From Gemmatimonadaceae bacterium (GTDB lineage: Bacteria > Gemmatimonadota > Gemmatimonadetes > Gemmatimonadales > Gemmatimonadaceae): a stretch of DNA of 40,173 nt. The notes beneath the pieces were generated by a model. It made no database searches and was not told where the DNA came from. It was given only the letters and a program-made list of their open reading frames with translations. The stretch covers positions 1 to 40,173 of the forward strand of contig JAICJQ010000012.1 in NCBI GenBank assembly GCA_025928335.1, in the 5' to 3' direction. Shown here in pieces: positions 1-40,173 of this stretch (the first letter of the stretch is position 1; the number at the start of each line of letters is the position of its first letter). The position numbers and the translations under genes were made by a program.

Positions 1-1
1 C

Positions 2-676
2 TACATCATGGGCGGAATTCGCGTCGAGGGCGACACGCAGATGTCGACGGTGCCAGGACTGTTTGCGTGCGGCGAGTGCGCCGCGGGTCTGCACGGCGCG
101 AATCGGCTCGGCGGCAACTCGTTGTCGGATCTCATCGTGTTCGGCAAGCGGGCGGGCGAACACGCCGCCGCGTTCGCCAAGTCGAACGGAAGTGTCTCGA
201 TCGACGCGCAGCAGGTGGACGCGGCGGCGCGTGGCGCGCTCGCGCCGTTCGAGCGCGATGGTGGCGAAGGTCCGTATCAAGTGCAGGAGTCATTGCAGGA
301 GACGATGCAGGACAACGTCGGTATCGTGCGTGCGCAGCCGGAGATGGAGCACGCCTTGCAGGAAATCGGAAAGCTCAGGCAGCGTGCGGCGCGCGTCGGC
401 GTGAAAGGCAATCGCGAGTACAATCCTGGCTGGCACACCGCGCTCGATTTGAACAATCTGCTCACCGTATCGGAAGCGATTGCTCGCAGCGCGATCGAAC
501 GAAAAGAAAGTCGCGGCGGTCATTTCCGCGATGACTATCCTGATAAGGACCCTGCGTACGCGACCTTCAACTTTCTCGTGCGAAAAGACGGCAAATCCGG
601 AGAGATGCAGATCGCTCGCGAACCGATTCCGCCGATGCCCGCGCATCTCGCGGCGATCATCGAGGAGATGAAATAA
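2..676 (+). CDS. sdhA: Succinate dehydrogenase flavoprotein subunit, C-terminal part
   Basis: Partial gene: the reading frame is open at the left window edge. The visible 224 residues carry the SdhA/FrdA signature around the FAD-binding and C-terminal helical domains: GLFACGECAAGLHGANRLGG near the start, then SLSDLIVFGKRAGEHAA, and the family's C-terminal run with HTALDLNNLL, ESRGGHFRDDYP and an acidic end. In the family this subunit oxidises succinate to fumarate with covalent FAD and passes electrons to SdhB. The stop overlaps the next start by one base (TAATG), so translation of sdhA and sdhB is probably coupled. The N-terminal FAD domain and any sdhC/sdhD anchor lie outside the window, so quinone-binding partners cannot be judged. 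Confidence 0.96.
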   Translation, partial: YIMGGIRVEGDTQMSTVPGLFACGECAAGLHGANRLGGNSLSDLIVFGKRAGEHAAAFAKSNGSVSIDAQQVDAAARGALAPFERDGGEGPYQVQESLQETMQDNVGIVRAQPEMEHALQEIGKLRQRAARVGVKGNREYNPGWHTALDLNNLLTVSEAIARSAIERKESRGGHFRDDYPDKDPAYATFNFLVRKDGKSGEMQIAREPIPPMPAHLAAIIEEMK

Positions 677-1509
677 TGGCGACTGCTCCGGCGACCGACG
701 TCAAAGGCCAAGACGCATACACCGCGGCGCAAGCGCAACAAGACGCGGCCGCGCACCATGCGACGCGTTCATTCAAGATCTGGCGCGGCGAAGCAGGGAA
801 GGGTGAGTTCGTCGAGTACAAGCAAGACGTCGTCGAAGGAATGGTTGTGCTCGACGCGGTGCATGAGATCCAAGCGACGCAAGCCAACGACCTCGCCGTC
901 CGCTGGAACTGCAAAGCAGGCAAATGCGGATCGTGCTCGGCCGAGATCAACGGCATGCCGAAGCTGATGTGCATGACGCGTCTTTCGGATCTCGACGCGT
1001 CGAAGCCGGTAACGATAGAACCGATGCGCGCTTTCCCGCACGTGCGCGACCTCGTGACGGACGTCTCGTGGAATTTCCGCGTCAAGAAGCAGATCAAGCA
1101 GTTCAAGCCGCGGAAGCCGGACTTCCCCGACGGGACCTGGAAGATGGACCAGGTCGACGTGGATCGAGTACAAGAATTCCGAAAGTGCATCGAATGCTTC
1201 CTGTGTCAGGACGTGTGTCACGTGCTGAGAGACCATCAGAAGCACGAAGAATTCATTGGTCCACGATTCCTCGTTTACGCCGCCGCTCTGGAGATGCATC
1301 CGCTCGACACGGAGGACCGTGTGCCCGAGCTGCGACAGGCGCACGGCATCGGGTACTGCAACATCACGAAGTGCTGCACGAAGGTATGCCCGGAGCACAT
1401 CACGATCACCGACAACGCGATCATTCCACTCAAGGAACGCGTGGTCGATGAATTCTTCGATCCGCTCGGCAAGCTCGTGAAGATTTTCAGCCGGCGAAAG
1501 CGCGACTAG
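676..1509 (+). CDS. sdhB: Succinate dehydrogenase iron-sulfur subunit
   Basis: 277 residues. Residues 30-125 form the plant-type ferredoxin domain with 2Fe-2S ligands C79, C84, C87 and C99. The C-terminal alpha-helical ferredoxin domain carries CIECFLCQDVC (C171, C174, C177, C181) and CNITKCCTKVCPEHI (C228, C233, C234, C238), giving ligands for the 4Fe-4S and 3Fe-4S centres. It relays electrons from SdhA FADH2 to the quinone site of the membrane anchor. The first 30 residues are an Ala/Gln-rich extension before the conserved RSFKIWRGE strand; the start is kept because it overlaps the sdhA stop. The C-terminal Arg/Lys tail is ordinary. No sdhC/D follows, so anchors are presumably upstream of the window. 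Confidence 0.97.
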   Translation: MATAPATDVKGQDAYTAAQAQQDAAAHHATRSFKIWRGEAGKGEFVEYKQDVVEGMVVLDAVHEIQATQANDLAVRWNCKAGKCGSCSAEINGMPKLMCMTRLSDLDASKPVTIEPMRAFPHVRDLVTDVSWNFRVKKQIKQFKPRKPDFPDGTWKMDQVDVDRVQEFRKCIECFLCQDVCHVLRDHQKHEEFIGPRFLVYAAALEMHPLDTEDRVPELRQAHGIGYCNITKCCTKVCPEHITITDNAIIPLKERVVDEFFDPLGKLVKIFSRRKRD

Positions 1510-1530
1510 CTGGAATTGGGGGAAGGTGCG

Positions 1531-2025
1531 ATGGAACTGAAGCCGATCACCCGCGAGGGGATTCCCGCCGCGCTGCAGAAGGCCGAGCGTTATCGTCTGC
1601 TCAACGATTCGTCGGCGGCGGAGAGTATCTGCCTCGACGTGCTCGAGATCGATCCGGACAATCAGGAAGCGATCGTATCACTTCTTCTCGCGATCACCGA
1701 CCAATTCGGCGAGGAGATGGGGGAGGGCGTTCACCGGGCGCGCGAAGTCTTGCATCGCATCATCGACGAATATGAGCGGACGTACTACGCGGGGATCATC
1801 GCTGAGCGGCGGGCGCGGGCGCAATTGCATCGGGGCAGCCTTGGCGCGGCGGAAGTGGCGTCGGCGGGGTTTCGGGAGGCGATGAGCTGGTATGAGAAAG
1901 CCGAGCCGATGCGGCCGAAAGGGAATGACGAAGCGATCCTTCGCTGGAACACGTGCGCGCGAATGCTCGGGCGGCATGAGCGAGTCCACGTGCCGGGAGA
2001 GTACGAGCCGGCGTTGGACGACTAG
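1531..2025 (+). CDS. Small TPR-like protein of unknown function
   Basis: 164 residues, no signal peptide or membrane segment. Residues 8-50 read as a TPR-like helix pair (ALQKAERYRLLNDSSAAESI, then VLEIDPDNQEAI), followed by an Arg/Glu-rich helical segment and a second helical repeat (FREAMSWYEKAEPMRPKGND). TPR proteins act as protein-binding scaffolds; I cannot name a partner. I chose the ATG at 1531 rather than a TTG at 1516 because GGGGGAAGG lies at 1518-1526 immediately upstream. It starts 21 bp after sdhB and is likely cotranscribed with sdhAB. A role in respiratory complex assembly would be a guess from position alone. Confidence 0.72.
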   Translation: MELKPITREGIPAALQKAERYRLLNDSSAAESICLDVLEIDPDNQEAIVSLLLAITDQFGEEMGEGVHRAREVLHRIIDEYERTYYAGIIAERRARAQLHRGSLGAAEVASAGFREAMSWYEKAEPMRPKGNDEAILRWNTCARMLGRHERVHVPGEYEPALDD

Positions 2026-2298
2026 AGGCGTCGGTAACTGCGGAACGTCGCTGGCGGGTGGTGGGTGGCTGGTGGTGGGTTGCGGGCTGTTCGGTGTGGT
2101 GGTGGAGCTCGACGGGTCGGTGCCCGATTTTCCCCGCTTATCCGGGCTCCTCGCCGTCACCGATTCTTCCCAGCATCCGCTTCCGCAGGTTGATCACTGT
2201 GCGGCGTCCGTCAACTCGCGGCTCGCAACAACTCACCGACCACCAGCGCCCGGCGGCTGCAACGATCGGTCGTCGCCAGCGACGTTCGCCGCCTTTCC
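2026..2298. other. Convergent intergenic region with a G-rich tract
   Basis: This region lies between two converging transcription units. The plus strand has a G-rich tract at 2053-2116, with GGG runs at 2056-2058, 2063-2065, 2077-2079 and 2084-2086 plus several GG pairs, compatible with an imperfect G-quadruplex. No convincing gene or stem with a T-run terminator was seen in the remainder. Confidence 0.4.
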
Positions 2299-3267
2299 CT
2301 AAAACGTGACTTGCTTTGGGGTGTACGGCGCCTCCAGCGACTCTATTTCTTCGGCGCTGAGCACCAGGTCAAGTGCGGCAATGGCATCGGAGAGGTGGTG
2401 CGGCTTGGTTGCGCCGACGATAGGGGCGGTCACATCGCGTTTCGACAAGAGCCACGCGAGCGCGATTTGCGCCATCGATACGCCGCGATCCCGCGCGATT
2501 CGCTCGACCACATCGACGATCTCCCAGTCGGCGTTCGCGTAGAGGCGATCGGAGTGCTGATCACTCGTTGAGCGCGTCGTCGGGCCTTTGGTCTGAGAGC
2601 GGGGGCGCGACAAGACGCCGCGCGCGATCGGCGACCATGGGATGACGCCGAGTCCCATCTCGTGGCAGAGCGGCACCATTTCGCGTTCTTCTTCGCGATA
2701 GAGCAGGTTGTACTGCGGCTGCATCGAAACGAAGCGCGCCCACCCGTTGCGCTCGGAGATGCTGAGAGCCTGCATCAGTTGCCAGGCGTACCCCGAGCTC
2801 GCGCCGAGATAGCGAACCTTGCCCTGCTGCACGAGCAATTCGAGCGCGGCGAGCGTCTCGTCGATTGGAGTCGACGCGTCGAAGCGGTGAATCTGATACA
2901 GGTCGATCGTCTCGACGCCCAGTCGCCGCAGACTCGCCTCACATGCCTGAACCACGTGCTTGCGCGACAATCCTCGCATGTTCGGCTTGTCGTTCAACGG
3001 CCAGAAGACCTTCGTCGCCAGAACGATCTCCTCGAGAACGCCCATCGAGCGCAACGCGCGGCCCGTGATTTCCTCGCTCACGCCGAGCGAATACATGTCG
3101 GCGGTGTCGAAGAAGTTGATCCCGGCGTCGAGTGCGGCGCGGAAAAATGGCTGCGCGGCCTGCTCGTCGAGTACCCACGGCCTCCATTTGGGATCGCCGT
3201 ACGACATGCAGCCGAGGCAGATGCGTGAAACGGTGAGTCCGGTCGTGCCGAGAGTCGTGAATTGCAT
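2299..3267 (-). CDS. Aldo/keto reductase
   Basis: 322 residues starting MQFTTLGTTGLTVSRICLG. The frame stays open further upstream into the helicase gene, but ATG at 3267 is the family start and leaves a 71-bp gap to the helicase stop. It is a TIM-barrel NADPH-dependent oxidoreductase. The catalytic tetrad is visible as D54 and Y59 (FFDTADMYSLGVSEE), K86 (LATKVF) and H127 (LYQIHRFD). The C-terminal nucleotide-binding part (PIVGATKPHHLSDAI) is present. It resembles the YajO/PhdYeaE-like branch of bacterial AKRs that reduce aldehydes or sugar-derived carbonyls; the substrate cannot be told from sequence. It follows the methyltransferase/helicase pair on the same strand but is probably not functionally tied to it. 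Confidence 0.93.
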   Translation of the reverse strand: MQFTTLGTTGLTVSRICLGCMSYGDPKWRPWVLDEQAAQPFFRAALDAGINFFDTADMYSLGVSEEITGRALRSMGVLEEIVLATKVFWPLNDKPNMRGLSRKHVVQACEASLRRLGVETIDLYQIHRFDASTPIDETLAALELLVQQGKVRYLGASSGYAWQLMQALSISERNGWARFVSMQPQYNLLYREEEREMVPLCHEMGLGVIPWSPIARGVLSRPRSQTKGPTTRSTSDQHSDRLYANADWEIVDVVERIARDRGVSMAQIALAWLLSKRDVTAPIVGATKPHHLSDAIAALDLVLSAEEIESLEAPYTPKQVTF

Positions 3268-3338
3268 GGCGCGCGAGTTGAAGACGTTCGGCTGGTTGCC
3301 GCGAAGAAAGCTATCGCCTCCGAGGCAAGTCTCGTGCG

Positions 3339-5540
3339 TCACGATTCGCACTGCAGCAGAATGATCGCCGCGATAGACGCGGACACGGAGGTGGATTCGG
3401 TGGGATGGCGCGCGTTCAGCTCGCCGAACGCGGCGAGGCTCCGCAACCACGCCTCGTCGGAGAGTTCAGCGCCGACGAGCGTATCGAACACGCGCTCCGC
3501 CCCTTCCGGAAGCGGTGCCGTGGCAGCGGCGCGAGCGGCGGCGGCGAGTGGAGCGAGCAGCACCCGTCGATGGCGCGGCGTCCGGGACAACGCGTGAGCC
3601 ACGCGGGCCAGCGCGACGCGCCGCGCACGAGACGATGCGGCGGCCGCAAAGTCGATGCTCGCCGACGCGCGTCGATGGGCGAGCCAGGAATCGATGGACT
3701 GGCAAGCCGTGTCTGTGCGTCCCTGATCGGGTCGAGCCTCCGGTCCCTCGATCGCCCGCACTGCTTCGAGCACTCGGAAAGGCGACGTGGAAATCTGCCC
3801 GCCAAGATTGGTGAGAAGGATCGAATGCGATTGGTCCTCGACGAGCGCGAGGAATCCATCGCGATCGCTTCGTGCCGCGGCGATAACGGGCCGACCGTTG
3901 TCGTGGAAGCCGCTTTTTAGACAGGTGAGCCAGGCTGCGAGGTGACGACGCAGCTCGCCTTCACTGTCGGCAAGACTGCGCTCCTCTCCCGGCGTCACCC
4001 GAAACGCCGGCAGAATGTGTCCCGCCACGCCAATGGTGCGGTTCGCGACACGCAGCTTCGCCGTCAATCTCTTTTCGAGTTGAAGGAGGCGCTCGGCCGG
4101 AGCCGGCGGCGCTACGGCGTAGACGGTCACGCTCTCATGCCGCGAGCCAAGTCGGCGTACGCGACCCACGCGCTGCTCGAGCCGCGCGGGGTTCCAGGGA
4201 TAGTCGAGGTGAATGACCACCGACGCCTCTTGCAGATTCAATCCCTCGCTCAGCAGATCTGTCGTGAGGAGAAGCTGAATTTTCTCGGCGGTGGCCACCG
4301 TACGTGACGCGCCCGGCGTGAACTGTCGGAGTATGTCCCCGCGACTCACCGCCCCGCCGGCGACTCGGGCGCCCTTCGCGGTCAGCGCGGCAACGCCAGG
4401 ACGGCGAGCCAAGCGCGTCCAGAGCGCGTTGACCGTTTCCTCATAATGACAGAACGCGATGCTCCGCTCCGCTCTGTGCGCATCGCAGACTTCGGCAAGC
4501 CATGCGGCCCGGCCGTCGTCCGGATTCGGAGCGAGCGCGAGTGCCTGAAGCAACTCACCGGTCGCGCGATGGTGTGTCTCCAACGCTTCGCGGAGCTCAT
4601 CGAGATCGCACGCGTCCAAATCGCCATCGGCGACGACCAACGCGGGGAACGCGAGCTGCAACGCGTCGGACGCATAAGTCCACGCGGACAGCTCAGCGCG
4701 CGTCGGCCGCGCACCGGCGTCGATCGCGCTCAACATGGCGAGTGCACGCGCGCGCCGACGCTTGAGCGCGGCGACGAGCGCCGCGCGGCTCGACGACCAG
4801 TGGTGCAGGAGGCCCATGGTGAGCAACGCCGCCGGGAGCGATTCTCCTCGCGCGGGCACGGGCGGGGGAAGCTGCAGAAGCTGATCGATGCGATCGTCGA
4901 CAGGCGTGGTCGTCACGCTCAATGGACCAATCAGCCGTGGGAGCTCAGCGAGCGGATCGGAGTGTCCTCGCACGACATGCACGGAGATCTGTTCGTCGCT
5001 GAGCTGATCGGCCTGACGGCCGAGAAAGAGCGCCAGCAGCGCAACAAGGTCGTCACGGCGGTTTTGAACCGGCGTGGCGGAGACGAGCAACACCTTGGCG
5101 TGGCGGCATAGCTCGGCGGCTACCGCGTATCGACGCGTCGTCGGCACTCGAAAGCGATGCGCCTCGTCGATGATCAAGACGTCTGGGCGCCGGGTCGCTT
5201 CAGCGCCTCGACTGAGTGCCTCGTGCGTCATCAGCGTCGCGGACATCCGGCAGGCTTCGAGCGCGTCGTGCCACATCGAGCGAAGCGACGCGGGCGCGAG
5301 AACCGCCACCTTGCCGCCGAGCGCGCCGGCGACGGCCAGTGCCGTGTACGTCTTACCGACGCCGACCGGTTCCGCGAGCAGCGCGCCGTTGGTGCGACGA
5401 ATGATTTGCGCCAGCCGAGATGCCGCCGCTCGCTGATGGGCGCGCAGCACGACCGCGCCGAGCGTCGGCGGCACCGTGTCGGCGCCAAGAACCGAACGCG
5501 CGATTCTGTCTTGCACCACGCACAACGGAGCCATGAGCAT
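3339..5540 (-). CDS. SNF2-type DEAH helicase paired with DNA methyltransferase
   Basis: 733 residues from ATG 5540, five bases past the stop codon of the methyltransferase (a TTG at 5609 would overlap it by 67 bases; ATG 5534 is also possible). Superfamily 2 motifs in order: Walker A AEPVGVGKT (56-64), DEAH (125-128), SATPVQNRRDDL (154-165), motif V LLTTDLLSEGLNLQEA (423-438) and motif VI QRVGRVRRLGS (456-466). This is the SNF2/RapA-like layout of an ATP-driven dsDNA translocase. The last 230 residues are Ala/Arg-rich and show no nuclease motif (no HKD, no PD-ExK, no HNH). Close linkage to an Eco57I-like N6-adenine methyltransferase resembles the DrmD-DrmMI pair of class 1 DISARM, but drmA, drmB and drmC are absent here. 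A defence role is inferred from this pairing. Confidence 0.88.
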   Translation of the reverse strand: MLMAPLCVVQDRIARSVLGADTVPPTLGAVVLRAHQRAAASRLAQIIRRTNGALLAEPVGVGKTYTALAVAGALGGKVAVLAPASLRSMWHDALEACRMSATLMTHEALSRGAEATRRPDVLIIDEAHRFRVPTTRRYAVAAELCRHAKVLLVSATPVQNRRDDLVALLALFLGRQADQLSDEQISVHVVRGHSDPLAELPRLIGPLSVTTTPVDDRIDQLLQLPPPVPARGESLPAALLTMGLLHHWSSSRAALVAALKRRRARALAMLSAIDAGARPTRAELSAWTYASDALQLAFPALVVADGDLDACDLDELREALETHHRATGELLQALALAPNPDDGRAAWLAEVCDAHRAERSIAFCHYEETVNALWTRLARRPGVAALTAKGARVAGGAVSRGDILRQFTPGASRTVATAEKIQLLLTTDLLSEGLNLQEASVVIHLDYPWNPARLEQRVGRVRRLGSRHESVTVYAVAPPAPAERLLQLEKRLTAKLRVANRTIGVAGHILPAFRVTPGEERSLADSEGELRRHLAAWLTCLKSGFHDNGRPVIAAARSDRDGFLALVEDQSHSILLTNLGGQISTSPFRVLEAVRAIEGPEARPDQGRTDTACQSIDSWLAHRRASASIDFAAAASSRARRVALARVAHALSRTPRHRRVLLAPLAAAARAAATAPLPEGAERVFDTLVGAELSDEAWLRSLAAFGELNARHPTESTSVSASIAAIILLQCES

Positions 5541-5542
5541 TC

Positions 5543-8500
5543 TCACGTGGTGCTCCAGGCGACGAGTGGCGCGACGAGCGATCGACTCACACCGTACGCG
5601 CTGAGGCAAGCGTCGAGGAGCTCATGATTGCTCGGCGGCCGGCCCTGTCGGGCTGCAGCGCCGAGCGGGGCGAGAACGTCGCGCGCGTGCATCCAGTCCT
5701 GGGGTACGGGCAAGAGGGCCAACGTCCAGCCGAGGTAGCGTCGGTATCCGCCGCGTGCCGGTTCGGCGAGTGCGTTCAACCAGGCCTGTGCGAGTGGGCT
5801 GTTCAGCAACGCGGCGCCCGCGTCCGCATCCGGCAGGTTTCGGCAGCGGACGACGTAACAGCTGTTGAGCGGCACGCGTCGATCACCCGACTCCAAGACG
5901 CATGCCCGCGGTGCGCGGCCGACGTCCCCCCAGACGACGCGTGGGCGATCGTCGCGCGCGGCGTCGGTCCGGAAGAGCGTCCACCACCGATTGGTCGAGC
6001 GGCCGTCGCTGCGCGCGTTCAACGCGGGGCGCCACTTCGCCAACCACGACCGTGCGAACGGCGGGAGTTGTTCCAGCGGCGTGTCGCGGTGATCGTGCGT
6101 CCAGATGATGAAGTCGTCGTTCGGCGCCACGCGCCATTCTCGCAACTGGTCGCCGCGCACGAGTGGACGAAGGATCGCGGTCTCGATCATGAACGACGAC
6201 CCATCGGATGCGACAACGCGAGACTCGTCGCCGCCGTGGCCGACGCGTTGCACGACGAAGGCGTCGTTGCAGCCACATTTCACGCCGAGCCGGGGCCGGC
6301 CGAGCGGACTCTCGGCGAGTACTTGGCCTGCATCGCGCAGCGCGTCGAAGGCGCGTCGCACGCTTCGCGGCAGCAGCAACCACGGAGCGCCTGGACTCTC
6401 GTCGTACGGGAGACGGGCGGGCGGGATCTTCGAGCAAACGCCACCGCCGTGCTCGCGATGAACGACGACGTCGATGTCGTCCGACGCCGCGTCGCTTCGC
6501 CGAAGCACGATGTATGATGGATAGACCGCCGCATCGAATGCGGCGGCGCCTTCGGAGTGGTCCTCGATGCGCGCAATGGATGTTCGACGCATGATCAGCC
6601 GTCGTACGCCGCCGCCGGCAAGCGACCGCCATAGTTTGGCGGGAAGCAGCAGCGCCGCGACGCCATTTCGAGCGAGCAAGTCGATCGATCGCTCGACGAA
6701 GAGCGCGGCGGTGTCTATTTGCGCCGAGAAGCCCGAACCCGCGCCGGCGATCGCGGCGCCCGGCTCCCACGCGGCGCGGCGTGCGACCTCGAAATCGCGA
6801 CGGTAGCGCGCACGCTCACCGGCGCCGATGCGATGCACGCGGACCCACGGCGGATTCCCGACGACAACGTCGAAGCCGCCGCGCGCCACGACGTCGGCGA
6901 AATGCACGTCGAACGAAAACGCGAGGGCGCCACCGTTGATGACGCGGCGCCTCGATGTTCGCAGTTCGAGGGCGCGAGAGCGGAGCTCGCGCGACACGCG
7001 TCGCTCGTCGGACGTGGAGCGGTGTCGCTCGCCGAACAGGTCGCGTCCGCGTCGCGCGAGTACGAGGTCGCGCCGTCGAGCGCCGACGCTCAGTAGCTGC
7101 GCATCGAGAACCTCGATCGCCCGCTTGCGCTCGAGCCTCTCGATCCGGCGAGCTAGTGCGGTCTTTGTTGCACCACTCGCGCGCGCGTAGCGCACGCGAA
7201 GCCGAGCGAGCGCCGCCGCATCGCCAAGCGTCGGGAGGCCGTCGCGACTTGCGTCGCCGAGGGCATCGCCGACGCGGACGTTTCGATCCAAATTGGGGAG
7301 CGGCAGAATGGCCGCGATATCGTCGTCGGTGCCTTCGATGACGACCGACAGCCAGAGGCGGAGTCCGCACAGCCACGCGGCGATCGGGTTCACGTCGACG
7401 CCGAAGATCGATCGCGTGAGCACGTCGCGACGAATGCACGCGATATCGCGCTCGTCGCCGAGCGCGGCATGCATCGACGCGAGACGCTCGAGCATGTGCA
7501 CGAGAAAAGCCCCCGAGCCGCACGCCGGGTCGAGGACGGTGAGTCGCGACAGCTCCACGCGAAGGTCGGCGCGTCGCTGCGGTGACATCGTCGTCAGGTC
7601 TGTGGCGAGCGAATCGCCAAGGCGAGTGGTGAGGGCGTGGGCCGACAGCTCTTCGACGAGCGAGAATGGAGTGAAGAAGGCTCCCGTCCGCCGACGCTCG
7701 CGGCTCACCATCAATGACTCGAACGCGCGGCCGAGCATCTCCGGATCCACCGCGGCCTCGCTCCAGTCGGCGGTTTCTTCCCTGGCAGTGAATCGAAACT
7801 GGCCGAAGACGTCGTAGATCAACGCGCCATACGCGTCATCCGAGAAAATGATCGACGGGTGTGCGCGTTCGAGCGGCGTTCTCGCGAACAAACCGCCGTT
7901 GAGAAAGGGGATTTTCCCGAACGCGCGGGCCGCGGCGGCGCGTCGTCGAACCGGTGTATTGAGGGTGCCGAAGAAAAGCGGTTGAAGGATTGTCTGGCGA
8001 AATCGACCACCAGCGTTCACGCCCTGCTCGAAGGCGTGAGCGAGGAAGGCGCGGTCGCCGCGCAGCCAACCCTTCGCCTCGAGGAACGCGAGAAAGAGAA
8101 GCCGGGATGTATCGAGAAGCGCGAGCTCGCCGCGCGCGGCGTCGCTTCCCATCGACGCCGACTCGGCAATGCCGTCCACGGCGCGTTCCAGCGCGCGGTA
8201 GAAACGGCTGGTGAGGGCTTCGCGCCCGAGCACCTCCACCCAACGGGCATGCGTGACGACGTCATGCGGGGCAAGGGAAGCGGCCAGCGTACGCAGCGTT
8301 TCGGCGTCGCTGTCAATGACGTGCGCGCAATTCGTGACGAGCGCCGAGATCCGGGGAGGACGACTGTTCCCGGGCCAGGCCGCGATCGCGACGTCACCGC
8401 GCGCCGGTTGCACGGCGGCGATGATCCACAGCACATGCGGCGTTCGCGTCGAGAGCCGCTGCGCGATCCGGACGAGATGTTCGCGGATGGGCGCTTCGTC

Positions 8501-8710
8501 GCGGAGGTGAACGAGTAGAGCACGGAGAGCGCCGGCTCCGGCGGCGACGCGCGCTTCTTGAGCGAAGTCGTCCAGACCCAAGGCTTTGACCGCCTCCAGA
8601 TCGAGCGGCTGTGGCGCGCCGCTGCAACCCATTGCCGCGGCGATCGCGCCGAGTTCCTCGATGTCAGAGGCGTTTGCGAGGAGCTGCCCAGCGGCGCGAA
8701 GGGTCGACAC
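5543..8710 (-). CDS. Eco57I-like N6-adenine DNA methyltransferase
   Basis: 1055 residues from GTG 8710; an in-frame TAG lies three codons upstream, so this is the longest possible start. The SAM-binding motif I is LDPACGSGAFLVHMLERL (DPACGSG at 394-400), with SIFGVDVNPIAAWL after it, and the catalytic motif IV is VVGNPPWVRVHR (NPPW at 619-622), typical of gamma-class adenine methyltransferases. Residues 1-380 form an N-terminal helical region containing LLFLAFLEAKGWLRGD and FLNGGLF, as in BREX PglX and DISARM DrmMI proteins. An Arg-rich insertion (500-590) separates the two catalytic halves; residues 700-1055 look like a target-recognition region (PLVRGDQLREW, RYLGWTLALLPVP). I see no nuclease domain. 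It is coupled to the SNF2 helicase downstream, so it probably protects host DNA for that unit or marks it. Confidence 0.92.
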   Translation of the reverse strand: MSTLRAAGQLLANASDIEELGAIAAAMGCSGAPQPLDLEAVKALGLDDFAQEARVAAGAGALRALLVHLRDEAPIREHLVRIAQRLSTRTPHVLWIIAAVQPARGDVAIAAWPGNSRPPRISALVTNCAHVIDSDAETLRTLAASLAPHDVVTHARWVEVLGREALTSRFYRALERAVDGIAESASMGSDAARGELALLDTSRLLFLAFLEAKGWLRGDRAFLAHAFEQGVNAGGRFRQTILQPLFFGTLNTPVRRRAAAARAFGKIPFLNGGLFARTPLERAHPSIIFSDDAYGALIYDVFGQFRFTAREETADWSEAAVDPEMLGRAFESLMVSRERRRTGAFFTPFSLVEELSAHALTTRLGDSLATDLTTMSPQRRADLRVELSRLTVLDPACGSGAFLVHMLERLASMHAALGDERDIACIRRDVLTRSIFGVDVNPIAAWLCGLRLWLSVVIEGTDDDIAAILPLPNLDRNVRVGDALGDASRDGLPTLGDAAALARLRVRYARASGATKTALARRIERLERKRAIEVLDAQLLSVGARRRDLVLARRGRDLFGERHRSTSDERRVSRELRSRALELRTSRRRVINGGALAFSFDVHFADVVARGGFDVVVGNPPWVRVHRIGAGERARYRRDFEVARRAAWEPGAAIAGAGSGFSAQIDTAALFVERSIDLLARNGVAALLLPAKLWRSLAGGGVRRLIMRRTSIARIEDHSEGAAAFDAAVYPSYIVLRRSDAASDDIDVVVHREHGGGVCSKIPPARLPYDESPGAPWLLLPRSVRRAFDALRDAGQVLAESPLGRPRLGVKCGCNDAFVVQRVGHGGDESRVVASDGSSFMIETAILRPLVRGDQLREWRVAPNDDFIIWTHDHRDTPLEQLPPFARSWLAKWRPALNARSDGRSTNRWWTLFRTDAARDDRPRVVWGDVGRAPRACVLESGDRRVPLNSCYVVRCRNLPDADAGAALLNSPLAQAWLNALAEPARGGYRRYLGWTLALLPVPQDWMHARDVLAPLGAAARQGRPPSNHELLDACLSAYGVSRSLVAPLVAWSTT

Positions 8711-8788
8711 GCGGCGATGCTAGCGCCGGTCGACGTGAACGCTGCGACCACTTCGTTGCAGCCACGCGCAATTCGCCTTGAATCGGCG

Positions 8789-10738
8789 TTACCGTGCGGC
8801 CGCCGCCTCCGTCACTGGCCGGTCCAGGCTTCCCGGGCGCCTATACCAATACGCGATACCGAGGAGGAACGCGCTGATGACGAGATAGGCGAGCACGCGC
8901 ATGCCGACGACGAAAAAGCTCGTCGCGCCATACACCGCGGTGGCCGCTGCCAAGAGCGCGAGAGCAAGTCCGGTCTTTCGAACGCCGCCGGATTGACGCC
9001 GATGCCCCAGCGCGACGCCAAAAACGGCGCACGCGGCGAAGTACACGACGAGTAGCAGGGTGGACGTGCTTTTGCTGAACGCCATCGCCAACTCGAGAAA
9101 ACCCCACCAGAACGACCAGGCCCAGGGCGCCACGATCACGATTGCTCGGCCGAGATCGTTCTCCCGACCGGAACGCACCGCGTCCATGGCCGACATGAGC
9201 AGGGGTCTGACGTACGATATCACAATGAGAGCAAGTGTGACGCAAAGCGCAGCGAGCGACGCTTCAGTCGCAAACGGAGGCGTCGTGTACGCCGGACGGC
9301 CCGTCAGCGCGAACGTCGTGATTCCCGCCGCCTGCACGATCAGGACAACGCATCCGGCCACCCAGGTCATACTCGGCCGCGCAGCATGCAACGCGAGGGC
9401 CGCGAGTCCCAGCGCGAGAATTCCTATCACCTCGACCGTCGGAGCCTCCGGGTGCAGCGCGTAGAGCGCCGCGACGGCGAGGATGAGCAGTGCGGCGATG
9501 GCGGCATCGCGAGTCGCGCTGAGTGGGCGCCGCCATGCGAAGAGCAGCAGCGCGGCGACTTCGATCGAATACGGTACCGCGATGGGAACGACTTCGCGCA
9601 ATGCGTAGGTCGTTTGCAGCGCGAGCGCGAGTGGAAGAATCGCAGCGTCGATCCAATCGAGCATCGTGGTGCGCCGGCGGTTTGCTTCGAACACGCTGGA
9701 CTGCTCGACGGTACTCACCCAGTCGAGGGTCACGAGCCAAGCGATGAGCACGATGAATAGCGCTCCACCGACCGACGGCCCGAGGGATTTTCCGACGGGC
9801 GCCGCGAATCCGGCGGCAACGGCGAGAACCCAAAGCCACCGCAGCGCGGCCCGCTGACGCGAGGCCATCGCAAAAGGCAGAACGCCGCCGAGCGCGGCGA
9901 CGACGGGAAGGGCGAGCGCGAACAGGAAGCCGCTGAGCCCATGCGATCGCGAGACGGTCGCCGCGGTCGTGACGAGGAGCGTTGCGCCCGCGAAGAATAC
10001 GCGCCAGGCAACGTTCCATGGCCGCGGACCGATGGCGTAACAGGCGGCAATCAGGACTGACGCCGCATAGACGACGAGTCCGTAGATGTTGCCCTTGCCA
10101 CTACTCGTGACGAATGGTGCGATCGCCGCGCCGCCAAAGGCAACGCACCACAGGGGCTCATCGCTCTCGCGTCGCGCGAAGATGGCAAGCGCCCACGACA
10201 CGGCGATTGCACCAGCGAAGGCCAACCATTCCGGAATGACGGCCAGCCCCGGCCCAGCCGCGTAGGCGCAGACGAGCACCACGACGAGCGCGAGGCCGAG
10301 CAGGCTCGATCCGAACGACCGCTCCCGTTGCCGCAGCCGGAATCCCCAGGCCCCAATACCCGCCGCGAACAACAACCCGACAACGATGCGTGCCGCCGGC
10401 GGGAGCGTGAGATACCCACGATTGACCGCCCAGCTGAGAAACGTCCCGACCGCGGCGGCAGCGGCCAACACCGCGATGCCCAACATTCCGTACCGGCCGA
10501 GCAGCCGCTCGATATCGAGCCCTTCGCCGAAGACGATCGCGCGACGCGGCGGCGACGGTCTGCTCCTCGGCGAGATGTCCGGCTTGTGGAGCGGCCTCAC
10601 CGATGTCGGGCGTGTCGCAAGTGCCGCGAGTGTCGCGCGGATCGCCGCGATCTCTTCGGAAAGCGCGCCTACCGAACGCTCGAGGAGCTCGAGGCGACTC
10701 TCGATCGACGCGTTTTTCGGCTCGCCGTCTTCCGTCAT
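8789..10738 (-). CDS. DUF2339-type polytopic membrane protein
   Basis: 649 residues from ATG 10738; a longer frame would start inside the neighbouring glycosyltransferase. Residues 1-60 are a coiled coil (SIESRLELLERSVGALSEEIAAIRATLAAL), followed by a Pro/Arg-rich linker with LHKPDISPRSRP, then the conserved FGEGLDIERLLGRYGMLGIAVLAAAAAVGTFL segment in which the first membrane helix begins. The rest is a long array of roughly 18 or more hydrophobic helices (for example IVVGLLFAAGIGAWGF, ALALPVVAALGGVLPF). This is the architecture of the DUF2339 family, which has no established biochemical role. It lies 13 bp after the glycosyltransferase stop, so an envelope-related role is possible but unproven. 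Confidence 0.85.
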   Translation of the reverse strand: MTEDGEPKNASIESRLELLERSVGALSEEIAAIRATLAALATRPTSVRPLHKPDISPRSRPSPPRRAIVFGEGLDIERLLGRYGMLGIAVLAAAAAVGTFLSWAVNRGYLTLPPAARIVVGLLFAAGIGAWGFRLRQRERSFGSSLLGLALVVVLVCAYAAGPGLAVIPEWLAFAGAIAVSWALAIFARRESDEPLWCVAFGGAAIAPFVTSSGKGNIYGLVVYAASVLIAACYAIGPRPWNVAWRVFFAGATLLVTTAATVSRSHGLSGFLFALALPVVAALGGVLPFAMASRQRAALRWLWVLAVAAGFAAPVGKSLGPSVGGALFIVLIAWLVTLDWVSTVEQSSVFEANRRRTTMLDWIDAAILPLALALQTTYALREVVPIAVPYSIEVAALLLFAWRRPLSATRDAAIAALLILAVAALYALHPEAPTVEVIGILALGLAALALHAARPSMTWVAGCVVLIVQAAGITTFALTGRPAYTTPPFATEASLAALCVTLALIVISYVRPLLMSAMDAVRSGRENDLGRAIVIVAPWAWSFWWGFLELAMAFSKSTSTLLLVVYFAACAVFGVALGHRRQSGGVRKTGLALALLAAATAVYGATSFFVVGMRVLAYLVISAFLLGIAYWYRRPGSLDRPVTEAAAAR

Positions 10739-10751
10739 GGCCCGTGGTCGG

Positions 10752-11909
10752 TTAGCTCGACAAATACGACCGCTGCTTCCACTCGACGCGCTGACCGCGC
10801 ATGACACCGCGAAGCGCGATCACGAATAACATCACGAATCCCAGCGGATACAGGAACGCGTACGCCGCCGGCGCTCCCATATACCTGTAGAGCGCCGCCC
10901 AGAAGAGAATGCTCACGACGACGACGATTGCTGCCCAGACCAGCCATTGCGTTGCGAGAAGTCCAAGCAAGCCGCCGAGCAAGACAATCGGCGGAACGAG
11001 GCTCAGTACCGGCATGGCGAGGAGGACGACCGGATACGATGCTCGGCCAAGCGCCCCGCCAAGCGCCGCCATCCGCCCGCCGGCGTAGATGTTCTTGCCC
11101 CAGCCGGCGATGAGCTCGGGCAGCGACCTGTACATGTGCGTCGAAAGCTGATCGTTGGCCACGAAGAGGGCGATTCGCCGGCCCGCGGCGACGAACGTCT
11201 GTGCCATCGCCATGTCCTCCGCCACGCGGTCTCGCACCGCGGCGTGGCCGCCCATGGAATCGTAGCTGTCGCGCCGGACGAGGATGAACTGGCCGTTGGC
11301 GATTGCGTCGACGGGACGCTTCGCGTTGCTGACGTGCTCGGAGCCGCCGTAGCGAATCGAAAGTAGGGCGAACATCTGCGGCTGGATGATGCGTTCCCAG
11401 AAGCTGTGCATCTCCTGGTTGCCGGCGACGCTGAACAGCTCCGCGCGTCGCGCGCGCATCGCGTTCACCGCTCGCGGCAGCAGGTCGGCGCTGTGTCTCG
11501 TGTCCGCGTCCGTGAACAGGAGGAGTTCGCCGCTCGATTTACGCGCGCCGGTTGCGCACGCCCACTGTTTTCCGAACCAGCCGTCCGGCAACGCCGGCGC
11601 GTCGACGACGCGAAGGCGCGAGTCGTCGCCCGCTATGCGGCGAGCGATGTCACCAGTGCCATCGGTCGAGTGGTCGTCGACGACGATGACTTCGAAGTTC
11701 GGGTATGCCGCGTCGAGCACGGAGCGTACGCAACGCTCGATGTTGCGGCTTTCATTGCGCGCCGGAATGACGATCGAGACGCGCGGTGCGTCGGGTGGCG
11801 GCACGCTGGAAACATCGTCGAGGGACAGCGAATGTCTTGCGCGGAAAATCACTACGGCCGGCGGGACGACCCACGGCAGCGACCACAGGACGGGCGCGAG
11901 GTCCCGCAT
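10752..11909 (-). CDS. Membrane-anchored family 2 glycosyltransferase
   Basis: 385 residues starting MRDLAPVLWSLPWVV, one hydrophobic N-terminal helix (about 5-23). The GT-A domain begins at VSIVIPARNESRNIERCVRS (44-63) and has the nucleotide-sugar motifs VIVVDDHSTDGT, the DXD-like TDAD at 133-136, the acceptor-site RVAEDMAMAQTF, and a variant of the QxxRW region at ELIAGWGKN. Three to four hydrophobic helices end the protein (290-370). This layout is shared by CrtQ-like and hopanoid-associated HpnB-type enzymes that glycosylate lipids on the inner leaflet; the acceptor is not deducible. Its ATG overlaps the symporter stop by one base (TGATG). The frame remains open another 860 bases upstream, but that extension is the shadow of the symporter gene. 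Confidence 0.9.
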   Translation of the reverse strand: MRDLAPVLWSLPWVVPPAVVIFRARHSLSLDDVSSVPPPDAPRVSIVIPARNESRNIERCVRSVLDAAYPNFEVIVVDDHSTDGTGDIARRIAGDDSRLRVVDAPALPDGWFGKQWACATGARKSSGELLLFTDADTRHSADLLPRAVNAMRARRAELFSVAGNQEMHSFWERIIQPQMFALLSIRYGGSEHVSNAKRPVDAIANGQFILVRRDSYDSMGGHAAVRDRVAEDMAMAQTFVAAGRRIALFVANDQLSTHMYRSLPELIAGWGKNIYAGGRMAALGGALGRASYPVVLLAMPVLSLVPPIVLLGGLLGLLATQWLVWAAIVVVVSILFWAALYRYMGAPAAYAFLYPLGFVMLFVIALRGVMRGQRVEWKQRSYLSS

Positions 11910-13183
11910 CACCCGGCGGGGGCCCCGTCGGCGACAGGCGTCCTGACCGTGCTCGATTGGCGTCCGACGATCGTGGCCGCTGCGAGCTGGCCGGTGACAT
12001 TCGCCGTCGTGCGAAACATGTCGGGGATCGTGTCGACCCCAAAAAGAATCCCGATCCCTTCGATGGGAAGTCCGACGCTCGTCAACACCGGCACCATGGC
12101 GATGATCGAGCCGCCGGGAATTCCAGGAATGCTGAAGCTCGTGACGACGGAAGTAGCGACGACCGTGGCGATCTGCGCCGGGCCCATCGGCACGCCGTAC
12201 AGCTTCGCGAGGAAAACGCAGCCGACGGTGAGGCCGAGCGTCGCGCCGACGCGAAAAAGGACCGTGGCGAGTGGAATGAAGAAACCGGTGATCTCCGCGG
12301 GCAACGAAAGCCTCGTCTTGGCCGTGTCGATGAGCGCGGGGAGCGCGGCGAGCGACGAACGTGACGAGAAGGCGACTGCCTGCGGCGGCAGCGCGGCGCG
12401 AGCGAAGGTGCGAATCGAGATTCCGCCGAACAACGCCGCCGCCGGATAGAGAACGAACGCGCAGAAAAGCGCGGCGTCGAGCGAGACGAGAATGACGTAG
12501 GTACCGAGCGCGCTGATTGCCGACGCGCCGAGTCGCACCACCAACGGCAGCGCGAGCGCGAACACCCCGTATGGAGCAACGACGAGCAGCCATCGCACGA
12601 TGACGAGCATCGCGTCGGCGACCGCTCTGAAGAACGTGACGACTGGCTGGGCAGCGTCGCCGAGCGGCACGAGGGCGAGACCGAGCAGCAGAGCGAAGAC
12701 GATCAATGGCAACATCGATCCGTCGACCGCCGCGCGTACGGCGTTGGCTGGAACGAGACTGACGAGCCACTGGGCGGGACTTTGGATCGCCGCCGCACCT
12801 GAGGTCACGGTGCTCGACGCCGACGCGACCGCTGCTCGCACGCTAGCCGCGGCGGTGGGATCGATGGTGAGGTGTGAGAAGACGGGGGGTGCCGTCACGG
12901 CGCCGACGATACCGGACGCCACGAGCAGGACGACGAAGATGACGAGTCCCCGTCCGCCCACCTTGCCGACGACCGCGCCGCTTCCCGACGACGCGATTCC
13001 CACGATCAGACTCGACACGACGAGCGGGACGACGGTCACCCGGATGGCGTTGACGAACAGGGTGCCGATCGGCTCAAAGACCGTAACGGCGGTCGATGCG
13101 GCACCCGCGTCAATCGAGCGGAGCGCGAGACCGGCCGCTGTTCCAGCGATCAGTGCGAGGAGGACACGCGTGGAGAGAGACAC
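11909..13183 (-). CDS. Dicarboxylate/amino acid:cation symporter (DAACS family)
   Basis: 424 residues from GTG 13183 (no ATG is available near the first helix). It has eight or so transmembrane helices plus the re-entrant loops that define glutamate/C4-dicarboxylate transporters of the GltP/GltPh fold. HP1 contains the serine-rich stretch AFSSRSSLAALPAL; TM7 region GFFIPLATVLFRVGATLG; HP2 SFSIPGIPGGSIIAM; and TM8 carries the substrate-binding DTIPDMFRTTANVTGQLAAA with the Asp/Asn pair. It would import glutamate, aspartate or a C4-dicarboxylate with Na+ or H+; which one cannot be settled here. HP1 has SSRSS, as in other bacterial members. First gene of the minus-strand run toward the helicase; 1-bp overlap with the glycosyltransferase. 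Confidence 0.93.
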   Translation of the reverse strand: MSLSTRVLLALIAGTAAGLALRSIDAGAASTAVTVFEPIGTLFVNAIRVTVVPLVVSSLIVGIASSGSGAVVGKVGGRGLVIFVVLLVASGIVGAVTAPPVFSHLTIDPTAAASVRAAVASASSTVTSGAAAIQSPAQWLVSLVPANAVRAAVDGSMLPLIVFALLLGLALVPLGDAAQPVVTFFRAVADAMLVIVRWLLVVAPYGVFALALPLVVRLGASAISALGTYVILVSLDAALFCAFVLYPAAALFGGISIRTFARAALPPQAVAFSSRSSLAALPALIDTAKTRLSLPAEITGFFIPLATVLFRVGATLGLTVGCVFLAKLYGVPMGPAQIATVVATSVVTSFSIPGIPGGSIIAMVPVLTSVGLPIEGIGILFGVDTIPDMFRTTANVTGQLAAATIVGRQSSTVRTPVADGAPAG

Positions 13184-13264
13184 GCGAAGAACTTACCTCG
13201 CCGCGCCCCGTTGCGTTCACTCAGCAGGCGCCATTCGGTCCGCCGATCGCATCAAAACCGCGAA

Positions 13265-13335
13265 GGGTCAGACCCCATCTCTCGAAACGAGAAATAGGCT
13301 CTGACCCTTTGCAAATTTGAGATGGGGTCTGACCC
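13265..13335. repeat. Palindromic GGGTCAGACCCC-type repeat
   Basis: Two 17-bp arms, 13265-13281 (GGGTCAGACCCCATCTC) and 13319-13335, are perfect inverted copies around a 37-bp centre. The centre has a second small hairpin (TCTCG AAA CGAGA, 13280-13292) and a third partial copy of the core, GCTCTGACCC (13299-13308). Short GGTCAGACCCC palindromes are known as dispersed REP-like elements in many bacteria. Placed just after the stop of the Gly/Ser protein, it may also end transcription there. Confidence 0.75.
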
Positions 13336-13348
13336 CACTCGGATCGTT

Positions 13349-13921
13349 TTAGCGCGACGGGTTATTCGAGCCGCCGCTGCCACCGGAGCTGGAGCCGCCG
13401 GTCGAGCCCATGCCGCCGCTCGATCCGCCCGTTCCACCGGAAGCGCCACCGCTGCTTCTGCCGGACGTACCGCTCATGCCGCCCTTGTTGCCCGAGCTGC
13501 CGAGGCCTTCATCGCCCTGATTGCCGCGATCGGTGCGACCCGCAGTCGATCCACCCGTGCCGCCGGAGCTTCCACCGGTACCGCTGCCGCCGGTGCTGCC
13601 GCCGCTGCTCGACCCACCGAAGCCACCCGAGCCGCCCGTGCTGCTGGAGCCGCCGCCGGTCGACCCACTTCCGCTCGAACTGCTGCCACTCGAGCCGCTG
13701 CCGCTCGAGCCGCTGCCACTCGAGCCGGCGCCGTAGCCGCTCTGGTTGCTCGAACCGCTCGAACCGCTCGAACCGTGCGAGCCGCCCGACGAGCCCTGGC
13801 TACCAGACGATCCGCTCAGGCCGCTGCTGCCAGAGCTGCTCGACGAGCCGCTCATTCCGCTGCTGCCCGAACTGCTCGACGAGCCGCTCATCCCACCCTG
13901 ATTGTTTTGGCGATCCGCCAT
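13349..13921 (-). CDS. Gly/Ser-rich low-complexity protein
   Basis: 190 residues from ATG 13921, with GGAGGAG (13928-13935, minus strand) seven bases upstream; a longer start at 13963 has no such site. After MADRQNNQGG the protein is almost wholly Ser and Gly in irregular SSGSSG, SGSG and GGSSG units, with a short charged island TAGRTDRGNQGDEGLGSSGNK near residues 128-150 and an end SGGSNNPSR. There is no signal peptide, no membrane segment and no Cys. It is predicted to be disordered. Function is unknown; the strong ribosome site and clean frame favour a real gene over chance. Underlying DNA has many near-copies of GAGCCGCTGCCRCTC, prone to slippage. Confidence 0.7.
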   Translation of the reverse strand: MADRQNNQGGMSGSSSSSGSSGMSGSSSSSGSSGLSGSSGSQGSSGGSHGSSGSSGSSNQSGYGAGSSGSGSSGSGSSGSSSSGSGSTGGGSSSTGGSGGFGGSSSGGSTGGSGTGGSSGGTGGSTAGRTDRGNQGDEGLGSSGNKGGMSGTSGRSSGGASGGTGGSSGGMGSTGGSSSGGSGGSNNPSR

Positions 13922-14057
13922 GATTCTGCTCCTCCACAACGGTGAATTCATTGCCGGTCTCAAGAAAACATCCCGCCGGCTTGGCGCTGAATCACTCGCA
14001 GCATCGGTGCCATTTGTTTGACTTTGTGTCGATTGACGAGCATGACCGTACGTGCGT

Positions 14058-14966
14058 ATGTGCGAGATGCATTTTCCGCCAACGCTCGCGCCCGGTGCGC
14101 GTGTCGCTCTGGTCGCGCCCGCTGGCCCGCTGCGCGACCAGGGAGATCTTGATCGGTCAATCGCTAATGTGTCGAGCTTCGGGTGGGTTGCCGTGCCGGG
14201 CGATCATGCCCTGGAGCGCGATGGATACCTCGCCGGTGCGGACGATCATCGCCTTGCCGACCTCAATCGCTTTCTTCGCGACGATTCCATCGACGCGATC
14301 TGGTGCATTCGTGGAGGCTACGGTGCAATGCGCCTGCTCGAAAGCATCGACTACCACGCGCTCGCACGCCGCCCGAAAGCAGTCATTGGCTACTCCGACA
14401 TCACGGCGTTGCACGCGGCGGTCGGGCGTCGGTGCGCACTCGTTTCGTATCACGCTGCGACGGCACGCTCCGACCTCACGGAGTTGACCCGTCGCTCGCT
14501 CGCCGCGGTGCTCGCCGAGCCCTGGGAAACACTGACGATTGCCGACCCATCGATGACAGCCGTCACGCGAGGAGCGGCGCGCGGGCGATTGGCCGGAGGC
14601 AACCTCGCGCTCGTCGCCGCGCTCGCCGGGACACCGTACATGCCCGATCTCGACGGCGCGATCCTTCTGCTCGAGGACGTCGGTGAGGCCGTGTATCGAG
14701 TCGACCGCATGTTGACGCAGCTCTGGTTGAGTGGCGCGCTCCGCAACATCGCCGGTCTGGCTTTCGGACGCTTCACCGAGATCCCCGACGATCCGACGAA
14801 CGCGCAGCGGCCGCTCGAGCGCGTTCTCGACGAATTCGCCGCGCGCTGCGGCGTGCCGTGCGTGTCGGGATTCCCGATGGGCCATGTCGACGACCAGTAC
14901 GCCTACCCACTCGGGGCGATCGCGACGTTGAACGCCGACGAAGGACTTCTCGTGGTCGAGCGTTAG
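14058..14966 (+). CDS. LD-carboxypeptidase (peptidase S66 / MccF-like)
   Basis: 302 residues from ATG 14058; ATG 14067 (MHFPPTLAPGARV) and GTG 14052 are near alternatives and no clear ribosome site decides. The S66 catalytic triad is intact: Ser113 in VIGYSDITALH, Glu206 in LLLEDVGEAVYRVD, and His276 in FPMGHVDDQYAYPLG, at the spacing known for LdcA. The family cuts the L,D-bond of murein tetrapeptides in peptidoglycan recycling, or, as MccF, hydrolyses microcin C-type aminoacyl nucleotides; sequence alone does not separate them. No signal peptide, so cytoplasmic. Leads a plus-strand group with the rhodanese and Nudix genes, 28 bp before the former. Confidence 0.93.
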   Translation: MCEMHFPPTLAPGARVALVAPAGPLRDQGDLDRSIANVSSFGWVAVPGDHALERDGYLAGADDHRLADLNRFLRDDSIDAIWCIRGGYGAMRLLESIDYHALARRPKAVIGYSDITALHAAVGRRCALVSYHAATARSDLTELTRRSLAAVLAEPWETLTIADPSMTAVTRGAARGRLAGGNLALVAALAGTPYMPDLDGAILLLEDVGEAVYRVDRMLTQLWLSGALRNIAGLAFGRFTEIPDDPTNAQRPLERVLDEFAARCGVPCVSGFPMGHVDDQYAYPLGAIATLNADEGLLVVER

Positions 14967-14994
14967 ACTTCACCGACAACCAACCACACGATCG

Positions 14995-15348
14995 ATGAAG
15001 ACCGGCGAGCAGTTGATGGCGGAAGCAAAGACCCGAATCAGGGAGCTCAGTCCGCAGCAAATCCTCGAGAGGCAGCAGCGCGGCGAGGCAATCTTCTTCC
15101 TCGATGTGCGCGACTTGCACGAGGTCAACGCGGCGAAGATTCCTGGCGCGCTACACGTGTCGCGCGGTAATCTCGAGACGAAGATCGAAGCGCAGCTCCC
15201 GCGCGATGCACACGTCGTCGTGTACTGCGCGAACGGCAATCGCTCGGTGTTCGCTGCCGATCTGTTGCAGCAGATGGGTTATACGGACGTCGCCTCGATG
15301 TCGTCGGGCATTCGCGGTTGGGCGGACGCGGGTGGCGAGGTGGAATGA
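14995..15348 (+). CDS. Single-domain rhodanese-like protein
   Basis: 117 residues. The rhodanese fold is clear: LSPQQILERQQRGEAIFFLDVRDLHEVNAAKIPGA gives the conserved DVR and the HVSRGN segment, and the active-site loop is YCANGNRS with Cys78 as the sulfur carrier. A final motif SGIRGWADAGGEVE matches the usual GG-W-x-x-AG end. Such stand-alone domains move persulfide sulfur or act in detoxification; the donor and acceptor are unknown. The stop TGA is followed directly by the GTG of the Nudix gene, suggesting coupled expression. Confidence 0.92.
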   Translation: MKTGEQLMAEAKTRIRELSPQQILERQQRGEAIFFLDVRDLHEVNAAKIPGALHVSRGNLETKIEAQLPRDAHVVVYCANGNRSVFAADLLQQMGYTDVASMSSGIRGWADAGGEVE

Positions 15349-15963
15349 GTGACGGATTCGCTGGACACTCTGCTCGAACGACCTGATCTCATTCGACTGG
15401 CCGTTCGTCTCGCCGGCCATCCCGGGCGAACGATCGAGCTGGAAGGTGCGATGCGCTACGCCGCGATCGCGCTCGTGCTCCGACCGAACGACGAAGGCGA
15501 TTCAGATCTTCTCATGATCAAGCGCGCCGAAGCGGAGCGCGATCCCTGGAGCGGCCACGTGGCGTGTCCCGGCGGCCGCATGGATCCGACGGATCGCGAT
15601 CTCGAGCACACGGCGATTCGCGAGACGTGGGAAGAGACCGGCATCGACCTGTCGCGCGACGGCCGCATCCTCGGCACGCTCGACGACATCACGCCGCGCA
15701 CTCCGACGCTGCCACCAATCGTGATTCGCCCGTTCGTCGCGGTCGTGCGGCCGGACGTCAGTCTCGTCGAGAGTTTGGAAGTCGCGGAAGCGTTCTGGGT
15801 GCCAATGGCGGCGATTCGAGAGACAGCGAGCTGGGGGAAAGGCCTCGTGCCGATTCGTGGCGTGGGAGAGCGGGAGGTCGACGTGTTCCGACACCGGCAG
15901 TACACGGTGTGGGGCCTGACGCATCGAGCCCTCACTCAATTCGTTGAGTTGTTGCGAGAATGA
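15349..15963 (+). CDS. NudL-type Nudix hydrolase (probable CoA pyrophosphatase)
   Basis: 204 residues from GTG 15349, directly abutting the rhodanese stop. The Nudix region is CPGGRMDPTDRDLEHTAIRE continuing TWEETGI (about residues 71-97), with the REx2EExG metal-binding core; the PGG-x-x-DPxD and TA-x-RE arrangement is that of the NudL/CoAse subfamily, which cleaves CoA and acyl-CoA to 3',5'-ADP and 4'-phosphopantetheine. Upstream, MRYAAIALVLRPN and LLMIKRAEAERDPWSGHVA also match this subfamily. C-terminal WGLTHRALTQFVELL completes the fold. Exact substrate is inference. The stop is followed by a GC-rich hairpin region before the converging TonB receptor. Confidence 0.88.
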   Translation: MTDSLDTLLERPDLIRLAVRLAGHPGRTIELEGAMRYAAIALVLRPNDEGDSDLLMIKRAEAERDPWSGHVACPGGRMDPTDRDLEHTAIRETWEETGIDLSRDGRILGTLDDITPRTPTLPPIVIRPFVAVVRPDVSLVESLEVAEAFWVPMAAIRETASWGKGLVPIRGVGEREVDVFRHRQYTVWGLTHRALTQFVELLRE

Positions 15964-15980
15964 GGCGGACCTCTAACGAC

Positions 15981-16030
15981 GCGGCGGCCTAGAGGCGCGC
16001 CGTTTGGCCGCCGCGCCGTTTGGCCGCCGC
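15981..16030. terminator. GC-rich hairpin with tandem 16-bp repeat between convergent genes
   Basis: GCGGCGGCC (15981-15989) pairs with GGCCGCCGC at 16006-16014 or equally at 16022-16030, because the unit GCGCCGTTTGGCCGCC occurs twice in perfect tandem (15997-16012, 16013-16028). There is no T-run, so it is only a candidate bidirectional or Rho-assisted terminator between the Nudix gene and the TonB receptor. Confidence 0.35.
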
Positions 16031-16048
16031 GCACTTCGACGTTCGTCT

Positions 16049-18454
16049 TTAGAAGCGGTACGCTTCTACCCCGAGTCTCACCGTACGAGGCAGGCCTTGC
16101 GTGACGACAAACGGACTGGCCGTCGTTCCCGCGCCCGCGAGATTCACCTGATACTTCACGTCCCCGATGTTCTCCACTGAGAGGAACGCGCGTAGGCCGC
16201 TGGTAATCTCGCGCTGAACGTTGGCGTCCACGACCGAGAACGGGTCCAGGCCGACGCCCTGCAACGTCGTCGTACGGCCTTCGTGACGCCACATCGCGGT
16301 GACCGAGCCGAGCATCGGCGACGTCCATGTCGCGCGGATCGTCTGCTTCGGCGACGGAACGCGATTGATGTGCGGCTTGTGGTCGTCGAGCGTGCCGGCA
16401 GGTAGACCGGATTGCTGACGCGCATCGTCGTAGTTGACGCCGGCGCTCACGAAGAGCGGCTGTATCGGACGAATCGCGAGATACGCCTCGCCACCCTGGC
16501 TGCGCGACTTGTTGACGTTGAGACGCGTCCTGCACGTCGCGATCGTACCGCACTCGGCTGGACGCGGTGGGACCGACGTGGTCGTGAGGTTCGTCGGCAC
16601 GTTGAAGTTGTTGTACTCGGCCACGTACCACGTGCCCTTGGCCTGGATCCAGTCGAGCGGCTGCCAATCGAAGCCGACCTCGCGACCGAGGGCCGTCTCG
16701 GCGGAAAGGCCCGGATTGGGGATCGTGATCGTGTTCGAGCTCACCTGCTTGCGATACAGCTCGGCCAGGTTGGGCGCGCGGAAGGCTTTGTAGACGGCGC
16801 CATGCAGCGCAAAGGTCGAGTGCAGTTGGTAGCGCGCACCGAGCCGTGGTGAGAACGCGCCGGCGGATTTGTCGGCGTACGTGGCATCGCTGCGAACGTT
16901 CGCGGCGTTGGTCGTGAACGAGTGGCCGTTGTTGTTGTTCCACTGATCGACCCGAGCGCTCGCTTCGACGCTGAGGTTCGTGACCGGGGCCATGATCGCC
17001 TGCACGAACGCGCCACTCAACGCCTGGTCTCCGCCCGAGGACACATGCTGCGTGATTGAGCCGCACGCGGGATTCGTCGGACAGCCCGCCGTGCTGAAGT
17101 CGACTTCGTTGTAGTCACCCTGATAGCGGCGGAAATCCGCACCGACACTGAACGACTGGAGGTGCCAGGCATTGGCGCGCGTCCACTGCGCCGACGCTCC
17201 CCAGTCATGGCTTGGGATCTGAGCGGTGAGGCTCGAATCCTCCGCCGCGCGAGCAACGCCGGCGACGGTGCGCATGGTCGTCGAACGCTGGCTCTCGATC
17301 TGCCGGCCGTCCCACGCGCGGATGCCGAGCGAACCGCCGAGCAGCGCATTGTAGTTGAGGCCAAGATCGACGTCGCGCTGGTCGCGGTTCGCGAAGCTGA
17401 GCGGCGTGCCGGCGCCGCGGCTGTCTCCGAAGAGGTGACCGGTGAGGAACGCCGACCAGCTCGACGACGGGTCGTAGTTGAGCCGCACGTACGAATTCCG
17501 CTGGATGACGTTCGAGACCACGTCGGCGGGGCCGGCGGGCTGATATTTGATGGTGCTGCTGGGATCGATCACGCTCGAGTCGCGAATGATCCGATAGCCA
17601 CCCTTCTCCTGATAGTCGCCGGTGATGCTCGCCGTCAGCGCGCCGATCAGTGGAACGCCGGCGGCGACGTAGGCGTGACGCGCGTCGCGGCTACCGCCGT
17701 CCACCTGGAGGTCGAGCGACCCCGGCGCCATCGGACGCGAGAAGAACGAGATCAAGCCGCCCATCGCGCCGTTTCCATACAGGCTCGATGTGCCGCCCTC
17801 CACGACTTCGACTCGGTCGAGCATCGACTTCGGTACGCGGCCCCAATCGATCCACTCACCCCAGGCATCGTTGATCGGAATGCCATCGAAGAGCACCCCG
17901 GTTCGGCCTTCGTCGACGCCGCGGATCGACACGATCTGCGCCGTCCCGCCGACCAGACTACTCGTGCGCGGGAGCTCGACGGCGGGAATCTCGCGGAGCA
18001 TGTCCTGAGCTTCGCGCGCCGGACTTTGCTGGACCTGTTCGGGCGAGAGCACGTTGACCGTCGACGCGACCTTGCTCGCTTCCATCGGCGTTCGCGTCGC
18101 GGAGACAATCATGCTGCTGAGGAGGAGCGAGCCTTCCTTGAGCGAAATCTCGAGCGATGTCGGACGGCCCGCCGCGACGGCGACCGAGCTCGTGTCCGGC
18201 TTGCGGCCGATCGCGGTGGTAATCACGCGGTAGGTACCCACGGGCACATTGCGCAGAACATAGGCGCCGCGCTGGTCCGTGATCGCCACGCGTTCGGGGG
18301 CGGCGATCGACACGCGCGCGCCGATCACCGGATTGTGGTTCTCGCTCGCGCTGACGGTGCCGCGGATGTCGGAACCCGTCTGCGCGAGCGCGATGCTCGC
18401 GCTCGTGGACAGCAGGGAGAAGGCCATTCGCGCGGCGTTGAGCCGTGGTCGCAT
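16049..18454 (-). CDS. TonB-dependent outer membrane receptor
   Basis: 801 residues from ATG 18454, giving a classical signal peptide MRPRLNAARMAFSLLSTSAS ending IALAQ. The ATG at 18490 lies inside the TTCATGA repeat and is rejected. A carboxypeptidase-regulatory-like domain follows (GTVSASENHNPVIGARVSI to about residue 95), then the plug (SSMIVSATRTPMEASKVAST, LREIPAVELPRTSSLVGG, VSIRGVDEGRTGVLFDGIPI, RVEVVEGGTSSLYGNGAMGG), and a 22-strand-type barrel with the conserved SPRLGARYQ, AVYKAFRAPNLAELYRK and a terminal Phe (GVEAYRF). It would import a siderophore, cobalamin, glycan or similar ligand using TonB energy; no ligand is deducible. It is divergent from the ABC/two-component operon, with a candidate shared operator in between. 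Confidence 0.95.
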   Translation of the reverse strand: MRPRLNAARMAFSLLSTSASIALAQTGSDIRGTVSASENHNPVIGARVSIAAPERVAITDQRGAYVLRNVPVGTYRVITTAIGRKPDTSSVAVAAGRPTSLEISLKEGSLLLSSMIVSATRTPMEASKVASTVNVLSPEQVQQSPAREAQDMLREIPAVELPRTSSLVGGTAQIVSIRGVDEGRTGVLFDGIPINDAWGEWIDWGRVPKSMLDRVEVVEGGTSSLYGNGAMGGLISFFSRPMAPGSLDLQVDGGSRDARHAYVAAGVPLIGALTASITGDYQEKGGYRIIRDSSVIDPSSTIKYQPAGPADVVSNVIQRNSYVRLNYDPSSSWSAFLTGHLFGDSRGAGTPLSFANRDQRDVDLGLNYNALLGGSLGIRAWDGRQIESQRSTTMRTVAGVARAAEDSSLTAQIPSHDWGASAQWTRANAWHLQSFSVGADFRRYQGDYNEVDFSTAGCPTNPACGSITQHVSSGGDQALSGAFVQAIMAPVTNLSVEASARVDQWNNNNGHSFTTNAANVRSDATYADKSAGAFSPRLGARYQLHSTFALHGAVYKAFRAPNLAELYRKQVSSNTITIPNPGLSAETALGREVGFDWQPLDWIQAKGTWYVAEYNNFNVPTNLTTTSVPPRPAECGTIATCRTRLNVNKSRSQGGEAYLAIRPIQPLFVSAGVNYDDARQQSGLPAGTLDDHKPHINRVPSPKQTIRATWTSPMLGSVTAMWRHEGRTTTLQGVGLDPFSVVDANVQREITSGLRAFLSVENIGDVKYQVNLAGAGTTASPFVVTQGLPRTVRLGVEAYRF

Positions 18455-18486
18455 CGGGAATCGCAGGTTGGAAGGTTCCGGCCGAA

Positions 18487-18504
18487 TCATGAATTTTTCA
18501 TGAA
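18487..18504 (-). promoter_or_regulatory. Candidate response-regulator operator, copy 1 (double TTCATGA)
   Basis: On the minus strand the 19-mer GTTCATGAAAAATTCATGA contains TTCATGA at 18504-18498 and again at 18493-18487, exactly 11 bp apart, and is also an inverted repeat because TCATGA is palindromic. It lies 33 bp upstream of the chosen receptor start and 88 bp upstream of the divergent ABC gene. The same 19-mer recurs at 22865-22883. OmpR/PhoB regulators bind direct repeats one turn apart, and such a regulator is encoded in this cluster; the link is inference. Confidence 0.65.
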
Positions 18505-18591
18505 CAGCGAAGTGTATCCAGCGGCCCCGGCGCCAGCAAGACGTTGCAGCCACTGCCGCGACCGCCGGACCTACGCCAGACTTAGCGTCCG

Positions 18592-19365
18592 ATGAGCGTC
18601 CCGCCGCCTGCCTCCGAATTCATCGCGCCAAACATTTCTTCCCCCGGCTCGCTTCGATCGGTCGACGTCCGAGTCGAGGGCCTGTCAAAGCGATATGGCG
18701 CTTTTTGGGCACTTCGCGACGCATCCTTCGGCATTCGCGCGGGTGAGATCCTCGGCCTGATCGGGCCCAACGGATCGGGTAAGACGACGCTTTTCCGCTG
18801 CGTCGCGGGCGTCGCGCCTGCCACGTCGGGTGCCGTGCGACACGGCGAAGAGTCCATCGAGCCAAAGCATCGCAAACATTTCCTCTACTTCATTCCCGAC
18901 GGTATTCGTCCCTGGCCGGATCAAACGGTCGATTGGGTGTTGAGATTCACAGCCGGACTGTATGGCGCGACCGCGAACGCGAGAGACGAGACCGTCGCGT
19001 CGCTCGGGCTCTCCTCGTTGCTCGGTGCTCGGCTCCGCGAGCTTTCAAAAGGAGAACACCGGCGCGTCATGCTCGCTGCCGGTCTGCTCACGCCGCAACC
19101 GTTGCTCATGCTCGACGAGCCGTTCGACGGTCTCGACCTGCGCCAGACGCGCGACGTCATGAGCGTGCTCACGGCGCACGCACGATCCGGACGCACCCTC
19201 TTTCTCTCGATCCATCAACTCGGCGACGCCGCGCGAATCTGCGATCGCCTGGTGCTGCTCAGCGATGGCCGCGTCGCCGGCGAGGGGACGCTCGATGAGC
19301 TCCGTGCCCGCGCCAACCTCGGTCCGTCGCATTCGCTCGAGGACGTATTCCTCGCCCTGACATGA
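18592..19365 (+). CDS. ABC transporter ATP-binding protein
   Basis: 257 residues. Nucleotide-binding domain with Walker A GPNGSGKT (58-65), signature LSKGEHRRV (151-159), Walker B LLMLDEPFDGLD (171-182) and H-loop SIHQLGD. The signature is LSKGE rather than LSGGQ, common in ABC-2 type exporters. The first 22 residues are a Pro/Ser-rich extension before VRVEGLSKRYGAFWALRD. The gene is divergent from the TonB receptor, and its stop overlaps the permease start (ATGA), so the two form one exporter. Cargo unknown; cotranscription with a two-component system is typical of antibiotic- or stress-sensing exporters, but this is inference. Confidence 0.94.
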   Translation: MSVPPPASEFIAPNISSPGSLRSVDVRVEGLSKRYGAFWALRDASFGIRAGEILGLIGPNGSGKTTLFRCVAGVAPATSGAVRHGEESIEPKHRKHFLYFIPDGIRPWPDQTVDWVLRFTAGLYGATANARDETVASLGLSSLLGARLRELSKGEHRRVMLAAGLLTPQPLLMLDEPFDGLDLRQTRDVMSVLTAHARSGRTLFLSIHQLGDAARICDRLVLLSDGRVAGEGTLDELRARANLGPSHSLEDVFLALT

Positions 19366-20702
19366 GTCGTCACCGCACGCGATGGCTGCTCGAGAAAGAG
19401 CTACGTGAGCTCGCGGCCTCGCGTTCGTATTGGCTGCTGCTTCTGGTGCTCGGCGCATTGGTCGGACACCAGTTCATGACGGCGACCGGGATTTATGCCG
19501 AGGCGAGCGGCGCCGGCGGCGGGCCCGCCGCTCTGAGCCAGGGACTGAGCCCGCTCGAAGGGATAGTCGTTCCGACACTCGGGGCGTACGACATCGCGGC
19601 CACGGTGCTCTTTCCTTTCGTCGTCATCCGTCTCATCGCCAACGAGAAGCAGACGGGCGCCCTCGCGCTGACCCTGCAGTCTCCGCTTCCGTTCGCGGCG
19701 ACGATGACGGCGAAGCTCGTCGCTTTGCTTGCTGCCTGGCTGGTTGCGGGTTTGGCCGGCGCCGTTGCCCTGATTACGTGGCGTGGAGCGGGCGGCCACC
19801 TGTACGGCCCGGAAACCGCGACGGTCGTGTTGGGGCACCTCCTGCGCGGCTTGCTGACGATCGGTGTCGGAGCGGCAGCCGCGGCGTTCGCGACGAGTGC
19901 CGCGAGCGCGGCGATCGTCGCGCTCACCGTGACACTCGGGACATGGGCCCTCGATTACGTCGCCGCGGCGCGCGGGGGCGTGGTCGCTTCCGTCGCCGCG
20001 TATACGCCATCGGCGGCGCTCCGCGTCTTCGAGCATGGTGAGCTCCGAATGGCCACCGTCCTCATTCTCGCCACGTTGGGAATTGGCGGAGTGATCGCGG
20101 CAACGGCCTGGCTGCGTGAGGGCGAGCCGGTCGCGCGGCGCGTTCGGGACGTCACGATCGTGTTGGTCGTCGTCGTGGCGCTTTGCATGGCGTTCGCGCG
20201 AGTTCACCAAAGTCGCGACGTGAGCGAAGATCGGAGGAATTCCTGTCCGCGAGGCGACGAGGCCGCGCTGCGCGCGATCAACACGCCGTTGCACGTGACG
20301 GTGTATCTGGCGGCCGAGGATCCGCGCCTGGTCGACCTGGAGCGCGGCGTGCTGGCGAAGCTGCGGCGCACGATGAAGGAAGTCGACGTCACCTATGCCG
20401 CGCGCGGAAGAAGCGGTCTCTTCGAGCGTCCGGATCAACATTACGGCGAGATCTGGTACCGACTCGGTGATCGCGAAGAGATGACGCGCTCGACGACGGA
20501 TGAGATCGTCCTCGAGACGATCTACCGGCTTGCGGGTCGCGCTGCTCCGCCGGCCGAGAATGAGACGCCGTATCCGGGGTACCCGCTCACCGCGCGGATG
20601 AGCGCCGTTCCGTGGCTCTTCTTCGTCGCATGGCCACTCGCCGTCGTCGTCGCGTGGTGGGCGATGCGGCGGCGTCCCGTCTCGCGTCGTCGGACTGAAT
20701 GA
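19362..20702 (+). CDS. ABC-2 type permease with C-terminal extracytoplasmic domain
   Basis: 446 residues, coupled to the ATPase by a 4-bp ATGA overlap. N-terminal RTRWLLEKELRELAASRSYW is the cytoplasmic elbow helix of ABC-2 permeases; helices follow at about 24-40, 75-92, 113-138, 155-200 and 225-245. PFVVIRLIANEKQTGALALTL is the conserved coupling segment between TM2 and TM3. After a helix at about 261-275 there is a roughly 130-residue hydrophilic region (HVTVYLAAEDPRLVDLERGV, RTTMKEVDVTYAA-like) resembling the GldG/ABC-auxiliary periplasmic domain, and a final helix VPWLFFVAWPLAVVVAWWAM before an Arg tail. The fusion of GldF-like and GldG-like parts suggests envelope work such as gliding-type or lipid export, unproven. 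Confidence 0.88.
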   Translation: MSRHRTRWLLEKELRELAASRSYWLLLLVLGALVGHQFMTATGIYAEASGAGGGPAALSQGLSPLEGIVVPTLGAYDIAATVLFPFVVIRLIANEKQTGALALTLQSPLPFAATMTAKLVALLAAWLVAGLAGAVALITWRGAGGHLYGPETATVVLGHLLRGLLTIGVGAAAAAFATSAASAAIVALTVTLGTWALDYVAAARGGVVASVAAYTPSAALRVFEHGELRMATVLILATLGIGGVIAATAWLREGEPVARRVRDVTIVLVVVVALCMAFARVHQSRDVSEDRRNSCPRGDEAALRAINTPLHVTVYLAAEDPRLVDLERGVLAKLRRTMKEVDVTYAARGRSGLFERPDQHYGEIWYRLGDREEMTRSTTDEIVLETIYRLAGRAAPPAENETPYPGYPLTARMSAVPWLFFVAWPLAVVVAWWAMRRRPVSRRRTE

Positions 20703-20763
20703 TGGGCGCGAGCGACCGCGCCGCTGTCGGTCTTCGGCGCCGCCCGGTAAGTTGTCGCGCAAC

Positions 20764-21489
20764 ATGCGCGTGCTGATCGTCGAAGATGATCGCCAGCTCC
20801 GGGCGTCGATGACGCGCGGATTACACGAGGCGTCTCATGTCGTCGAGCAGGCGCCGACGGGAGAGCAAGCGATTGCGCTCGCCAAGTCCAGCGTGTTCGA
20901 CGTGATGATCCTCGACGTCCGGCTGCCGGGGGTCGATGGTTTGGCCGTGTGTCGGGCAGTTCGAGCGGCGGGAAATCGCGTGCCGATCTTGATGCTCACG
21001 GCGCTCGACGACGTCGAGCAGCGCATCGCCGGACTCGACGCGGGCGCGGACGACTACCTGACCAAGCCGTTCGATTTCGGCGAGTTGATGGCGCGCCTCC
21101 GTGCACTTGGCCGACGCCGCCTCGACAGCGTTCCCGAAACGCTCAGCGTCGGCGACCTCACGGTCGACACGGCGCGGCGCAGCGCTCGCCGCGGCGGTCG
21201 AACCATCGAGCTGACAGCGAAGGAGTTCGCGCTGCTCGTCTATCTCGCGCGCAACGCGGGCCGTGTCGTCAGCCGGGGCGAGCTGCTCCAGCACGTGTGG
21301 GATGACCCACACAATTCGTATTCGAACATCATCGACGTGTACGCCGGCCGGTTGCGCCGCAAGATCGACGATGACCCGAATGAGCCCTCGCTGTTCAAGA
21401 CGGTTCGAGGAATGGGGTTCATGCTCGAGCCGCCGGCCACGACGGAGCCGCGCGCGGCCCGGCAGCGACCCGCGCGGGGCCGCAGGTAG
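20764..21489 (+). CDS. OmpR/PhoB-family response regulator
   Basis: 241 residues from ATG 20764 (a TTG at 20752 would add four residues). Receiver domain 1-115: acidic pocket E7, D8, D9, phosphoacceptor D51 in MILDVRLPGVDGL, switch T79 and K101 in YLTKPFDF. Winged-helix DNA-binding domain 122-218 with ELTAKEFALLVYLARNAGRV, ELLQHVWDD and the recognition helix NIIDVYAGRLRRKID; end GMGFMLEP. It pairs with the histidine kinase ten bases downstream. The two copies of GTTCATGAAAAATTCATGA in this cluster are the obvious candidates for its binding sites, which would make the ABC/kinase operon and the receptor part of its regulon. Input signal unknown. Confidence 0.95.
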   Translation: MRVLIVEDDRQLRASMTRGLHEASHVVEQAPTGEQAIALAKSSVFDVMILDVRLPGVDGLAVCRAVRAAGNRVPILMLTALDDVEQRIAGLDAGADDYLTKPFDFGELMARLRALGRRRLDSVPETLSVGDLTVDTARRSARRGGRTIELTAKEFALLVYLARNAGRVVSRGELLQHVWDDPHNSYSNIIDVYAGRLRRKIDDDPNEPSLFKTVRGMGFMLEPPATTEPRAARQRPARGRR

Positions 21490-21498
21490 ATCGGCCGC

Positions 21499-22845
21499 GT
21501 GCTGCGCTGGCCATCGACGCTCCGTTGGCGGCTGACGCTCTGGTACACCGCCTTGCTCGCGGTGCCGTTGGTCGGTCTCGCGTTCGGATTCTACGCGCTT
21601 TTTGCCCGCACACTCTCTCACCGAACAGATCGATTCATCGACGACGCGCTCACGGCGTTTTCGCGCGAGATGGTGGCCGAGCGCCGGGCCGCGCTGAGCG
21701 CGGAGGACGCGATTCGGAGCACCGTGGAAGAGGTGCGCTTTCGCGACCTGCAGATTGCCGTCAGGGACAGCACGCGGCGGCTCGTCGCCATGACGCCGCC
21801 TTTGGCAAGCGGCGGCGGATCCGTACGAATCGTCAGCCGTTCGGTCGCGCTCGCCAGCGACACGTTCGAGGTGACGGGCACGTATTCGACCGCCGACATC
21901 GACGACATTCTGAAACGGATTCGTGACGTCCTCGCCGTCGTCATCCCGCTTCTCGTTGTCGTTGCGGCCGGGGGCGGCTACTTCATGGCGGCGAAAAGCC
22001 TCTCGCCGGTGTCGGCGATGTCCGAGCGCGCGGCGGAGATTACCGCGACGAATCTGCGGGAGCGGTTGCCGGTGTCCGGCGGCGAGGAGTTGGCCGGGCT
22101 GGCGCGCGTCGTGAACGATCTGCTGGCGCGTTTGGAGGATTCTTTCGCTCGGCAGCGTCGCTTCATGGCCGACGCGTCGCACGAGCTCCGCACGCCGACC
22201 GCCGTTCTCCGGACCGAGGCCGACGTCATACTCGCCAAGGACCATCGCGCAGAAGAGGAGTACCGCGCGTCGCTGACGGTAATTCGCGATGCGGCGAGTC
22301 GCTTGGCGCGCATCGTCGACGATCTCTTCGCACTGGCGCGTGTAGACGCCGAGAACGTCGCGACGCGACGCGAGCGCGTGTACGTCGAGGAGTTGGTCGA
22401 CGATGCCATGCGCATGGTGCGCCCGCTCGGCGACGCTCGCCGAGTTCGCGTAAACCTGCAGGAAGCAGTCGAGGCACCGGTGGACGCGGACGCGGATCTG
22501 CTGGGACGTCTGCTGATCAACCTGCTCGACAACGCGATCAAGCACTCGCCGGAAGGCGGTGTCGTCGAGGTGCGGATGCAGCGACGCGATCGATTCGTGG
22601 ACGTCGGCGTTATCGACCAGGGACGCGGAATTCCTGAGGAAGACCGCGAGCGAATTTTCCAACGGTTCGTTCGGCTCTCCGACGACAACGGCAACGGAAC
22701 TGAGGAGCCCGGCGCGCGGCCCTCGGGTATCGGTCTCGGCCTGGCGATCGCCCGTCGCATTGCTGAAGCGCATGGGGGCTCGCTGGTTGTCTTCGAGTCG
22801 GTTCCCGGTCGGACGGAGTTCCGGCTGACCCTGCCAATCACCTAG
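21499..22845 (+). CDS. Membrane sensor histidine kinase
   Basis: 448 residues from GTG 21499. TM1 about 13-36, periplasmic sensor 37-142, TM2 about 143-163, HAMP 164-216, then DHp with phosphorylated His228 in FMADASHELRTPTAVLR, and an HATPase domain with N-box NLLDNAIKHSPEGG (341-354), G1 DQGRGIP (373-379), F-box ERIFQRF and G2 GIGLGLA (410-416). It is the EnvZ/CusS-type architecture. The sensor region is about 105 residues and polar with no metal-binding cluster visible, so the signal cannot be named. The kinase stop is 19 bp before the second TTCATGA element, so the following secreted-protein genes may have their own promoter. Confidence 0.95.
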   Translation: MLRWPSTLRWRLTLWYTALLAVPLVGLAFGFYALFARTLSHRTDRFIDDALTAFSREMVAERRAALSAEDAIRSTVEEVRFRDLQIAVRDSTRRLVAMTPPLASGGGSVRIVSRSVALASDTFEVTGTYSTADIDDILKRIRDVLAVVIPLLVVVAAGGGYFMAAKSLSPVSAMSERAAEITATNLRERLPVSGGEELAGLARVVNDLLARLEDSFARQRRFMADASHELRTPTAVLRTEADVILAKDHRAEEEYRASLTVIRDAASRLARIVDDLFALARVDAENVATRRERVYVEELVDDAMRMVRPLGDARRVRVNLQEAVEAPVDADADLLGRLLINLLDNAIKHSPEGGVVEVRMQRRDRFVDVGVIDQGRGIPEEDRERIFQRFVRLSDDNGNGTEEPGARPSGIGLGLAIARRIAEAHGGSLVVFESVPGRTEFRLTLPIT

Positions 22846-22865
22846 TTTTCTCGGTAGATTCGCGG

Positions 22866-22883
22866 TTCATGAAAAATTCATGA
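22866..22883 (+). promoter_or_regulatory. Candidate response-regulator operator, copy 2 (double TTCATGA)
   Basis: GTTCATGAAAAATTCATGA at 22865-22883 is identical over 19 bases to the copy at the TonB receptor. TTCATGA starts at 22866 and 22877, 11 bp apart. It lies between the kinase stop (22845) and the chosen start of the secreted protein (22919), 35 bp upstream of it, almost the same spacing as in copy 1. Confidence 0.65.
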
Positions 22884-22918
22884 GCCGGACTGTTTCGCTC
22901 ACGTTGGAGCTCAGCGTC

Positions 22919-23662
22919 ATGCGCATTTCGATCGCTTTCGTCGGCGCGGCAAGCATCGCGACGACATTTCCGCTCTCACTCGACGCTCAACGGGCGAAGC
23001 CCGCGCCCGAGAAGACGACGCACGTGTCGCTGGCCAGCGAAACGGCCGGCCGAGAGCCGAAGGCATTCGCGCCACTCGTCGGCAGCTGGGTGATCACCAA
23101 GGACGCCGGCAACAATGTGTTGTTCATCGATGGACGCGTGTGGAAGCGCGGCCAACCGGCCGGCGGCCTGGCCGACAAAGCCCGTGAGCTGTACGGCGCG
23201 CGCAACGAAGATTTCATCGAGAGCATCAAGGCGTTCGCGTACTATCCGATCGCCGTCTACAAGGGCCTCGACAACTTCGAGAACGGCGAGATTGCGGTCC
23301 GCTTTCAGATGATCGGCGGCACGCTGGATCGATGCGCGGGCATTCTCTTCGACGTCAAACCAAACGGGGACTATCTCACCGTCCGCTACAACGGCACGGA
23401 AGACAACGTCGTGTTGTGGACCTTCAACAACGGCGTGCGAAAGTTCGTGAATCGAGCGACGACGCCCACGCCGCTCGAGCTCGGAACGTGGCACACGCTC
23501 AAGATCAGCGTCCACGGCACGCAGCTCAAATCGTGGCTCGACGATCAGCCGATGCACGACTACACGTTAGCGCACCCGGTGTCGGGCAAGATCGGCGTCT
23601 GGTCCAAGACCGACAGCATGATCGAGTTCGCCGACTTCACCGTCACGCCGACGAGCAAATGA
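22919..23662 (+). CDS. Secreted DUF1080/LamG-like protein
   Basis: 247 residues from ATG 22919, with GGAG at 22906-22909 upstream; the ATG at 22880 is inside the TTCATGA element and would spoil the signal peptide. Signal peptide MRISIAFVGAASIATTFPLS then LDAQ. The mature part is a concanavalin-like jelly roll of the DUF1080 (3-keto-disaccharide hydrolase-like) type: FAPLVGSWVITKDAGNNVLF, YKGLDNFENGEIAVRFQMIG, CAGILFDVKPNGDYLTVRYN, LGTWHTLKISVHGTQLKSWL, GKIGVWSKTDSMIEFADFTV. Such domains bind or act on carbohydrates; no catalytic residues can be assigned. It overlaps the next gene by ATGA. Confidence 0.82.
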   Translation: MRISIAFVGAASIATTFPLSLDAQRAKPAPEKTTHVSLASETAGREPKAFAPLVGSWVITKDAGNNVLFIDGRVWKRGQPAGGLADKARELYGARNEDFIESIKAFAYYPIAVYKGLDNFENGEIAVRFQMIGGTLDRCAGILFDVKPNGDYLTVRYNGTEDNVVLWTFNNGVRKFVNRATTPTPLELGTWHTLKISVHGTQLKSWLDDQPMHDYTLAHPVSGKIGVWSKTDSMIEFADFTVTPTSK

Positions 23663-24360
23663 CGATGCGCCTCCGATTCCTTCCGACGTGCGCCGCTCTC
23701 GTCGTGCTGCCCGCGGCCGCGACGAACGCGCAGGCCAAGAAGACGACCCGCAATCCGACACCGCGCGCCAAACTCGCCGCCGAGTGCACTTGGAAGCCGA
23801 CCGATGGCTGGGTCAAACGGCAAGCGGAGTTCTTCGACGAATCGAAACATGATTGGACGAACGACTCGCTTCGCACGGCGTTGCTCGCCGCTGCCGGCCT
23901 CACCGCGCCGCTCAAAGCGCCGGTGAACTTCGGCGTGCACGTGGAGGGACGCGATTCCACCCCGCCGGCCGGCGCGGCGGCGATGGTCGCGGCGCTGACC
24001 AAGCTCGCGGCGACGCGCGGCTCGACCTGGCCAACCAAAAGCGTCGTCGGCGCCGCGGGGACACACGCCGTCTCCATGCTCGTCTCACTCGACACCGGCC
24101 TGGCGAGGGCGGCGCTCCACCGAATGATGGAAGCCGGGCCGGCGGAATCGCCGGCCGTGGACGTTGCGACGCTCGAGGACCGGCTGCGACTGGTCTGGGG
24201 ACGAAAGCAGATCTACGGCACGCAGTTTCGCCGCGGCCCCGACGGCAAGGTCGAGCTGGCGCCGATGGAAGATTCATCGCACGCCGACCTTCGTCGCGAG
24301 GATGCGGGTCTCCCGCCATTCAAGCTCGGGCTGTGCATGGCGGGAGCGGGGAAGAGCTGA
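23659..24360 (+). CDS. Secreted DUF6624-like protein
   Basis: 233 residues, overlapping the preceding stop by ATGA. The signal peptide is MTMRLRFLPTCAALVVLPAA with cleavage after TNAQA. The mature part has the DUF6624 pattern: STWPTKSVVGAAGTHAVSML, SLDTGLARAALHRMMEAG, then a DR-containing LEDRLRLVWGRKQIYGTQFR and a final REDAGLPPF. Biochemical role of the family is unknown. Probably cotranscribed with the DUF1080-like gene from the TTCATGA promoter. Its TGA touches the reverse TCA of the converging VOC gene at 24361, with no spacer. Confidence 0.78.
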   Translation: MTMRLRFLPTCAALVVLPAAATNAQAKKTTRNPTPRAKLAAECTWKPTDGWVKRQAEFFDESKHDWTNDSLRTALLAAAGLTAPLKAPVNFGVHVEGRDSTPPAGAAAMVAALTKLAATRGSTWPTKSVVGAAGTHAVSMLVSLDTGLARAALHRMMEAGPAESPAVDVATLEDRLRLVWGRKQIYGTQFRRGPDGKVELAPMEDSSHADLRREDAGLPPFKLGLCMAGAGKS

Positions 24361-24747
24361 TCAGGCGGATCGCTTGCGCTCCTCCATGATGCCCATCGAG
24401 TTGCCCTCGGAGTCATCGAACGCGGTGAGCCACAGATCGTGGTCCGGCATTTGGGCGATGACATGCGGCGCTTCGATGAATTTCACGCCCTTGGCGGTGA
24501 GCTCGCGGCAGACGCCGTCGATGTCGCTCACGAAGTAGTACAACATCGAGCCGGGATGGTCGTCCTGGGGGCGCTCGGCGGCCGTGAGCATGAGCCGCAC
24601 CCCTCCGCAATCGAAAAACGACAGCCTGGGGCCGGCGTCGAACAGGTGGCGCAGACCGAGCACGTCGCGGTAGAACGCCGAGGCGCGCGCGACATCCTTG
24701 CAGGTGACGGCGATTTGGCCGATGCGGGACTGGCTGAGGTTTGGCAT
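24361..24747 (-). CDS. VOC-family (glyoxalase/bleomycin-resistance-like) protein
   Basis: 128 residues made of one vicinal-oxygen-chelate domain: IGQIAVTCKDVARASAFYRD, VLGLRHLFDAGPRLSFFDCG, GVRLMLTAAE, then a second beta-alpha-beta unit with MLYYFVSDIDGVCRELTAKG, PDHDLWLTAFDDSEGNSMGI. Members are dioxygenases, isomerases or drug-binding proteins; substrate unknown. It is divergent from a MarR regulator with a palindrome between them, the usual arrangement for a drug- or aldehyde-responsive pair. Confidence 0.88.
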   Translation of the reverse strand: MPNLSQSRIGQIAVTCKDVARASAFYRDVLGLRHLFDAGPRLSFFDCGGVRLMLTAAERPQDDHPGSMLYYFVSDIDGVCRELTAKGVKFIEAPHVIAQMPDHDLWLTAFDDSEGNSMGIMEERKRSA

Positions 24748-24751
24748 GGGT

Positions 24752-24779
24752 TTGTTTAGTTAGGTTAGCTAACTATATT
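24752..24779 (+). promoter_or_regulatory. MarR-gene promoter with palindromic operator
   Basis: TTGTTT (24752-24757) and TATATT (24774-24779) are spaced 16 bp, and an inverted repeat TAGTTAG (24757-24763) / CTAACTA (24769-24775) sits in the spacer, with the perfect palindrome TTAGCTAA inside. The -10 ends seven bases before the MarR ATG, so the transcript would be nearly leaderless. Autoregulation by MarR and repression of the divergent VOC gene is inferred. Confidence 0.55.
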
Positions 24780-24786
24780 ATTCATC

Positions 24787-25248
24787 ATGCCCAGAAAATC
24801 CGCAAGCCCCACGCGTACGCCGCCCGATACGACACCGGATCTGGCCGACCGGCTGCATTCGGCTGCCATTCATCTCTTGCGTCGCCTCCGCCGGCAGGAC
24901 GACGCGTCGGGTCTCGCCGCGCCACAGCTCTCGGCGCTCTCCGTCATCGTCTTCGGCGGGCCGATCACGCTCGGCGACCTGGCGCAGGCGGAGCAGGTCA
25001 GGCCACCGACGATCACGCGGCTCGTCGCGGCGCTCGAGGCGGACGGTCTGGTCGAGCGTGTCACGGCGTCCGACGACCGGCGCGTCGTGCACGTGCGGGC
25101 CACCTCGCGCGGCGCCCGGTTGCTTCAGGAAGGCCGCCGCCGACGAGTCGCGTCGCTTGCGACGGCGCTTCGCGCGCTCCCGGCCGCCGAGCGGGCCGCG
25201 ATTGCCCGCGCGCTTCCGGCGATCGAAAAGGTGGTTCGCGGAGAATAG
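24787..25248 (+). CDS. MarR-family transcriptional regulator
   Basis: 153 residues. After a Pro/Thr-rich N-terminus comes LADRLHSAAIHLLRRLRRQD (dimerisation helix), the winged helix-turn-helix LSALSVIVFGGPITLGDLAQ, AEQVRPPTITRLVAALEADG, LVERVTASDDRRVVHVRAT with the DDRR wing, and a C-terminal dimer helix ending AIARALPAIEKVV. It likely represses itself and the divergent VOC gene through the palindrome at 24757-24775. Effector ligand unknown. Confidence 0.92.
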   Translation: MPRKSASPTRTPPDTTPDLADRLHSAAIHLLRRLRRQDDASGLAAPQLSALSVIVFGGPITLGDLAQAEQVRPPTITRLVAALEADGLVERVTASDDRRVVHVRATSRGARLLQEGRRRRVASLATALRALPAAERAAIARALPAIEKVVRGE

Positions 25249-25260
25249 GGCCGGGCGTGC

Positions 25261-25308
25261 TTGCGTCGCGTCCGGCCGTGTCCTATAATTTAGGTGAGGC
25301 TAATTTAT
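25261..25308 (+). promoter_or_regulatory. mntH promoter with overlapping DtxR/MntR-type box
   Basis: TTGCGT (25261-25266) and TATAAT (25284-25289) are 17 bp apart, a good sigma-70 promoter. TTAGGTGAGGCTAATTTAT (25290-25308) follows the -10 directly and matches the DtxR/IdeR consensus half TTAGGTTAGCCTAACCTAA at 14 of 19 positions (TTAG...CTAA arms conserved). A metal-bound repressor here would block initiation. A DtxR-family protein is encoded third in this operon, implying feedback. Confidence 0.68.
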
Positions 25309-25334
25309 TGTTCTTGTTGACCTAATACGGTACC

Positions 25335-26711
25335 GTGGCCAGTCCTAAGATCTTCCGGCATTCCACGCCTGACGCCGAGCAGCCGTCCCAAGAGGGCGGC
25401 TGGCGGCAGACGCGCGTCGCGCCCAGTCTGCAGGAGGTCTATCGAACGGTCCCGGTCGCGAGCGGAAGCTTCTTTCGCAAGCTCCTCGCCTTCGCCGGAC
25501 CCGGGTACCTCGTCGCCGTCGGATATATGGATCCCGGCAACTGGGCGACCGACCTCGCCGGCGGATCGCGCTTCGGATACACGCTGCTCAGCGTGGTGCT
25601 GTTGTCGAACATCATGGCGGTGCTGCTGCAGGGGCTGGCGACCAAGCTCGGCATCGTGACCGGCCGGGATCTCGCGCAAGCGTGCCGCGATCACTTCTCG
25701 AAGCCGGTCGCCGTTCTCCTTTGGCTCCTTTGCGAGATCGCGATCGCCGCGTGCGATCTGGCCGAGGTCATCGGATCGGCGATCGCGCTGAACCTGCTCT
25801 TTCATATCCCGATTGCGGTCGGTGTGCTCATCACCGGTTTCGACGTCCTGCTGCTTCTCGCGCTGCAACATCGCGGCGTGCGCGTGCTCGAGGCGCTCGT
25901 CATCACGCTGATCGCGACCGTTGGCTTGTGCTTCCTGTTCGAGATCATCCTCGCGCGGCCCGACGTGCCCGCCCTGTTGAGGGGCTTCGTGCCGAGCCGG
26001 GGGCTCGTCACCGATGGCGAGATGCTCTACCTCGCGATCGGCATCCTCGGCGCCACGGTGATGCCGCACAACCTGTATTTGCACTCGTCGCTCGTGCAAA
26101 CTCGGCGCTATGAGGAGACCGCCGAAGGCAAGCGCGAAGCCGTCCGCTTCGCGTTCATCGATTCGACGATCGCGCTCAGCTTCGCCTTTTTCATCAATGC
26201 GGCGATTCTGATCATTGCCGCCGCGACGTTCCATACGTCCGGCCACGCCGAGGTCGCCGAGATCCAGGACGCGCACAAGCTGCTCACGCCGCTGCTCGGC
26301 GCGGGCGCGAGCACGGCGTTCGCCCTCGCCCTGCTCGCGTCGGGGCAGAACTCGACGCTCACCGGTACGTTGGCCGGACAGATCGTGATGGAGGGCTTCC
26401 TCAACATCAGGATCCGCCCGTGGCTCCGACGTTTGATCACGCGCGCGATCGCCATTGTGCCGGCGGCCATCGTCGCCATGTTGTACGGCGAGAGCGGGAC
26501 CGCAAAGCTTCTCATCCTGAGCCAGGTGATCTTGAGTTTGCAACTCTCCTTCGCCGTCGTCCCGCTCGTCGCGTTCACGTCGAGTCGCGCCAAGATGGGG
26601 CGGTTCGTCAATCCGCGTTGGTTGCAGGTCGTGGCATGGACGACGGCCATCGTCATCGCCGCGCTCAACGGCTGGCTGTTGCTGCAAACGTTCCGCGGCT
26701 GGCTCGCCTGA
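25335..26711 (+). CDS. mntH: Nramp-family Mn(II)/divalent metal transporter
   Basis: 458 residues from GTG 25335. The family's metal-binding motifs are both present: DPGNWATD in TM1 (DPGN 66-69) and MPHNLYLHS in TM6 (MPHN 243-246). Eleven hydrophobic helices follow the Nramp pattern, with the transport signature region [20 protein letters not shown]. It imports Mn2+ (sometimes Fe2+) with protons across the inner membrane. The N-terminus (1-48) is a hydrophilic extension longer than in E. coli MntH (412 aa). It heads mntH-usp-mntR, with 1-bp and 4-bp overlaps, and is preceded by the metal-repressor box. Confidence 0.95.
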
Positions 26712-27169
26712 TGTACAAGCGCATCCTCGTGCCGCTCGAGCATTCCGAGTACGACGTGGCCATCATCCAGCACGTGCGCGAGCTCGCCAAATTGACCGGC
26801 GCGTCGGTGGTGTTGATTCACGTTGCCGACGGCTTCGCCGCGCGGAATGTCCACCAGCTCAACCTTCGCGAGTCGGAAGAGATGCGCGTCGATCGCCAGT
26901 ATCTGGACGAGACCTGCGCATCGCTCACGTCCGCCGGCATCCGCACGGAATCGCTGCTCGCCGCCGGGGATCCCTCGAAGGAGATCACCGATGCCGCGGC
27001 GCGCGAAGGGTGCGATCTGATCGCTATGTCGACGCACGGCCACCGATTCATCAAGGACATGATCTACGGCAGCGTGGCGAACGAGGTGCGACATCTCTCG
27101 CGTGTTCCCGTGCTGCTCGTTCGCGGCGAGCGCCGCCCGACGCCGCGCGAAAACCCTCCCACCGTATGA
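26711..27169 (+). CDS. Universal stress protein (UspA family)
   Basis: 152 residues from ATG 26711, one base overlapping the mntH stop. One USP domain: [33 protein letters not shown], then AAGDPSKEITDAAAREGCDL, IAMSTHGHRFIKDMIYGSVA. The nucleotide-binding loop is G-x2-F...GS, so the second Gly of the usual G-2x-G-9x-G(S/T) motif is replaced and ATP binding is doubtful. Insertion between transporter and regulator in one overlapping operon suggests a link to manganese supply, possibly in oxidative stress. Confidence 0.92.
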   Translation: MYKRILVPLEHSEYDVAIIQHVRELAKLTGASVVLIHVADGFAARNVHQLNLRESEEMRVDRQYLDETCASLTSAGIRTESLLAAGDPSKEITDAAAREGCDLIAMSTHGHRFIKDMIYGSVANEVRHLSRVPVLLVRGERRPTPRENPPTV

Positions 27170-27840
27170 CCTCTCCGAAGTCACAGCCGCTGACCGCGCC
27201 GGTAGAGGATTACCTCAAGGTCATCTTCGAGCTCGAGGGCGGCGCGGGCGCGGCGAGCACGAATGAGATCGCCGCCGAGCTTGGTATCGCACCGGCGTCA
27301 GTCAGCGGCATGGTGCGCCGACTCGCTGAGCAAGGTCTCATCGCCCATCAGCCGTACCGCGGCGTCCGGTTGACGAGTGCCGGGCGTCGCGCCGCACTGC
27401 GGACGATTCGCCGACATCGTGTCATCGAAGCCTATCTCACCACCGCGCTGCGCTATCCGTGGGACCGCGTCCACGAAGAGGCCGAGCGACTCGAGCACGC
27501 TGCGTCTGACGAGCTGATCGATCGAATGGCCGAGGCGATCGGTGAGCCGGCGACTGATCCGCACGGAGCGCCCATCCCTGCCCGCGACGGAACGTTGAGC
27601 GAACGCGAGCTCTCTGTCCTCGACGACGTCGAAGTCGGCGCGCGCGTGAGCATTCAGCGCGTTGGAGACCGCGATGCCGGGCAGCTTCGCTATCTGGCGG
27701 AGATCGGCATCATTCCCGGCCGACGGGTGGAAGTGCTGGCCCGCGAGCCATTTGGTGGGCCAATCTCCCTCCGGGTCGGCAAAGCGGTGCGCTCGATCGG
27801 CCCGGCGCTCGCGAAACAGATCCTCGTCGCGGCGGTGTAA
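27166..27840 (+). CDS. mntR: DtxR-family metalloregulator (MntR/IdeR-like) with FeoA domain
   Basis: 224 residues from ATG 27166, overlapping the preceding stop by ATGA. Residues 8-70 are the winged helix-turn-helix (VEDYLKVIFELEGGAGAAST, AAELGIAPASVSGMVRRLAE, GVRLTSAGRRAA), 71-145 the dimerisation and metal-binding helices (RRHRVIEAYLTTAL, HEEAERLEHAASDELIDRMA, with GEPATDPHGAPIP) and 155-224 a FeoA/SH3-like domain (GARVSIQRVG, LAEIGIIPGRRVEVLAREPF). As third gene after a Mn transporter it is most likely the Mn-sensing repressor of this operon through the box at 25290-25308; metal specificity (Mn or Fe) is inferred from linkage. Confidence 0.93.
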   Translation: MTSPKSQPLTAPVEDYLKVIFELEGGAGAASTNEIAAELGIAPASVSGMVRRLAEQGLIAHQPYRGVRLTSAGRRAALRTIRRHRVIEAYLTTALRYPWDRVHEEAERLEHAASDELIDRMAEAIGEPATDPHGAPIPARDGTLSERELSVLDDVEVGARVSIQRVGDRDAGQLRYLAEIGIIPGRRVEVLAREPFGGPISLRVGKAVRSIGPALAKQILVAAV

Positions 27841-27908
27841 ATCGACGTCGCTCCGCGGAACACTCCTTGCCCCGCCCGACTCCGAACGCGCATCACCTCG
27901 GAGGCAGG

Positions 27909-28292
27909 ATGGCGGTGCAACGCATGCCGGTGGATCCGGACGCGGGAATTCCGGATCTCATCTCTCGGCTCGGTGACGACTCCAAGCGTTTGGTGACGGA
28001 CGAGGTGCAGCTTGCGAAGCTCGAGTTGCGCGAGGGTTTCTCCCGCGCCGGCAAGGGCACGCTCCGGCTCGGGATCGCTTTCGGCGTCGGCGTGGTCGCG
28101 ATGGTGGCGTTCACGCTCCTCGTCGCAACGTTGATCGGGCGGTTGGTGGCGGGCCACATGTGGGTCGGAGCATTGATCACCGGTGCGGTCGAACTGGCTG
28201 TCGCGGTGTGGCTGATCAAACGCGGCCTCTCGGCGTTGAAGGAGCCGTCCTACACGCTCGAACAGACGAGACAGGTCGTTTTGCATCGCTAG
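27909..28292 (+). CDS. Holin-X-like small membrane protein (phage holin superfamily III type)
   Basis: 127 residues from ATG 27909; GGAGG at 27900-27904 supports it over an ATG 14 codons upstream. A hydrophilic N-terminal helix (PDLISRLGDDSKRLVTDEVQ, LAKLELREGFSRAGKG) precedes two membrane helices, LGIAFGVGVVAMVAFTLLVA and VGALITGAVELAVAVWLI, and a short tail. The layout is that of the actinobacterial holin-X / DUF1469-like family, widespread outside phages and of unknown function; the holin name does not imply lysis here. Its stop TAG abuts the palindromic repeat. Confidence 0.82.
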   Translation: MAVQRMPVDPDAGIPDLISRLGDDSKRLVTDEVQLAKLELREGFSRAGKGTLRLGIAFGVGVVAMVAFTLLVATLIGRLVAGHMWVGALITGAVELAVAVWLIKRGLSALKEPSYTLEQTRQVVLHR

Positions 28293-28393
28293 TCATCCTG
28301 AGGGCCGCAGGCCCGAGGGATCTACTGTCCCTAACTTTTGGCCAGTCGACGGACGACAGTAGATCCCTCGCTCGCGGTGCTCGCTCAGGATGA
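28293..28393. repeat. Dispersed-type imperfect palindrome at gene junction
   Basis: Outer arms TCATCCTGAG (28293-28302) and CTCAGGATGA (28384-28393) are perfect inverted copies; inner arms GAGGGATCTACTGTC (28315-28329) and GACAGTAGATCCCTC (28355-28369) are also perfect. Elements with TCATCCTGAG...GGATCT arms occur in many copies in several phyla. It begins right after the holin-X stop codon and its last bases include the ATG of the next gene. Confidence 0.85.
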
Positions 28394-29250
28394 CAGCCGC
28401 ACTCTTTGCGCTCCTTTTCATACAGGCAATCGATTCCACCCCCCCGCGTCCCGCGCCGCGGAGCATTGCGGTCGACGAGCGCCTTGCCGCCGACGCGGGG
28501 CTCGAGCTCGGCGACAGGGTTGTCGTGGCGAGCGCGCCCGGCGGGGCCGGCGATACGGTCATTGTCGCGGCGATCACGCGCGGTCGCGCCGATCCGTCCG
28601 AGGTCGCTCGCGCTGACTACCGCGTTCGTATGCACCTCGACGAGCTGCAGAGGCTCACGGGCTATGGCGATCGCGTCGACAGGTTCGCGGTCGGGACAAC
28701 CTCCGCGAGCGCCACCGATTCGGCGCTACGAGCGATCAACAGCGCCGCGTTCGGCTTTCGCGCGCACCGGTCGCGTGACATCGCCGTCGAGACGTCGCGC
28801 ACCTTCCTCGTCGTGAGCCGGTTCCACCGGGCGATCGGCGTGATCACGATCGTGGCGAGCGCGATCTTCCTGCTCTGCATCATGCTCCTCAAGGTGGACG
28901 AGCGGCGCCGCGACATCGCGGCGCTCCGCCTATTAGGAATCTCCAAACGGTCGATCATTCGATCGGTGATGATCGAGGCGACGCTCGTCGCGGTGCTGGG
29001 CAGCGCGATGGGCGTCGCGCTTGGCTGGCTCGCCTCGTCGATCATCAACTGGCATTACCGCGGCGTCTATCGAACGCCGCTCGCCTTTGCCGTCGTGACG
29101 CCGGGCATCGTGGAGCTTGCGGTGGCACTGTCGCTCGTCCTCGGACTCGGCGCCGGTCTTGCCGCCGGCCGCCGCCTTGTGCGACAGCCACCGCTCGACC
29201 TGCTCACCGGCCGGCACGAATCGCGGCGGACCGCGCGAGCAGCGGCCTGA
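28390..29250 (+). CDS. FtsX/MacB-type ABC permease 1 (AttF/AttG-like)
   Basis: 286 residues from ATG 28390, whose ATGA is the end of the palindromic repeat; an in-frame TAG lies at 28360 and no other start exists before the periplasmic domain. The N-terminus MTAALFALLFIQAIDSTPP is a short hydrophobic segment, not the usual Arg-rich TM1 of MacB permeases (compare permease 2). The periplasmic domain is about residues 20-140 (DERLAADAGLELGDRVVVAS), then the FtsX domain with three helices at about 150-170, 192-213 and 235-260, including LKVDERRRDIAALRLLGISK. With permease 2, the ATPase and the lipocalin-like protein it forms a complete ABC unit. Confidence 0.85.
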   Translation: MTAALFALLFIQAIDSTPPRPAPRSIAVDERLAADAGLELGDRVVVASAPGGAGDTVIVAAITRGRADPSEVARADYRVRMHLDELQRLTGYGDRVDRFAVGTTSASATDSALRAINSAAFGFRAHRSRDIAVETSRTFLVVSRFHRAIGVITIVASAIFLLCIMLLKVDERRRDIAALRLLGISKRSIIRSVMIEATLVAVLGSAMGVALGWLASSIINWHYRGVYRTPLAFAVVTPGIVELAVALSLVLGLGAGLAAGRRLVRQPPLDLLTGRHESRRTARAAA

Positions 29251-30437
29251 TGCTGTTTCGGCTCGTCTGGGCAAGTCTGGTTCGACATCGGGCCCGAACG
29301 CTCCTTGCCGTGCTCGGCGTCGCGGTGTCAGCGGCGATGCTGCTCGACATGGTGATGTTGTCGAGCGGGATGCGCGCCTCGTTCAAGAACCTCTTGCTGT
29401 CGCGCGGCTTTCAAATCCGTCTCTCGCCCAAGGGCACGCTGCCCTTCGACACCGACGCGACGATCGGTGATGCAGCAGAGATCTCCGCGAGGCTGCGCAC
29501 AATCCCCGACGTCATCACCGTCAGCCCGGTGCTCGGCGGACAGGTATACGCGAGCGCCGGAGGACGCACTGCGACGGCGGTCGCCCTCGGCGTCGATCCG
29601 GCGGTTGAGGGCGACTACGAGATCGTCACCGGACGCTCACCGAGCACGGCGAACGAGTTTGTGGCGAGCGACGACTTCTTTCACGCGACGGGTGCAAGGC
29701 TCGGCGACTCGGTTTCGGTCGCCGCGGGCTTCGATCCGCAACTCCGCGCCGTGACCGGGCAGCGCACGCTGACGCTTGTCGGGCGCGCCCATTTCATCTA
29801 CATGCCCGCCGGTCAGAATTCCGTCGCGTTGCCGCTGCCGACGCTCCAGGCGATGCGCGGCGAGTCGGCGCATGACCGGGTGTCGCTGTTCATGGTTCGC
29901 GCCTCATCGAACGACCGCGTCGACAAGGTTCTCGCGGACATCGAGCGCACGGTGCCGCGCGTCACCGCCGTCTCGATCGAGACCGCGATGCAGCAGGTGG
30001 ATGAACGGCTCAGCTACTTTCGGCAGCTCGCCGTCATCCTCGGCGCCGTGAGCCTCGGGGTTGGATTTCTGCTCGTGACGACGCTCGTCACCGTCTCGGT
30101 GAACGAGCGGTTGGGAGAGATCATCGTCATGCGGGCAATCGGGGTCGCGCGCGAACGAGTCGTGCTGCAGGTGCTGCTCGAGAGCAGCGCGATCATGCTC
30201 GTCGGCGCGCTCGCCGGATTGGGTCTCGGACTCGTCACGGCGCGGTATCTCAATTCGATCCTCGCATCGTTCCCCGGGCTTCCGGCGGCGATCGACTTCT
30301 TTCTCTTCGAGCCGCGCGATGCGTGGGTCGCCCTCGGACTACTTGCCGTGGCGGGCGTCCTCGCCGGGATCTATCCGTCGTGGCGAGGCGCGTCGCTTCC
30401 GATCGCCGTCACGTTGCGCGAGGAGGCCGTCGCATGA
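29250..30437 (+). CDS. FtsX/MacB-type ABC permease 2 (AttF/AttG-like)
   Basis: 395 residues; the ATG overlaps the preceding TGA by one base. Full MacB topology: cytoplasmic RLVWASLVRHRARTLLAVLG leads into TM1 (about 17-36), a periplasmic core domain (45-255) with RGFQIRLSPKGTLPFDTDAT, and three C-terminal helices (about 258-282, 304-330, 352-375) with the FtsX motif NERLGEIIVMRAIGVARERV. Such permeases do not always form a channel; many drive extraction of lipids or peptides from the membrane. The 3' end carries GAGGAGG just before the next start, so the ATPase has its own ribosome site within this gene. Confidence 0.92.
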   Translation: MLFRLVWASLVRHRARTLLAVLGVAVSAAMLLDMVMLSSGMRASFKNLLLSRGFQIRLSPKGTLPFDTDATIGDAAEISARLRTIPDVITVSPVLGGQVYASAGGRTATAVALGVDPAVEGDYEIVTGRSPSTANEFVASDDFFHATGARLGDSVSVAAGFDPQLRAVTGQRTLTLVGRAHFIYMPAGQNSVALPLPTLQAMRGESAHDRVSLFMVRASSNDRVDKVLADIERTVPRVTAVSIETAMQQVDERLSYFRQLAVILGAVSLGVGFLLVTTLVTVSVNERLGEIIVMRAIGVARERVVLQVLLESSAIMLVGALAGLGLGLVTARYLNSILASFPGLPAAIDFFLFEPRDAWVALGLLAVAGVLAGIYPSWRGASLPIAVTLREEAVA

Positions 30438-31132
30438 CGCGACTGCTCGTCGCGCGCGACGTGAAGCGTGACTACCACATGGGTGGCGGCGGAGGGCTCG
30501 TCCACGCAGTGCGAGGGGTCTCGCTCGACGTGGATGATGGCGACTATTTGGCGGTCGTGGGCCCCTCCGGCTGCGGAAAGTCGACGCTGCTCAATCTCAT
30601 TGGCGGAATCGACCGTCCGAGCAGCGGGAGCATCGAGATTTCCGGGGAGCGCGTGGACACGATGCGCGACGCCGACGCCACTCGATTTCGGCTGCTGCGC
30701 GTCGGGTTCGTCTTTCAGCGGTTCTACCTGATGCCCGCGCTGACGGCGCTCGAAAATGTCGAGCTGCCGCTCGCCGAAGCGAAGGTCGCGCGAAAGGAGC
30801 GCGTCGCGCGCGCTCGCGAGCTGTTGGCGTACGTTGGGCTCGCCGCGCGACTGGATCACCGGCCGACGCAGTTGTCCGGAGGGGAGCAACAGCGGGTGGC
30901 GATCGCGCGCGCCTTGGCGAATCGGCCGCGACTCCTTCTCGCCGACGAGCCCACCGGAGAGCTCGACGCGCACACCGGTGCCGAGATGATCTCGTTGCTT
31001 GGGCAGGTGAACGGCGACGGCACAACGATCGTCGTCGTGACGCACGACGAAGACCTCGCACGGGCCGCGAAACGCGTCGTCCACATGCGAGACGGCGTCG
31101 TCGTCGACGACCGAAGGCAGGACGGCTCATGA
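30434..31132 (+). CDS. MacB/LolD-type ABC ATPase
   Basis: 232 residues from ATG 30434 (ATGA overlap). Walker A GPSGCGKST (43-51), Q-loop GFVFQRFYLMPALTALENVE, signature LSGGEQQRVAIARAL (147-161), Walker B LLLADEPTGELD (167-178) and H-loop VVVTHD. The GFVFQ-x-x-x-LxP-x-LTA-x-ENVELPL pattern is that of the MacB/LolD/FtsE group that partners FtsX-type permeases. It energises permeases 1 and 2. The last four bases overlap the AttH-like gene. Confidence 0.96.
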   Translation: MTRLLVARDVKRDYHMGGGGGLVHAVRGVSLDVDDGDYLAVVGPSGCGKSTLLNLIGGIDRPSSGSIEISGERVDTMRDADATRFRLLRVGFVFQRFYLMPALTALENVELPLAEAKVARKERVARARELLAYVGLAARLDHRPTQLSGGEQQRVAIARALANRPRLLLADEPTGELDAHTGAEMISLLGQVNGDGTTIVVVTHDEDLARAAKRVVHMRDGVVVDDRRQDGS

Positions 31133-32622
31133 TCGGCCTGCTCGCGCTTCGGAACCTCGTGCTTCGGCCGTGGCGGTCGCTCTTTCTGCTGTTCGGCTAC
31201 GGGCTCGGTGTGGCCGTCATGATCGTGCTGCTCGCGATCGGCGAGGCGCTGCTCGTGCAGGCGCGTGACGAAAAGCTCGTCGGCGGCGGAGCGATCACTG
31301 TGCTGCCGGAAGGCATCGACGTCGAGGTGATGAAAACCGGCGGTCTGGGTGGTCTCTTCTTCTCGATCGACCATGCCCGGTTCATTTACCGGCAGCTGCT
31401 CGCCGCGCCCCGCCTCTCGTCGAGTGTCGCCGACGTCGCGCCGCAGATCGAGGGAAAGCTCCTCTACCTCCGCACGGCAAATGGACGCGAGACGCCGGTG
31501 CTCGCGGGCGGCGAGATCCCGTCGCGAACGGCGGCACTTGGCGCGATGCCGCCAATCGGCGCCGGCGCTTGGGGCGACGATACGCTCGATCGTGTTTGGC
31601 GCGATCCGTCGCCCGCCGAGCTTCGGCATGCGATCGATCACTTTCACTTGCCGCCACCGTCGGCGCGCGATGATCCGTCCTGGGCCGAGTGGCACTATTT
31701 CAACGTGTTGTCCGCCGACCGGACGCAATGGGCATTCATATCGCTCATCGTCGGCGGCGCGCTACCAAACGGCGAGTGGGGCGGACAGGTTCTGGTCACG
31801 CTCCACGCGCAGGGCGGCGCGTCGCGACGATTTGTCGCCACGGTGCCGTCGCGAGCGGTTCGCTTCTCGACGACCCGCGCCGACGTGTCGGTCGGCGAGT
31901 CGAATGTGACTGTCCTGCCCGACGGCCGCTATCGGGTGCACGCACGAGCGGTCGAAGAAGGAGGTGGTGCGCCGGTCGATGTCGATCTCGTCGTCGCGCC
32001 GGCCGATGCCGCGTATTTCCCTGGATCGGCGCTCGCGGGCGGAGAGGTCGTCTCGGGATACGTGGTTCCTGGATTGCGCGCCAACGCCTCGGGCACGATC
32101 TGCGTCGCCGGGAAGTGCGAGCGATACGACGGCGTGCAGAGCTACCATGACCACAATTGGGGCGTGTGGCGAGGCGTGACGTGGGAGTGGGGTGCCGCTC
32201 GCGCCGGCGCGTACACGCTGCTCTACGGTCGCGTTCAGCCGAGCGACAGCGCGGTCGCGTCCCAGCCGTTGTTCGTCTACGTGGTGGACTCGCTCGGTTT
32301 TCTCGGGCTCTTTCGTCCATCGTCCATTCAGTACGATGACGGTCGTATCGTGCGGGTGAATGGGAAGACCGTCGCCGTTCCGTCGAAGGGGACGATGGTC
32401 GATGTGCGCGGGTCGGACACGCTACGCGTCGAGCTGACGATCGAGGATGCGACGGCGACGGACACGCGCCGTCCGGGAGTGGAGCGCGGCGAGACACTCG
32501 GCAATCGCGCGCTCGCGCGGCCGTACTTCGTTCAGATGAAAGGCCTCATGCGTCTTTCCGGGCGCGTCGCCGGCCATCCGGTGAGCGGCGAAGGCGCCGG
32601 CTTCTTCGAGACCTACCGCTGA
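31129..32622 (+). CDS. AttH/CrtC-type lipocalin-like protein with permease-like N-terminal anchor
   Basis: 497 residues, ATGA overlap with the ATPase. Residues 1-45 (LALRNLVLRPWRSLFLLFGY, GVAVMIVLLAIGEALLVQAR) look like TM1 of a MacB permease, and 50-115 (GGGAITVLPEGIDVEVMKTG) like the start of its periplasmic domain, but no further membrane helices follow. From about 180 comes a double lipocalin-like domain of the AttH/CrtC kind: SWAEWHYFNVLSADRTQWAF (EWHYFN 187-192) and SYHDHNWGVWRGVTWEWGAA (YHDHNWG 339-345). CrtC hydrates carotenoids; AttH acts with the AttEFG ABC genes in Agrobacterium. It is probably an anchored periplasmic partner binding a hydrophobic cargo of this transporter. Confidence 0.82.
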   Translation: MIGLLALRNLVLRPWRSLFLLFGYGLGVAVMIVLLAIGEALLVQARDEKLVGGGAITVLPEGIDVEVMKTGGLGGLFFSIDHARFIYRQLLAAPRLSSSVADVAPQIEGKLLYLRTANGRETPVLAGGEIPSRTAALGAMPPIGAGAWGDDTLDRVWRDPSPAELRHAIDHFHLPPPSARDDPSWAEWHYFNVLSADRTQWAFISLIVGGALPNGEWGGQVLVTLHAQGGASRRFVATVPSRAVRFSTTRADVSVGESNVTVLPDGRYRVHARAVEEGGGAPVDVDLVVAPADAAYFPGSALAGGEVVSGYVVPGLRANASGTICVAGKCERYDGVQSYHDHNWGVWRGVTWEWGAARAGAYTLLYGRVQPSDSAVASQPLFVYVVDSLGFLGLFRPSSIQYDDGRIVRVNGKTVAVPSKGTMVDVRGSDTLRVELTIEDATATDTRRPGVERGETLGNRALARPYFVQMKGLMRLSGRVAGHPVSGEGAGFFETYR

Positions 32623-32629
32623 CGGAGCG

Positions 32630-33232
32630 CTAGGCTCGCCGGTCGTCCAGCTCGTTCGCCGTGCGCGCGCTCTGTTCCGCCACGGCGCGGCGGGCGCGTT
32701 CGTCGAGCTTCGATCGTCCGCGACGAAACCCCTCCGCGGCGTATTCACGAACGCTGATCCAGGTCCCGTTCTTCTCGCTGTACTCCGACCAACCGCGCTC
32801 GAGCTCCGGTTCGACTTCCGTGAATTCCCGCTCGAGAAAGTTCGGATTGTGGCTGGCGATCTGGCCGAGGTAGTAGGCGGGGCGAACGTCGTCGTAGGCG
32901 CGGTCGGCGGCGCGATTCGGAACGTTGTCGTAGTGCTCGCGGAAGTAGGCCTCGTCTTCGTGCGACAGCGAGCTCACCGCCTCGACGATGGCACGACCCG
33001 CCCACCATCCGCCGATCGCGCCCGCGATTCCGCCGATCAATGCGCCGACCGGACCGGCAGCCGATCCGATACCGGCTCCGAGGAGCACCCCCGAAAGTCC
33101 GCCGGCGGTCTCGCCGATCTGGTCGGCGACGCTCGGGTTCCCGTGATGACTGCCAAGCGCCGCGTCCTTCGCCCGCTCGAGCTTCCCGTCGATGGAATCG
33201 CCGAGATTCTTCGACCGCCGATCGTCGCGCAT
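32630..33232 (-). CDS. Glycine-zipper protein of unknown function
   Basis: 200 residues from ATG 33232, with GGAGAAGG upstream (a longer start has none). A charged N-terminus (RDDRRSKNLGDSIDGKLERA) precedes a glycine-zipper hairpin, GGLSGVLLGAGIGSAAGPVG and ALIGGIAGAIGGWWAGRAIV (about 44-81), then a hydrophilic domain with HEDEAYFREHYDNVPNRAAD, YDDVRPAYYLGQIASHNPNF, VEPELERGW and TWISVREYAAEGF. The latter pattern occurs in conserved proteins of many bacteria, function unknown. Membrane association through the zipper is likely. Head-to-head with the DUF72 gene, 100 bp apart. Confidence 0.82.
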   Translation of the reverse strand: MRDDRRSKNLGDSIDGKLERAKDAALGSHHGNPSVADQIGETAGGLSGVLLGAGIGSAAGPVGALIGGIAGAIGGWWAGRAIVEAVSSLSHEDEAYFREHYDNVPNRAADRAYDDVRPAYYLGQIASHNPNFLEREFTEVEPELERGWSEYSEKNGTWISVREYAAEGFRRGRSKLDERARRAVAEQSARTANELDDRRA

Positions 33233-33332
33233 GCCTTCTCCGGGTGGGTTGCCGATAGCGGGCGCAAGAACGAGACCGCGTACCGGCCCGCAAACTCTTG
33301 ACGTCCCGCAACCTTGCGTGCCGATTCCATTT

Positions 33333-34142
33333 ATGCCGGCACGAATTCGAATAGGCACGCAGGGATGGAACTACGAGGCGTGGGTCGGGCCGTTCTATCC
33401 CGATGGCACGCGCCCGGCCGACTACCTGACAATCTATGCGCGAGGGTTCGACACCGTCGAAGTGGACTCGACGTTCTACGCGATCCCCGTTGCCAAAACG
33501 GTCCGCGGATGGGCGCAGCGCACTCCGGACGACTTCGTTTTCGCCCTCAAGCTGCCGCAGGAGATCACCCACGAGCGACGCCTCCGCAACGTGGACGACC
33601 TCGCCGCCGAATTTTTTGACCGGATTCGAGAGTTGGGGCCAAAGCTGGGCCCGGTGCTGATTCAGCTGGGTCCGGATTTTGGTCCTACGGAGCTGCCCGC
33701 GGTCGCGCAATTCCTACCGAAGTTGCCGCGCGACATTCGCTTCGCGATCGAGTTCCGCCAGCGCGGCTGGATCCATGACGGCGTGCTCGCGCTCCTTGCC
33801 GAACACCACGTCGCGCTGACGCTGAGCGACGGTCGTTGGATCCCGCGCAAGCAAATGATGCAACTCGCCACCAGGCCGACCTCGGACTTTCTGTACATCA
33901 GATGGATGGGCGCCGACCAGAGCATCGTCGACTATTCGAGAATTCAAATCGACCGTAGCCGAGAGCTCGAGTCGTGGACCGGCGTGTTATGGCCGTACGC
34001 CGAACAGGGGCGGGAAGTATTCGGATACGTGAACAACCATTTCGCCGGCCATTCGCCCGAATCGGCGCGCGAGCTTCAACGCCTGTTGGGCCAGCAAGTT
34101 GTCGAGCCGGAGAATCTTGGGGAGCAGATCAGCCTGTTCTAA
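33333..34142 (+). CDS. DUF72 (YecE-like) protein
   Basis: 269 residues from ATG 33333; the frame extends upstream into the neighbour but MPARIRIGTQGWNYEAWVGP is the family start. TIM-barrel-like DUF72 markers: GFDTVEVDSTFYAIP, FVFALKLPQEITHERRLRN, LIQLGPDF, FAIEFRQRGW, DFLYIRWMGAD, and the ending VFGYVNNHFAGHSPESAREL. The family has no proven activity. Soluble, no signal peptide. Divergent from the glycine-zipper gene, so the 100-bp region between holds both promoters. Confidence 0.93.
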   Translation: MPARIRIGTQGWNYEAWVGPFYPDGTRPADYLTIYARGFDTVEVDSTFYAIPVAKTVRGWAQRTPDDFVFALKLPQEITHERRLRNVDDLAAEFFDRIRELGPKLGPVLIQLGPDFGPTELPAVAQFLPKLPRDIRFAIEFRQRGWIHDGVLALLAEHHVALTLSDGRWIPRKQMMQLATRPTSDFLYIRWMGADQSIVDYSRIQIDRSRELESWTGVLWPYAEQGREVFGYVNNHFAGHSPESARELQRLLGQQVVEPENLGEQISLF

Positions 34143-34322
34143 GCTGGCCGCAGTTCCGAGCCGGAGGGCTCGCTCCGCCCCCCACCGCAGCCCCTTCAAA
34201 GCAGTTCATCCTGTTAGTGTCCCGTTCAATCCGGTTTTTAACCCGTGTCCAGTTGCCCGTACCGACGACGGGCTCAAATCGCCGGCGTTAGCGTCGGACG
34301 GCCCTCGCAATAAATTCCAGAT
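34143..34322. other. Intergenic region with small hairpin
   Basis: A perfect 6-bp stem CGAGCC-GGAG-GGCTCG lies at 34157-34172, just after the DUF72 stop; no T-run follows, so it is at most a weak terminator. The rest must contain the promoter of the next operon, but I see no convincing -35/-10 pair. The start is preceded by an AT-rich AATAAATTCC (34309-34318). Confidence 0.4.
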
Positions 34323-35510
34323 ATGGCAATCGCCGTCCATCCGCGCACCACAATCCGAACAGCCGAACGGAGTGTGGAGCGGACGTCTACGCTCTGGCAC
34401 GCCTACACCGTGCTATTCGGCGCGACGTGCGTGATGGTCGGCGTGTACTGGGACATCTCGTGGCACATGTCCATCGGCCGCGACACATTCTGGACGCCGG
34501 CCCATTTGCTCATTCAAGCTGGTGGGCTCATTGCCGGCCTGAGCTCCGGGTACGTCGCGCTGCACACGACCTTCCGCGGCAGCGACGCCGAGCGGGCGTC
34601 GACCGTGAGCTTTTGGGGATTTCGGGCCCCGTTGGGCGCGTGGATTTGCATCTGGGGCTGCGGCGCGATGCTCGCGTCGGCGCCGTTCGACAACTGGTGG
34701 CACAACGCCTACGGTCTCGACGTGCGAATCATTAGTCCGCCGCACGCCGTGCTCGCGATTGGGATCTTCTCGATCTGTGTCGGCGCAATGCTGCTCACGC
34801 TCGCCCAGCAGAACCGGGCGGGTGACGCGCTTCGACGGCGCTTGGCGTGGGTCCTCGCGGGAGCCGGCGGGCTGTTCATCATGAACTTTGCGCTCTTCCT
34901 CACGGAGTACAGTGAGCGCCGGATGATGCACAGCGCGTTCTTCTATCAGGTGGCCGCCGCCGTCTTTCCCTTCGCCCTTACGGCGATGTCGCGCGCCATC
35001 AAACTGCGCTGGCCGGCGACCGCGGCGGCGGCGGCGTACACGGCCGTGATGTTGCTGCTGATGTGGATCATCCAGCTGTTTCCGGCGACGCCGAAATTGG
35101 GACCGATCTATCAGCACATCACGCACATGGTGACGCTGTCCTTCCCGCTGCTGCTGATCGTACCGGCGATCTGCGTTGATTTCGTGTTGCGCCAAGTCGG
35201 CGACCGTTGGGGCACTTATCGGCTCGCGCCGGTAGTCGGCGTCGTGTTCGTTCTCGCATTTGTCGCCGTGCAATGGCCGTTCGCGACCTTCCTCGTCACG
35301 AATCCCATGGCGCGGGGGCCGCTGTTCAACGCCGACAACTTCGTTTACTGGATGAGCCCGACCTACGAGGCCCTCACCTATCGCTTCGACCCGCCGCCGG
35401 CGAACGCGCTGCCGTTCGCGGTCCAACTGTTGTTCGCCGTTGCTATCGCCAGCGTTTCCGCCGGCTTGGGCCTCGTGCGCGGACGGTGGATGACACGAGT
35501 CCAGCGATGA
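34323..35510 (+). CDS. Polytopic membrane protein with conserved-looking His motifs
   Basis: 395 residues with about ten hydrophobic helices (roughly 25-45, 60-80, 97-117, 140-160, 173-193, 206-222, 230-252, 265-288, 300-322, 362-382). Histidines sit in motif-like clusters: VYWDISWHMSIG and TPAHLLIQ near helices 1-2, then DNWWHNAYGLDVRIISPPHA (131-150 region) and YQHITHMV before helix 8. The W-H...G-D...SPPH pattern recalls a family of bacterial membrane proteins of unknown role, possibly metal-linked. It is coupled (ATGA) to a HLHP protein and then SURF1, so a job in cytochrome oxidase or copper handling is inferred. Confidence 0.72.
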   Translation: MAIAVHPRTTIRTAERSVERTSTLWHAYTVLFGATCVMVGVYWDISWHMSIGRDTFWTPAHLLIQAGGLIAGLSSGYVALHTTFRGSDAERASTVSFWGFRAPLGAWICIWGCGAMLASAPFDNWWHNAYGLDVRIISPPHAVLAIGIFSICVGAMLLTLAQQNRAGDALRRRLAWVLAGAGGLFIMNFALFLTEYSERRMMHSAFFYQVAAAVFPFALTAMSRAIKLRWPATAAAAAYTAVMLLLMWIIQLFPATPKLGPIYQHITHMVTLSFPLLLIVPAICVDFVLRQVGDRWGTYRLAPVVGVVFVLAFVAVQWPFATFLVTNPMARGPLFNADNFVYWMSPTYEALTYRFDPPPANALPFAVQLLFAVAIASVSAGLGLVRGRWMTRVQR

Positions 35511-36979
35511 GGCGCTTCCGCGCCGTGCTGCTCGCGGTCGGCTTGGCCGCGGTCGCCACGGCGCACATCGGCAGCCCCGATGTTCTGTTCGACGGTGCCG
35601 CCGGTGCCTATCCCGTGCGAGTCGTCGTCCGGCCGCCAAACGTCGTGCCGGGTCTTGCCGAAGTCGTTGTTCGAACGACGGCGACCGACGTTCAAAGAAT
35701 CGTCATCCAACCGGTCTTCTGGCGAACTGGGGTCGCCGGTGCACCACGTGGCGACGAGATGTCGCGCGTCGCTGGACAAAGCGGAACGTTCACCGGCCAG
35801 CTTTGGCTGATGGCGCGGGGATCGTCGAGCGTTTACGTCACCGTCCACGGGGGGCGCGGTGAGGGGCAGGTCATCGTGCCCGTCAATTCCTTCGCGACCG
35901 GCCGCCTCGATCTGTCGCCCGGCTTGACCGCGATGCTGGTCGTCCTCGGGCTGCTGCTTGTCGCCGGACTCGTCACGATCGTGCGCGCCGCGGTGGGCGA
36001 GAGTCTCGTGCCTCCGGGAGCAACCCTGGAGCCGGCGAAGCGACGGCGGGCGAATGTCATCGCCGTCGCGGCGGTCCCGGTCCTCGCGGTCATTCTCTTC
36101 GGCGGTGCGAAATGGTGGAACGCGGTCGACGCGGACTATCGAAGGTCCCTGTTCCGCGCGCCCGCGGTCGACCCATCCCTCGACGCCGACGGACGGACGC
36201 TGCGCCTCGCCATCCACGACACCAGTCAGTTTCGCGCGATCTTCAGCCCGGTCGCGCCGGACCACGGGAAGATGATGCACCTCTTCCTCGTGCGCTCTCC
36301 GTCGATGGACGCGTTCGCGCATTTGCACCCCGTGCAGCTCGACTCGCTGGTTTTTCAGACGAACGTGCCCGATCTGCCGGCCGGCGACTACCGGCTTTTC
36401 GGCGACATCATGCTGGAGAACGGGACGAGCCTCACCGTGTCGAACGTCGTTCGGTTCGGCCAGGCGAGTCATTCCGCGCCCTCGGATAGCGACGATGCGT
36501 GGACGGCCAGCGTGGCCGCCGTCCCCGCGCGTGCAAACGCAGTCGCACCGATGGGCCATGGGTATCGATTGGCGTGGACGGGCGGCGATGGCGCGCTGCC
36601 TTCGAACACGCCACTCGATCTGCGCTTCATCGTCGTCGACTCGGCCGGCAATCCGGCGCGACTCGAGCCATATCTCGGGATGGCGGCGCATGCCGTCGTC
36701 CTGCGTGACGATGGATCGGTCTTCATCCATCTTCATCCGATGGGGACGGTGGCGACAACCGCCCAGCAGATCTACAAGGCGCGCGATCGCGGAGACACCA
36801 CGACGGGAGGGCGGCTGCGACCGGACGTGTTTTCCGACTCTTCGATGACGTCGATGTCGTTCAATGGCGCGCTGACCTTTCCGTATGAGTTTCCGAAGTC
36901 TGGCCGCTACCGGATATGGGTCCAGGCAAAGCCGACGCACGAGGTCCTCACCGGCGCGTTCGACGTCGAGGTGCGGTGA
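35507..36979 (+). CDS. Membrane-anchored protein with two HLHP putative metal-binding motifs
   Basis: 490 residues from ATG 35507 (ATGA overlap). Signal peptide MRRFRAVLLAVGLAAVATAH, an extracytoplasmic domain 21-135, helices at about 139-160 and 183-200, then a long C-terminal domain likely outside the cytoplasm. That domain has two related units: GKMMHLFLVRSPSMDAFAHL-HP (HLHP 272-275) and MAAHAVVLRDDGSVFIHLHP (HLHP 408-411), each with an extra upstream His. The pattern occurs in YtkA/FixH-like and copper-associated proteins. Function not established; metal or copper chaperoning for oxidase assembly is plausible beside SURF1. Confidence 0.74.
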   Translation: MRRFRAVLLAVGLAAVATAHIGSPDVLFDGAAGAYPVRVVVRPPNVVPGLAEVVVRTTATDVQRIVIQPVFWRTGVAGAPRGDEMSRVAGQSGTFTGQLWLMARGSSSVYVTVHGGRGEGQVIVPVNSFATGRLDLSPGLTAMLVVLGLLLVAGLVTIVRAAVGESLVPPGATLEPAKRRRANVIAVAAVPVLAVILFGGAKWWNAVDADYRRSLFRAPAVDPSLDADGRTLRLAIHDTSQFRAIFSPVAPDHGKMMHLFLVRSPSMDAFAHLHPVQLDSLVFQTNVPDLPAGDYRLFGDIMLENGTSLTVSNVVRFGQASHSAPSDSDDAWTASVAAVPARANAVAPMGHGYRLAWTGGDGALPSNTPLDLRFIVVDSAGNPARLEPYLGMAAHAVVLRDDGSVFIHLHPMGTVATTAQQIYKARDRGDTTTGGRLRPDVFSDSSMTSMSFNGALTFPYEFPKSGRYRIWVQAKPTHEVLTGAFDVEVR

Positions 36980-37728
36980 ATCCGACCCGCCTTCGCATTT
37001 TCGTGCTGTTTGCCGTGGCCAGCGCCGCGGTGTTCGTGCGTCTCGGAGTTTGGCAGCTACATCGCCGCGGTGAGCGTCGCGCGCAGAACGCCGTCATCGT
37101 GGCGCGGCAGCAAGACACCGAACGGGACGTGCGCGGCCTGTCTCTCACCGACACGACGGCGCTGCGCTTCCGACGCGTGCGCGTTCTCGGAGTCCCCGAC
37201 TACGATCATGAGCTGATTCTCGCCGCCCGCTCGCACAACGGCGCGCCGGGCGTGAATCTGCTGACGCCAGTACGCGTCGCCGGCCGGGACACGGCGGTGC
37301 TCGTCAACCGTGGCTGGGTGTATGCGCCTGACGGCGCGACGATCGACGAAAAGAGATTCCGCGAGAGCGACACGGCGTTCGTCGGATACGCCGAGGACTA
37401 TCCGTCAGCGACGGGTGGCTCGTATGCCAGCAAGCCAAGCGTGCTCGCGCGACTCGGAGCGGACGTAGCCGCCCGTGCGCTGCCGTATCCGATTGCGCGC
37501 TTCTACGTCGTTGCGCTGGGCGATTCGGCCGGCGCGGCGGACCGGCCTGCCAGGCTCACCGTTCCGCCGCTCGACGAAGGCCCGCACCTGAGCTACGCAA
37601 TCCAGTGGTTCGCGTTCGCGGCAATCGCCCTCGCCGGCGCGGCGTTCGTCGTCAAGCAGGCACGTGATGCGCCGCGTGGGCCGACGGTTGGTCGCGGCGC
37701 TTCCGCCGGATCCGGCGCATCAGGCTGA
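36976..37728 (+). CDS. SURF1-family cytochrome oxidase assembly protein
   Basis: 250 residues from GTG 36976, overlapping the previous TGA (GTGA). SURF1 features: TM1 LRIFVLFAVASAAVFVRLGV followed by WQLHRRGERRAQ; FRRVRVLGVPDYDHELILAA-R; GAPGVNLLTPVRVAG; VLVNRGWVYAPDG; and the second helix region PHLSYAIQWFAFAAIALAGA. SURF1/Shy1 assists haem a insertion into subunit I of aa3-type oxidase in the inner membrane. An Ala/Gly tail (PTVGRGASAGSGASG) overlaps in antisense with a possible small gene. No oxidase subunits lie in the window. Confidence 0.93.
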   Translation: MNPTRLRIFVLFAVASAAVFVRLGVWQLHRRGERRAQNAVIVARQQDTERDVRGLSLTDTTALRFRRVRVLGVPDYDHELILAARSHNGAPGVNLLTPVRVAGRDTAVLVNRGWVYAPDGATIDEKRFRESDTAFVGYAEDYPSATGGSYASKPSVLARLGADVAARALPYPIARFYVVALGDSAGAADRPARLTVPPLDEGPHLSYAIQWFAFAAIALAGAAFVVKQARDAPRGPTVGRGASAGSGASG

Positions 37729-37873
37729 TGGTCGAGTCGCCGAGCGCGGCGATGACGATGATGGCGAGCGGTTGGGTGACCACGATCGTCGAACCGATGA
37801 CGAGGAGGGTCAGGATAGTCAGCGTCGAGAGCGGGCAATGCGCGAGTAGCCACTCGGCCAAATCATCGGCCAT
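37652..37873 (-). CDS. Possible small membrane protein overlapping SURF1 3' end
   Basis: 73 residues from ATG 37873 (a longer start at 37915 exists). MADDLAEWLLAHCPLSTLTI leads into a hydrophobic stretch (LLVIGSTIVVTQPLAIIVIA), then STISLMRRIRRKRRDQPS, a positive-inside tail. The last 77 bp overlap the end of SURF1 in antisense. There is no clear ribosome site. It fills most of the otherwise empty 280-bp gap, which favours a real gene, but the GC-rich third-position bias makes chance frames common. Confidence 0.35.
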   Translation of the reverse strand: MADDLAEWLLAHCPLSTLTILTLLVIGSTIVVTQPLAIIVIAALGDSTISLMRRIRRKRRDQPSAHAAHHVPA

Positions 37874-38007
37874 CAGCGCATATTCGGCCACGCGGGATGG
37901 GCGCGGAGGATGCATACTTGAGGATGGATGGGGTAGGAAACCACAGGATCGGGCGGCGTCGCCGTATCCCTAAGCTGTGGACGGACAACCCTTGGAGTGA
38001 GTAATCC

Positions 38008-39921
38008 ATGTCACAGCAAACTTCCGGATTGGCCACGGAGAAGGAGGCCCGCGATGTCGCCGAGGCGGCGCGCGAGAGCGAGTGGTCAGGTCCGAGCTTC
38101 GTTCGCGAGCTGTTCCTGGGGCGCTTCCGCCTCGATTTGATCCATCCGCACCCCGAAGAAGATCCGGCAGAGGTCGAGCGCGCCAAGCCCTTCTTCGATC
38201 GCCTCGAGGCATTTCTACGCCGGATCGATTCCGACATGATCGACCGGACGGGTGAAATCCCCGAGGAATACGTGCAGGAGCTGCGCGACATGGGTGCCTT
38301 CGGTATCAAGATTCCGAAGGAGTACGGTGGCCTCGGGTTGTCGTATTCGAGTTATGTGAAGGCGATGGCGATGGTGACGTCGAAAGACGGATCGCTGACC
38401 GCGCTTCTCTCGGCCCATCAATCGATTGGGCTGCCGCAGCCACTCAAACTCTTTGGGAGCGAAGAGCAGAAGGCAAAATTCTTTCCACGTCTGGCGAAGG
38501 GCGCGATCAGCGCGTTTGCGCTCACCGAAGTCGACGCCGGTTCCGATCCGGCGAACATGCACTCGCACGCCGAGCCTTCGGCGGACGGATCGCACTTCAT
38601 CCTGAATGGCGAGAAACTTTGGTGCACGAACGGGACGCGCGCCGATCTGTTCGTGGTGATGGCGCGGACCCCGGACGTCGTTGTGAACGGAAAGTCGCGA
38701 AAGCAGATCACGGCGTTCATCGTCGAAGCGTCCTGGCCCGGAGTCGAGGTCGTGCATCGCTGCCGGTTCATGGGGCTCAAGGCGATCGAGAACGGCGTGA
38801 TTCGCTTCACGAATGTGAAGATTCCGAGCGAGAACGTGCTCTGGGGAACGGGTAAGGGACTCAAGATCGCGCTCATCACGCTCAACACTGGGCGTCTCAC
38901 GCTGCCGGCAAGCGCCGCGGGCGGAAGCAAGGCGTTGCTGCTCGCCTCACGAACCTGGGCGCAGGAGCGGGTGCAGTGGGGCGCACCCATCGGCAAGCAC
39001 GAGGCGGTCGCGAAGAAAGTCGGAATGATGGCGGCGAACACCTTCGCGATGGAGGCAATCTCGGGCCTCACCGTGGCGATGGCCGAGCGCGGGAATTATG
39101 ACATTCGACTCGAGGCGGCGATCGCCAAGATGTACAACACGGAGCATGGTTGGCACATCGTGGACGACGCGCTGCAGATCCGCGGCGGTCGGGGCTACGA
39201 GACCGCCGACTCGCTCCGCGCCCGCGGCGAACGGCCGATTCCGATCGAGCGCGCGATGCGCGACGCGCGCATCAATCTGATCTTCGAGGGATCATCGGAG
39301 ATCATGAGATTGTTCATCGCGCGCGAGGCCGTGGACCATCATTTCAAGACGGCATTCGCTTTGGTGGACAAGGAGTCCAGCACGTCGGACAAAGTCGCGG
39401 CGTTCGGTCGCGTGATGAAGTTCTATCCGGCGTGGTATCCGAAGCGCTGGATCGGACGCGGTCAGGTGCCCGGTGCGTTCGGCGACTTCGGCGAGCTCGC
39501 GGGCCACATGCGCTACGCCGAGCGGCACACGCGAAAGCTCGGTCGCGCGATCTTCCACGCGATGGTGCGATTCGGCCCCAAGCTCGAGCGTCGGCAACTC
39601 GTTCTCTTCCGCGCCGTGGACATCGGCGCTGAGCTGTTCGCGATGACCGCCGCGTGCGTGCGCGCGACGTGGCTGGCGAAGTCAGGCAACCGGCACGCCG
39701 TCGCCCTCGCCGACCTGTTCTGCCGCGCCGCGCGCGAGCGCGTCGATCGATTGTTCGACGAGTTTTATGGGAAGTACGACGCCGCGCTATATCGCGTCGC
39801 GCAGGAGGTCATGAAGGGCGAATACGCGTGGCTCGAGACGGGGATCATCAGTCCCCTCGAGCCGACGGGCGAACCGCGTTTAGACTGGCCTCGATCGGCG
39901 ATACCTGACGCCGCCGACTAG
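38008..39921 (+). CDS. Acyl-CoA dehydrogenase, long form (VLCAD/ACAD9-like)
   Basis: 637 residues, GGAG upstream at 37994-37997. N-terminal helical domain 60-165 (DMGAFGIKIPKEYGGLGLSY), FAD-binding beta-domain with FALTEVDAGSDPANMHSHAE and GEKLWCTNGTRADLFVVMAR, and C-terminal helical domain with the ALQIRGGRGYETADSLRARG segment and INLIFEGSSEIMRLFIARE, where Glu427 is the likely catalytic base. It oxidises an acyl-CoA to the trans-2-enoyl-CoA and passes electrons to ETF. Residues 450-637 are an extra C-terminal domain as in VLCAD/ACAD9, which favours long-chain substrates and membrane association. It stands alone, no other beta-oxidation genes adjoin. Confidence 0.95.
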   Translation: MSQQTSGLATEKEARDVAEAARESEWSGPSFVRELFLGRFRLDLIHPHPEEDPAEVERAKPFFDRLEAFLRRIDSDMIDRTGEIPEEYVQELRDMGAFGIKIPKEYGGLGLSYSSYVKAMAMVTSKDGSLTALLSAHQSIGLPQPLKLFGSEEQKAKFFPRLAKGAISAFALTEVDAGSDPANMHSHAEPSADGSHFILNGEKLWCTNGTRADLFVVMARTPDVVVNGKSRKQITAFIVEASWPGVEVVHRCRFMGLKAIENGVIRFTNVKIPSENVLWGTGKGLKIALITLNTGRLTLPASAAGGSKALLLASRTWAQERVQWGAPIGKHEAVAKKVGMMAANTFAMEAISGLTVAMAERGNYDIRLEAAIAKMYNTEHGWHIVDDALQIRGGRGYETADSLRARGERPIPIERAMRDARINLIFEGSSEIMRLFIAREAVDHHFKTAFALVDKESSTSDKVAAFGRVMKFYPAWYPKRWIGRGQVPGAFGDFGELAGHMRYAERHTRKLGRAIFHAMVRFGPKLERRQLVLFRAVDIGAELFAMTAACVRATWLAKSGNRHAVALADLFCRAARERVDRLFDEFYGKYDAALYRVAQEVMKGEYAWLETGIISPLEPTGEPRLDWPRSAIPDAAD

Positions 39922-40052
39922 CTGCTTTCTCGCACGATCAAGCGAGTCCGCATCGAAGGAACGACCTACGGAGCTTACCGCTGGCCTGACAGCTTCGTCG
40001 ATTTCGGGCGGCAACCCGCGCAACGAACTTTTCTCACGTCTGAGACCTCGCT

Positions 40053-40172
40053 CCTGACGTCTCGATCCTGGACTCGCTGTCAGCGTCGAGACGTCAGGTG
40101 GCCGGATCGAGCTCTCGTCCGCATCCTGAAATCTCGACGCTGATAACGAGTCCAGGTGCCAGACGTCAGGTG
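40053..40172. repeat. Nested inverted and direct repeats at the window edge
   Basis: CCTGACGTCTCGA (40053-40065) pairs perfectly with TCGAGACGTCAGG (40086-40098). A second 24-bp pair, 40067-40090 and 40133-40156, is inverted with 22 of 24 matches. AGACGTCAGGTG recurs directly at 40089-40100 and 40161-40172. No coding frame was seen from 39922 on. The element continues past the window, so its borders are unknown. Confidence 0.7.
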
Positions 40173-40173
40173 C

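What the first reader, a model, noticed from the sequence alone, without database searches (positions are those of the whole stretch)
3339..8710. Two-gene methyltransferase plus SNF2 helicase unit without visible nuclease
An Eco57I-like N6-adenine methyltransferase (DPACGSG, NPPW) is followed, with a 2-base gap, by an SNF2-type translocase. This recalls the DrmMI-DrmD half of class 1 DISARM, but drmA, drmB and drmC are not next to it and neither protein shows an HKD, PD-ExK or HNH motif. It could be a minimal defence system, a remnant, or a type with an unrecognised nuclease in the 230-residue helicase tail or the methyltransferase N-terminus.
Basis: partly seen in the sequence, partly recalled or inferred. 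Interest (0 to 1): 0.66.

Follow-up and report, generated by a model that had tools for sequence, protein, structure and literature searches.

The report
Core methyltransferase–translocase pair, nuclease lost
Almost every species of one soil and freshwater bacterial order (Gemmatimonadales) inherits the same pair of neighbouring genes, a DNA-marking enzyme and a DNA motor, whose mobile cousins also carry a DNA-cutting domain that this lineage has lost, so a former restriction-type weapon seems to have become a standing part of the genome.

Summary
Both genes are real and as described: an Eco57I/MmeI-type m6A methyltransferase (1055 aa, 8710-5543, -) and an SNF2 translocase (733 aa, 5540-3339, -) 2 nt apart, with intact catalytic motifs. 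The DISARM reading fails: the DrmB marker domain PF09369 occurs in 8 of 98 related genomes, not in this one, and there is no defence island.

Two results recast the pair. First, it is core and vertically inherited: about 87 of 98 Gemmatimonadales species carry the methyltransferase, 86 of them with the translocase; most of the family shares one syntenic locus, catalytic residues are invariant, and gene distances track RpoB. Second, its closest full-length relatives outside the lineage are plasmid modules (Nostoc, Calothrix, Deinococcus) pairing the same methyltransferase with an HKD-nuclease/SNF2 fusion. The window translocase aligns to that fusion only from residue ~217-242 on: it is that protein without its nuclease. 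One sister family keeps a degenerate HKD-like ORF.

I read it as a restriction-type module that lost its nuclease and was fixed as an order-wide modification-translocation pair, probably a core epigenetic mark; BREX-like exclusion without a nuclease is the main rival. Methylation is untested. In relatives, casposons have repeatedly inserted into this methyltransferase gene.

The parts
5543..8710 (-). Eco57I/MmeI-type N6-adenine DNA methyltransferase, 1055 aa (N-terminal domain, helical spacer, gamma-class catalytic domain, TaqI/CamA-like target-recognition domain)
   Evidence: AF2 mean pLDDT 89.5; best solved matches CamA, M.BseCI, MmeI, BrxX
3339..5540 (-). SNF2-type SF2 translocase, 733 aa, without the N-terminal HKD nuclease domain of its mobile relatives
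   Evidence: AF2 mean pLDDT 87.8; Chd1/RapA/ZorD-like
7511..7531 (-). MTase motif I DPACGSG (aa 394-400), SAM binding; D394, P395, A396, G398, G400 invariant
6845..6856 (-). MTase catalytic motif IV NPPW (aa 619-622), invariant
5681..6490 (-). target-recognition region (aa 741-1010), nearly as conserved within the family as the catalytic core (mean pairwise identity 0.50 vs 0.58-0.61)
8231..8710 (-). MTase N-terminal domain (aa 1-160): folded alpha/beta, no conserved acidic/basic set, no nuclease motif; also present in the plasmid relatives
5349..5363 (-). helicase Walker A (G60, G62, K63)
5157..5168 (-). helicase DEAH box (aa 125-128); D, E, H invariant, A at 90% or more
4161..4175 (-). helicase motif VI QRVGR (aa 456-460)
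3342..4043 (-). helicase C-terminal tail (aa 500-733): folded alpha+beta, poorly conserved, partly alignable to the tail of HKD-SNF2 proteins; no nuclease motif

Best explanation
This is a core, vertically inherited modification-translocation operon of the order Gemmatimonadales. It descends from a restriction-type module (type IIG-like m6A methyltransferase plus HKD-nuclease/SNF2 fusion) whose nuclease was lost. Shown here: the architecture, intact catalytic residues, order-wide distribution, vertical inheritance, shared locus in most of the family, co-evolution of the two proteins, and homology of the translocase to the nuclease-bearing fusion minus its first ~220 residues. Inferred: the methyltransferase marks an adenine in one short, probably asymmetric target across the host genome, with similar specificity across the family; the SNF2 protein works with it as an ATP-driven dsDNA motor (clearing bound proteins or moving the enzyme); and the role is now a core epigenetic or genome-maintenance one like CamA, Dam or CcrM, rather than restriction by cutting. 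Confidence in origin and architecture is about 0.8; in the epigenetic role over nuclease-less defence, about 0.5.
For: Distribution: in 98 related genomes the MTase (counting orthologues, not every E<0.001 hit) is in ~53/58 of the family and ~34/40 of the two sister families, and the helicase accompanies all but one. All 38 inspected loci with an unsplit MTase and a helicase on the same strand have them side by side; within the order they overlap or lie within ~150 nt. Same locus: Nudix-rhodanese(-LdcA)-...-MTase-helicase in 30 of 37 family loci, often followed by HAD, ECF sigma, anti-sigma, DUF4097. Vertical: distances correlate with RpoB (Spearman 0.71 MTase, 0.84 helicase; 0/2000 permutations each) and families are monophyletic. 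MTase-helicase distances remain correlated after removing RpoB (0.52; 0/2000). Comparator: Blow et al. (PMC4752239) found 57% of orphan but only 9% of RM methyltransferases conserved at genus level. In 16 of these genomes strong type I HsdM-like hits occur in only 6. Nuclease loss: the MTase profile aligns end to end with Nostoc/Calothrix/Deinococcus plasmid MTases (E 1e-145 to 1e-156); the helicase profile aligns with seven HKD-SNF2 proteins (E 1e-95 to 1e-107) only from their residue ~217-242; all seven have HxK...D at ~125-150. Best PADLOC model over all helicase members is C3a139 'HKD+Snf2', 7.6e-41. Sister family f4 has an ORF alignable to the HKD domain (hhalign 87.8%, E 3e-6) that lacks the catalytic H and K. 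Best solved structure for the MTase is CamA, a core orphan m6A enzyme (PMC8187626).
Against: No methylation has been measured for this protein. Both proteins evolve fast (3.2x and 4.6x RpoB), which also fits a defence function or weak constraint. The pair is dispensable: it is missing mostly from reduced genomes (median 2.4 vs 3.8 Mb, p=1e-4) and the MTase is interrupted by mobile elements in some relatives. The best sequence matches are all restriction/defence families. One genome (G020, taken as KBS708) keeps the MTase without the helicase, so the motor is not always needed. A nuclease encoded elsewhere cannot be excluded. The f9 extension is not convincingly HKD-like (hhalign 0.2%).
Confidence: 0.52

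Rival explanations
1. Fixed innate defence without its own nuclease (BREX/DISARM-like): the MTase marks self DNA, and the translocase, guided through the MTase, engages unmethylated incoming DNA and blocks its replication or hands it to a housekeeping nuclease.
For: All best family matches are restriction/defence proteins; fast evolution; MTase-helicase co-evolution beyond RpoB; plasmid relatives sit beside TA, viperin and EVE genes; casposons repeatedly interrupt the MTase.
Against: Near-universal vertical inheritance at a housekeeping locus is unusual for defence; no nuclease; the target-recognition region is not diversified relative to the core; one relative keeps the MTase alone.
Confidence: 0.35
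2. Intact restriction system with an unrecognised nuclease in the MTase N-terminus or helicase tail (type IIG-like with separate translocase).
For: The MTase is closest to type IIG models; Blow et al. describe type IIG-like systems with separate translocases; both regions are folded domains.
Against: No conserved catalytic acid/lysine set in either region over 39-41 orthologues; both regions occur in relatives that carry a separate HKD nuclease.
Confidence: 0.07
3. Half of a DISARM or another multi-gene system with its partners elsewhere in the genome.
For: Weak DrmMI/DrmD/DpdE similarity.
Against: PF09369 in 8/98 relatives and not in G000; no PADLOC/NCBIfam DISARM equivalog score near cut-off.
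Confidence: 0.03
4. Decaying remnant.
For: Nuclease lost; some relatives have interrupted MTase genes.
Against: Invariant motifs in both proteins at 30-60% identity, intact ORFs in nearly all genomes.
Confidence: 0.03

Closest known systems
Plasmid-borne type IIG-like MTase + HKD-SNF2 modules (PADLOC PDLC03601/PDLC03596 and C3a139 'HKD+Snf2'; Nostoc L094, Deinococcus L095, Calothrix L102)
   Same: full-length homologous MTase including its N-terminal domain; homologous SNF2 motor and tail; same gene order MTase then SNF2
   Different: here the N-terminal HKD nuclease of the SNF2 protein is absent; no intervening genes (DUF262, etc.); chromosomal, vertical, order-wide
CamA of Clostridioides difficile and other core orphan MTases (Dam, CcrM)
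   Same: m6A gamma-class fold (best PDB match); conserved across a clade; no paired endonuclease
   Different: twice as long, extra N-terminal and spacer domains, linked SNF2 motor; conserved over an order rather than a species; regulation not shown
DISARM class 1 (DrmMI, DrmD)
   Same: Eco57I-type MTase and SNF2 helicase side by side
   Different: no DrmA/DrmB/DrmC beside it; model scores far below equivalog cut-offs
BREX (PglX/BrxX, BrxHII) and BREX-related DUF499/DUF1156 systems (PMC12839542)
   Same: m6A MTase plus SNF2 helicase; possible non-cleaving mechanism
   Different: no PglZ, BrxC/DUF499 or other partners in the neighbourhood; no DUF1156 hit in the MTase
MmeI-type (IIG/IIL) restriction-modification enzymes
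   Same: spacer, MTase and TRD order (MmeI 5hr4)
   Different: no PD-(D/E)xK nuclease; separate SNF2 partner

Membership tests
DISARM (class 1) | DrmA helicase and DrmB (DUF1998/MZB, PF09369) core | tested here: not met
   PF09369 absent from G000 and present in 8/98 relatives; no such genes beside the pair. DrmA itself was not searched genome-wide. Core definition from PMC9142583.
DISARM (class 1) | DrmD and DrmMI membership by curated models | tested here: not met
   NF038317 DrmD 109.9 bits against cut-off 610; DrmMI 4.4e-25, weaker than type IIG models
BREX / BREX-related (BR) | PglZ or DUF499/BrxC partner and PglX equivalog | tested here: not met
   BREX MTase models 25-57 bits against cut-offs 400-900; no DUF1156 hit; no such partner in the inspected neighbourhoods, not searched genome-wide
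Type IIG/IIL restriction-modification | nuclease domain fused to MTase-TRD | tested here: not met
   no nuclease family in aa 1-160, no conserved catalytic set
Type IIG/IIL restriction-modification | MmeI-like spacer + MTase + single TRD | tested here: met
   MmeI_Mtase in 33/33 and MmeI_hel in 28/33 members; MmeI 5hr4 structural match
MTase + HKD-SNF2 module | homologous full-length MTase | tested here: met
   profile E 1e-145 to 1e-156 over almost the whole length for Nostoc, Calothrix and Deinococcus
MTase + HKD-SNF2 module | HKD nuclease domain on the SNF2 protein | tested here: not met
   helicase starts ~60 aa before the Walker A; alignment to the fusion begins at its residue 217-242
Core orphan methyltransferase | present in at least half of the species of the taxon (criterion of PMC4752239) | tested here: met
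   about 87/98 genomes of the order
Core orphan methyltransferase | no paired restriction endonuclease | tested here: inconclusive
   none in the pair or neighbourhood; a trans-encoded nuclease cannot be excluded
Core orphan methyltransferase | active m6A methylation of the host genome | not testable with these tools
   only circumstantial: Gemmatirosa KBS708 has ATGCAC methylated at >99% (PMC3974934), but a second candidate MTase (L071) exists there

The most novel reading that the evidence does not exclude
An order-wide core epigenetic system in which a DNA adenine methyltransferase works with its own SNF2 chromatin-remodeller-like motor: a disarmed restriction module domesticated for genome regulation or maintenance, with the methyltransferase gene also serving as a recurrent landing site for casposons.
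Probability: 0.35. Interest if true: 0.8.

Novelty: new variant of a known kind. Interest (0 to 1): 0.6.

Why it matters
Known regulatory DNA methyltransferases are usually solitary enzymes thought to derive from restriction systems. Here the intermediate steps seem visible: nuclease-bearing mobile modules, a sister family with a degenerate nuclease-like ORF, an order with the nuclease gone but the motor kept, and one genome where the motor has gone too. It gives Gemmatimonadota, an abundant and little-studied soil phylum, a candidate core epigenetic system testable by long-read methylome sequencing of existing isolates, and asks what a Snf2 motor does for a methyltransferase when nothing is cut.

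Tried and rejected
DISARM membership: rejected. Hidden PD-(D/E)xK or HNH in MTase 1-160 or helicase 500-733: rejected on lack of conserved residues and presence of both regions in HKD-bearing relatives. Horizontally mobile pair: not supported; the best plasmid hits are 25-29% identical and none covers 80% of the query, phages 6 weak hits, viral contigs at most 34% identity. Assigning ATGCAC to this MTase: left open because of the L071 type IIG-like locus in the same genome; ATGCAC shows no over- or under-representation in available sequence. First RpoB comparison failed because minus-strand loci were read in the wrong orientation; corrected. Profile comparison with a mixed f4+f9 alignment gave nothing; split by family, f4 matched the HKD domain. 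Literature searches found no description of this pair.

Full report
Observation. The two genes exist as described: an MTase of 1055 aa (8710-5543, minus) and an SNF2 protein of 733 aa (5540-3339, minus) separated by 2 nt. Pfam assigns Eco57I/N6_Mtase/MmeI_Mtase and SNF2-rel/Helicase_C; no nuclease family is hit. AlphaFold2 models with orthologue alignments are good (mean pLDDT 89.5 and 87.8). The MTase is closest to CamA, M.BseCI, MmeI and BrxX, the motor to Chd1/ISWI/RapA/ZorD-type SNF2 ATPases.

Distribution. A whole-genome search of 98 relatives found MTase orthologues in about 53 of 58 genomes of the family (a record title names Gemmatimonadaceae) and about 34 of 40 genomes of two further families of the order; the helicase accompanies all but one. 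These counts are mine and are stricter than the tools' E<0.001 tallies (90 and 91 of 98), which include paralogues. In a phylum sample the orthologue extends to two further families of the class (f4, f9), with only distant hits elsewhere. Absences in the family fall mostly in reduced genomes (median 2.4 vs 3.8 Mb, Mann-Whitney p = 1.4e-4). In 16 of these genomes strong type I HsdM-like hits are in only 6, and PF09369 is in 8 of 98, so patchy systems do look patchy here. Blow et al. give the general yardstick: 57% of orphan but 9% of RM methyltransferases are conserved at genus level (PMC4752239).

Vertical inheritance. In the loci inspected with an unsplit MTase and a helicase on one strand the genes are side by side, overlapping or within about 150 nt in the order. 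Most family loci share one neighbourhood: Nudix and rhodanese upstream in 30 of 37, often LdcA, GltP and a glycosyltransferase, then MTase-helicase, often followed by a HAD hydrolase, ECF sigma, anti-sigma and DUF4097. In the window the next genes are DUF2339, glycosyltransferase and GltP on one side and aldo/keto reductase, TPR and SdhB/SdhA on the other (names of these neighbours are by eye). None is a defence gene. Protein distances correlate with RpoB over 26 genomes (Spearman 0.71 and 0.84, 0 of 2000 permutations), also within the family (0.59, 0.68); the large families f1, f2 and f9 are monophyletic in the RpoB, MTase and helicase trees. After removing RpoB the two proteins still co-vary (0.52, 0 of 2000), which supports a joint function. 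Both evolve 3-5 times faster than RpoB.

Constraint. Motif I, NPPW, DEAH, the T-D and E-G of motif V, and QR.GR are invariant or nearly so over 33-41 orthologues. The MTase N-terminus (1-160) and helicase tail (500-733) have no conserved catalytic-type set. The target-recognition region is nearly as conserved as the catalytic core (0.50 vs 0.58-0.61 mean identity within the family), unlike what diversifying specificity would give.

Origin. Plasmid relatives in cyanobacteria and Deinococcus consist of the same MTase, a few small genes or a DUF262 protein, and an SNF2 protein with an N-terminal HKD (PLD) domain; more distant two-gene versions occur in haloarchaea and actinobacteria. A profile of the Gemmatimonadales MTases matches the Nostoc, Calothrix and Deinococcus enzymes over nearly their whole length (E 1e-145 to 1e-156). 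A profile of the helicases matches seven HKD-SNF2 proteins at E 1e-95 to 1e-107, starting at their residues 217-242, just after the HKD domain, whose HxK...D is intact in all seven. Sister family f4 has a separate ~185-aa ORF between the genes that aligns to the HKD domain (hhalign 87.8%, E 3e-6) but lacks the catalytic His and Lys; family f9 has an N-terminal extension related weakly to that ORF (E 6e-4) and not detectably to the HKD domain itself. The simplest history is loss of the nuclease before or within the order; the intermediate stages are suggestive, not proven.

Mechanism. The most likely mechanism is that the MTase marks one short target genome-wide and the motor assists or regulates access, with no cutting by the pair itself. 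G020, taken as Gemmatirosa kalamazoonensis KBS708 from its chromosome size (5,311,527 bp; 5,312 kb in PMC3974934), keeps an intact MTase with the helicase cleanly missing at the same locus. Its published methylome has RGATCY, ATGCAC and CCAGN7TCA at >99%. ATGCAC is the sort of asymmetric motif expected of this enzyme, but a distantly related type IIG-like locus (L071) competes for it, so the assignment stays open. A nuclease-less defence role remains a serious rival.

Side finding. In relatives the MTase gene is repeatedly hit by casposons. G018 carries an 11.66-kb element with Cas1 (PF01867, 1.8e-42) and a PolB-like gene (PF03175, 0.0017, below Pfam's own cut-off) at codon ~983, flanked by a 16-bp duplication. 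G036 carries a divergent one (Cas1 42% identical; PolB about 59%) at codon ~335 with a 16-bp duplication and ~140-bp terminal inverted repeats. A second MTase copy in G334 ends at the same codon in a casposon-like terminus with a PolB fragment nearby. Only G018, G036 and G153 of 148 family genomes hold a close casposon Cas1 with a long match, and G334 a fragment. Target-sequence preference is the simplest explanation; selection for inactivating the pair is another.

Noticed in passing
L078+L079 (G018:C3:29940-41613): An 11.66-kb casposon-like element (Cas1 PF01867 1.8e-42, PolB-like PF03175, HNH-like ORF, terminal inverted repeats, 16-bp target duplication CTCAACGCCATCGCGG) interrupts the MTase orthologue at codon ~983.
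   Followed up: partly
L136, L140 (G036:C112 and C123); L148 (G334:C197:1-1126): Further casposon-type insertions at codon ~335 of the same gene: G036 with a 16-bp duplication CCTTAATGGCCTCGCG and ~140-bp inverted repeats; G334 in a second MTase copy at the same codon. Only four of 148 family genomes hold a close or fragmentary casposon Cas1; three of these sit in this gene.
   Followed up: partly
L134 1845-2105 (G021:C3): Detached 3' fragment of the MTase (aa 978-1043) starting about where the G018 casposon inserted and followed by a casposon-terminus-like sequence CGGGGGCTTATCTCTTGACCC.
   Followed up: partly
L042 (G047), L081 (G021), L135 (G153): In one genus the MTase is split between catalytic part and target-recognition part; in G047 and G021 the ORFs appear to overlap by an ATGA start/stop, so it looks like a real two-subunit form. 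G153 shows the same break point in alignment only.
   Followed up: partly
L070 8886-12753 (G020): Helicase and HAD gene absent beside an intact MTase in the genome taken as Gemmatirosa KBS708, a natural helicase-minus case with a published methylome.
   Followed up: partly
L071 8935-14952 (G020): Three-gene locus: type IIG-like MTase (PDLC03598, 3.6e-267), helicase, and a protein that looks by eye like a GIY-YIG nuclease; rival source of the ATGCAC methylation.
   Followed up: partly
L064-L066 (family f9), L067, L069, L097, L098 (family f4): Extension or separate ORF before the SNF2 core; the f4 ORF is a degenerate HKD-like domain.
   Followed up: partly
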